IMG/VR virus record: IMGVR_UViG_3300022072_000001
Coordinates: 1-46,931 of that record
Length of the DNA stretch: 46,931 bases
Reading direction: 5' to 3' (one strand)
DNA from: a virus
Both the position numbers and the translations under genes were made by a program. Numbering within the stretch: the stretch's first letter is position 1; each line of letters opens with the position of its first letter. Of this stretch, positions 1 to 46,931 are shown in pieces. The notes under the pieces are model-generated. The model was not told the origin of the DNA and made no database searches. It worked only from the letters and a program-made list of their open reading frames with translations.

Positions 1-245
1 TTTGAAGGACTAGACAAATCTACCCAAGCCGTTCCGTTGTACCCTTCAAATACGTTTGACAAATATCGAATAGTACCCGCATTGGTATTGGCTGTTGTGC
101 CTATCCGAATAGCTCCGTTTACGTCAAGCCGCTCGGTCGGACTAGTGCCGCCGATATGTAATTGACTATTAGCATCCACCCTAAGTTGAGCCAAAGAAAT
201 TTGCATATATGCAAAAAATAAAACCCCTAATAATATCTTTTTCAT
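1..245 (-). CDS. Tail fibre with S74 domain, 5' part only (duplicate copy)
   Basis: The start codon is at 245 and the frame runs off the left edge after about 81 codons. It is the same sequence as the first part of the complete gene at 43652-45061. It begins with a signal peptide (MKKILLGVLFFAYMQISLAQ) followed by a T-E-R-L-D-V-N-G motif common at the start of bacteroidetal fibre proteins. It lies 11 bases downstream of the long fibre gene, so on the circular map the two are consecutive in one operon. See the complete copy for function. Confidence 0.9.
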   Translation of the reverse strand, partial: MKKILLGVLFFAYMQISLAQLRVDANSQLHIGGTSPTERLDVNGAIRIGTTANTNAGTIRYLSNVFEGYNGTAWVDLSSPS

Positions 246-2115
246 GTTAATTTGATTTATAATTTTATTCTAACATCTGTCCCTATTCTGTATAGGGAAA
301 ATTGTAATAAGTCAGTATCCGCAATTGCTGCGGCCTCATTTGCGTAATTTTCTAATTCTGCTATAACGTTTGTTTTTCCGTTGACTTGTTTGACGTTTAA
401 TTCTGCAAATCCATTAGCAATATTTGCGGTATGTAATAGTTTAGCTCCATCTTCTTCTATGGTAACAGAACCAAGTATTCCGCTTTTTCCGTAGATTAAA
501 TTCGATTGCGTATTAGTGAATTGAAGGTTACTAGTTGCACCATTGCTTAGATTATTCTGTAAGCTCCAAGTTCCTGTATTAGTGTGAGATGGGTTTGCGC
601 TTCCTGTCAAATTAGTACTAAGCATGTTGGTTTTGTTTGTTGTAATCGTCAACAAACTAGGATTGCTAGAATCTAAATTAAAATCCGTTGAATTAAATCT
701 AATTATAGCGTCATTTATTAGCGTGAAATTAAGATTTCCTGTTTCTTGAAATATTACTCCAGTAATACCATCAGCGCCTGCTGGCCCTTGTGGACCTTCT
801 GGACCTTGTGGACCTTGCTGACCTGGTGCTCCTACATTACTATTTATATTAGATAGTGCTGTATTCAAATCGTTATTTCCTGCCGTGGTGGGGTCTGTAA
901 CGGTTACATCTGTACCTAAGATTTTTTCAAATTCGACTTGTCCAAATGTAGTTATATTTTTCATAAATCCGCCCACATTCGTACCACTGGCTGGCTGAAT
1001 ATTTACTGTACCGCCTTCCCCATCTATTAAAATACTGCCTCCTGCTGTTGCTGCAATTCCTATATCTTTTGCTTGCACCGTGAATGCGCTACCTGTACCA
1101 CTAGAAGCAAACCAAAGCCCTTTATTATAGTAACTATATATTCTAGTACTTCCATTTGCGCCCGTTTGTGTTTGGTTGGCGCTTGCTAAGTTGTTTATAG
1201 TAGGCTTATTTGTTAAATCTGTATAACTACCAGAAAACAGACTAGGCTTGTTCAAAACCAAGGCATCCCCTGTAGTGGCATCCCAATCCGCATTTACATT
1301 GACCTCCGCACCTGTGGCAATTCCCGCCAATTTTGTAGCATCCGCACTTGGATAGGTATTCTTTGCCGTGTTCGCCGTTATTGCGCTTGCTTGTCCTGCT
1401 GTGATTGTCGTAGGCTTTCCTGAAACATTTGCCCATGTAGGGGCTATAACAGCATTAAATTCTGTTAATGAAATTTTCTTTTCTTCTGTAGCATCAGCAT
1501 ACACAAAATAAGAGGTACTTATAGGAGTGTCATCCGTGGGCAATTCTGCAAAATTCAAATAAAGTTCTGTATTTATTGCCTCTAAATCTAAACCTAATCC
1601 AGTTGTAATAAGATTGTTTATTGTAGGCTTATTTATTAAGTCTGTATAACTACCAGAAAACAGACTAGGTAAATTTGAAAGTGAATTATAGTTACCATCA
1701 AACAGACTAGGTAAATTTGAAAGTGAATTATAGTTACCATCAAACAAACTAGGTTTATTTAGTATAAAAGCATCACCTGTGGTAGCATCCCAATCAGACT
1801 GCACATTGACTTCAGCGCCTGCCTCAATCCCTGCCAGCTTGGAAGCATCTGCACTTGGGTAGGTATTCTTTGCCGTGTTCGCTGTGATTTCATTGGCTTG
1901 TCCTGCTGTGATGGTTGTAGGCTTATTCAAAATCAAAGCATCACCTGTGGTAGCATCCCAATCAGACTGCACATTGACTTCAGCGCCTGCCTCAATCCCT
2001 GCCAGCTTGGAAGCATCTGCACTTGGGTAGGTATTCTTTGCCGTGTTCGCTGTGATTTCATTGGCTTGTCCTGCTGTGATGGTTGTAGGCTTATTCAAAA
2101 TCAAAGCATCACCTG
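1..2115. repeat. Terminal direct repeat, left copy
   Basis: The sequence from base 1 matches 44817-46931 with a constant offset of 44,816, wherever I compared it, up to the last base of the window. It covers the start of the S74 fibre gene, most of the long fibre gene and about one and a half of its 168-bp repeats. This means a circular or circularly permuted genome reported with overlapping ends, or a real direct terminal repeat. The sequence alone cannot separate these; the end falling inside tandem repeats favours an assembly overlap. Confidence 0.95.
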
Positions 2116-2914
2116 AATCAGCATCCCAATCAGACTGCACATTGACTTCTGCCCCTGCTGCAATCCCTGCCAGCTTGGAAGCATCTGCACTTGGGTAGGT
2201 ATTCTTTGCCGTGTTCGCTGTGATTTCATTGGCTTGTCCTGCTGTGATGGTTGTAGGCTTATTCAAAATCAAAGCATCACCTGAATCAGCATCCCAATCA
2301 GACTGCACATTGACTTCTGCCCCTGCTGCAATCCCTGCCAGCTTGGAAGCATCTGCACTTGGGTAGGTATTCTTTGCCGTGTTCGCTGTGATTTCATTGG
2401 CTTGTCCTGCTGTGATGGTTGTAGGCTTATTCAAAATCAAAGCATCACCTGAATCAGCATCCCAATCAGACTGCACATTGACTTCAGCGCCTGCCTCAAT
2501 CCCTGCCAGCTTTGCATCATTTTGTAATAAATATCTTACATCTAAGGTTGTTGTATCAACTCCAATAATAGTGCTTAATCCATCTGTATTTAATTCAACC
2601 CCCCATCCTTTTTTCATGTATAATTGACCCCCTGAACCTGACAGCATAAAAATTGTTCCTAATGTATCACCTGAACCATCCAGTAGGGGTGAAATTGCAA
2701 CCATTTGATTATTTTCATCTATCAAATTATTCATACTAGCCGTGTCTATTACTTCAGTAACTAGCACCCATTTCGCCCTACCTGACAGGTCATAAGATTT
2801 TAGCATGTATCCTGCCCCTGGTGCTGGTTTAATCAATGCAGGGTTCATGCCCTCATTCTGAGCGCCCAAAAAAGAAGAAATACCTAAGAATAATATAATT
2901 GTTATAAATCGCAT
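257..2914 (-). CDS. Long repetitive tail fibre protein with collagen-like segment
   Basis: 885 residues. The N-terminus is a Sec-type signal peptide (charged MRF, hydrophobic core, cleavage expected after G-A-Q near residue 19). Residues about 135-420 consist of a 56-residue module (A-G-A-E-V-N-V-Q-S-D-W-D, then I-L-N-K-P-T-T-I-T-A-G-Q, then N-T-A-K-N-T-Y-P-S-A-D) in five near-identical copies, with two more divergent copies later. Short S-L-F-x-G-x-Y-x-x-L repeats separate these. A collagen-like stretch of seven G-X-Y triplets follows (G-P-Q-G-P-E-G-P-Q-G-P-A). Long repetitive, glycine/asparagine-rich proteins next to an S74 fibre are typical receptor-binding fibres; the role is inferred. 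Its start overlaps the previous gene by 13 bases. A virion protein with an export signal is odd. Confidence 0.75.
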   Translation of the reverse strand: MRFITIILFLGISSFLGAQNEGMNPALIKPAPGAGYMLKSYDLSGRAKWVLVTEVIDTASMNNLIDENNQMVAISPLLDGSGDTLGTIFMLSGSGGQLYMKKGWGVELNTDGLSTIIGVDTTTLDVRYLLQNDAKLAGIEAGAEVNVQSDWDADSGDALILNKPTTITAGQANEITANTAKNTYPSADASKLAGIAAGAEVNVQSDWDADSGDALILNKPTTITAGQANEITANTAKNTYPSADASKLAGIAAGAEVNVQSDWDADSGDALILNKPTTITAGQANEITANTAKNTYPSADASKLAGIEAGAEVNVQSDWDATTGDALILNKPTTITAGQANEITANTAKNTYPSADASKLAGIEAGAEVNVQSDWDATTGDAFILNKPSLFDGNYNSLSNLPSLFDGNYNSLSNLPSLFSGSYTDLINKPTINNLITTGLGLDLEAINTELYLNFAELPTDDTPISTSYFVYADATEEKKISLTEFNAVIAPTWANVSGKPTTITAGQASAITANTAKNTYPSADATKLAGIATGAEVNVNADWDATTGDALVLNKPSLFSGSYTDLTNKPTINNLASANQTQTGANGSTRIYSYYNKGLWFASSGTGSAFTVQAKDIGIAATAGGSILIDGEGGTVNIQPASGTNVGGFMKNITTFGQVEFEKILGTDVTVTDPTTAGNNDLNTALSNINSNVGAPGQQGPQGPEGPQGPAGADGITGVIFQETGNLNFTLINDAIIRFNSTDFNLDSSNPSLLTITTNKTNMLSTNLTGSANPSHTNTGTWSLQNNLSNGATSNLQFTNTQSNLIYGKSGILGSVTIEEDGAKLLHTANIANGFAELNVKQVNGKTNVIAELENYANEAAAIADTDLLQFSLYRIGTDVRIKL
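1752..2591 (-). repeat. Five 168-bp tandem repeats inside the long fibre gene
   Basis: Units begin at 1752, 1920, 2088, 2256 and 2424 (exact 168-base, 56-codon period); the last is incomplete. Two alleles alternate in short blocks: D-A-T-T-G-D versus D-A-D-S-G-D, and E-A-G-A-E versus A-A-G-A-E. The window's right end (46931) falls in the equivalent of the third unit. The repeat can change copy number by recombination, which would alter fibre length in steps of 56 residues. Confidence 0.9.
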
Positions 2915-3483
2915 CCAATAAAATTTATGTCCAATATTGCCCCGTCATCTACTTGGAAACCGTCACCCCAATCAACATAGGTTTTGACAGAATAAAGAAC
3001 ATTATTACCTGTTAAGATTTCCTGACTACTAGTAATATAACTAGCTGCATAATAATTTTTTGATTCATTCAAAGTGCCTGACAAAACTAAAAAATCGTTA
3101 CAAAAGCAAATAGGGTCATCTACAATCAAAGTTTTCATAAGAAAGTGACTGGCAGCGTTGCAGGTGTTTCCTATTAGGGTAACTTTTACATCTATGCTAT
3201 CAATACTATTATCAACATTGTAAATAGGAAAATGAAAAGTATTAATATTGGAAGGGTTAATAAAATGCTGAAACATTCTAAAATATTGAGGTTCAAAACT
3301 ATAGTCTAAGCCTGTTGCCTCAATCAATACGGTGTCGGGCGTTCCTGTATAGCCTACATGAACAGGTATTACATGTTCTATTATATCGAATTCGCACACT
3401 TTGATACCTATAGTGTCTACACTACAAACCTGACTACTAGCCAAATTGCACCAAAAAATAAATACTAAAAATAAATACCTCAT
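2902..3483 (-). CDS. Exported protein of unknown function in fibre cluster
   Basis: 193 residues. A clear signal peptide (MRYLFLVFIFWCNLASSQ) precedes a mature part rich in beta-type sequence and cysteine (C-S-V-D, V-C-E-F, N-T-C-N-A-A, C-F-C-N-D), so disulfides are possible after export. No family recognised. Its end overlaps the start of the long fibre gene by 13 bases and its start overlaps the end of the preceding gene by 4 bases, so the three are probably translationally coupled. Position suggests a fibre-associated or surface protein; this is inference. Confidence 0.7.
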   Translation of the reverse strand: MRYLFLVFIFWCNLASSQVCSVDTIGIKVCEFDIIEHVIPVHVGYTGTPDTVLIEATGLDYSFEPQYFRMFQHFINPSNINTFHFPIYNVDNSIDSIDVKVTLIGNTCNAASHFLMKTLIVDDPICFCNDFLVLSGTLNESKNYYAASYITSSQEILTGNNVLYSVKTYVDWGDGFQVDDGAILDINFIGCDL

Positions 3484-4253
3484 ATTCTTAATTTTATTCT
3501 TACAAATTCATTCATCAAAACTATTACAAAGGTGATTCTGCGCCTGTTGCCTGAACCATCTAAACCAATTGTATAATCCCTACCATGCGAACAGGCAAAA
3601 CCATCCCTAATGACTTCTAATTCATTGTCAATATTGGCAATAGGTAAATCAAAGCTGACATCAATAAAACTACTGCTGCCAACTGTTGCTGTATCTAGTA
3701 CTAATAGGCCATTTCCTATTCTAATCCTGCCCTGTTCTTTTCGGTGATAGTAAACGCTTATACTATCATTTTCAAACTGAATGCTATCAATCGAATTGTT
3801 TAATAAAAAATTCAATGAATCGGCTTGCTTTTTATAGTTCCTGCTTTCAATCGAACTTTTCAAAACAGGGCTAACAGAATTTTGATTATCTGGAACAACT
3901 GCCAAAAAATCTTCTTTCAAATTTTCGCTTATTTGCCCTGTACCAAAAGGGGGAAAGTTTTTGCCCCCTTCGGTTTTTGTTACCGTCACGCTTAAAGAAG
4001 AAAAAGTAGTGCTGTTTATAGCATCAATAACATAAAGCTTAAAATTTGCATCTGTTAAAACATACCCCTGTTGCACCTGTGATGGTAGGTAATTATTATT
4101 TGTCTGGTCAATGAACTTTTTTAGATCTCCTGTATAAGTAGAATCTGAAACAAGTACAAAATTAGTACACTCTATAGATGCCCTAAATTGTGCGCTTACT
4201 TGAATAGTAAGCGCCACAACCAAAGCAAGTACGAGAAAATTATATCTTAGCAT
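3480..4253 (-). CDS. Exported fibre-cluster protein, unknown
   Basis: 257 residues. Signal peptide at residues 1-21 with cleavage expected after V-S-A-Q. The middle is acidic and serine/asparagine-rich; the C-terminus ends in E-F-V-R-I-K-L-R-I, echoing the V-R-I-K-L terminus of the long fibre protein. Such shared ends may be assembly or attachment motifs. One base separates it from the upstream gene. No domain recognised. Tail fibre/appendage role inferred from neighbours. Confidence 0.65.
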   Translation of the reverse strand: MLRYNFLVLALVVALTIQVSAQFRASIECTNFVLVSDSTYTGDLKKFIDQTNNNYLPSQVQQGYVLTDANFKLYVIDAINSTTFSSLSVTVTKTEGGKNFPPFGTGQISENLKEDFLAVVPDNQNSVSPVLKSSIESRNYKKQADSLNFLLNNSIDSIQFENDSISVYYHRKEQGRIRIGNGLLVLDTATVGSSSFIDVSFDLPIANIDNELEVIRDGFACSHGRDYTIGLDGSGNRRRITFVIVLMNEFVRIKLRI

Positions 4254-4254
4254 A

Positions 4255-5388
4255 TTAATAATTTGCTGTTAATTTAAAACCTTCAGTACTGAACCCGTTC
4301 AGGTTTGATGCTCTGATTTGCACCGTTCCAGTTGCGGTCCTTTCTTGAAAAATAGATACAGTAAGCTGCCCTTTGGGGTCGCTTAATACTTCATTGTTTC
4401 CAGAATTGACCAGTTGCAGATTTGCGAAATATTCATCTATTCCATCTGTGTTGATATTGCCCCCTGAAATCGTAATATTTATAGACAAATCACCTGAACC
4501 ATCCCAAACACTTTCCCCTGTGCCACCTCCAAAACGCCAACTTTGTAAATCTGTACTATCCCTATCAAAAGCAAGGGTGAAAACTCCATTATTCCCTGTA
4601 AATGTAGGGGCTTTGCCTAAGTATTTTGCGTGTATATCCTGACCAGAACCATTTGCAATTGTTGCTAGTATCGGTTTGCTAGAAATTGCAGCGTTAAGGA
4701 TTGCCAAAGCTGCCCCCTCTAGGGTCAACCTAGTAGCCATGTTGCTAGTTTGGGTTGAATCTAGGTTAGATAAATCTAAGTCAGTTGTTAATGTTCCATT
4801 GGCTGTTGTGCCTCCAATCGTTTGAACTATTGCCGTTTGATTGGAAGTAAAAGTAAAAGTGTCTTTTGCTTGGATAGTGTTTGTACCATCTGAAAACAGA
4901 ATAAAGCTACTGTCTTTCAAGGTAGTGACAGCCGTTGGACTTGCGCCAATTGCAAGGGCAATACTATTTGCATCACTTGCCACTAAGTTTGCATAATCAA
5001 GCGTGAAAACGCCCCCTGTCTCAGTCAAAGATGGGCTGCTGGCAGGGTCTATGCTTACTTCACTAAGTTCTATCCATGCTGCACCTGTCCACCTGTAAAA
5101 TATGCCTGTTGTAGTGTCAAAATATCCTATGTTCCCATTTGTGGGCGCTCCGCTTGGCGTTCCTGCTTTATATTGGATTTTGTTTAAATATTCCCATGCT
5201 GACCCTGTTCTATCCCAAACCCAAAGCGATTTATCAGCATAGTTAAAAGCAACTTCGCTGCCTAAAGTCGTTTCTGCTGCGGTGTCTGGCACGCCCGAAA
5301 AATACCAAATTCCTGCCCCCTTTTCGGGCGCTATACTCGCAAAGGCAAGCAATAAGAAAATGATAAAACCAAAGATTATATTTTTCAT
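4255..5388 (-). CDS. Putative tail fibre/adhesin with N-terminal export signal
   Basis: 377 residues. Residues 1-18 are strongly hydrophobic (MKNIIFGFIIFLLLAFAS), a signal peptide or anchor. Residues about 25-105 carry W-x-F/Y-rich repeats (I-W-Y-F-S-G-V-P-D, L-W-V-W-D-R-T-G, F-Y-R-W-T-G-A-A-W-I-E-L) of the kind seen in beta-structured phage fibre tips and adhesins. The rest is threonine/serine/asparagine-rich. Adjacent genes on both sides are one to two bases away, so it is within the fibre operon. Receptor-binding role is inferred. Confidence 0.65.
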   Translation of the reverse strand: MKNIIFGFIIFLLLAFASIAPEKGAGIWYFSGVPDTAAETTLGSEVAFNYADKSLWVWDRTGSAWEYLNKIQYKAGTPSGAPTNGNIGYFDTTTGIFYRWTGAAWIELSEVSIDPASSPSLTETGGVFTLDYANLVASDANSIALAIGASPTAVTTLKDSSFILFSDGTNTIQAKDTFTFTSNQTAIVQTIGGTTANGTLTTDLDLSNLDSTQTSNMATRLTLEGAALAILNAAISSKPILATIANGSGQDIHAKYLGKAPTFTGNNGVFTLAFDRDSTDLQSWRFGGGTGESVWDGSGDLSINITISGGNINTDGIDEYFANLQLVNSGNNEVLSDPKGQLTVSIFQERTATGTVQIRASNLNGFSTEGFKLTANY

Positions 5389-5389
5389 G

Positions 5390-6589
5390 TTATACTGTTT
5401 TATTTATTAATGCTGTGCCATAAGGTACTGCACTTTCATGCCCGTGACCTGCATAATATATTCCATCTGAAGCAATCCCCCCAGCATCTGCCAAAGCGTC
5501 TGAAGTGTAGGTAGTTGTAGGGTTCAATTTCCTTATTGCGTTCTTAGGTAAGCCATAAGGATTCCCTATTGTGACTGCATAACAAGAATCGTCTGTTAAT
5601 GCTGCGCTGGCTTCGGTGTCATTGAAATAGGATAGGCTGGCATCTAACTGGACAACTATACCTGCAAAATCCAGATAGGCAAAATATTGACCTGCTGAAA
5701 CCCCTGCTGCTGCTGCTGTGATGTGGTTAGTGTGTTTGCTGACTATATTGAGGGGGCAGGTATTGGCAACCTGTACAATTGTATAATCCAAGCTAGTTAC
5801 CCCCCTTGCATTTACAGATACAATTGAATCTGTTTTGAACTCAATCAATACACTTGCCATGTCACCATCATTGAACCATTCGGGATCATTCATTATCAAT
5901 TCATCGACTGAATGAACCTGGCCTTTTGCGGTGATTTCGACAAAATCATGTAGCCGAAAAAGTCTAAAAAAATCAATCAAGTATTCAGGGGCTATCATCA
6001 CAAATTTATGTAGCTTGTAACTTGTTTGCTGAACAGGAAAATTATACCCGTCTCTTTCTTCTACTTCTTCTTCATAGGGGTATGACGGTTTACCAATTTC
6101 CGAACAAACATAAACAGTCGATTTATAGGGTGCTCTATACCTTATTTGACCGCCTGAATAGTCTATATTTTCCCCATGCCAGCATTCTATCTTTATAAGG
6201 TCAGAGGTTGCCTCTTTCCATATAAAAATATCTGAATAATACGTAACCCCACCAATCGTAAATTTATAATAATACTGTCCTATTGTTTCCCCTGTGCCTA
6301 ATACCGTACTGGCAGGATATACCACTACATTGAACCCATCACCAGGGGCTACTACTAGTCCTCCACCTGTTGCCGCCGCAAAAATATCTATTTCGCTATT
6401 ATCTTCTACTTTTACCAAAAAGAAGGAATTAATTATTTTTCCGTTTGGCACGGCAAACTGAAAGGGTAATAGTGTATCCTTTAAAACAGGCAAGGGGAAT
6501 ACACGGTCATAAGCATAACTTTGCCTATGCTTTTGAAAGTCTAAACTTTCGTATATCCCTATAGTATTATAGTTAACTCTCGGTATCAT
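5390..6589 (-). CDS. Putative baseplate/tail-tip protein
   Basis: 399 residues with no signal peptide, in contrast to the genes downstream. Begins M-I-P-R-V-N-Y and contains aromatic-rich beta-type sequence and a C-terminal part with Y-Y-A-G-H-G-H-E-S-A-V-P-Y-G-T-A. The start overlaps the end of the 721-residue gene by 17 bases. Placed between a large tail protein and the fibres, it most likely links tail tip and fibres. I do not recognise the family. Confidence 0.6.
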   Translation of the reverse strand: MIPRVNYNTIGIYESLDFQKHRQSYAYDRVFPLPVLKDTLLPFQFAVPNGKIINSFFLVKVEDNSEIDIFAAATGGGLVVAPGDGFNVVVYPASTVLGTGETIGQYYYKFTIGGVTYYSDIFIWKEATSDLIKIECWHGENIDYSGGQIRYRAPYKSTVYVCSEIGKPSYPYEEEVEERDGYNFPVQQTSYKLHKFVMIAPEYLIDFFRLFRLHDFVEITAKGQVHSVDELIMNDPEWFNDGDMASVLIEFKTDSIVSVNARGVTSLDYTIVQVANTCPLNIVSKHTNHITAAAAGVSAGQYFAYLDFAGIVVQLDASLSYFNDTEASAALTDDSCYAVTIGNPYGLPKNAIRKLNPTTTYTSDALADAGGIASDGIYYAGHGHESAVPYGTALINKTV

Positions 6590-8738
6590 GGCGTAAGGTG
6601 GCTTTTACAAATTTGCTAGATAAATTTCTATCTAGTTTGTCTATTTTTCCATTGCCTAATGCAGTTGTTACTAACTGCATGGCGTTTGGTTCGGTGGCAC
6701 TTGGAAAGTTGATTTCCTGTAGTTTGTGGCGCTGTACGCTGCTTGCTGTAATGTCCTGTTCGTTGATCGTTACTTTACTGGCTGGCAGTCCGTGACGGTG
6801 AAATTTATCATGCAAATAAGTGAATGATAAATTGCCGTTTTGGGCAATCCAATCTACATTAGCATCTTTTGTGATAGTGGTATATTCAACCTTTAAAATA
6901 TCAACTCCTGTCACTCCTAACAAAACAAAACTTTCTTTTGAAAATTCGTTTGGTTGGGATAAAAGAAAATCTAAATCAGTAACAAATTTTGCTATAGTGA
7001 TTTCTTTAATGTTCCCCTTTTCCACAAAATTTGAGCGTATAACTATATCATAGCCCTTAAATGGTTCACTAGCATCACCCCCCCATTTAAAAGTCATACG
7101 GTCAGGCATCTGGATTTTATCAAACTTGTATTTAGAAGTAAGGAAACCCCATTTTTTGCCCGTTTTAGGTTCGATTATTTGCGTTAAATCTGTGCCAATT
7201 ATGGGCGATGAATAGCTACCCCCATTTTCAAAATAATTTACATGTTCTAGCCTAAGTTTGTTACTGCTGTCAATGAACCAAAAAAGCTTATAAACACCCC
7301 TTAGCATGTTTAAAACCTCACTTAATTTAATAAGTGATTTGTTTGCTGGCTGGTCATATTCCCCTACGGTTATATTAGTAATTGGTGTAATAATTATTTT
7401 TGGCTCAAAGGCTGTTGAAATTGGATTTGGTAGACCGTATAAAAATTGCGAATAGCTGCTATCATTAGAAAAAGTGATACTAGAATCAATATTATTTAAC
7501 AGTCCAGATATTACCCCATGCAAGCTATAACCATCTTTTAAAAGTTGGGCTTTTGCACCATCAGTCACCAATTGCAATAGGGTAGGGGTGTAATAAAACC
7601 AAAGGCTATTGATTGACCACGTTGACCTGCTCAAAGGAAAAAGCGTTTCAGTATAAATTGGTTTTACAAAATATTCAGTCAGACTATTAGGATAGCGCCC
7701 AAAGCCTTGATTAATTAAGGCACTTTCTGAGCTTGGAACTATAGAAGTGACATTGATTGGTAAAACATATTTATAACCCAGTTCAGTACTAATTATATCA
7801 CTACTAGGTAAATCGTTTGTAGGCGCTCCATTTACTGTTGCTTGGTCTGTCAAATACCTAGCATAAATCTTGGAAGAAAACACCTGAAAAGTAATATTAG
7901 GATCTGTATTTTTTCTAAAAGTCGTTTCCCCTAAAGATTCATCATTTACGCCCGTGAAAACGACTTTTAGGGTCGCTATTTCGTATAATTCCCATACTAC
8001 AACATCTTTTTCAGGGTCGTGTGGGTCGTTTGGGTCGCCAACATTGACTAGCTGAAAACTGAAAACCCCATTAGTGTACACTTTTAAGGCGATAGGTTGT
8101 GAAACGTTGGGGGCTGTTGAATTAAGATAGTTTCCACTCGCTCCTGCTGGCAAATTGTCTGCTGGTGGTAGGTAGGTTGTAGGGTAGTCAGCTTTAAAAA
8201 AATAATCATTTTCTAGGGTGTATTCATCAAAAACAGGCGTTTCAACTGCCAATTCCCAATATGTCCCTATTACATGGTTACTAATTGAACTACTACCTGC
8301 AATATACAACTGAATCAAAGGGCTTTTTTTATAATTTACCTCTTTGGTTTCTTCTGCAATTTCTACTAGGTTAAATTCTCTTTCTAATCCCTCTAAAACC
8401 GTTTTATAATTGTCTGAAGGGTTTGGCTGTACTACTAAAGTAGCTTTGTCTTGGTCAAAATCGCAGTCCGTTTTATAAAAAACACCGTTGAAAACTTCAA
8501 TTGAATTTTCAGTTACATTAATAATAAATTCAGATTCAAAAGGGGCGTTATTTATAAAATGGAAGCTTTCACGTTGAAACCTTAATTTTCCGTTTAATTT
8601 GGTTCTATAAAATTTTTGTTCATTCTCTCTTTCAGTCACAAAAGCCCCCCCTTTAGCATGTACACCTGCTTTGATGATACTAGGATTAACAACTTTTGAT
8701 TCGCTGTCATAAGTCAATGTGAAGGTGTAATTATTCAA
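6573..8738 (-). CDS. Large tail-tip/baseplate hub protein candidate
   Basis: 721 residues, mostly beta-type with many aromatic residues. The first 150 residues (Y-T-F-T-L-T-Y; F-I-I-N-V-T-E-N-S-I-E-V-F-N-G-V-F-Y-K-T-D-C-D-F-D) resemble N-terminal domains of large tail-tip proteins of bacteroidetal siphophages, and residues about 460-560 have the hub-like pattern L-S-E-V-L-N-M-L-R-G-V-Y-K-L-F-W-F-I-D-S-S-N-K-L. It is the first gene of the tail-tip block, downstream of the regulatory region at 8739-9053. Assignment rests on size, composition and order (after tape measure, before fibres). Confidence 0.6.
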   Translation of the reverse strand: MNNYTFTLTYDSESKVVNPSIIKAGVHAKGGAFVTERENEQKFYRTKLNGKLRFQRESFHFINNAPFESEFIINVTENSIEVFNGVFYKTDCDFDQDKATLVVQPNPSDNYKTVLEGLEREFNLVEIAEETKEVNYKKSPLIQLYIAGSSSISNHVIGTYWELAVETPVFDEYTLENDYFFKADYPTTYLPPADNLPAGASGNYLNSTAPNVSQPIALKVYTNGVFSFQLVNVGDPNDPHDPEKDVVVWELYEIATLKVVFTGVNDESLGETTFRKNTDPNITFQVFSSKIYARYLTDQATVNGAPTNDLPSSDIISTELGYKYVLPINVTSIVPSSESALINQGFGRYPNSLTEYFVKPIYTETLFPLSRSTWSINSLWFYYTPTLLQLVTDGAKAQLLKDGYSLHGVISGLLNNIDSSITFSNDSSYSQFLYGLPNPISTAFEPKIIITPITNITVGEYDQPANKSLIKLSEVLNMLRGVYKLFWFIDSSNKLRLEHVNYFENGGSYSSPIIGTDLTQIIEPKTGKKWGFLTSKYKFDKIQMPDRMTFKWGGDASEPFKGYDIVIRSNFVEKGNIKEITIAKFVTDLDFLLSQPNEFSKESFVLLGVTGVDILKVEYTTITKDANVDWIAQNGNLSFTYLHDKFHRHGLPASKVTINEQDITASSVQRHKLQEINFPSATEPNAMQLVTTALGNGKIDKLDRNLSSKFVKATLRHDTES

Positions 8739-8839
8739 ATTTTATTTTTTTTCTGAAATTTAACACTTTTTTCTTTAAAAAGAGTCATTATTGTATTTTA
8801 TTGAATATTTATAGATTCTTTTATTTATAATATGTATTG

Positions 8840-8847
8840 TATCTTTG
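8840..8847 (+). promoter_or_regulatory. Rightward promoter -7 element (TATCTTTG)
   Basis: TATCTTTG matches the Bacteroidota -7 consensus TAnnTTTG. I do not see a good TTG at the usual -33 distance. Transcription would start near 8853, making a roughly 200-nt leader before the antirepressor gene. A copy of the candidate operator TTGCACAATAA follows at once (8850-8860). Confidence 0.5.
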
Positions 8848-8849
8848 TA

Positions 8850-9053
8850 TTGCACAATAATTTTATATAGGATGGGTTTTTTATGCCCATAATGAAGATT
8901 TTGCAAGCAAAGATATAACTGCGGCAGTCAGAGAGGAAGGGATTAATTACCCCGACTGAGACTGACACCTTAACTTGCAAAGTACCTCGTGTACCTATAT
9001 GGTTATTGTGCAACGACCGCAGTTTCTTTTTTCACTTAAAAGCACAATAACCA
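8850..9053 (+). promoter_or_regulatory. Structured leader RNA region of antirepressor gene
   Basis: No gene is supported in 8739-9053; it holds a dense set of inverted repeats. ATGGG 8872-8876 pairs with CCCAT 8886-8890. TTTGCAAG 8900-8907 pairs with CTTGCAAA 8974-8981. CAGTC 8925-8929 pairs with GACTG 8954-8958, extended inward by GGG 8939-8941 with CCC 8950-8953. AACTGCGG 8917-8924 pairs with CCGCAGTT 9017-9024. GGTTATTGTGC 9001-9011 pairs with GCACAATAACC 9042-9052, ending one base before the ATG at 9054. The AACTGCGG/CCGCAGTT pair interleaves with the others and would form a kissing or pseudoknotted arrangement. Function as a translational switch is inferred. Confidence 0.55.
8908..8915 (-). 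promoter_or_regulatory. Possible leftward promoter -7 element
   Basis: CAAAGATA reads TATCTTTG on the minus strand, identical to the rightward element at 8840-8847 and facing it. It could serve the tail-tip operon starting at 8738. No TTG is found about 20 bases upstream, so support is weak. Confidence 0.3.
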
Positions 9054-9707
9054 ATGCAAGAAGTATTAAATCAACTCGTACCAATTCGGGAAACAAAAAT
9101 TGGTAAAGCTTCCCAAAAGTGCGTATCTGCACGTGAATTACATTCCTTTTTAGAAGTTAAGACAAAGTTCATAACTTGGATTAAACGGTTAATTGAAAAA
9201 TATCAATTTACTGAAAATCAGCACTTTGTGACGTTTTCCCAAAATAGGGAAAACGGTGGAAAGAAATATTTCTACGCCCTTACCCTCTCCATGGCAAAAG
9301 AATTGTCCATGGTCCAGAACAACAAACAGGGTCAACAAGCTCGCCAATACTTCATCCAATGCGAAGCCAAACTTCAAAAATCGAATGAGGCTGTTTTAAA
9401 GATGGCACAAGACCCAATTATTGCTATGCGATTGGCACAAATTGAGATTAAAGAGCGATTAACCTTATTGGAAGCCAAGACCACTACGCGCCCCGATTAT
9501 TTCACCGTGGCAGGATATGGCACTTTGCAAGGCATCAAAGTAGGTATTAAGTTGGCTGCTAATTTAGGAAGGAAAGCTTCTGCAATCTGTAAGAAGAAAG
9601 GCTTTCCTATAGACAAAGTGCCTGACCCTAGATTTGGTGAAGTAGGTTCTTATCCTAAATCTGTCCTAATTGAAGTTTTCCAATCTCTTAACGCTCAAAA
9701 CGCCTAA
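9054..9707 (+). CDS. AntA/AntB-type phage antirepressor protein
   Basis: 217 residues. Residues about 10-110 show the AntA/AntB antirepressor pattern: V-S-A-R-E-L-H-S-F-L-E-V-K-T-K-F, then W-I-K-R-L-I-E-K-Y-Q-F, then Y-A-L-T-L-S-M-A-K-E-L-S-M-V-Q-N and A-R-Q-Y-F-I-Q-C-E. The C-terminal half (residues 120-217) is a separate helical domain with a lysine-rich L-G-R-K-A-S-A-I-C-K-K-K-G-F-P-I-D motif, possibly DNA binding. Antirepressors bind and inactivate phage repressors. It is on the strand opposite to the surrounding late genes. The hairpin 9001-9052 abuts its start codon. Confidence 0.85.
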   Translation: MQEVLNQLVPIRETKIGKASQKCVSARELHSFLEVKTKFITWIKRLIEKYQFTENQHFVTFSQNRENGGKKYFYALTLSMAKELSMVQNNKQGQQARQYFIQCEAKLQKSNEAVLKMAQDPIIAMRLAQIEIKERLTLLEAKTTTRPDYFTVAGYGTLQGIKVGIKLAANLGRKASAICKKKGFPIDKVPDPRFGEVGSYPKSVLIEVFQSLNAQNA

Positions 9708-9709
9708 CC

Positions 9710-9895
9710 ATGACTAAGATAAAACTAAAGAATACCCGAAAGCACTTTAACGCCAATGATGTCCTAAATATGCTTTTTGAAATGTCCGAACATTTTGTTT
9801 CTCATCCAGAATATGAAAATATTGAGGAGTGGAAGCGACACAAGTATCAGCAAATCTTTAACCATTTGAGCCTTGATTTAGCAAAACAAATATAA
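9710..9895 (+). CDS. Small protein, paralogue of the 41416-41682 protein
   Basis: 61 residues starting two bases after the antirepressor stop, so co-transcribed. It shares with the protein at 41416-41682 the pattern S-E-H-x-V-S-H-P-x-Y-E-x-I-E-x-W-x-R-x-K-x-x-x-x-x-N-x-L-x-x-D-L-x-K. No family recognised; predicted all-helical. Coupling to the antirepressor suggests a role in the same regulatory circuit, which is inference. Confidence 0.65.
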   Translation: MTKIKLKNTRKHFNANDVLNMLFEMSEHFVSHPEYENIEEWKRHKYQQIFNHLSLDLAKQI

Positions 9896-9943
9896 TTTTT
9901 CAAAAACACAATAATCTAACTTTTTAGACTACTTATTATTTAT

Positions 9944-9972
9944 AGCTGTTCGTGTATCGGACAGCTTTTTTT
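9944..9972 (+). terminator. Rho-independent terminator after antirepressor operon
   Basis: AGCTGTTCG (9944-9952) pairs with CGGACAGCT (9958-9966) with one G-T wobble, followed by seven T residues. It lies 48 bases after the stop of the small gene at 9710-9895 and ends rightward transcription before the converging tape measure gene. Confidence 0.8.
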
Positions 9973-10104
9973 ATTTAATTCCTGTCTATTCGTCTTTTAC
10001 ATTTGACTTTTTGATATTTTTAGCTTATTGTTAGGGTTTTAACCCTTAAATAATTGTTATGAAAATATTAGTGTTTATTTCTTCTGCTATTTCGGTTTCT
10101 TTTA

Positions 10105-12714
10105 TCATGCTCTATAAGTTGTTTTTACATTGCCTCTAATTCGCACCAAATTACCTGAACCATCCCTAAAATATTGCTCCTGTTTTTTCGCTGCCATTTG
10201 TGCCAAATACCCTTCCATTTTTGAGTTATCAGATTTATATTCTATAAACAAAGGAATATCATTGGCAGCTTTATTGATGGATTGAAAATGATTTTCAAAA
10301 GTACCCTCATTCAGGCTCTTAGCAATCAAAGGCAGAATTGATTTGTATTTTGGGGCTTGCTTATTATTAATTATCATGTGTGCTTCATCCCTTTCTGCAA
10401 AGGCTGGTTTTCCTTCGCTTTCAAAACCTAAATAGGTATCGTTACCGCTTGCATGTGTGCCGCCTCCGATTGTTTCTAAACCACCTTTGCCAAAAGTTTT
10501 TTTACGGGCAACTTGGAACGCTTTTACTTTGCTGGCTACAAAGCTGCCTATCATTAAGCCCGAAGCGATAAGGGAAAAGGGAAAACCCACGGTTGCATAA
10601 ATTTTAGAAACTGCTGTAATTAAGTTTGAGGCCTGTTGAATGGTTTGTAAAGCTAATTGCTGCTTTTGTGCCTTTTCTTGGTCTTTTAATGCCTTGCGCT
10701 GGTTTGCTTTGGCTGTCTCTAATTCCTTTGCTGCTGTCTCTGCATTGTGTGCAAACCCTGCATTTCTGCTGGCAATTTCTGCCTGTAGTGCTGATTCTGC
10801 GCTACTTACTTCATCTGCTGCATTTTTTACGTTTTGGTCAGCTACACGCTTCCTTAGTGCTGCAAACTGGTTTAATTGGTCACTCGCAAATTTTAGCGAA
10901 TCAGAAAGTACTTTTTGTTCATCACCATCAACACCTAATTTAAATCCTAAAGCTGAAAAAATACCACCCTCTTTTACATCCGACTTAAATAATTTTTTCT
11001 CAAAGTCTTTTTGCATTTTCTCTGCTTGCGCAATAGCATTTTGACCTAAATCTTCTGGTAATGATTGATTTAACTCACCCTCTAAGCCGCTTTTAAAGTT
11101 CAATGCTGCAATTTTCCCTAGTTCATTTAATTTAGGCTGTAGTGTGCCTGTATCTCCTAAAATACCATCCAATGCCCTAACTAATTTGCTTTCTTCAATC
11201 AATTCTAAGCTATCAAAATTCAGGTCAGTTCCTAAGTCTTTTGCTTCTGTTTTGAGTTCTTGGATTTTCTTAATAGCCCTATCAAATTCTAATCTGGCAA
11301 CTGTTGCAGCGCCCCCCAATTTTGCGTTTGCGTTCTCAATTTCCACCGCTAAAGCCCTGACAGAATTTTGCCTTTCTTTGTCTGCTGCTGCTGCTGCTGT
11401 GGCTTTGTTTATGCCGTCTTGATTAATGGTATTAAGCTTGTTTTGCAGGGTCGTTTGAATCTCAATAGATTCCTGTTGAGTGGTAAATAATTCCTTTTCT
11501 TTGTCGGCTAAAACTTGGGCATCTTCAAAAAGGGTTTCTCCTAAAGCGTTCTTTTCTTTAATTGCCTTAATTTCTCTTTTTATAAGGTCCTCTCTTTGTG
11601 ATTGTATATTTTGTTCCAATCCAAACGCCAATTTTGCTGCCCTGCTGCGCTCTTTGGTGCTTTTAGTCGTATCTTCAGCAACTAGATTAAGTTTTTTTAT
11701 TTCTGCCCTTGTACGTGCTGTTTGTACCTCTAGTTTTTGTGTTTCTTCTTTGATACCCTGCATTACCCCTTCTATCTGGCTGGCTTTGTTAAATTCAGTT
11801 ACTACTTCAGTACCAAATCCTGAAACGCTTGCCTTTGCATCTGTCCAAGCTCCTTCAAAGTCACCTTTCAATAATTTGACAATAGCGCCCCCAAATGTGG
11901 CAACCCTATCTATCACCACATCAAAAACAGCACTTAATCCTGCTGTGAACCGATTAACAGCGTCAAGCCCTTTTTGTGTTCTGGTTAGGTTGGTGTATAA
12001 TGCCCCTAATAAAAGAACAACAGCACCTATGCCTGTTGCGGCTAAAGCCACTTTAAAAACGCCTGTTTGCTTAATCATTGCCCTTAGTGCCACTTTTCCA
12101 CCATTTAGCCCCTCTTTTATGCCTGTCAATTCGGTTGCCCACCTGCCCAAAGGACCAGGCAAGCCCCTAACTGCTTTGGCATAATCACCAACTGACAAAG
12201 TATGCTTTCCTGTTGCTTCTTGCAGCCGTTTCATTTCTTCATAAATCTCTTTAGTCTGCTTTTCTAGTTTTTCCCCTGCACCACCTGCTGCCCTCATTTC
12301 CTTTGACATTGCATTTAATGTCTGTTTGTTAATAGTGTACTGTGCAGAAAGGGCATCATAACTGCCCTCTAAGGAAGCATTTAGTCTGGCTTGCGCTCTA
12401 TTGTTCCTGTTAAGTTCTTTTACTGCTCTTTTGGCTTCTTCAATATCAATTGCGTTTTGCTGCATAGCTTTGTTGTACTTATCAACTTGCTTTTGCATTT
12501 CGTCTGTTGCCTTTGCTGCTTTTACGGTTTCTTTTCTTCCTTCTTCTGTTGTATTGTTTACGTTCTTTAAGCTAACTTCCAATTTCACCGCTTCACCTTT
12601 GATAGTGTCCACCATTTTTTTATAAGCAGCCGTTGCAGCTTCTAAATCAGCTATTAACTTTTTTAAACTACCGTCATCATTATAGAGGTCACTATTTTTA
12701 ATTGGATTGGCCAA
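10105..12714 (-). CDS. Tail tape measure protein
   Basis: 869 residues, the longest virion gene apart from the fibre. Long charged coiled-coil stretches occupy residues about 15-170, 320-460 and 610-700. Two hydrophobic segments stand out: V-A-L-A-A-T-G-I-G-A-V-V-L-L-L-G-A-L near residue 225 and I-Y-A-T-V-G-F-P-F-S-L-I-A-S-G-L near residue 715. That combination, and the position after two small genes and before the tail-tip genes, is characteristic of tape measure proteins, which set tail length and act in DNA entry. The C-terminus has G-G-G-T-H-A-S-G-N-D-T-Y-L-G, similar to other bacteroidetal tape measures. Confidence 0.85.
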   Translation of the reverse strand: MANPIKNSDLYNDDGSLKKLIADLEAATAAYKKMVDTIKGEAVKLEVSLKNVNNTTEEGRKETVKAAKATDEMQKQVDKYNKAMQQNAIDIEEAKRAVKELNRNNRAQARLNASLEGSYDALSAQYTINKQTLNAMSKEMRAAGGAGEKLEKQTKEIYEEMKRLQEATGKHTLSVGDYAKAVRGLPGPLGRWATELTGIKEGLNGGKVALRAMIKQTGVFKVALAATGIGAVVLLLGALYTNLTRTQKGLDAVNRFTAGLSAVFDVVIDRVATFGGAIVKLLKGDFEGAWTDAKASVSGFGTEVVTEFNKASQIEGVMQGIKEETQKLEVQTARTRAEIKKLNLVAEDTTKSTKERSRAAKLAFGLEQNIQSQREDLIKREIKAIKEKNALGETLFEDAQVLADKEKELFTTQQESIEIQTTLQNKLNTINQDGINKATAAAAADKERQNSVRALAVEIENANAKLGGAATVARLEFDRAIKKIQELKTEAKDLGTDLNFDSLELIEESKLVRALDGILGDTGTLQPKLNELGKIAALNFKSGLEGELNQSLPEDLGQNAIAQAEKMQKDFEKKLFKSDVKEGGIFSALGFKLGVDGDEQKVLSDSLKFASDQLNQFAALRKRVADQNVKNAADEVSSAESALQAEIASRNAGFAHNAETAAKELETAKANQRKALKDQEKAQKQQLALQTIQQASNLITAVSKIYATVGFPFSLIASGLMIGSFVASKVKAFQVARKKTFGKGGLETIGGGTHASGNDTYLGFESEGKPAFAERDEAHMIINNKQAPKYKSILPLIAKSLNEGTFENHFQSINKAANDIPLFIEYKSDNSKMEGYLAQMAAKKQEQYFRDGSGNLVRIRGNVKTTYRA

Positions 12715-12717
12715 AAT

Positions 12718-13467
12718 TTATTTTTTATTCAATTGTTTCTTTAAAATTTCCAACCTGCTGGAAAAACCGAACACGGTTAATTTTTGCGGTTCTGTTATAT
12801 TCATGTGTTGAGATATAAGGCTGCAAATTGTCTCAAATTGTTTCTTTTGCGCTATCTCTAAACCGTTTGTACCTTCAAAACTTTTAGGGCGTAAAAGGCG
12901 CAATAAGTAGTCATCAATAGCAGCGATTTTTTCATCAACCTGAACCCCTTGGATTTTTCTTAAACTGAAAATAACCCTACTCTTTATTTTGCTGTAATAT
13001 TCCAACTCTTTTCCTTTTCCAGATAAGGAAGGAAAACAGGTAGATAATTCCGACAATAATTTTTTTTTTAAAGTATTAAGCAGTTGCCCTATTTTTCCTG
13101 CTGTGAATTTTTGCTTTGCTAATATTTCTAAAGTTTCTTTGATGCCAGATTCACTAATATCTGTTCTTTCCTGTCCATCAATCGAATGAACCAAACAGGC
13201 AAAGGCATTGTGTTTGGGGTTGATGTTGCTAATAACAAAAATCAAGGATTGTTGAAAGTTGGCCAATTGCTGTAAAGCCTCTTCTTTCTTATCGCTGGTT
13301 ATATATTTGCCTAGCATAGTTATATGACTGCCCACACTTTCCATATCACCACCAATACCTGAATCAATCGACAAAGCCACCTGAAACGCTTGGAAACGGT
13401 TAATAGGTAGATTCTCAATAGAATCAAATAATACTATTTTATGACCATTGAACTTTTCTGTAATCAT
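12718..13467 (-). CDS. Possible tail assembly chaperone / tail protein
   Basis: 249 residues, helical, soluble, ending in K-K-Q-L-N-K-K three bases before the tape measure start. The N-terminus includes I-V-L-F-D-S-I-E-N-L-P-I-N-R-F-Q-A-F-Q-V. Genes between the major tail genes and the tape measure usually encode assembly chaperones; that is the only basis for the call. Its start overlaps the upstream stop by four bases (ATGA), so no frameshift is needed to make it. Confidence 0.5.
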   Translation of the reverse strand: MITEKFNGHKIVLFDSIENLPINRFQAFQVALSIDSGIGGDMESVGSHITMLGKYITSDKKEEALQQLANFQQSLIFVISNINPKHNAFACLVHSIDGQERTDISESGIKETLEILAKQKFTAGKIGQLLNTLKKKLLSELSTCFPSLSGKGKELEYYSKIKSRVIFSLRKIQGVQVDEKIAAIDDYLLRLLRPKSFEGTNGLEIAQKKQFETICSLISQHMNITEPQKLTVFGFSSRLEILKKQLNKK

Positions 13468-13748
13468 GCTACAATAGTAGTTTTATGCATTTCTAAAAAA
13501 GCCCCTCTATTGCCTTTTATTTCGGCTTCTCGAATCTTCATTTCTTGCAATTGTTCTGCTTTCATTTCTTTGTTCAGTTGTAAAACTGTCAGCTTATCCT
13601 TTGCGGCTATAATCAGTTTTTTTTGCACTCTAATCTGCTTTGATATTTCCCCTATCTCCTTCTCTTGTGCTTCCAATATTCTAAAGTGGCTGCGCTGCTC
13701 TGATTCTGCCTTTTTGATTGCCTTATCAATTATCTGTTTATCTAACAT
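13464..13748 (-). CDS. Small coiled-coil protein before tape measure
   Basis: 94 residues, almost entirely charged helix (K-A-E-S-E-Q-R-S-H-F-R-I-L-E-A-Q-E-K-E-I-G-E-I-S-K-Q-I-R). It starts four bases after the amidase stop and overlaps the next gene by four bases. Likely a small tail-assembly or scaffold-like factor. No family recognised. Confidence 0.6.
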   Translation of the reverse strand: MLDKQIIDKAIKKAESEQRSHFRILEAQEKEIGEISKQIRVQKKLIIAAKDKLTVLQLNKEMKAEQLQEMKIREAEIKGNRGAFLEMHKTTIVA

Positions 13749-13752
13749 AGTT

Positions 13753-14442
13753 TTATATTTTACAATATTCTAAAAGTAATTTCCAATCAATCTTATCAAT
13801 CATTTTCCACTTTCCATGTACTTTATGCTTTGGGCATTTTTTGCCTGTTATATCATAATGTCGGACTAAAGGAACATTACCATGAATGCTTTTAAGGTAT
13901 CGAATTAATTTTACTGTTCTCCTTAAAGTTTCTTTGAAATCACCATCACTATTTACACACATTTCAACCCCTATAGTATAGAAATTTGGGGTTAATCTTT
14001 TTTCATCCAAAAGGGAAAAACCAAATTTAGTGTACCCATATTTTTTCACGTCCTTTTTTAAAATTCGGTGGTTTCTATCTCCACAATGATAGGCCACTTC
14101 ATTAAGCGGTAAACATTGTATTACTTCTTTTTCATCTACAATAAAGTGCGCACTGGCTTTCCTTTGTGTGCTATTGAAATAGTCCCTGTTTGCTTTTGCA
14201 TTTGCGCCCTTGTTTAGGTTCGCTGTCCAATGCAGTACAATTGCTTTTAGTTCTCTGATTTGGTAAAATTCGGGTCTATTTAGTGCTGGTCTGTTGTGAT
14301 TATCTAGGAATAATTTGTTGATTGTGGGTTGCTCAATTCTAGGTTTCGGGCTGCTGTCTGGATTGTTGGGGTCAATTCTATCCCTAATTCTTTCAGAAGT
14401 TCCATTTTCTCTTCTTTGCTTATTTTGCCCTTTTTCTCCCAC
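13753..14442 (-). CDS. N-acetylmuramoyl-L-alanine amidase (Amidase_2-like)
   Basis: 229 residues from a GTG start. The catalytic domain spans residues about 60-225: first zinc ligand His71 in V-L-H-W-T-A-N, S-A-H-F-I-V-D at 97-103, I-G-V-E-M-C (Glu160), and His195 and Cys203 in V-R-H-Y-D-I-T-G-K-K-C-P. Family members cut the bond between muramic acid and the stem peptide. It may be the endolysin or a virion-associated lysin, given its place among tail genes. There is no in-frame ATG before the domain; the frame stays open upstream through nine A residues (14469-14477) in the overlapping gene, so a frameshifted, membrane-anchored form is possible. Confidence 0.85.
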   Translation of the reverse strand: MGEKGQNKQRRENGTSERIRDRIDPNNPDSSPKPRIEQPTINKLFLDNHNRPALNRPEFYQIRELKAIVLHWTANLNKGANAKANRDYFNSTQRKASAHFIVDEKEVIQCLPLNEVAYHCGDRNHRILKKDVKKYGYTKFGFSLLDEKRLTPNFYTIGVEMCVNSDGDFKETLRRTVKLIRYLKSIHGNVPLVRHYDITGKKCPKHKVHGKWKMIDKIDWKLLLEYCKI

Positions 14443-14546
14443 CTGTTCAGCTTGCGAACCAATCGGGCTTTTTTTTTGATAGGATTATTGAACCACCCAT
14501 TTAAGAAGGGTAATAATTGGAATATAATTTGTAATACCTTTTCCAT
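14304..14546 (-). CDS. Small protein with hydrophobic N-terminus (possible holin-like)
   Basis: 80 residues: a hydrophobic N-terminal segment (V-L-Q-I-I-F-Q-L-L-P-F-L-N-G-W-F), then a lysine run (K-K-K) encoded by nine A residues, then a charged helical tail (K-I-S-K-E-E-K-M-E-L-L-K-E-L-G-I-E-L). It overlaps the GTG-started amidase by 139 bases in another frame. It could be a small membrane protein for amidase access, or the in-frame product of a gene whose -1 frameshift yields an anchored amidase. Confidence that it is translated is moderate. Confidence 0.55.
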   Translation of the reverse strand: MEKVLQIIFQLLPFLNGWFNNPIKKKARLVRKLNRWEKKGKISKEEKMELLKELGIELTPTIQTAARNLELSNPQSTNYS

Positions 14547-14564
14547 ACATTTTGATTTTGATTT

Positions 14565-15146
14565 TTAATTACAATTCTGTTTAATTTTAATTTGTCCTTC
14601 TATTCTAAGGCCACCATACGGACGCATAAGGAATTGCTGCTTTGCGTCTTGAATATCAAACCCCTTATAAATATTCTTAGCTTCTACATAAGTTTTTTGG
14701 ATAGTAATTGAACAGGTTTTGAAAGCTGTTTTTGCCAATAAAACTAGAATATCTCTTTTTACGTTTTCAATTGTCCTTTGCAGGTGGTCAGTAGGGTGGG
14801 CTGTTCTGTAATCCCACCAAAATATCAAAGAATAAGTACCAAAAAAATCACCTAATTGCCCTTTTCTCTCTGCTATATTTACCCCGTCATCTACCAAAAA
14901 AAAACAATGATTTTCTAAGTATTCATCTGGCAACAGGTTCAAATATTCGTTTGGGTAGTCTTGACGTCCTACGTATATATGGGGTTCATAGGATGCCCTA
15001 TTATTGCGCTGGATAGGTATTTTTTCAGCTTGTCTATAAGCATTAGTCAACCAACTTAATTCAGTTGTTAGAACGCCCCCAATTTCATTAAAAGCCTTAT
15101 CAAATAGGGTAGGGGTGACTAAAGTTGGTTGTACTGGATTATTCAT
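14565..15146 (-). CDS. Head-tail connector/neck protein candidate
   Basis: 193 residues. Contains A-Y-R-Q-A-E-K-I-P, a Y-P-N-E-Y-L-N-L-L-P-D segment and W-W-D-Y-R-T-A-H-P-T-D. It overlaps the upstream tail-completion-like gene by eight bases. Gene order (capsid, virion protein, two small genes, then tape measure region) is where tail terminator or neck proteins sit. No sequence family recognised. Confidence 0.5.
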   Translation of the reverse strand: MNNPVQPTLVTPTLFDKAFNEIGGVLTTELSWLTNAYRQAEKIPIQRNNRASYEPHIYVGRQDYPNEYLNLLPDEYLENHCFFLVDDGVNIAERKGQLGDFFGTYSLIFWWDYRTAHPTDHLQRTIENVKRDILVLLAKTAFKTCSITIQKTYVEAKNIYKGFDIQDAKQQFLMRPYGGLRIEGQIKIKQNCN

Positions 15147-15570
15147 TTAATGCTTTTCTGAATCTGTCTATAAAATTTGGCTTGATTAAATCAATAGTTC
15201 CCTGTAAATTTTTGTCATTCAATCCCAAAATATCAATACTGTATTTTAATTCTAATGATAGGGCTTTTCGGTCTGTAGATTCAATAGAAAATTTATCTTT
15301 GAAATAGACTAGGAAAAACTTACTATAATAGTCACCTGTATCTAATAAAGTTACCCTATCATAAACCTGCCCTTTTCCTTTTTTTACGCTTATTGTAAAG
15401 GGTCTATAGGGTGGCGTAATATCCTGTCCTGTGCTTAGTTCCCCATCTTGCAACTGCTCCTGGTTGAATAGAATAATTTCTTTTTCAAAGTCCCTGACAG
15501 CCTCTAATAAAAGTTTATCCTTTTCCTTTTCAAAGTCTGTTAATATTTGTATGTGTGCAGAAAATGGCAT
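15139..15570 (-). CDS. Virion morphogenesis / tail completion-like protein
   Basis: 143 residues. The central pattern R-V-T-L-L-D-T-G-D-Y-Y-S-K-F, followed by a D-R-K-A-L-S-L-E-L-K-Y segment and D-I-L-G-L-N, resembles the T-G-x-L/Y core of phage virion-morphogenesis and gp10-type tail completion proteins. The start overlaps the preceding stop as TAATG. The likely role is head-to-tail joining; moderately sure. Confidence 0.55.
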   Translation of the reverse strand: MPFSAHIQILTDFEKEKDKLLLEAVRDFEKEIILFNQEQLQDGELSTGQDITPPYRPFTISVKKGKGQVYDRVTLLDTGDYYSKFFLVYFKDKFSIESTDRKALSLELKYSIDILGLNDKNLQGTIDLIKPNFIDRFRKALNE

Positions 15571-16829
15571 TATACTACACTATAATTAACCCCTGTTCGC
15601 TTAGAGGGTAACAATATCCTGTCAATGTTGCTGGTGTCAAATTGTATGGCATCTATAGCACTATTAAGCTCATGGACTAAACCCATTGGCTTTCCTGTGC
15701 TTTGGGTATCTCCGAACAATTCAAACTGCATTTTTTGCCAATCTACATTGATATTCCTATTTACTCTGCTTTCTGCATTCGCTGCCAATTGTTTCACTAA
15801 ATTGACTGCAATTTGCTTTTGAATAGCAGTAGCAAATAGGCTCTTTTGCTCTAAAATAAAGTCTGTATAATCTGCCCTGACATCAAACTGTAAATTGATA
15901 CCGTAGTTAGTAGAATAGTTGTAGGCGTTTTTTGTGAGGTCCCCCAACGTGGTCAAAGCCTCAGTAGTCTGGAAGCCATGAACCCCAAAAAATTTATTAA
16001 AAGTAAACAAACCCAATCGACCGAAACCGCTATTTTCATAGCTTAATGAATAGTCATAGACCCCGTTGATTGGATTGCCAGTAATTACATTCAAATCATA
16101 TTCCAGATAATAAGAATTACCCCCTGCCATGCTCCAAACAACGTCCAAGCTAGCAAGGTCAAACCATTGCACCGAACCTGCACCCGTGTAAACAAAGTTG
16201 AAGGTGTGTATTTCTGTTTTTTGTCCAGATTGAAAAAGCTTGATTGGAATAGTCTGATTTTGTGTAAATTGCAAACCTATCTTAGTAATCCTTTGAATTA
16301 CCCCCCTGCTCTTATAGGGTATAATTTCAAAGCCTACCCTGTAATCTCTCACGTCTACTAGGTCCACAAAATTTCCTGTGCGTTCAAATAATTGACTTCT
16401 GGAAAGTAGATTTTTTGCTGTCTTTCTTTTTACCTTCAGTTCTGCCCACTTATTTAACAGGCTTATAATTCCCTGTTCTGTTCTTTCTTGTAGCCAATTG
16501 GTAAAAGGGTAATAAATTTTCCAGTAGGTTGCGTCTGGTGGCGTTTGGTTAGTGTTGGCAGCAATACAAATATAGTCTATACTACTAACTTTCACTATTT
16601 GCCCAATTGTGTACGCTGTTGCATTGTTCCATGCTGGAACAGTCACCAAATCAAATTGAGGTGCTGCGCTCAACATGTTCTGAAACGTCAATAAGGCGCT
16701 GGCATCATTCACAAATAGACCGCTTTCGCTGGTGGTCATTGCTTGTAATTGTGTACCGCTTGGGTCATAGTTTTGACGATAGCCAACTAAACCCAAAAGA
16801 CCTGCCTTAATAGTTGAAACATTGAACAT
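15570..16829 (-). CDS. Virion structural protein with chitin-binding-like module
   Basis: 419 residues from the ATG at 16829 (M-F-N-V-S-T-I-K-A-G), chosen because an upstream ATG at 16862 would put the terminator hairpin 16845-16877 inside the coding part. Residues about 67-103 have the pattern W-x5-Y-x2-G-x2-V-x6-Y-x-C-x10-P-P-x4-W (from W-N-N-A-T-A-Y to Y-W-K), like the carbohydrate-binding CBM5/12 fold often inserted in phage virion proteins. The remainder is beta-rich. It follows the capsid gene directly and may be a major tail or head-fibre component. Confidence 0.65.
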   Translation of the reverse strand: MFNVSTIKAGLLGLVGYRQNYDPSGTQLQAMTTSESGLFVNDASALLTFQNMLSAAPQFDLVTVPAWNNATAYTIGQIVKVSSIDYICIAANTNQTPPDATYWKIYYPFTNWLQERTEQGIISLLNKWAELKVKRKTAKNLLSRSQLFERTGNFVDLVDVRDYRVGFEIIPYKSRGVIQRITKIGLQFTQNQTIPIKLFQSGQKTEIHTFNFVYTGAGSVQWFDLASLDVVWSMAGGNSYYLEYDLNVITGNPINGVYDYSLSYENSGFGRLGLFTFNKFFGVHGFQTTEALTTLGDLTKNAYNYSTNYGINLQFDVRADYTDFILEQKSLFATAIQKQIAVNLVKQLAANAESRVNRNINVDWQKMQFELFGDTQSTGKPMGLVHELNSAIDAIQFDTSNIDRILLPSKRTGVNYSVV

Positions 16830-16844
16830 AAGAAAAGATAAAAC

Positions 16845-16877
16845 AAAGGGGGCTAACAGCACCGAAAGACCCCCTTT
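16845..16877 (-). terminator. Terminator/attenuator after major capsid gene
   Basis: AAAGGGGG (16845-16852) and CCCCCTTT (16870-16877) form an 8-bp stem. On the minus strand the stem is followed by TTTGTTTTATCTTTT. It lies between the capsid gene stop (16915) and the next start (16829), a usual place for partial termination that keeps capsid mRNA in excess. Confidence 0.65.
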
Positions 16878-16914
16878 ATTGATTTATGGATTAGTCTGAT
16901 TAAATCTAATCTAA

Positions 16915-17970
16915 TTAGGCCGTCTGTACATCAAACTTAATAATCCCTGAAGGAATCGTAGAACGGTCGGAATTATACTTAACAACATAAGCCACATCAA
17001 AAGCAAAATCAACAAATCTTGCACCTGTTCTGGTTAGGTGGGCGGTTGCGCCTCCTGCTACACTACTTGCATCGACTGCTGCCTCATAGGAATAATAACC
17101 TGAATTGATACCCAATAATGGGATTTCAACAGTTCCCCACTCATGCGAAGTACCTAATTTAGTTCCCATAATTGCGTCTGGTTCAACTCTGGTCAACATA
17201 CCTAAAGTACCATCTGTGATTGCATAACCTGTTGCAGATTTCAAAGCAGCATTAGAAATGCTATTTGAAAAACCGAAAAACTTATCTGCAAAAGGCAGCG
17301 TTTTGTTCTCCTGGTTGTATTCCCCAAATCCTTCCATTCGGTTAGTAATCGCTTTCAAGCCTTGATTTCCGACAATATCACCTCCGAACAAATCAAAATC
17401 ATTTGATTGCATCATAGGGTCAAGGTCGTGTACAATGTAGGCACTTTTCAGGTCTGCTATTGTCGTTTCACTTACTACATTTGAAGCAAAGGTATTATTA
17501 TCTCCCGTCACCTCTCCAATTACTTGCGTTTTTGCAGCATCTAATGCCGTAACTGCCAAACCCTCTAAAGTGGTTTTCATTTTGACAATCATTGCCTGGT
17601 ACTTCTTATCAAAATCTAACTGCATGTCAACATCATTGTTGTAATGTTGGGCAGGATACATTGCAAATCCATAAGCCAAAGTGGTAAACACTACGGTATA
17701 GAATGCACTTGTATTTTCATCTGCTGCAATTGTTAAAGGGCGTGTACTTCTTACAGTCACATCTTTGTAATTGATAACAGGTATTTTTAAGGTATTTCCA
17801 GCACTTGAAAAAGCACGTTGCGCTAATTGGGGGGTGATAAAAGACTGCGCCCCTTGGGTTTGCCTCATAAAGGCATTGTGAACCCCTGCGCTGGTTACTC
17901 TTAATTCAGCACTATCAAATCTAGGGGATTTTTCTCTAAATTCAAGCGCCAAAGTTGCTACTAAACTCAT
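16915..17970 (-). CDS. Major capsid protein
   Basis: 351 residues, directly after the scaffold candidate. The N-terminal region is followed by a beta-rich core with V-I-N-Y-K-D-V-T-V-R-S-T-R-P-L-T-I and F-T-T-L-A-Y-G-F-A-M-Y-P-A-Q-H-Y, and a long helix (K-K-Y-Q-A-M-I-V-K-M-K-T-T-L-E-G-L-A), consistent with an HK97-type fold. Order TerL, portal, scaffold, capsid and a terminator just after the gene support the call. I cannot confirm the fold by search. Confidence 0.8.
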   Translation of the reverse strand: MSLVATLALEFREKSPRFDSAELRVTSAGVHNAFMRQTQGAQSFITPQLAQRAFSSAGNTLKIPVINYKDVTVRSTRPLTIAADENTSAFYTVVFTTLAYGFAMYPAQHYNNDVDMQLDFDKKYQAMIVKMKTTLEGLAVTALDAAKTQVIGEVTGDNNTFASNVVSETTIADLKSAYIVHDLDPMMQSNDFDLFGGDIVGNQGLKAITNRMEGFGEYNQENKTLPFADKFFGFSNSISNAALKSATGYAITDGTLGMLTRVEPDAIMGTKLGTSHEWGTVEIPLLGINSGYYSYEAAVDASSVAGGATAHLTRTGARFVDFAFDVAYVVKYNSDRSTIPSGIIKFDVQTA

Positions 17971-18036
17971 AATAATGAATTTTTAGGTTAAAAAATGTTG
18001 GCAACTTTGGCACTTGTTGCGGTGTATTATATTATA

Positions 18037-18981
18037 TTATATTAATGGTAAGGCAGCTATATCATTTTGACTATAAGCTTCCTTTAATTTTGTTTGATAT
18101 TCGGCTGTATTTCTGGCAATTCCTTGGGTAGCTAATTGCTTTTCAATCATTGCGGTGGCTTCTACTTTCGTTTTTGCCCCTGAAATGCTTATACTACCTG
18201 CTGCCCCTTTTCCTGCTCCTGCTGCTTGTGTTCCTGCTCCTGCTGCCGTGTGGCCTGTTGCCATGATTGGCGCTATGTCTGGGGTCATAATTTCCAGCAA
18301 ACTAGCTGGCTGGCTTGGGTCGTTTGGTGATGTTATCAAAATCCCATCTTCATTGCGGTAAACTGTTTTCTTTACTCCACCTTGGTCAACAAAATCCATT
18401 TTCACCCTTCCTTTTACTGCCTGTTTTACGCTCAACAGGTGCGAATCTCTCAAAGCCTTTGGGATAATATCTTCTGACTTATAAGCGAAGCCGTTTAAGG
18501 CTTGTCCAAATTCTGCTTGCCATTTCAAGCCCTCTAAATCGCTTTGGTACTTTTCTTTTTCGCTGTTCAGCTTCGTTTGTAACTGCTCGATAGAGGTAGT
18601 TCTATCTAGTAACTGTTGTTCTAAACTTGAAACTTTCCCCTTTAATGCTGTATCTAATGAACCGTTTGCTATTTGGTTTTCTAAGTCTGCTTTTTCCTGC
18701 TGTAGTCTGTTTAATTTCGTTATTAGTTCGCTGCTGTTTCCTGCTGCTTTTAAACTGCTTAATTCTGTTTTCACAAAATCGCTGGTTTTCATGCCGTGTG
18801 GTTTATTTTTTCCAGTCAGTTCTAAAATGACTGAATCAATACTTCCTAGAATTGTTCCCATCTCTTTTCCTATCACGGTTGTTTCATCGTTTTTGGAAAG
18901 GTTGGAAATTGCTGTTAATTGGTCATCTGTTAGGCTCTTTAAGACTTCCTGTTGTTTTAAGACTTCTGCTGTTAATGCCAT
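18037..18981 (-). CDS. Capsid scaffolding protein (Gp20-like)
   Basis: 314 residues. Residues about 85-165 are a strong coiled coil (L-I-T-K-L-N-R-L-Q-Q-E-K-A-D-L-E-N-Q-I; L-E-Q-Q-L-L-D-R-T-T-S-I-E-Q-L-Q-T-K-L). A segment near 165-210 (W-Q-A-E-F-G-Q-A-L-N-G-F-A-Y-K-S-E-D-I) and an Ala/Gly-rich region (G-T-Q-A-A-G-A-G-K-G-A-A-G) follow. Helical acidic protein immediately before the capsid gene is the usual scaffold; it would be needed for procapsid assembly. No protease motif seen. Confidence 0.7.
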   Translation of the reverse strand: MALTAEVLKQQEVLKSLTDDQLTAISNLSKNDETTVIGKEMGTILGSIDSVILELTGKNKPHGMKTSDFVKTELSSLKAAGNSSELITKLNRLQQEKADLENQIANGSLDTALKGKVSSLEQQLLDRTTSIEQLQTKLNSEKEKYQSDLEGLKWQAEFGQALNGFAYKSEDIIPKALRDSHLLSVKQAVKGRVKMDFVDQGGVKKTVYRNEDGILITSPNDPSQPASLLEIMTPDIAPIMATGHTAAGAGTQAAGAGKGAAGSISISGAKTKVEATAMIEKQLATQGIARNTAEYQTKLKEAYSQNDIAALPLI

Positions 18982-19025
18982 AAACTTTACGCTTAATTTA
19001 TGTGTTATAAAAAAATGATTTATTA

Positions 19026-19313
19026 TTACTTAATCGTGGACCACCCTTTGTCTGGATCTGGCTGCATGTTTTTTGCTCCTTTTGGCAGGTGCAAAATTTG
19101 GTTAACTTTCAAACCCTGACTAGCTCTATTTTTCAGGAAAATTGACCACATTCGACTATCTGCCTTGTAGGTGAAAGGTTTTGAAATCTTTTCGCCCGTG
19201 TCGGGGTCACGTTCTCTTCTTTCGACAATTGCAACTACTGTTTTCTCTTCACCTTTCAAAACTTCATATTTCGCTGTAGTCGTTTTCTTAGTTGGTGGTG
19301 TTGTGGATGCCAT
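19026..19313 (-). CDS. Small head-region protein, unknown
   Basis: 95 residues, threonine/lysine-rich at the start (T-T-P-P-T-K-K-T-T-T-A-K) then a small beta-type domain with V-V-A-I-V-E-R-R-E-R-D-P-D-T-G-E. Its start overlaps the portal gene end by 26 bases. Between portal and scaffold; role unknown. Confidence 0.6.
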   Translation of the reverse strand: MASTTPPTKKTTTAKYEVLKGEEKTVVAIVERRERDPDTGEKISKPFTYKADSRMWSIFLKNRASQGLKVNQILHLPKGAKNMQPDPDKGWSTIK

Positions 19314-21060
19314 TTGAAATTGATTGCGCCCTCTCTATTTCTAGGGCTGGTTTAATAATGTAGCTTTCTAAGCTTGTTTTAATTATTTCAATCCGTTTAT
19401 TGAAAATCAAATCTTTTCCAAATTCAGTTACTAGTATATTTTCTCTTTCAAATTTTTGTAATAAGCTAGAAAAGTTGACTTTTAAAATATAATCGCTGTA
19501 TTCAATGTGACCTTTTTCGTACATGATTTGCACCTGTGAGGCGCTCAAATGTCTAAAGGGGTCTAAGTTTAATATGATTTGAACCCTTGCAAATTGTTCC
19601 CTGTTGTTCTTGTACCTGGTTGCAAAGTATTGCTCTTGTAAAAAGTCTAATGTGATGCTGTCCAATTGGGCTGCTCTGGCAGATTCATAGAACCCTAAGA
19701 GGGTAGATGCATCATATAAAAAGAACTCGCTGCCATAATTTACACTACAATCAATAAATAGGCTGTCATACCTTAATTTGAAAATAGTGTTTAATAGCCA
19801 TTTTTCGGAGCGTTCAAAGCTGCCCTTAACTTTCAATAATACTGCCTTTCTGCTTTCAAAAAGTGACATCACTTGTTTTTCGTTAATAGCCTCTTTTGAA
19901 GTGTCTAAGATGTTTCCTGTCACTCCCTCAAAAATTGCTACTTTTCTTCTTTCGCACTCTTCAACCGTGTAATTTAGTTGATTTGTTCCCATCTCAACTA
20001 TCCCCATTGGTTGCCGTAAATTTGCCCCGTCTGCTTGTTCAGGGGTTGGCACTTTTATAATACCCCCTGCGCCTGTCAATCGTCTTTTTTGACATAGTGG
20101 GCATTGTTGAGGGTAGCCTCCAGAATCAAGTAAACTAATATTTGATTCATTTACCAAAAATCCCTTTTTACATTCTGCTAGACCTTCTCCCCTTTCAATC
20201 TGTCTTGAATAATCACAATCTTCATCAAATACCCATATAAGAGGGTAAGGGGCGTACATGTCAAAAACATGCTTAGAAATAAGGAAAAATAAATATTTGT
20301 CAAGGCTCGCTAAATAGTCAGTCAATACGCTTTTTTTAATCTGCGGCGCTGAACTATTTACGGGGTCGGACAAAAACCAATTAGCAGGGCAATAACCTAA
20401 ATTATGTGCATTGTCTGAAATTGGTATCTGGCTTATTTCATCTTTAGACTTTTCAACTTTTTGAAAAATCCTGTAGCTTGTATTATCTAAAACAGCTAAT
20501 GTGCTTTCGTTAATATCAAAAATTAACCAGTTTATTGATTCCCCTTTTGACTCAAAATCAATCACTCTTTCAAGGGGTAAAAAATAATAATAGGGTTCTG
20601 GTCTTTCGGTCGTTTGCTCTGTTGGTAGGTCAACAATCATTATAGAATTGAACCTAGTCTTAAAAGCATTCATTGACCTTTTACGCCAATCTTTTTTAAA
20701 TTCGGTCTGCTCTAAATGGTTGTTTGCATCTTCTAAAAGTTCCCTGCTGGCAAATTGCAGATTATCTGCTGAATCCTGACCATCAAAAATTTTGTCAAGT
20801 ACGTCAAATATCTCCCCTGTTAGCGTTACCGTTTCGACTGGTAACTTAAACATGGAAAGGAAAAGCTGAAATTTATCAAAAGGAATTAGCTTCTTTACCC
20901 AATCCAGAAAAGGGTTTGCTGAAACCGTTTGGTCGTGCATTGTAAGGGTCGTTTGGGTATGAAACCTAACTTTCCTTTCGTGACTAATTGCGGCCTTTAG
21001 CACCCTTTGGTGCTTTGGCTCTTTTAGTCTTTCCTGTATTTGCTGGACCGTTAGTGACAT
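19288..21060 (-). CDS. Portal protein
   Basis: 590 residues from ATG 21060 (M-S-L-T-V-Q-Q-I-Q-E-R-L-K-E-P-K-H-Q-R-V-L-K), the more natural start; an ATG at 21099 in the same frame would add 13 basic residues. It follows terminase and one other gene and precedes the scaffold and capsid, and has the long mixed helical/beta layout of a portal, with a late stem-like helix (N-E-K-Q-V-M-S-L-F-E-S-R-K-A-V-L-L-K-V-K) and a Q-C-P-L-C-Q-K-R-R motif near residue 320. Portals form the ring at the packaging vertex. The start overlaps the upstream gene by 77 bases. Confidence 0.75.
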   Translation of the reverse strand: MSLTVQQIQERLKEPKHQRVLKAAISHERKVRFHTQTTLTMHDQTVSANPFLDWVKKLIPFDKFQLFLSMFKLPVETVTLTGEIFDVLDKIFDGQDSADNLQFASRELLEDANNHLEQTEFKKDWRKRSMNAFKTRFNSIMIVDLPTEQTTERPEPYYYFLPLERVIDFESKGESINWLIFDINESTLAVLDNTSYRIFQKVEKSKDEISQIPISDNAHNLGYCPANWFLSDPVNSSAPQIKKSVLTDYLASLDKYLFFLISKHVFDMYAPYPLIWVFDEDCDYSRQIERGEGLAECKKGFLVNESNISLLDSGGYPQQCPLCQKRRLTGAGGIIKVPTPEQADGANLRQPMGIVEMGTNQLNYTVEECERRKVAIFEGVTGNILDTSKEAINEKQVMSLFESRKAVLLKVKGSFERSEKWLLNTIFKLRYDSLFIDCSVNYGSEFFLYDASTLLGFYESARAAQLDSITLDFLQEQYFATRYKNNREQFARVQIILNLDPFRHLSASQVQIMYEKGHIEYSDYILKVNFSSLLQKFERENILVTEFGKDLIFNKRIEIIKTSLESYIIKPALEIERAQSISNGIHNTTN

Positions 21061-21196
21061 TGTCTGGATTTTCTGTTTTTTCCTTTTCGTACCATCCACC
21101 GTTGTCAGTCATAGCTAAAAGTCTGTCAGCATGGTTGCGGTCAAACTCTTTGCCATCTGCTGCAATAGCTGGATGATATAATAAAACCTTAGTCAT
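20984..21196 (-). CDS. Small protein between virion gene and portal
   Basis: 70 residues: V-L-L-Y-H-P-A-I-A-A-D-G-K-E-F-D-R-N-H-A-D-R-L-L-A-M-T-D-N-G-G-W-Y, then a Lys/Pro/Asn-rich basic tail. The first half resembles small phage proteins with a D-G-W/G-G-W turn near head genes, seen from memory and not checked. It starts two bases after the 219-residue gene's stop and overlaps the portal gene. Confidence 0.6.
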   Translation of the reverse strand: MTKVLLYHPAIAADGKEFDRNHADRLLAMTDNGGWYEKEKTENPDNVTNGPANTGKTKRAKAPKGAKGRN

Positions 21197-21198
21197 AA

Positions 21199-21858
21199 TT
21201 ATGCGATTGTGTTCAGGTCAGCATCATCAACAGGGTTGAAATCCGTTGGCGCTAAAACCGTAAAATATTTAGACCAGTTTGGTTTAAAAGTCCATTCAAA
21301 GGCGTTTGCATCATCTTCTGCCTGTTTGCCGTGTGTTTTGTCAGCAATAAATAAAGATTGAATTGCAATAGGAAAGCCCTTGAAAGTCGTTGGGTTGGTT
21401 GGGTCATCTGAAACCCCTGCAATATGTCCACATTCATTTACTAGAAAAACCGTAAGATCTTCACAACTAATTCCATCTAATTCACGAATAGTTGATTGCC
21501 AAGCTCCAAAGAAAGTTCCTTTTACTTGTGTAGGTTCTTTGCCTACAACTCTTTGTATGCCTCCTGTTGTTTGCCCTGTGCCACCAAATTTGATTGCACT
21601 ACCTGCTGCTCCCTCATAGCCTTCTGTATAAGGTGAAAAGATCGCTTTTGTACCATCACTAGCAGCTTTTAGGGTAGTCCAACTGCCCTTTAATTTGGGG
21701 TCTGTTGTACCTATCACAAATTCATTTAGAGTTGCCCCATCTAATCGTCTTTGAAAAATGACTTTTACCACTTCGCCAAAATTCTGTCTGGTAGTGGTAG
21801 CCGTTAAGGAAGGAATTGCAGCGCCAGTTGTACATCCGCATAAAAGAGAAAATAACAT
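21199..21858 (-). CDS. Virion structural protein candidate (possible tail tube)
   Basis: 219 residues, first gene of the virion operon. The start is short and hydrophobic with two cysteines (L-F-S-L-L-C-G-C-T-T-G-A). The body is glycine/threonine-rich beta-type sequence, with W-T-F-K-P-N-W-S-K-Y-F-T-V-L near the end. Proteins of this type in bacteroidetal phages are usually conserved structural proteins, possibly tail tube; I cannot name the family. The strong promoter and palindrome upstream fit a highly expressed virion gene. Confidence 0.55.
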   Translation of the reverse strand: MLFSLLCGCTTGAAIPSLTATTTRQNFGEVVKVIFQRRLDGATLNEFVIGTTDPKLKGSWTTLKAASDGTKAIFSPYTEGYEGAAGSAIKFGGTGQTTGGIQRVVGKEPTQVKGTFFGAWQSTIRELDGISCEDLTVFLVNECGHIAGVSDDPTNPTTFKGFPIAIQSLFIADKTHGKQAEDDANAFEWTFKPNWSKYFTVLAPTDFNPVDDADLNTIA

Positions 21859-21916
21859 TTTTTGATGTTTTTAGCTCCCTCTTTGGCGCTTGAAGGTAAG
21901 TTTTTTAATGTTTTAA

Positions 21917-21931
21917 TGCAACATTGTTGCA
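21917..21931 (-). promoter_or_regulatory. Palindromic operator candidate at late promoter
   Basis: TGCAACATTGTTGCA is a perfect 7-bp inverted repeat around one central base. It sits just downstream of the predicted transcription start of the virion operon, where a bound repressor would block elongation or initiation. Confidence 0.55.
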
Positions 21932-21942
21932 TTTTGATACTA

Positions 21943-21973
21943 CAAAACTAATGTATTGTGTTTAATAATGCAA
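21943..21973 (-). promoter_or_regulatory. Virion operon promoter (TTG-N20-TAGTTTTG)
   Basis: On the minus strand TTG (21973-21971) is followed by 20 bases and TAGTTTTG (21950-21943), an exact fit to the Bacteroidota sigma consensus. Predicted start near 21936, about 80 bases upstream of the ATG at 21858. The preceding terminator at 22005-22040 insulates it from the terminase operon. Confidence 0.75.
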
Positions 21974-22004
21974 ATTTGATACAAAAAATGGTAGGGTGGG
22001 CATG

Positions 22005-22040
22005 AAAAAGCCTTACTTATTAATTTAAGTAAGGCTTTTT
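22005..22040 (-). terminator. Terminator after terminase operon
   Basis: AAAAAGCCTTACTTA (22005-22019) pairs perfectly with TAAGTAAGGCTTTTT (22026-22040), 15 bp with a six-base loop, symmetric so it can work in both directions. The rest of 21859-22168 holds the late promoter and palindrome; 22068-22145 has a short open stretch without ATG that I do not call a gene. Confidence 0.9.
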
Positions 22041-22168
22041 GGGCTAAGTTTTATTTATAAGCTTATAGCTTTAACTGTCTTATTAATTCGATTGCTGCAA
22101 GTAATTCCTTTACGGTCAACCCTTCTGTTATCGCTTCAAAATTACCCTATTTAGGGTAGGTAGGTAGT

Positions 22169-23353
22169 TTAATAAGGTGCGTTACCACTAGAAATGCCAC
22201 TACGTTTCCATCTTAACTTCAATTTCATAATTCCGTAGTATCTGGAAGCATCCCAAAAGTGATTAAATTTGTCAACTGGAATGTTGAGGGCTTCACCGTC
22301 TTTATTTTCTTTCCATTTATAATTGCTTGCCTCTTTTTTGGCGTTGAGGGAAGGATTAACAATGTTCTTTTTATATTGCTGCAAAAGTTGGATTCCATGA
22401 TTGACTGAATCTTTACCTTTTTTTGCCCCCTTGCATCTTCTGTAACCTAGGTTATTAATTTCTTTTATGCTTTTTGGTTCTGCCTGGTCTGCCCAAATTT
22501 CTGCCATTTTTGGCACTCCAAGGGCTTTCATTTCTTTGACTATTTCAGGATTTGTAAGCCCTGTTTGATAGATAAGCTCCTGCATGTACAATTCCCCGTG
22601 TAGTTCGCCAATTTTGACTAAGCAAGTAGGGTCATTAGTGAAACCAAAATCTAAACCATATCCAAGCTTTTTGCAATGTGGTGGGAAATTGTCAACATAG
22701 GCAATTTTTGTAAACACTAAGCCTTTTATTGTACCTGTTAAACCTAAAGCATAGACCCTGTATAATTGGGGGTCTGTAATCTTTAAACTTTCAATATCTC
22801 TAGCAACTTTTTCTGGTACTGCTGGATTGTCTTTGTAGGTAGAACGCTTGTATAATATTTTCTTTTGAGTGTCTAAGATTATTTTATTATGATACCAAAA
22901 GTGGCCAACTGGATTCCAGTCTAAAATTGTGCAGATGTTTGTTCTAAGCATTAATTGCCTAGCAATAGGGTAGGCTAAATAATTGCATTCATTAATAAAG
23001 GTTATATCAAATTTAGGTCCTTTGGCTTTTCCTATCTTATCGACTGACAGGAATTTGATTGTACAATTGCCAATCCAGAATTTTTTTGCTTGTTCTTGGT
23101 GTTTTTTAACGCCCCCAATCTCTTCTATTATGTTTACAAAATCTTCATAAGCACCATCCTGCAAATGCTCTCTGGTTTGACCAATTACCCTTAGTTTTAA
23201 TGTTTGTTTAGTCCTTCGCATAAACAAAGCAAGGGCAACCAATACGCCAAAAGTTTTGCCTGAATAGGTCCCCCCCTGTTGGGCAATAATATCATAGCCT
23301 TTGCCTAAGCCTCTCAGGGTTGAATATACTACTTTTGTCTTATTGTGAATCAT
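22169..23353 (-). CDS. terL: Terminase large subunit
   Basis: 394 residues. ATPase domain: Walker A G-G-T-Y-S-G-K-T at residues 27-34, Walker B F-D-I-T-F-I-N-E with the catalytic Glu at 122. Nuclease domain: G-L-D-F-G-F-T-N-D (Asp235), A-D-Q-A-E-P (Asp289) and H-F-W-D-A-S-R-Y (Asp368), the RNase H-like acidic triad. It translocates DNA into the procapsid and cuts concatemers. The order Y-G-L-D-F-G-F and E-W-D/W-A-D pattern match the PBSX/Terminase_3-like branch. It lies four bases downstream of the small subunit and before a strong terminator. Confidence 0.95.
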   Translation of the reverse strand: MIHNKTKVVYSTLRGLGKGYDIIAQQGGTYSGKTFGVLVALALFMRRTKQTLKLRVIGQTREHLQDGAYEDFVNIIEEIGGVKKHQEQAKKFWIGNCTIKFLSVDKIGKAKGPKFDITFINECNYLAYPIARQLMLRTNICTILDWNPVGHFWYHNKIILDTQKKILYKRSTYKDNPAVPEKVARDIESLKITDPQLYRVYALGLTGTIKGLVFTKIAYVDNFPPHCKKLGYGLDFGFTNDPTCLVKIGELHGELYMQELIYQTGLTNPEIVKEMKALGVPKMAEIWADQAEPKSIKEINNLGYRRCKGAKKGKDSVNHGIQLLQQYKKNIVNPSLNAKKEASNYKWKENKDGEALNIPVDKFNHFWDASRYYGIMKLKLRWKRSGISSGNAPY

Positions 23354-23357
23354 TTCA

Positions 23358-23867
23358 TTATTCTAAAGTGTCGCTTATTTCATCTTCAGGCGTTGTTATA
23401 ATGTCCTCCTGGTGGGTGATGTTTACTGTGCTTTGTGTGGTTGATTCAACCTCTATTTTGTCGCTCCAACCTCTATTTTTCAAAGCAAAGATGTGACCTG
23501 TTGAATTTTTGTTAGCTAATCCTTTTTCGTGGTGATGCTCAATTAATGTGATTGCTCTTTTTATAGGGTGGGAAAAAACTTGCTTATCTCTATAGTCGTA
23601 AAGGCTTGATTTATCAGCAAAACCTAAAAAAAGGGTTAACCCTGTGATAGTAGGGGGTTCTGGTTGTCTGTCCCAAACTTCAATATCAATCTCTTTTTGT
23701 GCATTCGTTTTAGGGTCTTTAATTGTTTGTTTTTCTTGGTGGCTTTCCCCTTCAATGTGTTTAAAATATTCATCACATCTGACTGTTAATTGTCTGAGTG
23801 TTTTATATTTTGGGGGTCTACCATTGTTTGCCCCTACTGCATATTTATTTCCTTTTGCTGCTGCCAT
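23358..23867 (-). CDS. Terminase small subunit
   Basis: 169 residues from ATG 23867 (M-A-A-A-K-G-N-K-Y-A-V-G-A-N-N-G-R-P-P-K-Y), the typical opening of gp3-like DNA-packaging proteins. Residues 60-115 carry the D-R-Q-P-E-P-P-T-I-T-G-L-T-L-F-L-G-F-A-D-K-S-S-L-Y-type helix-turn-helix, split here only for description. An in-frame ATG at 23891 exists, but starting at 23867 leaves a four-base gap after the small upstream gene. It binds the packaging site and recruits TerL. Confidence 0.85.
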   Translation of the reverse strand: MAAAKGNKYAVGANNGRPPKYKTLRQLTVRCDEYFKHIEGESHQEKQTIKDPKTNAQKEIDIEVWDRQPEPPTITGLTLFLGFADKSSLYDYRDKQVFSHPIKRAITLIEHHHEKGLANKNSTGHIFALKNRGWSDKIEVESTTQSTVNITHQEDIITTPEDEISDTLE

Positions 23868-23871
23868 GCTT

Positions 23872-23973
23872 TCAATTTTTAAGATGTTCATAAGCTTTCC
23901 AAAAGCTCCAAAGGACTAGGAAAACTACTAAAATCTTTATTGTGTTGATTTCTTCAGGGCTGAAATTTTCCAT
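23872..23973 (-). CDS. Small single-pass membrane peptide
   Basis: 33 residues: a short acidic start (M-E-N-F-S-P-E-E-I-N), one hydrophobic segment (I-K-I-L-V-V-F-L-V-L-W-S-F-W) and a basic tail (K-A-Y-E-H-L-K-N). ATG at 23973 and stop four bases before the TerS start; it is the first gene after the promoter at 24029-24059. Composition is strongly protein-like for such a short frame. Role unknown; could be a small holin, or a membrane regulator. Confidence 0.55.
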   Translation of the reverse strand: MENFSPEEINTIKILVVFLVLWSFWKAYEHLKN

Positions 23974-24023
23974 AATTATTATTTATAAAATTCAATTTCT
24001 TGTACTTCAATAGGTCGTTTCAT

Positions 24024-24059
24024 ACTAACAAAAATAGTTTAAAGTTGGTTGTTAGTCAA
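24024..24059 (-). promoter_or_regulatory. Terminase operon promoter with bracketing inverted repeat
   Basis: On the minus strand TTG (24059-24057), 20 bases, then TATTTTTG (24036-24029), an exact Bacteroidota-type promoter. ACTAACAA (24024-24031) and TTGTTAGT (24049-24056) form an 8-bp inverted repeat around the spacer, overlapping the -7 element: a likely operator. Confidence 0.75.
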
Positions 24060-24093
24060 ATTTATTGTTTGGATAGGGTAGGGGGTGTTTATT

Positions 24094-24696
24094 TTAAACT
24101 GCAATAAAAAGCTGTTCTGAATCTTGGCATTTTTCAATAAATTCCTGAAGGGGCAACCTTTTTAAATATTTGTCAATTGCGTCTTTTTCCCATTGTAGAC
24201 TAAGTTCTGATAATTTTTTTATAGAATCTGCATTGTTTGCGGTTATCTCCATTTGATGGACACTAGCCCCTATTTCATAACCTAACCTATTAGCTACTGC
24301 CCTGACAATATTTTCATAGTCGTTTTCTAGGTCGCTTAAATATTCTGCGCTTGATTCTTTTTTTATATATTGCTCAATAGCAGCGTAAAATTTACTTTTA
24401 TGAAATTCAATTGACCTTTTAATAAATTCAGCCCGTTCTATATAGTGCCTATCTATCTTATCGTCAATTATTTTATGTAAGCTACCGTCAAGGGAAATAA
24501 TATAATAGTCATCCTCTTTATATTTTACATAGCCCCAAACTTCCATCTTATCAACTATAGTATCTTTACTAAAATAAAGGCTTTCTAATTGTTTAAAAAC
24601 TGATATAGTACATTGCTTTTTTCCTATTCTTAGCGCCTTTACCTCAACTAATAGGGTAGTGATAGTTGGAAAGTTTACATCTTGAATTTTTGACAT
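24094..24696 (-). CDS. Hypothetical helical protein
   Basis: 200 residues, last gene of the early block before the terminase promoter. N-terminal part mixed (T-L-L-V-E-V-K-A-L-R-I-G-K-K-Q-C-T-I-S-V-F-K-Q), with a D-D-Y-Y-I-I-S-L-D-G-S-L segment, then helical (F-I-K-R-S-I-E-F-H-K-S-K-F-Y-A-A-I-E-Q-Y). Not recognised. Starts six bases after the small zinc-finger gene. Confidence 0.65.
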   Translation of the reverse strand: MSKIQDVNFPTITTLLVEVKALRIGKKQCTISVFKQLESLYFSKDTIVDKMEVWGYVKYKEDDYYIISLDGSLHKIIDDKIDRHYIERAEFIKRSIEFHKSKFYAAIEQYIKKESSAEYLSDLENDYENIVRAVANRLGYEIGASVHQMEITANNADSIKKLSELSLQWEKDAIDKYLKRLPLQEFIEKCQDSEQLFIAV

Positions 24697-24701
24697 AGTT
24701 T

Positions 24702-24905
24702 TTATTTTTGTTCGTTATTAATTTTATCCCTGCAACCATCACAAACAAAGAAATTTTTACCTTTTTCGGTGGTTATCATGTGAACCCATTCGGTTTGTAT
24801 TCGCTGCCATAACCTTTCACAATGAAAACAAACCATAAAGCAGTTGCGAGTTTTTGCCATTGGCAGGAAAGCTGCCTTTGTTTTATAGTTTTTCCAGATT
24901 TTCAT
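24702..24905 (-). CDS. Small zinc-binding protein
   Basis: 67 residues from ATG 24905; a GTG at 24932 in frame is less likely. Two C-x2-C pairs (C-F-H-C and C-D-G-C) 29 residues apart with V-H-M between them form a probable zinc ribbon or treble-clef site. Overlaps the end of the upstream gene by 23 bases. Possibly nucleic-acid binding; no family named. Confidence 0.6.
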   Translation of the reverse strand: MKIWKNYKTKAAFLPMAKTRNCFMVCFHCERLWQRIQTEWVHMITTEKGKNFFVCDGCRDKINNEQK

Positions 24906-25131
24906 TTTTTGATTCAGTTTTTTCTTTTCCACAAATTAGATATTCTTTCCAGTTATAAAAACTATGCCAACCCCAAATAGTGTATGTATAACCCTCTAAA
25001 GTATAAGTGTGCATACCTTCTTTTAAACTACCTCTTAACTTTTTTAAAATCCTTTCGTTTTCCTTTTTTTGAGCTTCATATTTAGCTAACTGCTCAAATG
25101 TCATAGGCTTACAATTTTCTGTTATTTTCAT
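24883..25131 (-). CDS. Small hypothetical protein
   Basis: 82 residues. N-terminal helix (M-T-F-E-Q-L-A-K-Y-E-A-Q-K-K-E-N-E-R-I-L-K-K-L) followed by an aromatic beta-type segment (Y-T-L-E-G-Y-T-Y-T-I-W-G-W-H-S-F-Y-N-W) and a charged tail. ATG start. Not recognised; same operon as its neighbours. Confidence 0.6.
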   Translation of the reverse strand: MKITENCKPMTFEQLAKYEAQKKENERILKKLRGSLKEGMHTYTLEGYTYTIWGWHSFYNWKEYLICGKEKTESKNENLEKL

Positions 25132-25154
25132 TTAAAGTATTTTCTATATTTTGT

Positions 25155-25457
25155 TCAACTATTGAGATATAAGCACAATTCGTGTGTAGATACTTTGTAT
25201 GTGTGCGCACGTAAAAAAAAACTATTGTGTACTGTGCTTTGAGATACCCCAATTAATTGTATGTTATGAAACCCCTTTAAATTCATTTTTATTTCTGGTT
25301 TTCCGTTTAACTCAATTAGTAACCTCTCATTGTCAATACTAATAATAAATTTAAGGGTATATATATCTATTAACGCTTCAAAAATAAAGGGGGGCTTATC
25401 AGTATTTTGAAAACATACCTGGTCACTTAATAAATGGCTTATGTAAGAACAAATCAA
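25155..25457 (-). CDS. Doubtful small protein
   Basis: 100 codons open from a TTG at 25457; the first ATG in frame leaves only 43 residues. The frame is reasonably protein-like (F-I-F-E-A-L-I-D-I-Y-T-L-K-F-I-I-S-I-D-N-E-R-L-L-I-E-L-N-G-K) and fills an otherwise empty gap between the integrase and the next small gene. No family. Could also be non-coding. Confidence 0.3.
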   Translation of the reverse strand: MICSYISHLLSDQVCFQNTDKPPFIFEALIDIYTLKFIISIDNERLLIELNGKPEIKMNLKGFHNIQLIGVSQSTVHNSFFLRAHTYKVSTHELCLYLNS

Positions 25458-25477
25458 AGGATTAATTAAGTAATCAT

Positions 25478-26701
25478 CTACATTTGTTCTAAAGCATATT
25501 CTAATCTGTTGTTTTCATTCCCTGCATAGGTAGCAACTACCTTGGAGCTTTGACAACTCATTTTGCCTATTTCATCGTTTGTCAGTCTGGTATAGTGCTT
25601 ATACCATTTGCTACAATATTGTCTGCCTGAATGTGAGGTAGGCACTACTGAAACCCCTGCCTTTATTGCTATTTTCCTTAATGCCCTGTGATAGGTTTCT
25701 AGGTGACTGACAAAAGGGAAAATTAATGCTGTGCTGCTTTTTCCCTTCATGTGTTTTAGTAGGATAGGAATTGCTTTTGGTCCTGTTGGCATTTTAGTGA
25801 GTGGCAGAAAAAATTCTTTCCCAAATCGGTCACTTTTTACCCTTGTTTTTCTTATCCTTATAACCTGCTGTTCAGTTCCTTTGAACTCTTCTATTTTTTT
25901 TGATACATGTGAAACCCTTAAAGATTTGAGGTCTGCAAAAGGTAGGAAAGTAAAACAGGAAAATAAAAAAACCTCTTTGAATTTTTCCAGCTTTTCATTT
26001 TCTTCAACTAAGATTAACTTTTCTAGTCTTTCAATATCCATGTCAGTCAACAGGGGGGCTTTCTTCCTGTCCTTATTCTTAATCTTGATTTTGTCGTATT
26101 TCCTAAAGGGGTCTTTTTCTATCAATTCATCTTCTACTGCCTCAGTAATCATAGTTTTAAACTCTGACATAATTCGGCTAATGGTCCCCCTTGATAGGGT
26201 AGTGGTCTTTTTTTCTGCTGTTAGGCTAAATAAATGCTTTTCAAATGCTTTTACAAATGTTCGGTCAACTTCTTTCAAAGTCGCTCCTGGTCTCCATTTT
26301 TTTATTTTCCTAATTGTAATATCGTAATTTGTTACGGTTGATGCTGCTCTTTTATTCTTAATAGAAGATAGGTAATTGTCTAAATAATCTGCTAGTCTGG
26401 AAGTGTGACCCTTTACAAAGTTTTTCACCTGCTCAATACTTCGGTTGTCATCATCATATAAATAGGTTTTTAATTCCCTGCGCTTCTGGATAAACCTTGC
26501 GTTCAGTTCGTCTGCCTCAGTATGTTTTGTGATGGTTTGGGTTCTTTTATCCCATTGATTTTTTTTTACATGGATTCCTGTTGAGATATAAACCGTTTTA
26601 CCTTTCCATCTTATCCTGTACTGAATTAAACCAATGTCTGATTTTTTTATTATTTTGCCTGTTCGGTCGTGGACCAGTTGCAATACCCTGCTTATTTCCA
26701 T
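25478..26701 (-). CDS. Tyrosine recombinase (phage integrase family), active site degenerate
   Basis: 407 residues with the Bacteroidota layout: arm-binding domain (Y-R-I-R-W-K-G-K-T-V-Y-I-S-T-G-I), SAM-like core-binding domain (residues about 100-205), catalytic domain (215-400). Tyr392 (A-T-Y-A-G), H357-S-G-R360 and a lysine in R-K-T-R-V-K are present. The usual first catalytic Arg in T-G-L-R is Pro254 here (T-F-L-P-F-A-D-L), and the last His (G-H-x-S) is Cys383. Either it is inactive, or it has changed function. No att site found near it. Confidence 0.85.
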   Translation of the reverse strand: MEISRVLQLVHDRTGKIIKKSDIGLIQYRIRWKGKTVYISTGIHVKKNQWDKRTQTITKHTEADELNARFIQKRRELKTYLYDDDNRSIEQVKNFVKGHTSRLADYLDNYLSSIKNKRAASTVTNYDITIRKIKKWRPGATLKEVDRTFVKAFEKHLFSLTAEKKTTTLSRGTISRIMSEFKTMITEAVEDELIEKDPFRKYDKIKIKNKDRKKAPLLTDMDIERLEKLILVEENEKLEKFKEVFLFSCFTFLPFADLKSLRVSHVSKKIEEFKGTEQQVIRIRKTRVKSDRFGKEFFLPLTKMPTGPKAIPILLKHMKGKSSTALIFPFVSHLETYHRALRKIAIKAGVSVVPTSHSGRQYCSKWYKHYTRLTNDEIGKMSCQSSKVVATYAGNENNRLEYALEQM

Positions 26702-26727
26702 GCGTCATTTTTTTTAAGTATCAAAAA

Positions 26728-26757
26728 CCCTCTTTACTTAATTACAAGTAAAGAGGG
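26728..26757 (-). terminator. Terminator upstream of integrase gene
   Basis: CCCTCTTTACTT (26728-26739) pairs perfectly with AAGTAAAGAGGG (26746-26757). On the minus strand it is followed by TTTTTG. It ends transcription from the repeat-protein operon before the recombinase gene, so the integrase would need its own promoter, which I do not see clearly in 26702-26727. Confidence 0.85.
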
Positions 26758-26763
26758 TAGGGG

Positions 26764-26997
26764 TTAATCTCTAGCCTTTTCTAATCGCTTTAGTTTACTG
26801 TTATAAACTACCTGGCAAAAAATAGTGCAATCTTCTTCCATTACTAAAGTTGTATGTTTTTTTGTTTCTAAGACACTAGTGCCTTTAATGTCGAAAGTTT
26901 CGTTAATTTCATCTAACATAACGACTTTAGTTGCTCCTTTTACAAAATGTCCTGCTTCGCTTGTTGGTGCTACGTTTACGGTTAATACTGTATTCAT
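26764..26997 (-). CDS. Small hypothetical protein
   Basis: 77 residues, beta-type (N-T-V-L-T-V-N-V-A-P; T-K-V-V-M-L-D-E-I-N; H-T-T-L-V-M-E-E-D-C-T-I-F-C-Q-V-V) with a basic end. Starts 26 bases after the tetrapeptide-repeat gene and ends just before a strong terminator, so these two form a unit. Not recognised. Confidence 0.6.
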   Translation of the reverse strand: MNTVLTVNVAPTSEAGHFVKGATKVVMLDEINETFDIKGTSVLETKKHTTLVMEEDCTIFCQVVYNSKLKRLEKARD

Positions 26998-27023
26998 TTT
27001 AAAAATTTTATTATGATTAAATA

Positions 27024-28745
27024 TTAATATTCGTACTCCATTAATTCAAAATATTCTTTTCCTCTGACTGGTTTTAAATCCTGCCAATCACTTTCTTTTA
27101 ATGTGTTTTTTATTTCCTTTCCTTCGATTGTCCAAACAATTGAAAACCTTTCACCTTGTCGGCGAATTGATTTAATGTGACTTTTTAGCTTGGTTGGGAT
27201 TCTAAGAAGCGAAGCAATTGCATTTTTTGCATCGTTGTAATGTGGCTCAACTTCTAAGTGAAAAACCCTATCTGTTGAGGGACAAAAACAACGAACATAC
27301 TTCATTTTTTCAGTAGCAAAAAGGGTATAAACGCCTATTTGTTCGCTCCCTGTCGTTCCCTCTAAATACTTACTATCTTTTTTATTAATGTAAGTATCTA
27401 TTTTTTTCGCTCCTAAAAATTCAAGTAAATAAGATGGCCCGTAACATTCTTCAATCATCATTATTATGGCGCTCTTTTTTTCTTCGTTGTTTTCTGTGCT
27501 GTACTGTATGAGGGTATAGGTTTTGTTTTTAATCGACTCCCAGACCTTTTTTTCTAGTTTCACCCCATTACTATAATACATATTATACCCCCCTTGGAAT
27601 TGTATAGCCGCCTGACTTATACTGTGCAAACTGGTTTCGTTTCTGGTTATCTTAGTTGGCGTTTTTAAAACTAAAACATACCCCTTTGTAAAAAAACAGC
27701 GACTAATAAAAGTTTTATTAATTAAGCTATATAAGCAATCTAATTCTTTAGCTTTTTTTGTTTCTAGCTTAAATTCATCTTTTAGAAATTTATACCACAT
27801 TAAATAAACTCTGGTATAAATATTAGATAAAAACAACCAATGTGACCTAGTTTTTCCCCTGTCCAACTCCCTGCGCAATTCGCTGTCCAACTCCCTGTGC
27901 AATTCGCTGCTCAATTCCCTGTCCAATTCGCTATTCAATTCCCTGTCCAATTCGCTATTCAATTCCCTGACCAATTCCCTGTCCAATTCGCTATTGAATT
28001 CCCTGTCCAATTCGCTGTGCAATTCCCTGCGCAATTCCCTGTCCAATTCCCTGCGCAATTCCCTGTCCAATTCCCTGTCCAATTCCCTGTCCAATTCGCT
28101 GACCAATTCGCTGACCAATTCCCTGTCCAATTCGCTATTCAATTCCCTGTCCAATTCGCTGTGCAATTCGCTATTGAATTCCCTGTCCAATTCGCTGACC
28201 AATTCCCTGTCCAATTCGCTATTCAATTCCCTGTCCAATTCGCTATTCAATTCCCTGTCCAATTCGCTGTGCAATTCGCTATTGAATTCCCTGTCCAATT
28301 CGCTGTGCAATTCCCTGCGCAATTCCCTGCGCAATTCCCTGTCCAATTCCCTGTCCAATTCCCTGTCCAACTCCCTGCTCAATTCCCTGTCCAATTCCCT
28401 GACCAAATCGCTGTGCAATTCGCTGCGCAATTCGCTGCTCAATTCGCTGTGCAATTCGCTGTGCAACAATACGGACCTATTTTTTTTACCGTAGATAAAT
28501 TTAATTGTCTTTTCTTTCCTTTTAACACACTCAAAAAACACCTTATAAGCATAAGGATTTTTTGCTATAATAACGGCGGGTTTTTTTAATCCTGCTATTT
28601 CGTATATTTTCTCGATGTACTTTACTGTGTCGCTTCGCTTATTGGTTTTGTGTTCTTCGCCGTTATAAAGGTTTTTTGTGGCCAATTCTTTATAAGCTGG
28701 AATTTTCGCCCGAATTGCGGGCGTTAAGTCTTTTAAAGTTTTCAT
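27024..28745 (-). CDS. Tetrapeptide-repeat protein (DUF6745-like ends)
   Basis: 573 residues. Residues 1-95 form a basic helical head. Residues about 96-295 are some 50 consecutive tetrapeptides of the form S/R-E-L-x (E-L-D-R, E-L-N-S, E-L-R-R, E-L-H-S), with no gap. Residues 300-573 form a globular domain containing V-R-C-F-C-P-S-T-D-R-V-F-H-L-E-V-E-P-H and, near the end, K-E-Y-F-E-L-M-E-Y. Bacterial proteins with four-residue repeats in the middle and a P-S-T-G-R-x-Y-x-L-x-V-P-P type ending are, from memory, the DUF6745 group of unknown function. The repeat would form a long charged helix or coil. Confidence 0.7.
   Translation of the reverse strand: MKTLKDLTPAIRAKIPAYKELATKNLYNGEEHKTNKRSDTVKYIEKIYEIAGLKKPAVIIAKNPYAYKVFFECVKRKEKTIKFIYGKKNRSVLLHSELHSELSSELRSELHSDLVRELDRELSRELDRELDRELDRELRRELRRELHSELDREFNSELHSELDRELNSELDRELNSELDRELVSELDREFNSELHSELDRELNSELDRELVSELVSELDRELDRELDRELRRELDRELRRELHSELDREFNSELDRELVRELNSELDRELNSELDRELSSELHRELDSELRRELDRGKTRSHWLFLSNIYTRVYLMWYKFLKDEFKLETKKAKELDCLYSLINKTFISRCFFTKGYVLVLKTPTKITRNETSLHSISQAAIQFQGGYNMYYSNGVKLEKKVWESIKNKTYTLIQYSTENNEEKKSAIIMMIEECYGPSYLLEFLGAKKIDTYINKKDSKYLEGTTGSEQIGVYTLFATEKMKYVRCFCPSTDRVFHLEVEPHYNDAKNAIASLLRIPTKLKSHIKSIRRQGERFSIVWTIEGKEIKNTLKESDWQDLKPVRGKEYFELMEYEY
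27861..28460 (-). repeat. 12-bp minisatellite, about 50 copies
   Basis: Tandem 12-base units (CAATTCCCTGTC and variants on the plus strand) encode the tetrapeptide array. Variation is nearly limited to two positions (CCCTG/CGCTG and GTC/ACC/TGC/ATT/CGC). The array is free of stops in several frames on both strands, which creates long false reading frames on the plus strand (27897-28589, 27994-28494). Confidence 0.95.
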
Positions 28746-29084
28746 GAAAAAATTTTATAAGTATTAAAAAAGTATCACTTAATTTTTAAAGTATCTCTAA
28801 TTTGAATCTAAAATTACTCTAAAAATATTCAAATACATAATTAAATTACTTTTTTTTGATTAAATATTAAATATATTGAATCTGTGATAGTTCTGTGATA
28901 CCTACAACAAAAAGAAAGAAAAAAGAGCGTAAACCCTTGATTTCATTGGGTTTATGTGAGTGTTTGAAAGGCTTGGATTAATGTAAAGTATCACCAAAGT
29001 ACAATATTAAGGCTTTTTGTGATAGTTTTAAGCCTACTTAAAACATACTAACTAAATAAGCAGTAAAAGTAAGGGAAAAATAAA
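28746..29084. promoter_or_regulatory. Gene-free stretch with repeated GTGATA sites
   Basis: No reading frame is supported. The 7-mer GTGATAC/GTGATAG occurs five times in both orientations: GTATCAC 28772-28778, GTGATAG 28884-28890, GTGATAC 28895-28901, GTATCAC 28988-28994 and GTGATAG 29019-29025. A weak hairpin TAAACCC 28930-28936 / GGGTTTA 28948-28954 lies between. This looks like a multi-site binding region upstream of the tetrapeptide-repeat gene. I find no consensus promoter in it. Confidence 0.5.
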
Positions 29085-29126
29085 TTGGGGGTAACTTTGG
29101 TTAAATTTTATCCAAGTCACCCCCAA
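29085..29126 (-). terminator. Terminator after early small-gene operon
   Basis: TTGGGGGTaACTT (29085-29097) pairs with AAGTcACCCCCAA (29114-29126), 12 bp with one mismatch; the minus strand continues with TTTATTTTT. It lies 18 bases after the stop of the gene at 29144. Confidence 0.8.
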
Positions 29127-29143
29127 CTTTATTCAAATAAGTT

Positions 29144-29347
29144 TTATTCCTTTTGTTGTGGTAAATCTTTATACCTTTTTCTTTTCCATACATCAAAATG
29201 ATTTTCTATATACATAGTAAGCGCCAAATCTTTTGAATTTTCTCGTATGTTAGCTTTATGGTATAAATACATGAAATACCTATCTGGTATATTCTTTAGC
29301 TTCACCCCCTCATGTTTTCCAAAATACATAATACTGTCATCGTGCAT
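29144..29347 (-). CDS. DUF3820-like small protein
   Basis: 67 residues: M-Y-F-G-K-H-E-G-V-K-L-K-N-I-P-D-R-Y-F-M-Y-L-Y matches the core of DUF3820 (M-P-F-G-K-x-K-G-x-x-L-x-D-I-P-x-x-Y-L-x-W-L), often found next to nucleases. Last gene of its operon. Function unknown in the family. Confidence 0.7.
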   Translation of the reverse strand: MHDDSIMYFGKHEGVKLKNIPDRYFMYLYHKANIRENSKDLALTMYIENHFDVWKRKRYKDLPQQKE

Positions 29348-29358
29348 AAGTTTAGTTT

Positions 29359-29820
29359 TTATTTAATCCTTGAAAGAGTTTGTAAATTAAAGGCCATGTG
29401 TTCTATACTTAAATATTGAAAATCAATAATTCTTTTGTGTGCAGATTTCAAATTGTCAATAATAGTACATAAATAAGCGGTTTCTAAATAGCTATTTTTG
29501 CAAATTTCTTCTGCCTCTGCCCTGCTGTATTTTCCTGCCTTGGTAATATCGTAGGTGTACCCCTCTTTATCTTTTGCCCACCAATAAACTGCGCTGTCTA
29601 AAAAACCATACGTTCTTATATAGTATTTTTTACCTGCTCCTTTTTCATTAGTAGGTAACTGCTCTTTTTTTTCCCTATCCAAAACTGCCAGCTTTACCCC
29701 TGCATACTCTTCTGCAAATTCAATCATATCATAGTAAGTAAACTTAGCAATACTTTTATCAAACTTATCCTGTACAAAATTGGCGTAACTTGATTTTTTA
29801 AAAAACTGTTCTGATTTCAT
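29359..29820 (-). CDS. Hypothetical protein
   Basis: 153 residues, charged helical protein starting K-S-E-Q-F-F-K-K-S-S-Y-A-N-F-V-Q-D-K-F. Contains a tryptophan/tyrosine cluster (A-V-Y-W-W-A-K-D-K-E-G-Y-T-Y-D). Overlaps the upstream zinc-ribbon gene by four bases. Not recognised. Confidence 0.6.
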   Translation of the reverse strand: MKSEQFFKKSSYANFVQDKFDKSIAKFTYYDMIEFAEEYAGVKLAVLDREKKEQLPTNEKGAGKKYYIRTYGFLDSAVYWWAKDKEGYTYDITKAGKYSRAEAEEICKNSYLETAYLCTIIDNLKSAHKRIIDFQYLSIEHMAFNLQTLSRIK

Positions 29821-30053
29821 AATTTTAGATTTACGATGTCTAAAAAATCTTTTTCCTTAATTACTAAGTCTGTTGTATCTGCCCCACAAAAAGGGCAAAA
29901 ATTAATTTTGTATTTGTGGTCAAAAGAGGGCATTAATAAAGTTTTTTCTGCTCCTGTTTCTATTGAGAACCATTTGAATTTTTGCATTTGCTTTTCAAAT
30001 ATACATTGTTTTTCTGGGTTTATGCAGACTTCAATGGGGTGCTTTGATTTCAT
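29817..30053 (-). CDS. Small zinc-ribbon protein
   Basis: 78 residues. N-terminal C-I-N-P-E-K-Q-C and C-terminal F-C-P-F-C-G-A-D-T form a likely zinc site; F-C-P-F-C-G-A is the usual knuckle in short phage zinc-ribbon proteins. Overlaps the preceding gene by 23 bases. Role unknown. Confidence 0.65.
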   Translation of the reverse strand: MKSKHPIEVCINPEKQCIFEKQMQKFKWFSIETGAEKTLLMPSFDHKYKINFCPFCGADTTDLVIKEKDFLDIVNLKL

Positions 30054-30369
30054 CTTTTGAGTTTATTTTTTTGGGGTCTAAATCCCTTATTTTGATAAAA
30101 ACGCTAATATCGTGGTCAATCCAATCAATCTTTTTCTTTTCTTTCATTTCTGCTAAAACACTTTTCAATCTGCTTATATTGACCTTTTGAAAAATGGTTT
30201 TTTTGTTCCCTTTCGTTATTTTTACAATCGTTTGAAAATCGGTTGACAATAGGCAAAGAATACCTGCTTTCAATTTTTCGTTATCAATTCTATTCAATTT
30301 GTAGGCAGCGTTTTTGGTTTGTCGCTGCTCTAAAGATAGCTTTGTTTTTGCGTTGTTAGCTCCTGCCAT
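30031..30369 (-). CDS. Hypothetical basic protein
   Basis: 112 residues from ATG 30369 (M-A-G-A-N-N-A-K-T-K-L-S-L-E-Q-R-Q-T-K-N-A-A-Y-K-L-N-R); the upstream in-frame ATG at 30486 is within the neighbour and unlikely. Its leader CTTAAAATCAACATCATG is of the recurring A/T-rich type. Rich in Lys; perhaps nucleic-acid binding. A downstream part (D-W-I-D-H-D-I-S-V-F-I-K-I-R) is beta-like. Confidence 0.55.
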   Translation of the reverse strand: MAGANNAKTKLSLEQRQTKNAAYKLNRIDNEKLKAGILCLLSTDFQTIVKITKGNKKTIFQKVNISRLKSVLAEMKEKKKIDWIDHDISVFIKIRDLDPKKINSKDEIKAPH

Positions 30370-30379
30370 GATGTTGATT

Positions 30380-30772
30380 TTAAGTATTAATAAATATGGT
30401 TTTTGCTGGCTTTTTATCCCTCCAAGCAAACAACCATTTGTTCCATTTTTTTGCGGTCTTACTGGTAAGTTTTGTTTTTTGTTCAATCAACAACAAATCG
30501 TAATCATTACCCCTTAGCGGCTTCAATTCCATTTGCCACTTTGCCCTGACTAAGTTGTTTAATAGTTTCCAGAATAGCGCCCTTCGCTCCTTGGGGGGCA
30601 ATAGGGTTTGACATTTTCCCCTCACTTCTACCCCATTGATTTTTTTATTAACTTCTTTTACTTCTGCTCCAAAAAGGCTAAAAAAATCACATTTACTTAT
30701 TATCTGGTGGTGATGTTTGACAGCTTTGGACAGCCCTTTTATTCGCTTTGCTATTTCCTTATTTTCTGCCAT
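30380..30772 (-). CDS. Hypothetical basic protein
   Basis: 130 residues from ATG 30772 (M-A-E-N-K-E-I-A-K-R-I-K-G-L-S-K-A-V-K-H-H-H-Q). Upstream in-frame extension to 30862 lacks a plausible leader. Contains K-C-D-F-F-S-L-F-G-A-E-V and L-L-P-P-K-E-R-R-A-L-F-W-K-L-L-N-N-L. Ten bases before the next gene's start, so same operon. No family. Confidence 0.55.
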   Translation of the reverse strand: MAENKEIAKRIKGLSKAVKHHHQIISKCDFFSLFGAEVKEVNKKINGVEVRGKCQTLLPPKERRALFWKLLNNLVRAKWQMELKPLRGNDYDLLLIEQKTKLTSKTAKKWNKWLFAWRDKKPAKTIFINT

Positions 30773-30898
30773 AATGAATATTTTTAGATTAATTGATACT
30801 GAAAATTGAATATTTAAGGCATACGTTTTAGTCAGGGGGTAATATTTAATTCTTACTGGCACATTGTAAGGATTAAATATAAAAGTCGCTTAAAACGC

Positions 30899-31159
30899 CT
30901 AATTTGAGCAAAAGGCTTTTGTGTTCGCTTTTTCGGTTGTGGGTTGGTTCAGGGCTTGATACTTCGCTTCTTCTTTTGCCATGATGCTAATGTGGGGGTC
31001 AATTTCTACATACGAAAGTTTGTAGCACTTCCCGTCTGGCATATCTAAGAAAGTGACCATTTTAGGGTTTTTGTAGTGCGCATCTAAGTAAGTGTGAATA
31101 ACACTACCTATAAAAGCTGCGAAATTGTCTAAACAAAGTTGATAGATTTTGCGATTCAT
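30899..31159 (-). CDS. Small hypothetical protein
   Basis: 86 residues, M-N-R-K-I-Y-Q-L-C-L-D-N-F-A-A-F-I-G-S-V-I-H-T-Y-L-D-A-H at the start and a V-T-F-L-D-M-P-D-G-K-C-Y-K-L-S-Y segment. Five bases after the VRR-NUC gene. The last codons of that gene contain the 14-mer TTTTCAAATATCAA, so the motif sits just before this start too. Confidence 0.6.
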   Translation of the reverse strand: MNRKIYQLCLDNFAAFIGSVIHTYLDAHYKNPKMVTFLDMPDGKCYKLSYVEIDPHISIMAKEEAKYQALNQPTTEKANTKAFCSN

Positions 31160-31164
31160 AATAA

Positions 31165-31635
31165 TTAATTTTTGATATTTGAAAAATAAGTTTTACTATT
31201 TAGGTCTTTTACAAATTGGTCAAATGTTTTGGCCACTATGGCTATACCCCCGTTTTTTACTACTTCAGTCAAAAAGTTTATTTGGTCTGCACTCAGTTTG
31301 TCTTTTCCAAATTTGATTTCAATAGCTAAGAATACCCCCGTTTTTTTCTGGAAGCCGATAATATCTGCAACCCCTTTCCTTTCGTGGCTTTTTCTATAGC
31401 AGGAAGAAAGTATTTTGATAACTGTTGAAATAGGCAGGTTTTTGTTTGCCAATTTAGCTGCTGCCTGTTTAGTGTCAAAAATGCCCGTAACATTATTTCT
31501 AAAACATACAAAGCCATTCAGGGTTAAAAATTGAATTGCATTTTTTGTCAGTTGATTTGAACCTGTTGTTTTTATCTTTTTTGCGGTTCTGGTTTGGTTC
31601 TGTTTGATGAACTCTTTTGATGTTAGTGTTTTCAT
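31165..31635 (-). CDS. VRR-NUC type nuclease
   Basis: 156 residues. Residues 86-115 give the nuclease signature: G-V-A-D-I-I-G-F (Asp91) followed by F-L-A-I-E-I-K-F-G (Glu106, Lys108) and then L-S-A-D-Q-I-N-F-L. VRR-NUC enzymes are PD-(D/E)XK nucleases used for structure-specific cutting, such as Holliday junction resolution, in many phages. Three bases after the methyltransferase gene; the pair could also be a modification/cutting unit, but a replication or recombination role is more usual. Confidence 0.85.
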   Translation of the reverse strand: MKTLTSKEFIKQNQTRTAKKIKTTGSNQLTKNAIQFLTLNGFVCFRNNVTGIFDTKQAAAKLANKNLPISTVIKILSSCYRKSHERKGVADIIGFQKKTGVFLAIEIKFGKDKLSADQINFLTEVVKNGGIAIVAKTFDQFVKDLNSKTYFSNIKN

Positions 31636-31638
31636 AGG

Positions 31639-32736
31639 TTACAGTTTTAAGCCTTTGAGCCATTGGTTAAAAATTCGGTCTGCTATCTGCGCTATCATAA
31701 CAGGTGGTACAGACATACCAATTACGTAATTCACCGAATTATTCATAAAATTGTAATCACTAGGAAATGCACCACCCCTTATGTATTCAATATCTGATAG
31801 CTGTCTTTTTTCATTAAAAACTATCATTCTATCTTGTGCTAAAATTGTTCTGATTGCTTCATTTTCATAAAGCAAAGAACAGGCAAAATTATTCCCTTTC
31901 CCCTCTATTCTTTTGCAGGCATGTCTTAGGTCTCTTTCTCCTTTCCTTGCTTCATTTAAAAGCCTTAGTATTTTTCCATTAACTGGTCTGGTATGACAAT
32001 TGTGTTTTATTTCGCTTAGTGTTATTTCTTTTTCATTGAACACTAAATTGAAAGCAGGAAAATCATTGAATAAAGTGAAATTATCAACAGGCAATCTTGC
32101 TGCAATATCATTCCGAACCCCAATAAAAAAAACTCTTTTTCTCTTTTGAGGTACACCCATTTTAGAAGCATCTAAAGTAAATACTTTCACTTTGTACCCT
32201 GCCTTCAAAAAAGCTTGTACTATCTTTTTTGAATATTCAAAAGCGTTTCCTTTTAGAATCCCTGTAACATTTTCAGCTATTATTGTTTTAGGCTGCAATT
32301 CTTTAGCTAATTCTAAGAAGTCAAAAAACAAAGTATCTAAAATCTGTTTTGCTTGTCCCTCTCTAAATCGCTTTTCTTTGCCCCAATCTTTTTCCCTGCT
32401 CCCTGCCTCTGAAAAACTAGAACAGGGGGGGGACCCGTCTAGTATATCCAGATTGTACAAACTTTCTGGTAAATCTTTTCTTAATTTAAAAGTCTGTATA
32501 GGTTCTAAAGCAGCGTATTTGGGTTGGTGGTTCATCTGGTAAGCCATCATCATTTTTTGGTCTATTTCATTGCATCCAATCACATCATAACCTGCCAGCT
32601 TATACCCCATTGTAGACCCACCACCACCGCAAAAGCAAGAAAAAACCTTGCTTTTGTGGTCCTCTATTCCTTTAGCTGGATAGCCATTTGCTAAGGTCCA
32701 GTTATAAGGGAATTTATGTTTTGTCGCTATTTGCAC
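31639..32736 (-). CDS. C5 cytosine DNA methyltransferase
   Basis: 365 residues. Motif I V-F-S-C-F-C-G-G-G-G-S (31-41) binds S-adenosylmethionine; motif IV P-P-C-S-S-F-S (103-109) holds the catalytic Cys105; motif VI A-E-N-V (154-157); motif VIII Q-K-R-K-R-V (197-202). The target-recognition part is residues about 215-330. No restriction partner of recognised type adjoins it, so it is probably a phage anti-restriction or regulatory modification. It starts 12 bases after the upstream small gene. Confidence 0.9.
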   Translation of the reverse strand: MQIATKHKFPYNWTLANGYPAKGIEDHKSKVFSCFCGGGGSTMGYKLAGYDVIGCNEIDQKMMMAYQMNHQPKYAALEPIQTFKLRKDLPESLYNLDILDGSPPCSSFSEAGSREKDWGKEKRFREGQAKQILDTLFFDFLELAKELQPKTIIAENVTGILKGNAFEYSKKIVQAFLKAGYKVKVFTLDASKMGVPQKRKRVFFIGVRNDIAARLPVDNFTLFNDFPAFNLVFNEKEITLSEIKHNCHTRPVNGKILRLLNEARKGERDLRHACKRIEGKGNNFACSLLYENEAIRTILAQDRMIVFNEKRQLSDIEYIRGGAFPSDYNFMNNSVNYVIGMSVPPVMIAQIADRIFNQWLKGLKL

Positions 32737-32748
32737 ATTAATTTATTT

Positions 32749-32946
32749 TTAAAACAGTTCGATAATTCTTAAAAATTTATTCTTAATTGGGTACTTTAGT
32801 TGAAAGGTTGGCTGCTTATCTTCGCTGTCTGGAATGAATGCAGGTAAACAAATCAAAACCCTTTTTACTAGCAAAAACCCTTTAGGCAGCTTCTTAACTA
32901 CTTTGTATTTGGAATTGCAAATAATTATGTATTTTGGGCTTTTCAT
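32749..32946 (-). CDS. Small basic hypothetical protein
   Basis: 65 residues from ATG 32946; a TTG at 32970 is a poorer start. M-K-S-P-K-Y-I-I-I-C-N-S-K-Y-K-V-V-K-K-L-P-K-G-F is basic and beta-like. Not recognised. The 150 bases upstream contain no gene. Confidence 0.45.
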   Translation of the reverse strand: MKSPKYIIICNSKYKVVKKLPKGFLLVKRVLICLPAFIPDSEDKQPTFQLKYPIKNKFLRIIELF

Positions 32947-33100
32947 TCCTTTTGAAAAAACAGGGGTCAAACGGACAATTCAACCCCTGAAAATTATAAA
33001 CAAACATTTTTGAGAGAAAAGAAAACTCGACTTAGAAATAAAAATCTAAAACGGGTTAAAAAAAACTGTACCCTCTTTTGGGTTCAGGTGAACAAAATCT

Positions 33101-33391
33101 TTATAATGGTATTTTATTAAATTCAGCTTTCAGGTTGCCTAAGTTGTATTTTTCTTGCCAGCTATCAGTCAATTCTTTTGCCCACACTTGCGCCTGTTGC
33201 ACATCTGCTTTCAGCTTTTGTTTGACCAGAAAATAGTTATAAGGGCGCTTTTCTAGTTGTGCCAAATCAGATTCAATTGTTTTATTTTCTGCCTGTAATC
33301 GCTGGATAGTTTTAGTATTTGCATTAAACCTGGTCCACAACTTCACTTTTTCAACTGCTGTATTTTCTTGTATGGTTCTGATTTTTGACAT
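33101..33391 (-). CDS. Small coiled-coil protein
   Basis: 96 residues from ATG 33391 (M-S-K-I-R-T-I-Q-E-N-T-A-V-E-K-V-K-L-W), leaving two bases after the upstream stop. Helical throughout: T-I-Q-R-L-Q-A-E-N-K-T-I-E-S-D-L-A-Q-L-E-K-R and V-Q-Q-A-Q-V-W-A-K-E-L. Unknown; replication neighbourhood. Confidence 0.6.
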   Translation of the reverse strand: MSKIRTIQENTAVEKVKLWTRFNANTKTIQRLQAENKTIESDLAQLEKRPYNYFLVKQKLKADVQQAQVWAKELTDSWQEKYNLGNLKAEFNKIPL

Positions 33392-33393
33392 AG

Positions 33394-34170
33394 TTATGTT
33401 TTTATTAATTTCTGGTATTGTAGTTGGCAATAAGTTTTGAAATCTGTTTTAGGTTTTTCTGAATCAAAATCTTTTTTCCATTGCTTTTTTATCAATTCAT
33501 CATTAAACAAGTTTTCAAAAGTTGGCTTTTCTTTAGGTTCTTTTGGTTTTAATTCGCCAATAAATTCCCTTATATATTCAGGCATAGGTATTGCTTTTTC
33601 TGCCCTCTCTATTTGTCTTTGGTTTTTGGCGTTCTGCTGCATAGCATACTGAGACCTTTGCCCCCTGTATTTATTTAACCATTCTAAAAGCGTTGGAACG
33701 TCAAAACGGTTGTAAGTTGTCCCAAACTCTCCTTTGATAGCTTTTTTCCCAAATAGGGTAAAATCTGCTATAGTGAAATAAAAAAAATCTTCAATTATTA
33801 ATTCGGCTGCAACCTCTAACTGATTTTCTTCAATGCCCCCTTTGACCGCAAAAAACCTACTTAATTGCAAAATCCAATTAGTTAGCCATAATTGGGTCAT
33901 TCCCTCTCCCCTGTATTTTTTCATTGTGGCAATTGTTGCAACCTCTTTAGAGTTGATGGAATCGTTAAAATTTTTAGCAACTATTTTATTTTGACCTACT
34001 TGATAAGCTAAAAGGGCTTTACTTTCTTCATAGATTCCTTTCGCTGCTAATTGTTTGGCTATACCCTGACAGTTTTGGAAGTCTGGTAACTTAGAATACT
34101 TTTCCAAAAATCTGCTCACGGACTGCTGCCTTTTTTGGGTCAAATTGATGACCATTTTTTTCTTTTCCAT
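33394..34170 (-). CDS. Replication-region protein, unknown (DUF6633-like)
   Basis: 258 residues, or 253 from the second ATG at 34155. The segment F-F-Y-F-T-I-A-D-F-T-L-F-G-K-K-A-I-K-G-E-F-G and Y-N-R-F-D-V-P-T-L-L-E-W-L is, from memory, like the DUF6633 group that sits next to replisome organisers in bacteroidetal phages; a helicase-loading role has not been shown. No P-loop. Its start overlaps the initiator gene by 80 bases in another frame, more than usual. Confidence 0.6.
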   Translation of the reverse strand: MEKKKMVINLTQKRQQSVSRFLEKYSKLPDFQNCQGIAKQLAAKGIYEESKALLAYQVGQNKIVAKNFNDSINSKEVATIATMKKYRGEGMTQLWLTNWILQLSRFFAVKGGIEENQLEVAAELIIEDFFYFTIADFTLFGKKAIKGEFGTTYNRFDVPTLLEWLNKYRGQRSQYAMQQNAKNQRQIERAEKAIPMPEYIREFIGELKPKEPKEKPTFENLFNDELIKKQWKKDFDSEKPKTDFKTYCQLQYQKLIKT

Positions 34171-35014
34171 TTTCTTGATTTAAAAGTTTAGGATTTTTAG
34201 CAACTTTTTTTGCTTCCTGTTCATAGTCGTAAAATTTTGACCCAAACAGGGTTTTTATAGTGAGGTTCGTTTCATATTTTTTGCCAGTCCATTGTTTTAT
34301 TTTCAAATCAATCACATTTTTCATGCTCTGCACTTCAGTTCCCCCTATAATTAAATCATGTATTTTTCTGGCCACATTGGCATTAAGTGGATAGGTTGCC
34401 CCTGTTGCTTCATTCAGATACATTAGGACCTCTTTTGCTTTGCTCCATTCAGATACTTTTTCTTTTTTTAAGTCTGCTTTTAATTTTTCAATTTGAGAAA
34501 GATTTTCCTTTTCTCTTATTGTATTATTAATTGTATTATTATCTGTATTATTAATACTTGTATTATTATCATCATCATTTTCTAAATACCCCCCTTTAAT
34601 ATTCTCACTACCCCCTTTAATATTCTCACTAGGTTGTTTAGAATACTTACTACCCCCTTTAATATTCTCACTAGGTTGTTTAGAATACTTACTACCCCCT
34701 TTAATATTCTCACTAGGTTGTTTAGAATACTTACTACCCCTATTTAATATTTTAACTACCCTTTTTATGATTTGATTCCCTTGCCTTTCTATTCTGATTT
34801 TAACGTATTTTTTTGCTTCTAAAGATTTAATTATTTGTGTGCATCTGCCTTTAGATACACCAAAGAAATCAGAAAAATATTTATTAGATGCAAAGCATCC
34901 ATTATCATTATCTAAGCTGTCTATTTCTACTAAAAATATCTTTTCTATTAATGTTAGGTCTTTATTCAACCAAATTTCTTTAGGAATCCAAACACCCTTA
35001 AAACTTCTTTTCAT
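34091..35014 (-). CDS. Replication initiator / replisome organiser
   Basis: 307 residues from ATG 35014 (M-K-R-S-F-K-G-V-W-I-P-K-E-I-W-L); in-frame ATG 35116 gives an unconvincing extension. N-terminal winged helix: L-T-L-I-E-K-I-F-L-V-E-I-D-S-L, then G-C-F-A-S-N-K-Y-F-S-D-F-F-G-V-S-K-G-R-C-T, then L-E-A-K-K-Y-V-K. Residues about 95-155 are three copies of G-S-K-Y-S-K-Q-P-S-E-N-I-K-G. The C-terminal domain (residues 190-270) fits the phage C-terminal pattern TIGR02220 (Y-L-N-E-A-T-G-A-T-Y, V-I-D-L-K-I-K-Q-W, L-F-G-S-K-F). Such proteins bind the origin and recruit helicase. Confidence 0.85.
   Translation of the reverse strand: MKRSFKGVWIPKEIWLNKDLTLIEKIFLVEIDSLDNDNGCFASNKYFSDFFGVSKGRCTQIIKSLEAKKYVKIRIERQGNQIIKRVVKILNRGSKYSKQPSENIKGGSKYSKQPSENIKGGSKYSKQPSENIKGGSENIKGGYLENDDDNNTSINNTDNNTINNTIREKENLSQIEKLKADLKKEKVSEWSKAKEVLMYLNEATGATYPLNANVARKIHDLIIGGTEVQSMKNVIDLKIKQWTGKKYETNLTIKTLFGSKFYDYEQEAKKVAKNPKLLNQENGKEKNGHQFDPKKAAVREQIFGKVF
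34611..34736 (-). repeat. Three 42-bp tandem repeats in initiator gene: candidate origin
   Basis: Exact 42-base units start at 34611, 34653 and 34695; a 22-base partial unit precedes them (34589-34610). They include CCCCCTTTAATATTCTCACT and GGTTGTTTAGAATACTTACT. Iterated sites within the linker of an initiator gene are the usual form of origin in lambdoid and other temperate phages, so this is a candidate origin (inference). Confidence 0.6.
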
Positions 35015-35175
35015 TTTTGTGTAGTTTATTACTCTCTTTAGGCACTTAGAAAGCGATTGATTAATAAAATTACTGTCCTGCTTCTGCGCTCCAATCCAAT
35101 AAAAAGAGGTTGACAAAAGACCAAAAAACTAATATTGAAAATAGTGTCATTTTAATGTATTTTAGACTGTGAAAA

Positions 35176-35199
35176 GTTGCAGCCACTAAGGGCTGCAAC
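35176..35199 (-). terminator. Hairpin in leader of initiator gene
   Basis: GTTGCAGCC (35176-35184) pairs with GGCTGCAAC (35191-35199) across ACTAAG; the minus strand continues TTTTCACAG. With the promoter candidate at 35307-35339 it sits in the leader, so it could act as an attenuator. The 35015-35363 stretch otherwise contains no supported gene. Confidence 0.65.
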
Positions 35200-35306
35200 A
35201 GTAGGTAAAAATAGTTATACTATGGATTTGTGTAAATCGGTTTAGGTAGTGTTTGCTGGCTTGTTGCCTTAAAATTAATTACTCAGATTGAGGGTTATAT
35301 TGAATA

Positions 35307-35342
35307 CAAATATATTCAAAATTAATCAAAATGAATCAAAAT
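35307..35342 (-). promoter_or_regulatory. Initiator promoter with phased CAAAAT repeats
   Basis: CAAATATA (35307-35314) reads TATATTTG on the minus strand; CAA at 35337-35339 gives TTG with a 22-base spacer, slightly long. CAAAAT is repeated at 35317, 35327 and 35337, exactly 10 bases apart, so the three copies face one side of the helix. Likely promoter plus regulatory site for the initiator gene. Confidence 0.5.
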
Positions 35343-35363
35343 TAATTTTGTTTGGTAGTATTT

Positions 35364-35858
35364 TTAAGTATTCGGTGCAATTGGTTTAGTAATCGGTAAA
35401 AATGCTTTTTCGTAGTTTTTCACTAATTCGGCTTTCTTTAAATCTATCATCATTTTGCGCCACTTATACCATGCTGCTGAAACTTTCAACTTCGCTTTCA
35501 ATGATGGACTAAAAGGGTATTTTTCATATTTACAGGTAGCTTCTAAAACCTTTGATTGTAGCCAGTTTTCAAAGGTGGTAGGGGCAACTGGTTCTATATT
35601 GTCCCATTCATCTAATTTGCCCCGTAATTCAAAATCTAAAGGGGTCTGTAAGACTATTCTTATCACTTGACCCTGCTTATTTAATGACCCATTTCTAGGG
35701 CTTGAAAAGATGCTTTCATCTGTAGTGGTTTCTATTACAATAGGCTTTGCCATTTCTTCCAACAGGGCTGCTTTCTGTTCGCCTGTGACGTATTGGGGGT
35801 TGGATTCCCCATGAAAGAAATTAGCAACTTCTTTCAAAATGTCTTTTTGTACTCCCAT
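35364..35858 (-). CDS. Hypothetical protein
   Basis: 164 residues: V-Q-K-D-I-L-K-E-V-A-N-F-F-H-G, then I-V-I-E-T-T-T-D-E-S-I-F-S-S-P, then helical and basic (S-L-K-A-K-L-K-V-S-A-A-W-Y-K-W-R-K). It stands alone between two hairpins, with TTTTCAAATATCAA (minus strand 35945-35932) in its leader. No family recognised; early gene by position. Confidence 0.6.
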   Translation of the reverse strand: MGVQKDILKEVANFFHGESNPQYVTGEQKAALLEEMAKPIVIETTTDESIFSSPRNGSLNKQGQVIRIVLQTPLDFELRGKLDEWDNIEPVAPTTFENWLQSKVLEATCKYEKYPFSPSLKAKLKVSAAWYKWRKMMIDLKKAELVKNYEKAFLPITKPIAPNT

Positions 35859-35931
35859 TTGTTTTGTTATTTTGTATAAAGATAAGATACCATCTATTAT
35901 GATAATAGAATTTGATTTTTTACCTTTATTT

Positions 35932-36000
35932 TTGATATTTGAAAATTAAAAACGGGGGCTAATGTCCGATTTTTGGAAATGTGGGATTTTATTAGCCCCC
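35932..36000 (-). terminator. Stem-loop terminator followed by recurrent leader 14-mer
   Basis: GGGGGCTAAT (35954-35963) pairs with ATTAGCCCCC (35991-36000). On the minus strand the stem is followed by GTTTTTAATTTTC, fitting a terminator for the wHTH gene that ends at 36027. The following 14-mer TTTTCAAATATCAA (35945-35932) leads into the gene at 35858. Confidence 0.75.
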
Positions 36001-36026
36001 TGTGTAGCCTCTTATAGAGGTATATT

Positions 36027-36614
36027 TTAAGCGGTTTCTAATACTTCAATTGTGTAGTATTGGTCTACGGCTTCCTTTAGCTCTCTTAGGGCTTTCTGGT
36101 TAACCCTAGGGCGTTTCTTTTGCCCATATTTTTTATTAATCAATAAGCCAGTTTCTTCTAAAATCCTTGCATGTATGCTTACTCTCGATTGGTCTAAATT
36201 CAAGTTTAGCCATATCGGCTTCATGCTTGTTTTGGGGTGGTCTGCAATATACTGAAGTATAGCAATCCTTTCTTTGTGACAGATAGCTCTAATAATTTTA
36301 TAACCTTTAGTACCTAACTGATTTTGCAATGTTAAAACTTTTGCAAATTGTTTTTTATTAAGTGTGTAAATTATTCGTTTCCCTTCCCTGTTGGAAGAAA
36401 CTAAATTAAAATTTCTAAGCTTTTTTAGGTATTGACTGCTTATTGACTGCCCCAACCGTGTTGCTATTTGCAAAGTCTGAACGTCTTTTTTTCCTTCGCT
36501 TAATAGGTCTATTATTTGGGCCAACCTTGCTAAGTCTAATGCTTGCAATAGGGCTTTGATTGTCATTAATCGAGGTAATAAAAAAGCAACATCTTTAATG
36601 TTAAAAAACTTCAT
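36027..36614 (-). CDS. Tandem ArsR-type winged-helix regulator
   Basis: 195 residues with two winged-helix units. The first (about 27-90): L-A-R-L-A-Q-I-I-D-L-L-S, L-Q-I-A-T-R-L-G-Q-S-I-S-S-Q-Y-L-K-K-L, E-G-K-R-I-I-Y-T-L. The second (about 113-180): K-E-R-I-A-I-L-Q-Y-I-A-D-H-P, L-N-L-D-Q-S-R-V-S-I-H-A-R-I-L-E-E-T-G-L. Each has the helix-turn-helix then wing order of ArsR/SmtB proteins; no metal-binding cysteines are seen. Probably a DNA-binding regulator of early genes. Leader CTTAAAATATTAATATTATG. Confidence 0.8.
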   Translation of the reverse strand: MKFFNIKDVAFLLPRLMTIKALLQALDLARLAQIIDLLSEGKKDVQTLQIATRLGQSISSQYLKKLRNFNLVSSNREGKRIIYTLNKKQFAKVLTLQNQLGTKGYKIIRAICHKERIAILQYIADHPKTSMKPIWLNLNLDQSRVSIHARILEETGLLINKKYGQKKRPRVNQKALRELKEAVDQYYTIEVLETA

Positions 36615-36626
36615 AATATTAATATT

Positions 36627-37364
36627 TTAAGTTTGTAATTTTTTGAATAATTCAGGACGTTGTTTAATCCATCCTAAAAAGTTTTGAATAGCTTCTAAAG
36701 CATCTATTTTGCTTGTCTGGTCAGTTGGTACATTGTATGTAAAACGCTGCCCCCCTTTCATGTTGTCACCCCAAAAATGAAAAATTTCTAACTGGATGCT
36801 GTCTAATTCTGGCAGCATCAAACCTTTAATTTTCCAATCAACCCTCTTCCAGATTTCCAAAAAATCGGGTTCATTTTCGGTGGTTTCTATTAGTAGCCCC
36901 TTCAGTAAATCTATACCATCCAACCCCCCTATCAAATTGACCTCAACCCCTTGAATAGTGATGGTTCTTTCAAAATTCAGGTTATGAATTAAACCTTTGT
37001 TTTCTTCCTTAATGTCAAACGCTTTGTAAGCAACATGTCCTGGCACTTTTTCCAGTAGTTGAAATTTGTTTTTTGGCACATGGAAACGATATAAAAAAGG
37101 CTCTTTATCAACATCTGGCTTGTATATTAGGGGGCTTCTGTAGGGGTTAATATAATGGTAGCGGCAATAGTCAAACCCCTTAGCTTTTCCCTCAATTACT
37201 AACTTTTTTAAAGCCAGTAATCGGTTTTTTTCAAATTCATCTAAGGGCAAAAAGTCATCAACCCCACTTATTGCTTTTTTGATAAGGTTGTAAATAGTTA
37301 ATTCAGACCCTTCTTTTAGCTGGTCAAACTCTGCCACAACTGAAACTGGTAAATTAATTTTCAT
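36627..37364 (-). CDS. Recombination-module protein, possible degenerate PD-(D/E)XK
   Basis: 245 residues following the ATPase with an 11-base overlap. The segment V-N-L-I-G-G-L-D-G-I-D-L-L-K-G-L-L-I-E-T-T-E-N-E, then L-E-I-W-K-R-V-D-W-K and S-I-Q-L-E-I-F-H-F-W resembles the order G-x-x-D-x-I, E-x-K, Q-x-x-x-Y of RecB-type nucleases, but the expected Lys after Glu is Thr. Partner position to a Sak4-like ATPase supports recombination. Assignment is tentative. Confidence 0.55.
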   Translation of the reverse strand: MKINLPVSVVAEFDQLKEGSELTIYNLIKKAISGVDDFLPLDEFEKNRLLALKKLVIEGKAKGFDYCRYHYINPYRSPLIYKPDVDKEPFLYRFHVPKNKFQLLEKVPGHVAYKAFDIKEENKGLIHNLNFERTITIQGVEVNLIGGLDGIDLLKGLLIETTENEPDFLEIWKRVDWKIKGLMLPELDSIQLEIFHFWGDNMKGGQRFTYNVPTDQTSKIDALEAIQNFLGWIKQRPELFKKLQT

Positions 37365-38313
37365 TGACTACTATTTTAGGTTCTTTTGCTTTGATTTCTT
37401 TCGTTTTCTTGTCTACTTGAAATCCCTTTTTCTTTAACCTGCCCATGAAATAAGCCCCTAGTGTGGCTTTCAATACTTGATGGCCTAATTCTGCCAGTTG
37501 TGGTTGTAGGGCTGTAAAAGCTTCTATACTGTCAGCGTCATCTATCCAGCCTTTCCACTCTTCAAGCTCTTTATTATATTGGACTTGTGCGGCACTTTTT
37601 GAAGTAATCTTTTTGTTACAGTCCTCTATAAGCTTGGTTAAGTAAGTATCATAGTGAATGGTTTCAGCTTGTGGTACTGGTAGGATGCCATAATTGGCCA
37701 TATTTTTTCCAACGTGTCGGCTGTTAGGGTTAAAATCTAATTCCACTTGATTTCCATTGGCATACATAAAGCCCAACATGTCACAAGTGGAGTATAAAAT
37801 GCTTCTGCTGCTGCCCTTCACATCTAAACCCCATTTTTTAGTATCTCCTTCCATGTACTCCTTGCCGTGACAGATTGCGCAAATATGCAAATCAAGTGAG
37901 GTAAAACGGGCCTTTAGGCTTTTGACCATGTCAGAAACCACTACCCAACTACTTATTTTCAAGCCTATAGCTGTACGGTGTTGGGGTTGGGTCAATAGGT
38001 AGGAAATTATGTGGTTATCAATCATGGTCCCAATGGTGTCCAGCACAACAGATTTATAGCCATTTTCTTTGACCATGTTGGCAAAATCTACACTCATAAT
38101 AAAATTGTAAAACTCAATCCAATTAGTCACTTTAATTGAATCTGGCCTAATTTTCTGTACTGCCCTGTGAATACCATCATCAAAGTCGAAATGCAGGGGC
38201 TTTGGCATCGTAAATGATAGGCTGGTTTTTCCTGTTCCTGGTTCTCCAAAGAACACAAAAAACAATAGTTTGGCTAAGAGGGCTTCTGTTGCCCGTCTGA
38301 TAATAAATGACAT
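37354..38313 (-). CDS. RecA-like ATPase (Sak4-like recombinase)
   Basis: 319 residues from ATG 38313 (M-S-F-I-I-R-R-A-T-E-A), preferred because it follows the A/T-rich leader and the 14-mer; ATG 38370 would lie before the hairpin. Walker A G-E-P-G-T-G-K-T at 23-30, Walker B V-V-L-D-T-I-G at 89-95, and I-C-A-I-C-H-G-K near 150. Phage Sak4/AAA_24-type proteins pair single strands during replication and repair. First main gene of the early minus operon after a small HTH-like gene. Confidence 0.8.
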   Translation of the reverse strand: MSFIIRRATEALLAKLLFFVFFGEPGTGKTSLSFTMPKPLHFDFDDGIHRAVQKIRPDSIKVTNWIEFYNFIMSVDFANMVKENGYKSVVLDTIGTMIDNHIISYLLTQPQHRTAIGLKISSWVVVSDMVKSLKARFTSLDLHICAICHGKEYMEGDTKKWGLDVKGSSRSILYSTCDMLGFMYANGNQVELDFNPNSRHVGKNMANYGILPVPQAETIHYDTYLTKLIEDCNKKITSKSAAQVQYNKELEEWKGWIDDADSIEAFTALQPQLAELGHQVLKATLGAYFMGRLKKKGFQVDKKTKEIKAKEPKIVVNEN

Positions 38314-38325
38314 AATTTTGATATT

Positions 38326-38372
38326 TTGATATTTGAAAATCTTTAAAAGAGGTCGGGCATAAAAGCCCAACC
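38326..38372 (-). promoter_or_regulatory. Leader hairpin plus 14-mer before RecA-like gene
   Basis: GGTcGGGC (38351-38358) pairs with GCCCaACC (38365-38372). On the minus strand it is followed after 11 bases by TTTTCAAATATCAA (38339-38326) and then the ATG at 38313. Same arrangement as at 35932-36000 and 39207-39256. Confidence 0.6.
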
Positions 38373-38406
38373 TAAAACCCGTAACTATGAAAAGAATAAA
38401 TTTTAC

Positions 38407-38586
38407 TCAATTGATGCTGGCAAGCTTTTCCCTTGCCAAAAACTCTGCTGCTGCCTCTATTTCTTCATTTTTTCTAGTATTGTTTTTATCCAATACTTTA
38501 AAAATGTAACTTTCTGAATACTTACATTTAAAAAATATAAATACTTCTTTCACTGTGATTAGCTTTCTTAATTCCTTATTTATCAT
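38407..38586 (-). CDS. Small HTH-like protein (repressor candidate)
   Basis: 59 residues from ATG 38586: M-I-N-K-E-L-R-K-L-I-T-V-K-E-V-F-I-F-F-K-C-K-Y-S-E-S-Y, then I-F-K-V-L-D-K-N-N-T-R-K-N-E-E-I-E-A-A-A-E-F-L. The S-E-S-Y-I-F-K-V-L-D-x-x-x-x-K-N-E-E-I motif resembles short bacteroidetal phage regulators with a helix-turn-helix (S-x-S-Y-V-x-K-V-L-N-G). It lies directly after a consensus promoter and opposite the plus-strand gene at 38726. Length and pattern make translation likely; the DNA-binding role is inferred. Confidence 0.6.
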   Translation of the reverse strand: MINKELRKLITVKEVFIFFKCKYSESYIFKVLDKNNTRKNEEIEAAAEFLAREKLASIN

Positions 38587-38620
38587 TATATTACCTATTA
38601 ATTTGTGTCAATCGTTAACA

Positions 38621-38651
38621 CAAAAGTAATCTATTTGTATTCAATATGCAA
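38621..38651 (-). promoter_or_regulatory. Early minus-strand promoter (TTG-N20-TACTTTTG)
   Basis: CAAAAGTA (38621-38628) is TACTTTTG on the minus strand; CAA at 38649-38651 gives TTG with a 20-base spacer. Drives the small HTH-like gene and probably the recombination/replication block to its left. Confidence 0.75.
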
Positions 38652-38702
38652 GTAAATTGAATATTTTAATATTAGATTTTTAAAATTCTGAATCACTTTA
38701 TA

Positions 38703-38720
38703 TTAAAACTCTAGTTTTAA
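38703..38720 (+). promoter_or_regulatory. Palindromic operator/initiator-site candidate
   Basis: TTAAAACT (38703-38710) and AGTTTTAA (38713-38720) form a perfect 8-bp inverted repeat separated by two bases, ending five bases before the ATG at 38726. A bound regulator, or the mRNA hairpin, would block expression of that gene. I see no TAnnTTTG element on the plus strand here. Confidence 0.5.
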
Positions 38721-38725
38721 AAAAT

Positions 38726-39133
38726 ATGAATAGCAAGATAGTAAACGTATCATTAGATACCTATTTGAATAGCCTAAGTGACTATCCTAGCGCCTTTAAA
38801 GATTGTTTTGTATACTTGACTAAAGAGGTAGGAAAAAGCGTGGGAAGCATAGCAGAAACACTTTTTAAAAAAAGTGAATTTATTCGTAATAAATTTAAGT
38901 CAAAAGATAAATTTCACTTTAAATTAAAAAATCATGCTACCAGAAACACAAAAGTAAAAGAGAAAGAAATTTTTATAGCCCTAGTCAAAAGCTATGAACA
39001 ATTTTTACTGCCTTTTTTGGGCTTGGACAGCAACAATGCAAAGGACCAAGAAAGAATATCTGTACTGGAATTTCAAGTTAATGACCTGAAGGAAAGAATC
39101 AAAAGCATAGAATTAGCCCTAATGAAGGGGTGA
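38726..39133 (+). CDS. Hypothetical protein of the divergent switch region
   Basis: 135 residues. N-terminal part V-S-L-D-T-Y-L-N-S-L-S-D-Y-P-S-A-F-K-D-C, central basic part (F-K-S-K-D-K-F-H-F-K-L-K-N-H-A-T-R-N-T-K-V-K-E-K) and a C-terminal coiled coil (R-I-S-V-L-E-F-Q-V-N-D-L-K-E-R-I-K-S-I-E). Divergent from the HTH-like gene. Could be a dimeric DNA-binding regulator; no family recognised. Confidence 0.65.
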   Translation: MNSKIVNVSLDTYLNSLSDYPSAFKDCFVYLTKEVGKSVGSIAETLFKKSEFIRNKFKSKDKFHFKLKNHATRNTKVKEKEIFIALVKSYEQFLLPFLGLDSNNAKDQERISVLEFQVNDLKERIKSIELALMKG

Positions 39134-39190
39134 AATATTCAAAAATGGCAAAAAAATAATCTAAAAGTATTAACCTTTCATTTTTCCCAT

Positions 39191-39256
39191 TATATTTGTA
39201 AGGACAGAAACCCGACCGCCAAGGCTGGCAATCGGGTTTCAATTTTCAAATATCAA
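39191..39256 (+). promoter_or_regulatory. Promoter, leader hairpin and 14-mer before membrane protein gene
   Basis: TATATTTG (39191-39198) fits the -7 consensus. GAAACCCGA (39207-39215) pairs perfectly with TCGGGTTTC (39232-39240), starting at the expected transcript 5' end. TTTTCAAATATCAA follows at 39243-39256, ten bases before the ATG at 39266. The hairpin lacks a T-run, so it is more a leader element than a terminator. Confidence 0.6.
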
Positions 39257-39265
39257 TGTAAATGT

Positions 39266-40180
39266 ATGGAAAATACTGCTAAAAAACCTAATAATTCTTT
39301 GCGAATAGAAGGGAAGCCCCAAAAGCTTTCCTGGAATGAAATTACAAAAGCGGCAAATAAGCTGGCTACTTCAGACCCTATCTTATCAAAAAGAGAAAAG
39401 AAATTTTCTGCTTCCCTTACTTTTTTTCAAAAAAATATACATTGGCGAAATAAGGCTTTATTTTCCAGCTACCTGTGCGCCTTAATTTCCCTGTTTGGCA
39501 GTAGCCTTGGGGTTTATAGTTTTATTGAACCTAGCAACACAATGTCATATCTGATAGCCTTTGTTTTAGGTTGTTTGATTCTGGTAAATGAATATGGTTT
39601 TAGATATTTTGTAGACCAGTATGGGGATGAACTTTTTATTTTCAGAAATAAACTAAATAGCCATTTGCCTAAGTTTTTGTTTTTCTCCCTCGTTACCATC
39701 CTTATCACTTCAGGGGGGTTCTATAAATGGAACATAGAAAATCATGCTCCTGACCCTGCCCTATTGGCCATAAAGGCAGAAATCAAACAAAAGAAAATAG
39801 CATTAATACCTGAACAAGCTGCCTACGATTTATTTGTTAAACAATCGACTGTAAAAAGTGGACCAGACAAAGGGCGTGTTCAATACAATCTGGAAGGGTC
39901 TATAAATAAAGCAAAGCTAAATTTAGAAGATTTGAAAACAACTATAGCCAACCTAGAAAATGACATTAGAGGTAAAAAAGTACTAAACCCTAATTATCAA
40001 ACAGACGTATTAAGGAACTCTATTGCAGGGGCTTTCATCTTAATGCTGTTCGCCTTTTTCTACATTGGCTGCATGCTGTACATGTCCTACTTTGATAACC
40101 GCCACTATGGAGAAACCTACCCTAGTAAATACCTTTCTTATGTAGCAAAAAGAAACGCTGAAAAAGAAAATTTTCAATAG
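39266..40180 (+). CDS. Membrane protein with central coiled coil
   Basis: 304 residues. Hydrophobic segments: about 67-90 (F-S-S-Y-L-C-A-L-I-S-L-F-G-S-S-L-G-V-Y), 95-113 (M-S-Y-L-I-A-F-V-L-G-C-L-I-L), 138-155 (F-L-F-F-S-L-V-T-I-L-I-T-S-G-G) and 253-275 (A-G-A-F-I-L-M-L-F-A-F-F-Y-I-G-C). A charged helical region of about 100 residues separates the third and fourth. Not recognised. Early-type promoter, plus strand; superinfection exclusion or another membrane role is a guess. Confidence 0.65.
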   Translation: MENTAKKPNNSLRIEGKPQKLSWNEITKAANKLATSDPILSKREKKFSASLTFFQKNIHWRNKALFSSYLCALISLFGSSLGVYSFIEPSNTMSYLIAFVLGCLILVNEYGFRYFVDQYGDELFIFRNKLNSHLPKFLFFSLVTILITSGGFYKWNIENHAPDPALLAIKAEIKQKKIALIPEQAAYDLFVKQSTVKSGPDKGRVQYNLEGSINKAKLNLEDLKTTIANLENDIRGKKVLNPNYQTDVLRNSIAGAFILMLFAFFYIGCMLYMSYFDNRHYGETYPSKYLSYVAKRNAEKENFQ

Positions 40181-40647
40181 TGGATTCATTACCTGAAACG
40201 CCCTTTTCAATTCCTTTAGAAATTATTGAAAACGGGTTAATGGGTTCACATTCAGAACAGAAATTAGAACAGTTTCCAGAACAGTACAGAACAGTTCCAG
40301 AAATTGATAAAAAAACTGTTCAGAACAATACACGTGTACATGGTACACCGCTTGTTGAACAAGCTGGCAACAGCTTTTTAGAACAGAAATTAGAACAGTT
40401 TCCAGAACAGTACAGAACAGTTTCAGAAATTGATAAAAAAACAATTTTAACAACTCCGCAAGAAGATGTGGAAAAATGGAAACATAGAACAAAAATTTAT
40501 TTCAAAAGGTCCATTAAAAAAACCTCAAAAAAAGAAACAAAGGAAGCGAACAAAGAACGCTATTTGGAATACAAAGAGTTATTAGAAACTACTGGTAAAT
40601 TTTCCATAACAGAACATGATAATAGAATTGATATTATTGAAAAATAA
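40180..40647 (+). CDS. Repeat-containing protein of unknown function
   Basis: 155 residues from a GTG that overlaps the previous stop (TAGTG), so translation is coupled. Two copies of E-Q-K-L-E-Q-F-P-E-Q-Y-R-T-V-x-E-I-D-K-K-T lie 42 residues apart. The C-terminal part is very basic (K-W-K-H-R-T-K-I-Y-F-K-R-S-I-K-K-T-S-K-K-E), a possible DNA- or RNA-binding tail. No family recognised. The DNA has eight AGAACAG sites. Confidence 0.6.
   Translation: MDSLPETPFSIPLEIIENGLMGSHSEQKLEQFPEQYRTVPEIDKKTVQNNTRVHGTPLVEQAGNSFLEQKLEQFPEQYRTVSEIDKKTILTTPQEDVEKWKHRTKIYFKRSIKKTSKKETKEANKERYLEYKELLETTGKFSITEHDNRIDIIEK
40254..40443 (+). repeat. Direct repeat pair with eight AGAACAG sites
   Basis: A 63-base sequence at 40255-40317 recurs at 40381-40443 with one difference. 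Within each copy AGAACAG occurs four times, at 40254, 40266, 40278, 40288 and again 126 bases later (40380, 40392, 40404, 40414). Spacing of 12, 12 and 10 bases is roughly helical, so this may be an iteron-like protein-binding site as well as coding sequence. Confidence 0.7.
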
Positions 40648-40680
40648 TTTCAATTTTTAATACTTAATAAATCAAATATT

Positions 40681-40794
40681 ATGCAATTAGTTTACGTCTT
40701 AAAATGTCAACAATTTTTCAAGATAGGGTACACCACCGATTTAAAAGGTAGGATTTGCACCTTACAGACTGGCAACCCTTTTTTAAGAGGGTAG
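40681..40794 (+). pseudogene. Truncated GIY-YIG-like / T5orf172-type fragment
   Basis: 37 codons: M-Q-L-V-Y-V-L-K-C-Q-Q-F-F-K-I-G-Y-T-T-D-L-K-G-R-I-C-T-L-Q-T-G-N-P-F. This is the N-terminal part of the T5orf172/MUG113 branch of GIY-YIG-like domains (Y-V-L, K-I-G-Y-T, R-L-x-x-L-Q-T-G-N-P). It stops at a TAG next to a G-run (GGGTAGGGGGG). No continuation is clear; frame 40826-40936 is open but not recognisable. The leader is of the normal A/T-rich type, so decay seems recent. Confidence 0.6.
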
Positions 40795-40933
40795 GGGGGC
40801 AAATTTAATTTAGTCTAAAAGTTAGCAAAGTAAAAAGGGTAAAATTATCAGACGTATTAAAAGCCAAACTAGAAAGGGAAAAGGTAATGTGTGTATTCCT
40901 GTAAATCAGGAAGAAATGAGTGGTTTTGTTTAC

Positions 40934-40949
40934 TAAATTTGTATCTTTA
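40934..40949 (+). promoter_or_regulatory. Possible promoter elements in decayed region
   Basis: TAAATTTG (40934-40941) and TATCTTTA (40942-40949) resemble the -7 consensus, but no TTG at the right distance supports either. If used, the transcript would be about 130 nt and end at the hairpin 41081-41113, i.e. a possible small RNA with no reading frame. Confidence 0.25.
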
Positions 40950-41080
40950 CGGTCTAAAAAGAAAAATTTAACCTTAAAAAGTTGTTTAGAGAAACAAAAA
41001 CATAGACCTTTGTTACCACAAATCTTGTATGGATATTACCTTTTCGCCTTCTATTACTTTGGCAAAAAAGAAATTCTTTA

Positions 41081-41113
41081 AAATGACTCAACACTGGTAA
41101 TGTTGAGTCATTT
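41081..41113. terminator. Strong 13-bp hairpin, probable bidirectional terminator
   Basis: AAATGACTCAACA (41081-41093) and TGTTGAGTCATTT (41101-41113) pair perfectly around a seven-base loop. Flanking A and T runs are short, so termination is likely but not certain. No gene lies directly to the left. Confidence 0.7.
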
Positions 41114-41151
41114 CTCGTTTAGAATCTCTTTTATTTTAAAGACACTAGTGA

Positions 41152-41358
41152 TGCGTTATAAATCAAAGAGATTCAAGCAGTAGCCTTGGCACATTAACAA
41201 CAGCAAAAGAAACGATCGTAAAACCCAAACTAACTGCAAAAAAATGGCGTTCTAATGTATGGAATGACCTAAAAGAACAGGCCACTATTAAAACTGCTGA
41301 AATTGTTACACTATTGAAAGAAGATATAAAAAAGCCAGCGCCTGGTGCTGACTGGTAA
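41152..41358 (+). pseudogene. Reading-frame fragment without start codon
   Basis: An open frame of 68 codons with protein-like content: L-G-T-L-T-T-A-K-E-T-I-V-K-P-K-L-T-A-K-K-W-R-S-N-V-W-N-D-L, ending P-A-P-G-A-D-W. No ATG in frame; the ATG at 41151 is one base out of frame and stops after ten codons, so a single-base frameshift would restore a start. Probably a broken small gene. A terminator follows directly. Confidence 0.4.
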
Positions 41359-41379
41359 AGCTCCTATTTAGTAAGATTT

Positions 41380-41415
41380 AAAAAAGCCCTTTAGGGTTAA
41401 TTGAAAGGCTTTTTT
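41380..41415. terminator. Bidirectional terminator between converging frames
   Basis: AAAAAAGCC (41380-41388) pairs with GGCTTTTTT (41407-41415), with an inner CCCTTTAGGG. It ends plus-strand transcription from 41152-41358 and minus-strand transcription from the gene ending at 41416. Confidence 0.75.
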
Positions 41416-41682
<267 letters not shown>

Positions 41683-41757
41683 TATAATATATATAAATCT
41701 TATATCCTACTCAAAGGGGGTGATAAATATCATATAAAATATATAGAAAAGTTTACA

Positions 41758-41799
41758 GGTTATAGGTTAGGTTAGGTTAGGCTAGGTTATGTTAGGTTA
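41758..41799 (+). repeat. GGTTA tandem repeats
   Basis: Six GGTTA pentamers plus variants GGCTA and TGTTA in 42 bases (41758, 41765, 41770, 41775, 41785, 41795). The 41683-41907 stretch has no gene; it otherwise contains A/T-rich sequence and the terminator at 41842. Possible roles: iterated protein-binding site, origin or packaging-related signal. Confidence 0.85.
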
Positions 41800-41841
41800 A
41801 ACGGTCTGTAAGACAATAAGTTACAAATAAGAAATAAAAAT

Positions 41842-41873
41842 AAAGTCTATTACATATTAGTGTAATAGACTTT
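41842..41873 (-). terminator. Terminator at the end of the late operon
   Basis: AAAGTCTATTACA (41842-41854) pairs perfectly with TGTAATAGACTTT (41861-41873). On the minus strand ATTTTTATTTC follows. It lies 35 bases after the stop of the EF-hand gene and ends the tail/fibre/lysis operon on the circular map. Confidence 0.85.
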
Positions 41874-41907
41874 CTTAATAAAATATCAAGATGTAAAGGT
41901 ATTTTCT

Positions 41908-42291
41908 TTAAGCGGCTTTGCTTTTAGCAAAAAACTGAATGCTTTTATTTGCAAACTGAATATTATAATTTAACCACAATATTACGGTTTTTACATATTC
42001 TTCTGCGTTTTCTCGCCCATCTGGTAAAAAATCAAGTGATACAGTAAAATCTACTAATTCTTCTCTTTCTTCTGCTGTAATCTTGTCCTTTATTTCTTCT
42101 ACTATTCCCCCATAAATTCCGAATAAGGGTAAAGTTTGTGGTAAAACACTTACTAGATAGGCAGTTCTTTCACTACCATCAATTTTACCATCCTGGTTGC
42201 TGTCAGCACTAAATGAGGTTTTAACTATTCCAGCTACTACATTAAGCCCTCGCTTAATGTTTTCAACTCCATAATTATTAGCTTTTGCCAT
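41908..42291 (-). CDS. Protein with a canonical EF-hand loop
   Basis: 127 residues. The loop D30-S-N32-Q-D34-G35-K-I37-D-G-S-E41 has all canonical EF-hand calcium ligands. It is followed by a moderately hydrophobic stretch (Y-L-V-S-V-L-P-Q-T-L-P-L-F-G-I-Y-G-G-I) and helices. Last gene before the late terminator; leader CTTAAAATATCAATATCATG. Single EF-hand loops occur in virion and host-surface proteins; role here unknown. Confidence 0.65.
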   Translation of the reverse strand: MAKANNYGVENIKRGLNVVAGIVKTSFSADSNQDGKIDGSERTAYLVSVLPQTLPLFGIYGGIVEEIKDKITAEEREELVDFTVSLDFLPDGRENAEEYVKTVILWLNYNIQFANKSIQFFAKSKAA

Positions 42292-42322
42292 GATATTGAT
42301 ATTTTAAGATTAATTAATAAAT

Positions 42323-42727
42323 CTATTTGTAAAAGTCGACTATCAAATAAAGATAATCTGTACTACTTGGGTTGGTTGGTATGTGTTTTTCAAATGCTCT
42401 GTATTTGCATACTGCCCCCATTTCAAAAGTTTTGCCCTTTTCTTTGTCTGCCATTTTTCCAGCTAAAACAGTACATATTTCTAAGCAATCGTGCCAATGA
42501 ATATTAAAAGATTTTTGCGGCGGTATAGCTGTTAAAAATCGGCAATGATTTTCAGAATGTAATATTTTTAAATTAATTACGCCCTCTATTATCCTTTTTT
42601 CATTTAAGCCCCATTCTTGTACCTTTTTATAAGAAATGAAGTTATCCCAACTTAAATCCATTATTGAATTAATTTCGGACACTAGCCCCAAAATTTGCGG
42701 AATATCTTTAGCATTAGTTTTTAACAT
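42323..42727 (-). CDS. Cupin-like small protein
   Basis: 134 residues. F-N-I-H-W-H-D-C-L-E-I-C-T-V-L-A-G-K-M near residue 75-93 and Y-R-A-F-E-K-H-I-P-T-N near 109-119 follow the two-motif cupin layout (H-x-H-x-x-x-x-E, then G-x-x-x-x-x-P/H), giving likely metal ligands His78, His80, Glu84 and His115. Small cupins are found in several phages; substrate unknown. Starts inside the end of the preceding gene (14-base overlap). Confidence 0.6.
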   Translation of the reverse strand: MLKTNAKDIPQILGLVSEINSIMDLSWDNFISYKKVQEWGLNEKRIIEGVINLKILHSENHCRFLTAIPPQKSFNIHWHDCLEICTVLAGKMADKEKGKTFEMGAVCKYRAFEKHIPTNPSSTDYLYLIVDFYK

Positions 42728-43004
42728 TGTTTGAATTTTGTACTTTTTCGTAACAGTCTGGACAATGTTCTTTTAATTGCTCCAATAAATAATTTTGTTG
42801 AGCAATTGTTTGCGCCGCTTCAATTTCTTTTGGGACTTGTTCTATAATTCGTTTCTTCAATTTTTCTAGTTCTTCATATAGTAGATTGGTAGATTTATTT
42901 TTGTTGCTTTTCCATCTCAAATACGTTCCAACAAAACCACCTAGCCCCGTTACTATTACGGCTATAGCTTCCCAACTTTCTTTAATTGTTTGGAGAATCT
43001 GCAT
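42714..43004 (-). CDS. Membrane/coiled-coil protein, holin candidate
   Basis: 96 residues: one transmembrane segment (I-A-V-I-V-T-G-L-G-G-F-V-G-T-Y-L) near residue 13-29 followed by a long charged coiled coil (L-L-Y-E-E-L-E-K-L-K-K-R-I-I-E-Q-V) and C-P-D-C-Y. A single N-terminal membrane span with a coiled-coil tail fits class III-like holins or holin regulators and small spanin-like proteins. Directly after the exported proteins in the late operon. Confidence 0.5.
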   Translation of the reverse strand: MQILQTIKESWEAIAVIVTGLGGFVGTYLRWKSNKNKSTNLLYEELEKLKKRIIEQVPKEIEAAQTIAQQNYLLEQLKEHCPDCYEKVQNSNNVKN

Positions 43005-43036
43005 GGGTATAATTTTAATATAGAGAGAATAAAATA

Positions 43037-43612
43037 CTATCTGTTTTTCTTCGCTCGTAGTATAAACTTTGGCGTATCGGAGCGATAAATACCCTGTTTA
43101 GTTTTGTATAGATTCACCGTTTCCCCATCTATCCAATTTTTAAGCTGAACAAAGGACGGCGCTAATATATTGATGCTCCCTTTTCTAGTGCCGTCTTTTC
43201 TTATTACCCCTTTAGCATTGATAACTATAGGATGCCTCGTTGTGCTATCCTGCAAAACAAAATCCCCTACAAAATTGGGTAAAAATAAATCGTTAGAATA
43301 CTTAGTATAAGAGGTATCTGTATTCACTAACTTAACGGCTCTTATTAACGCTATTACCGCTTTTTCTTTTGTTAATTTTTCTACTTCCAAGCGACCTATT
43401 TCATCATAGGCTATTACCGCCTTTTGGAACAAAATAGCCAACGCCTCGGCGGTGTCCAGTTTTGCCGACTGCGTAAAAATGATACTTTCATCATCGTTTA
43501 CCGTGTTCTCCTTTATAATGTAGGTAGAATCTTGTTGGGTTATTTCAATAGTTTGTGCGCTAAGACTTACTAAAATGAGTATGAATATATTTAAGAATAA
43601 TAGCTTTTTCAT
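43037..43612 (-). CDS. Exported protein of the late operon
   Basis: 191 residues with a strong signal peptide (M-K-K-L-L-F-L-N-I-F-I-L-I-L-V-S-L-S-A-Q). The mature part includes E-I-T-Q-Q-D-S-T-Y-I-I-K, a helical region (L-I-R-A-V-K-L-V-N-T) and a basic beta-type end. Follows the S74 fibre by 39 bases. No family recognised; could be an attachment, exclusion or surface-modifying protein. Confidence 0.65.
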   Translation of the reverse strand: MKKLLFLNIFILILVSLSAQTIEITQQDSTYIIKENTVNDDESIIFTQSAKLDTAEALAILFQKAVIAYDEIGRLEVEKLTKEKAVIALIRAVKLVNTDTSYTKYSNDLFLPNFVGDFVLQDSTTRHPIVINAKGVIRKDGTRKGSINILAPSFVQLKNWIDGETVNLYKTKQGIYRSDTPKFILRAKKNR

Positions 43613-43651
43613 GTTTACCTAATTTTATTGATTTATAATTTTTTAGCTTTT

Positions 43652-45061
43652 TTATTTTCTTTTTTTTAACTTTTTAATGTCTTTTTGTAGTTGTTCAATT
43701 TGTGCCTGTTGGGCTTTCATTGCACCAATAAGCGGTGCAACTAATTGCGTATAATCCACGCCTAAAAATCCGTTTACGGGGTCAATGATTGATACCACTT
43801 GCGGAAAATGTTCTTTTACGTTTTGCGCAATAACGCCTAATTGAGTGCGCCCTTTTCCGTCTGCTTTCATTTTGAAAGAAACGGGGTTTATTTTTAATAT
43901 TTTTTCTAAGCTATTTTTAAGGGGTTCTATGTCTTTTTTTAGTCTACTATCTGAAACGTCTGTTAATGTTCCTGTGTATTCTATATCTCCCGTTATGGTT
44001 AGCGTATTGGTCGAAAAATCACCCCCTATCAAGGGCGTTGAGGTACTAGAATTGTCTATATATAGCTTGTCGCTGCCTGTCTCGTTATACCCTGCTTGGT
44101 GTCCTATAAATACATTATCGCTACCTGTTATATTACTATACCCTGCTTGTCTGCCGAAAAATGTATTTTTTTCGCCTGTCGTGTTCGCTATGCCTGTATT
44201 TTTCCCTATAAAAGTATTGTAGTTTCCTGTCGTGATTGCCGTTCCTGCCAATACGCCAAAAACGGTATTATCTGATAATTCATTATTCCCTTTGCCTATG
44301 TCGATGCTGCTTATTAAGGCATCACCGTTTACGTCTAATAGGGCAACTGGTGTTGTTGTGCCTATGCCTACATTACCCAAAGTATATAGATTACTGCCGC
44401 TTTCTAACCATTGCCCTAATTCCGATAAATTTCTCCATTTTGTGCCCGTAATAGTTGAAGTCAATATTTGTCCAATAGAACCTGTTGAAACAAAACTATC
44501 ATAAAACCCTCCTGTTAGTCTAAAGTCGCCTTGAATATGAAAATCAGTTGTGGGGGAGAGTGTATTAACGCCAAAGTTTCCCAAAGAGTGATTGAAAAAT
44601 AAATAAGAATTAATTGGGATTGCTGCTGCTCCTTGCACCCTTGTTGCAATAGCAAAGTTTTGTTCACTGTCTCCTATTACAATTCCATCTATTGCACTTG
44701 AACGCTGAAAACGCATCCTAGAACCGCCATCTTGTATTTGAAAGGCTGTAGCTGGTGCTCCGCCTATTCCGACCTTACCCGTATTGAAATAAATATTATT
44801 ACCTGTTCGTGTCCATTTTGAAGGACTAGACAAATCTACCCAAGCCGTTCCGTTGTACCCTTCAAATACGTTTGACAAATATCGAATAGTACCCGCATTG
44901 GTATTGGCTGTTGTGCCTATCCGAATAGCTCCGTTTACGTCAAGCCGCTCGGTCGGACTAGTGCCGCCGATATGTAATTGACTATTAGCATCCACCCTAA
45001 GTTGAGCCAAAGAAATTTGCATATATGCAAAAAATAAAACCCCTAATAATATCTTTTTCAT
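43652..45061 (-). CDS. Tail fibre/spike with C-terminal S74 chaperone domain
   Basis: 469 residues. Signal peptide 1-20 ending S-L-A-Q. Residues 30-50 have S-P-T-E-R-L-D-V-N-G-A-I-R-I-G, and again L-L-D-V-N-G-D near 240. Residues 250-330 are G-N-Y-N-T-F-I-G, G-E-K-N-T-F-F-G, S-D-N-V-F-I-G repeats as in beta-helical fibres. Residues about 370-469 are the intramolecular chaperone (peptidase S74) domain: S-D-S-R-L-K-K-D-I-E-P-L, the cleavage-site Ser, L-G-V-I-A-Q-N-V and V-D-Y-T-Q-L-V-A-P-L-I-G-A. The domain helps trimer folding and then cuts itself off. Confidence 0.85.
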   Translation of the reverse strand: MKKILLGVLFFAYMQISLAQLRVDANSQLHIGGTSPTERLDVNGAIRIGTTANTNAGTIRYLSNVFEGYNGTAWVDLSSPSKWTRTGNNIYFNTGKVGIGGAPATAFQIQDGGSRMRFQRSSAIDGIVIGDSEQNFAIATRVQGAAAIPINSYLFFNHSLGNFGVNTLSPTTDFHIQGDFRLTGGFYDSFVSTGSIGQILTSTITGTKWRNLSELGQWLESGSNLYTLGNVGIGTTTPVALLDVNGDALISSIDIGKGNNELSDNTVFGVLAGTAITTGNYNTFIGKNTGIANTTGEKNTFFGRQAGYSNITGSDNVFIGHQAGYNETGSDKLYIDNSSTSTPLIGGDFSTNTLTITGDIEYTGTLTDVSDSRLKKDIEPLKNSLEKILKINPVSFKMKADGKGRTQLGVIAQNVKEHFPQVVSIIDPVNGFLGVDYTQLVAPLIGAMKAQQAQIEQLQKDIKKLKKRK

Positions 45062-46931
45062 GTTAATTTGATTTATAATTTTATTCTAACATCTGTCCCT
45101 ATTCTGTATAGGGAAAATTGTAATAAGTCAGTATCCGCAATTGCTGCGGCCTCATTTGCGTAATTTTCTAATTCTGCTATAACGTTTGTTTTTCCGTTGA
45201 CTTGTTTGACGTTTAATTCTGCAAATCCATTAGCAATATTTGCGGTATGTAATAGTTTAGCTCCATCTTCTTCTATGGTAACAGAACCAAGTATTCCGCT
45301 TTTTCCGTAGATTAAATTCGATTGCGTATTAGTGAATTGAAGGTTACTAGTTGCACCATTGCTTAGATTATTCTGTAAGCTCCAAGTTCCTGTATTAGTG
45401 TGAGATGGGTTTGCGCTTCCTGTCAAATTAGTACTAAGCATGTTGGTTTTGTTTGTTGTAATCGTCAACAAACTAGGATTGCTAGAATCTAAATTAAAAT
45501 CCGTTGAATTAAATCTAATTATAGCGTCATTTATTAGCGTGAAATTAAGATTTCCTGTTTCTTGAAATATTACTCCAGTAATACCATCAGCGCCTGCTGG
45601 CCCTTGTGGACCTTCTGGACCTTGTGGACCTTGCTGACCTGGTGCTCCTACATTACTATTTATATTAGATAGTGCTGTATTCAAATCGTTATTTCCTGCC
45701 GTGGTGGGGTCTGTAACGGTTACATCTGTACCTAAGATTTTTTCAAATTCGACTTGTCCAAATGTAGTTATATTTTTCATAAATCCGCCCACATTCGTAC
45801 CACTGGCTGGCTGAATATTTACTGTACCGCCTTCCCCATCTATTAAAATACTGCCTCCTGCTGTTGCTGCAATTCCTATATCTTTTGCTTGCACCGTGAA
45901 TGCGCTACCTGTACCACTAGAAGCAAACCAAAGCCCTTTATTATAGTAACTATATATTCTAGTACTTCCATTTGCGCCCGTTTGTGTTTGGTTGGCGCTT
46001 GCTAAGTTGTTTATAGTAGGCTTATTTGTTAAATCTGTATAACTACCAGAAAACAGACTAGGCTTGTTCAAAACCAAGGCATCCCCTGTAGTGGCATCCC
46101 AATCCGCATTTACATTGACCTCCGCACCTGTGGCAATTCCCGCCAATTTTGTAGCATCCGCACTTGGATAGGTATTCTTTGCCGTGTTCGCCGTTATTGC
46201 GCTTGCTTGTCCTGCTGTGATTGTCGTAGGCTTTCCTGAAACATTTGCCCATGTAGGGGCTATAACAGCATTAAATTCTGTTAATGAAATTTTCTTTTCT
46301 TCTGTAGCATCAGCATACACAAAATAAGAGGTACTTATAGGAGTGTCATCCGTGGGCAATTCTGCAAAATTCAAATAAAGTTCTGTATTTATTGCCTCTA
46401 AATCTAAACCTAATCCAGTTGTAATAAGATTGTTTATTGTAGGCTTATTTATTAAGTCTGTATAACTACCAGAAAACAGACTAGGTAAATTTGAAAGTGA
46501 ATTATAGTTACCATCAAACAGACTAGGTAAATTTGAAAGTGAATTATAGTTACCATCAAACAAACTAGGTTTATTTAGTATAAAAGCATCACCTGTGGTA
46601 GCATCCCAATCAGACTGCACATTGACTTCAGCGCCTGCCTCAATCCCTGCCAGCTTGGAAGCATCTGCACTTGGGTAGGTATTCTTTGCCGTGTTCGCTG
46701 TGATTTCATTGGCTTGTCCTGCTGTGATGGTTGTAGGCTTATTCAAAATCAAAGCATCACCTGTGGTAGCATCCCAATCAGACTGCACATTGACTTCAGC
46801 GCCTGCCTCAATCCCTGCCAGCTTGGAAGCATCTGCACTTGGGTAGGTATTCTTTGCCGTGTTCGCTGTGATTTCATTGGCTTGTCCTGCTGTGATGGTT
46901 GTAGGCTTATTCAAAATCAAAGCATCACCTG
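44817..46931. repeat. Terminal direct repeat, right copy
   Basis: Identical, wherever compared, to bases 1-2115. It ends at the window edge within the third 168-bp unit of the long fibre gene, so the true limit of the repeat cannot be seen. Confidence 0.95.
45073..46931 (-). CDS. Long tail fibre protein, 3' part (duplicate copy, 5' end cut off)
   Basis: The frame runs in from the right edge and stops at 45073. It reproduces the C-terminal 619 or so residues of the fibre at 257-2914: last 56-residue modules, collagen-like triplets, and the ending L-Y-R-I-G-T-D-V-R-I-K-L. The start, signal peptide and some repeat units are missing because the window ends. Not a second gene. Confidence 0.9.
   Translation of the reverse strand, partial: GDALILNKPTTITAGQANEITANTAKNTYPSADASKLAGIEAGAEVNVQSDWDATTGDALILNKPTTITAGQANEITANTAKNTYPSADASKLAGIEAGAEVNVQSDWDATTGDAFILNKPSLFDGNYNSLSNLPSLFDGNYNSLSNLPSLFSGSYTDLINKPTINNLITTGLGLDLEAINTELYLNFAELPTDDTPISTSYFVYADATEEKKISLTEFNAVIAPTWANVSGKPTTITAGQASAITANTAKNTYPSADATKLAGIATGAEVNVNADWDATTGDALVLNKPSLFSGSYTDLTNKPTINNLASANQTQTGANGSTRIYSYYNKGLWFASSGTGSAFTVQAKDIGIAATAGGSILIDGEGGTVNIQPASGTNVGGFMKNITTFGQVEFEKILGTDVTVTDPTTAGNNDLNTALSNINSNVGAPGQQGPQGPEGPQGPAGADGITGVIFQETGNLNFTLINDAIIRFNSTDFNLDSSNPSLLTITTNKTNMLSTNLTGSANPSHTNTGTWSLQNNLSNGATSNLQFTNTQSNLIYGKSGILGSVTIEEDGAKLLHTANIANGFAELNVKQVNGKTNVIAELENYANEAAAIADTDLLQFSLYRIGTDVRIKL

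Follow-up and report, generated by a model that had tools for sequence, protein, structure and literature searches.

The window, a 46,931-nucleotide stretch that makes up the whole of IMG/VR virus record IMGVR_UViG_3300022072_000001, encodes a protein (gene A) in which a long tetrapeptide array lies between a conserved head and a tail homologous to the DUF6745 family. Comparison with relatives suggests that A and a small adjoining gene (gene B) form a two-gene module distributed across phages and bacteria, and that the array is a trait of the A relatives as a family. Our preferred reading, to which we assign a probability of about 0.4, takes the array for an exposed rod, used in recognition or as a scaffold, in which a single residue of each tetrad varies and which is carried on a conserved core of DUF6745 and B. 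An earlier note, made from the sequence of this DNA, had singled out the array; it did not cover gene B, the single hypervariable codon of each unit or the occurrence of arrays throughout the family.

Gene A and its surroundings in the window

The first and last 2115 bases of the window (1-2115 and 44817-46931) form an exact terminal repeat, and the window is therefore probably one circular phage genome of ~44.8 kb with redundant ends. A PHROGs scan of nine window proteins identified terminase, tape-measure, virion structural and integrase genes. The gene at 257-2914 is partly duplicated at 45073-46920; its predicted fibre-like product contains another expandable array, encoded by a 168-bp tandem repeat (1767-2512; 4.4 copies, 97% matches). 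A 42-bp tandem repeat (34607-34758; 3.6 copies, 96%) within the open reading frame (ORF) at 34091-35116 encodes GGSKYSKQPSENIK-type repeats. Gene A and its surroundings comprise the following features.

28746-29358, minus strand: non-coding region upstream of A, presumed promoter region (gap in the gene map)
27024-28745, minus strand: gene A, 573 aa from an ATG start, consisting of head, tetrapeptide array and DUF6745-like tail (ORF translation)
28464-28745, minus strand: head, aa 1-94 (MKTLxDLTPEIxAKIPxY...), conserved in relatives with and without an array and modelled as globular
27864-28463, minus strand: array, 50 x 12 bp, tetrads x-[R/S]-E-L, aa 95-294 (repeat analysis; low-confidence helix model)
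27024-27863, minus strand: tail, aa 295-573, divergent DUF6745 domain (profile comparison)
26764-26997, minus strand: gene B, 77-aa partner protein with an all-beta model, 26 bp downstream of A
26727-26758, minus strand: terminator-like hairpin, 14 pairs plus a T run, directly after B (hairpin search)

Two descriptions in the earlier note, a tetrapeptide of about 50 copies encoded by a 12-bp minisatellite and an uninterrupted array of 200 residues, agree with the repeat analysis: there are 50 tetrads in perfect register, with no break from aa 95 to 294. Position x is D, H, N, R, V or S and position 2 is R or S, followed by E and then by L (replaced by F three times and by D once). Hydrophobic residues recur every four positions in a run of 51 (aa 94-294), a length reached in 0 of 2000 shuffles, while the longest run at period 5 is 4. 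At the DNA level, the array matches itself at a lag of 12 nt with a score of 0.81, compared with 0.08 to 0.09 at lags 9 and 15, and is detected by Tandem Repeats Finder (scores 667-714). It is strongly acidic (net charge -36 over 200 aa) and occurs identically in other IMG/VR contigs. ORFs on the plus strand across the array were rejected as by-products of a stop-free repeat.

The earlier note had also portrayed A as a stand-alone gene with a 340-bp regulatory region and a terminator of its own, and here the gene map disagrees. The non-coding stretch 5' of the A start measures ~613 bp, and the sole terminator-like hairpin sits behind B. Because B begins only 26 bp after A and a hairpin is found only behind B, the two genes probably share an A-B operon, and A would not form a unit by itself. 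The number of terminator-like hairpins (1, against a shuffle mean of 1.4) was not above expectation, and promoter-like matches (5, against 9.3 expected from shuffles) were below it.

AlphaFold modelled the head (pLDDT ~90) and tail of A as confidently globular. Structure prediction of the array, a check that the earlier note had proposed, yielded helices at low confidence (pLDDT ~40-78). A heptad coiled coil and a pentapeptide solenoid were both rejected as misfits with the strict period of 4. This period is a property of the protein and not merely of the minisatellite, since it is kept in relatives that lack a strong DNA repeat: L026 and members from Nostoc and Aulosira, in which the 12-nt repeat between head and tail is weak (self-match 0.31-0.51), have 10 (p=0.0025), 11 (p=0.001) and 13 (p=0.0005) consecutive period-4 hydrophobics, respectively.

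Relatives, the DUF6745 domain and the partner gene

Relatives were gathered stepwise from viral contigs, and cellular homologues were taken from plasmid records; scans of genome contigs found no relatives. As the earlier note had supposed, conserved ends flank an expandable array: relatives keep the head and tail, and the number of units between them, the comparison it had recommended, ranges from 0 to ~58 with no obvious rule. Units differ by member (SQLD, NQVR, SSLD, ANLR, GDQL and others), and all have L, V or I at every fourth residue. Examples include L007, which is ~43-45% identical to window A and carries an SSLx array; gp38 of the Mycobacterium abscessus prophage prophiGD102-1, with 47 units; siphovirus cta39025, with 30; and a Nocardia farcinica plasmid gene (frame-shifted in the record) with head, QVxxQV array and tail. 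Three jumbo phages (L012-L014) encode head and tail without an array, and one of them carries a second gene (L016) with an NQV-type array. The array is likewise missing from L022, L035, L045 and the Microcystis phages, and the core thus works, or persists, without it. Free-standing tetrad mini-proteins are encoded near array-less A genes (L075 6403-6675 and ~8975-9281; L045 5169-5390 and 5558-5780), which suggests that an array is able to act in trans.

Several relatives have been rearranged. In L075 (4143-4682), and also in L035, A is split near its C terminus by ~750 bp containing an endonuclease-like ORF, which suggests an intron or homing element; an Rfam search returned no intron match. 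In one jumbo phage (L014 5747-6676), A and B are separated by an ORF judged by eye to be homing-endonuclease-like. In L065 (4498-4938), a large in-frame loss has fused the head with the end portion of the tail, and B is intact.

The DUF6745-like ending described in the earlier note is a weak match when the window tail alone is compared with the Pfam model (PF20530; 16 bits, E=0.0079, under the gathering cut-off of 27 bits) and a strong one in profile-profile comparison, in which a profile of window-type tails aligned with cellular DUF6745 proteins over 148 columns (hhalign 98.7%, E=2.6e-16). Two relatives with the same arrangement of head, array and tail score above the Pfam cut-off (L016, 31.9 bits; L041, 28.4 bits). 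The profile comparison and these intermediates argue that the tail is homologous to DUF6745 and that A is a divergent member of that family. The tail contains an invariant CPST motif (aa 488-491).

Other identities were rejected. Searches of the whole protein against Pfam, PHROGs, PADLOC and NCBIfam gave matches to Minor_tail_Z, DUF445, MSCRAMM and a type I specificity subunit, all inside the array and compositional; the Pfam and PHROGs matches vanish when the head and tail ends alone are searched, and PADLOC gave no reliable match, that to the type I specificity subunit falling inside the array. Neither the tail nor cellular B had a significant match when their sequences were searched against the PDB, and Foldseek comparison of A and of B with the PDB found nothing at E<=0.001. 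As the earlier note stated, the architecture as a whole has no known function.

Gene B encodes invariant histidines (H17 and H48), and its window version is modelled as all-beta (AlphaFold, pLDDT 73). Among viral structure models, B had one match, to an uncharacterised 97-aa phage protein (E=7.8e-4). Of 35 phage-type loci, 34 have B next to A in the same orientation, a count that includes near-copies of one phage, among them three of the window's own; the two genes are usually no more than ~120 bp apart, and at the exception (L086) A runs off the contig. A scan with B alone found further loci, with A present wherever flanking DNA exists; in the two cases with B only, the gene is located inside the locus's first 140 bases. 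A B-like ORF that had not been annotated follows the array gene of siphovirus cta39025. An unannotated B-like gene is present in public phage record MW202476 (L101 4561-4932).

Genes annotated as DUF6745 on plasmids of Methylobacterium, Deinococcus, Streptomyces and Skermanella are directly preceded on their 5' side by a B-like gene. The order is A-B in most phages, whereas cells, the Mycobacterium prophage and the Microcystis phages have B-A; the linkage is kept. The link between short, window-type B and long phage B is moderate (73.6%, E=2.9e-5) and that between long phage B and cellular B is strong (97.7%, E=1.4e-12); in direct profile comparison, short and cellular B were not significantly similar and are connected only through long B. 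Compared with the cellular B profile, gp37 of the Mycobacterium prophage gave a match of E=1.4e-12. Together, these observations support the view of A and B as one module; the partnership with B as a feature of DUF6745 is proposed in this analysis and is not in the Pfam definition. The genes STM4011-4015 adjoin B-A in five plasmid records (Methylobacterium, two Deinococcus and two Streptomyces). These B-DUF6745 pairs (L052, L090-L092, L097) are on plasmids from three phyla.

Codon pattern and explanations for the array

Within an array, codons other than x are near-identical even at synonymous sites, in a codon set particular to that array (e.g., TCA CAA CTG in L027, AGC CAA CTG in L028, TCG CAG TTG in L034 and TCA CAG CTA in L084). 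In the prophiGD102-1 array, the Q and L codons are identical in 45 of 45 cases and x is G, R or W. The alphabet at x recurs across arrays (D/Y/R/G/S/N or R/G/W/E), with hardly any Cys or Pro. Variation at x falls mostly in the first two codon bases, with an array-specific third base and mostly A or G at the second.

Counting as recurrent any variant codon seen at least two times in an array, we found 63 non-synonymous variants and 1 synonymous variant in 18 arrays, where 24% would be expected to be synonymous (p=4e-7, an approximate value because related arrays are not fully independent). Forty-nine of the 63 fall in one codon, and the sole synonymous variant (GAG) is in the window array. Pairwise pN/pS for the window array is 0.88, a measure that over-counts spread variants. 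In close pairs, the head, tail and B show dN of 0.10-0.20 against dS of at least 1.6 or saturated, and dN/dS is <0.15 wherever dS can be estimated, which points to purifying selection on all three. No difference separates L030 from L032 in the sequenced tail, and all 12 of their ungapped mismatches lie inside the array, where one two-unit indel accounts for them (unit strings compared by eye). Judging from these patterns, arrays appear to have been repeatedly expanded and homogenised, and one codon per unit re-diversified. A local mutation bias could also produce the excess at the x codon.

If the array is a recognition rod, the head, tail and B would provide a constant core, and one hydrophobic residue per tetrad would give regular backbone packing along an extended rod. 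The single variable residue, x, would be exposed on its surface. The rod would be repeatedly expanded and homogenised, with selection re-diversifying x. From this combination of rebuilding and re-diversification, we infer that the array binds, or must escape binding by, a fast-changing partner, for instance a factor of the host or of a rival phage; an arms race would then be under way, and A and B would act jointly. Points against this reading are the low confidence of the array model, the pN/pS of only 0.88 and the one recurrent synonymous variant of the window array, the relatives that lack an array, the distortion of array length that metagenomic assembly can cause and the possible mutation bias. 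A role in defence or counter-defence is possible.

The main rival is that the array is an inert interdomain linker, helical or flexible, whose length shifts by replication slippage and whose x residue is merely unconstrained. The lack of an obvious length rule fits such a spacer, as do the single two-unit indel between the L030 and L032 arrays and the helix in the array model; relaxed constraint, however, fails to explain a 63:1 ratio of non-synonymous to synonymous recurrent variants or the appearance of the same restricted x alphabet on different synonymous backgrounds, and free-standing mini-arrays cannot be spacers. On the codon analysis, we judge an inert linker less likely than a recognition rod and on the whole rather unlikely. 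We consider it more unlikely again that the array is a decoy or inhibitor, in which many copies of a short motif soak up or mimic a host component as a counter-defence and length sets avidity. Several phages do carry A near replication, recombination or methyltransferase-like genes (roles partly read by eye), and the acidity of the window array would suit DNA mimicry, but SQL, NQV and SSL-type arrays are not acidic, so such mimicry is not general, and the module is also found on bacterial plasmids beside STM4011-4015 genes.

Variation at x might instead be generated by targeted hypermutation, a diversity-generating process acting in addition to selection. The repeated concentration of changes at bases one and two of a single codon, whose third base is array-specific, would suit this idea, as would the similar NGG alphabet of the unrelated Tweety gp54; the preponderance of A or G at the second base of x, however, differs from the all-base pattern of adenine-directed retroelements, and variation to all bases at template adenines, the mark of a diversity-generating retroelement, was not found at the x codons. 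We regard hypermutation as improbable. Very improbable, in our estimate, is a role for the tetrads as repeated core units of a substrate modified by enzymes such as the STM4011 and STM4012 radical SAM proteins: STM4011-4015 adjoin B-A on the plasmids listed above, but the A proteins next to this cellular cluster lack a tetrad array. Least probable of all is an artefact of assembling a tandem repeat from short reads. Metagenomic assembly can distort array length, several contigs stop inside the array, and metagenomic copy numbers may be wrong; nevertheless, the window array is identical in other IMG/VR contigs, and arrays of the same design are present in the M. abscessus prophage record (the 47-unit array) and in the Nocardia plasmid.

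Relation to known systems

To our knowledge, phage tetrapeptide-array genes have been on record since 2007 with no function assigned. The family described here offers a tractable handle on them, with a conserved partner gene, a clear design rule (in each tetrad one hydrophobic is fixed and one residue varies) and isolate genomes in which it occurs (Microcystis phages, the M. abscessus prophage, and Streptomyces and Deinococcus plasmids). Should the array serve as a surface for recognition, its unit would be unusually short for a repeat scaffold, and its diversity would be built in. It is conceivable, though on balance doubtful, that tetrad-array DUF6745 proteins constitute a modular recognition system of phages and bacteria, in which a scaffold of four-residue repeats with a hypervariable x in every unit, renewed by tandem expansion and diversified again by selection, is combined with a constant effector pair of DUF6745 and B.

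Tetrapeptide-array phage proteins (Tweety gp54; PMC2884959) and DUF6745 as a catalogued domain were already known. In the open-licence papers searched, neither the A-B module, nor the array as a feature of DUF6745, nor repeated rebuilding of arrays around one hypervariable codon was described, and there was no mention of DUF6745 and nothing useful on the function of the STM401x cluster. Tweety gp54, Che8 gp57 and PMC gp51 have 12-bp repeats encoding tetrapeptide arrays of 48, 26 and 15 copies, respectively, between conserved ends; in this family, which has no known function, variation is mostly non-synonymous and third bases are invariant (PMC2884959). Window A shares with it an in-frame 12-bp repeat, a tetrapeptide array and non-synonymous variation, whereas the gp54 unit, A-A-[GWQ]-[SY], contains no L, V or I. 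Tweety gp54 and gp55 were rejected as homologues, as neither matched the profiles of the A tail, A head or B. A second, unrelated phage protein in the style of gp54, with an Ala-rich 12-bp repeat (NAADAAANAA), is encoded at L038 3242-3919.

Pentapeptide-repeat proteins are built from an A[D/N]LXX unit. The tetrads resemble it in having a short unit with one hydrophobic residue and N, D or S, and ANLR-type arrays look like pentapeptides minus one residue; window A, in contrast, is strictly of period 4, not 5, and has no Pfam pentapeptide match. With DUF6745 (PF20530), A shares tail homology and the CPST motif, and bacterial members also adjoin gene B, whereas the Pfam model covers the tail only and describes neither array nor B. 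Leucine-rich repeats (LRRs) are a classical binding scaffold. Deinococcus and Methylobacterium plasmids encode DUF6745 proteins with an LRR-type N terminus in the place corresponding to the array, and these are alike in that a repeat scaffold precedes the shared C-terminal domain and B is adjacent; they differ in that their repeats, as read from the sequence, are LRR-like units of ~20 residues rather than tetrads.
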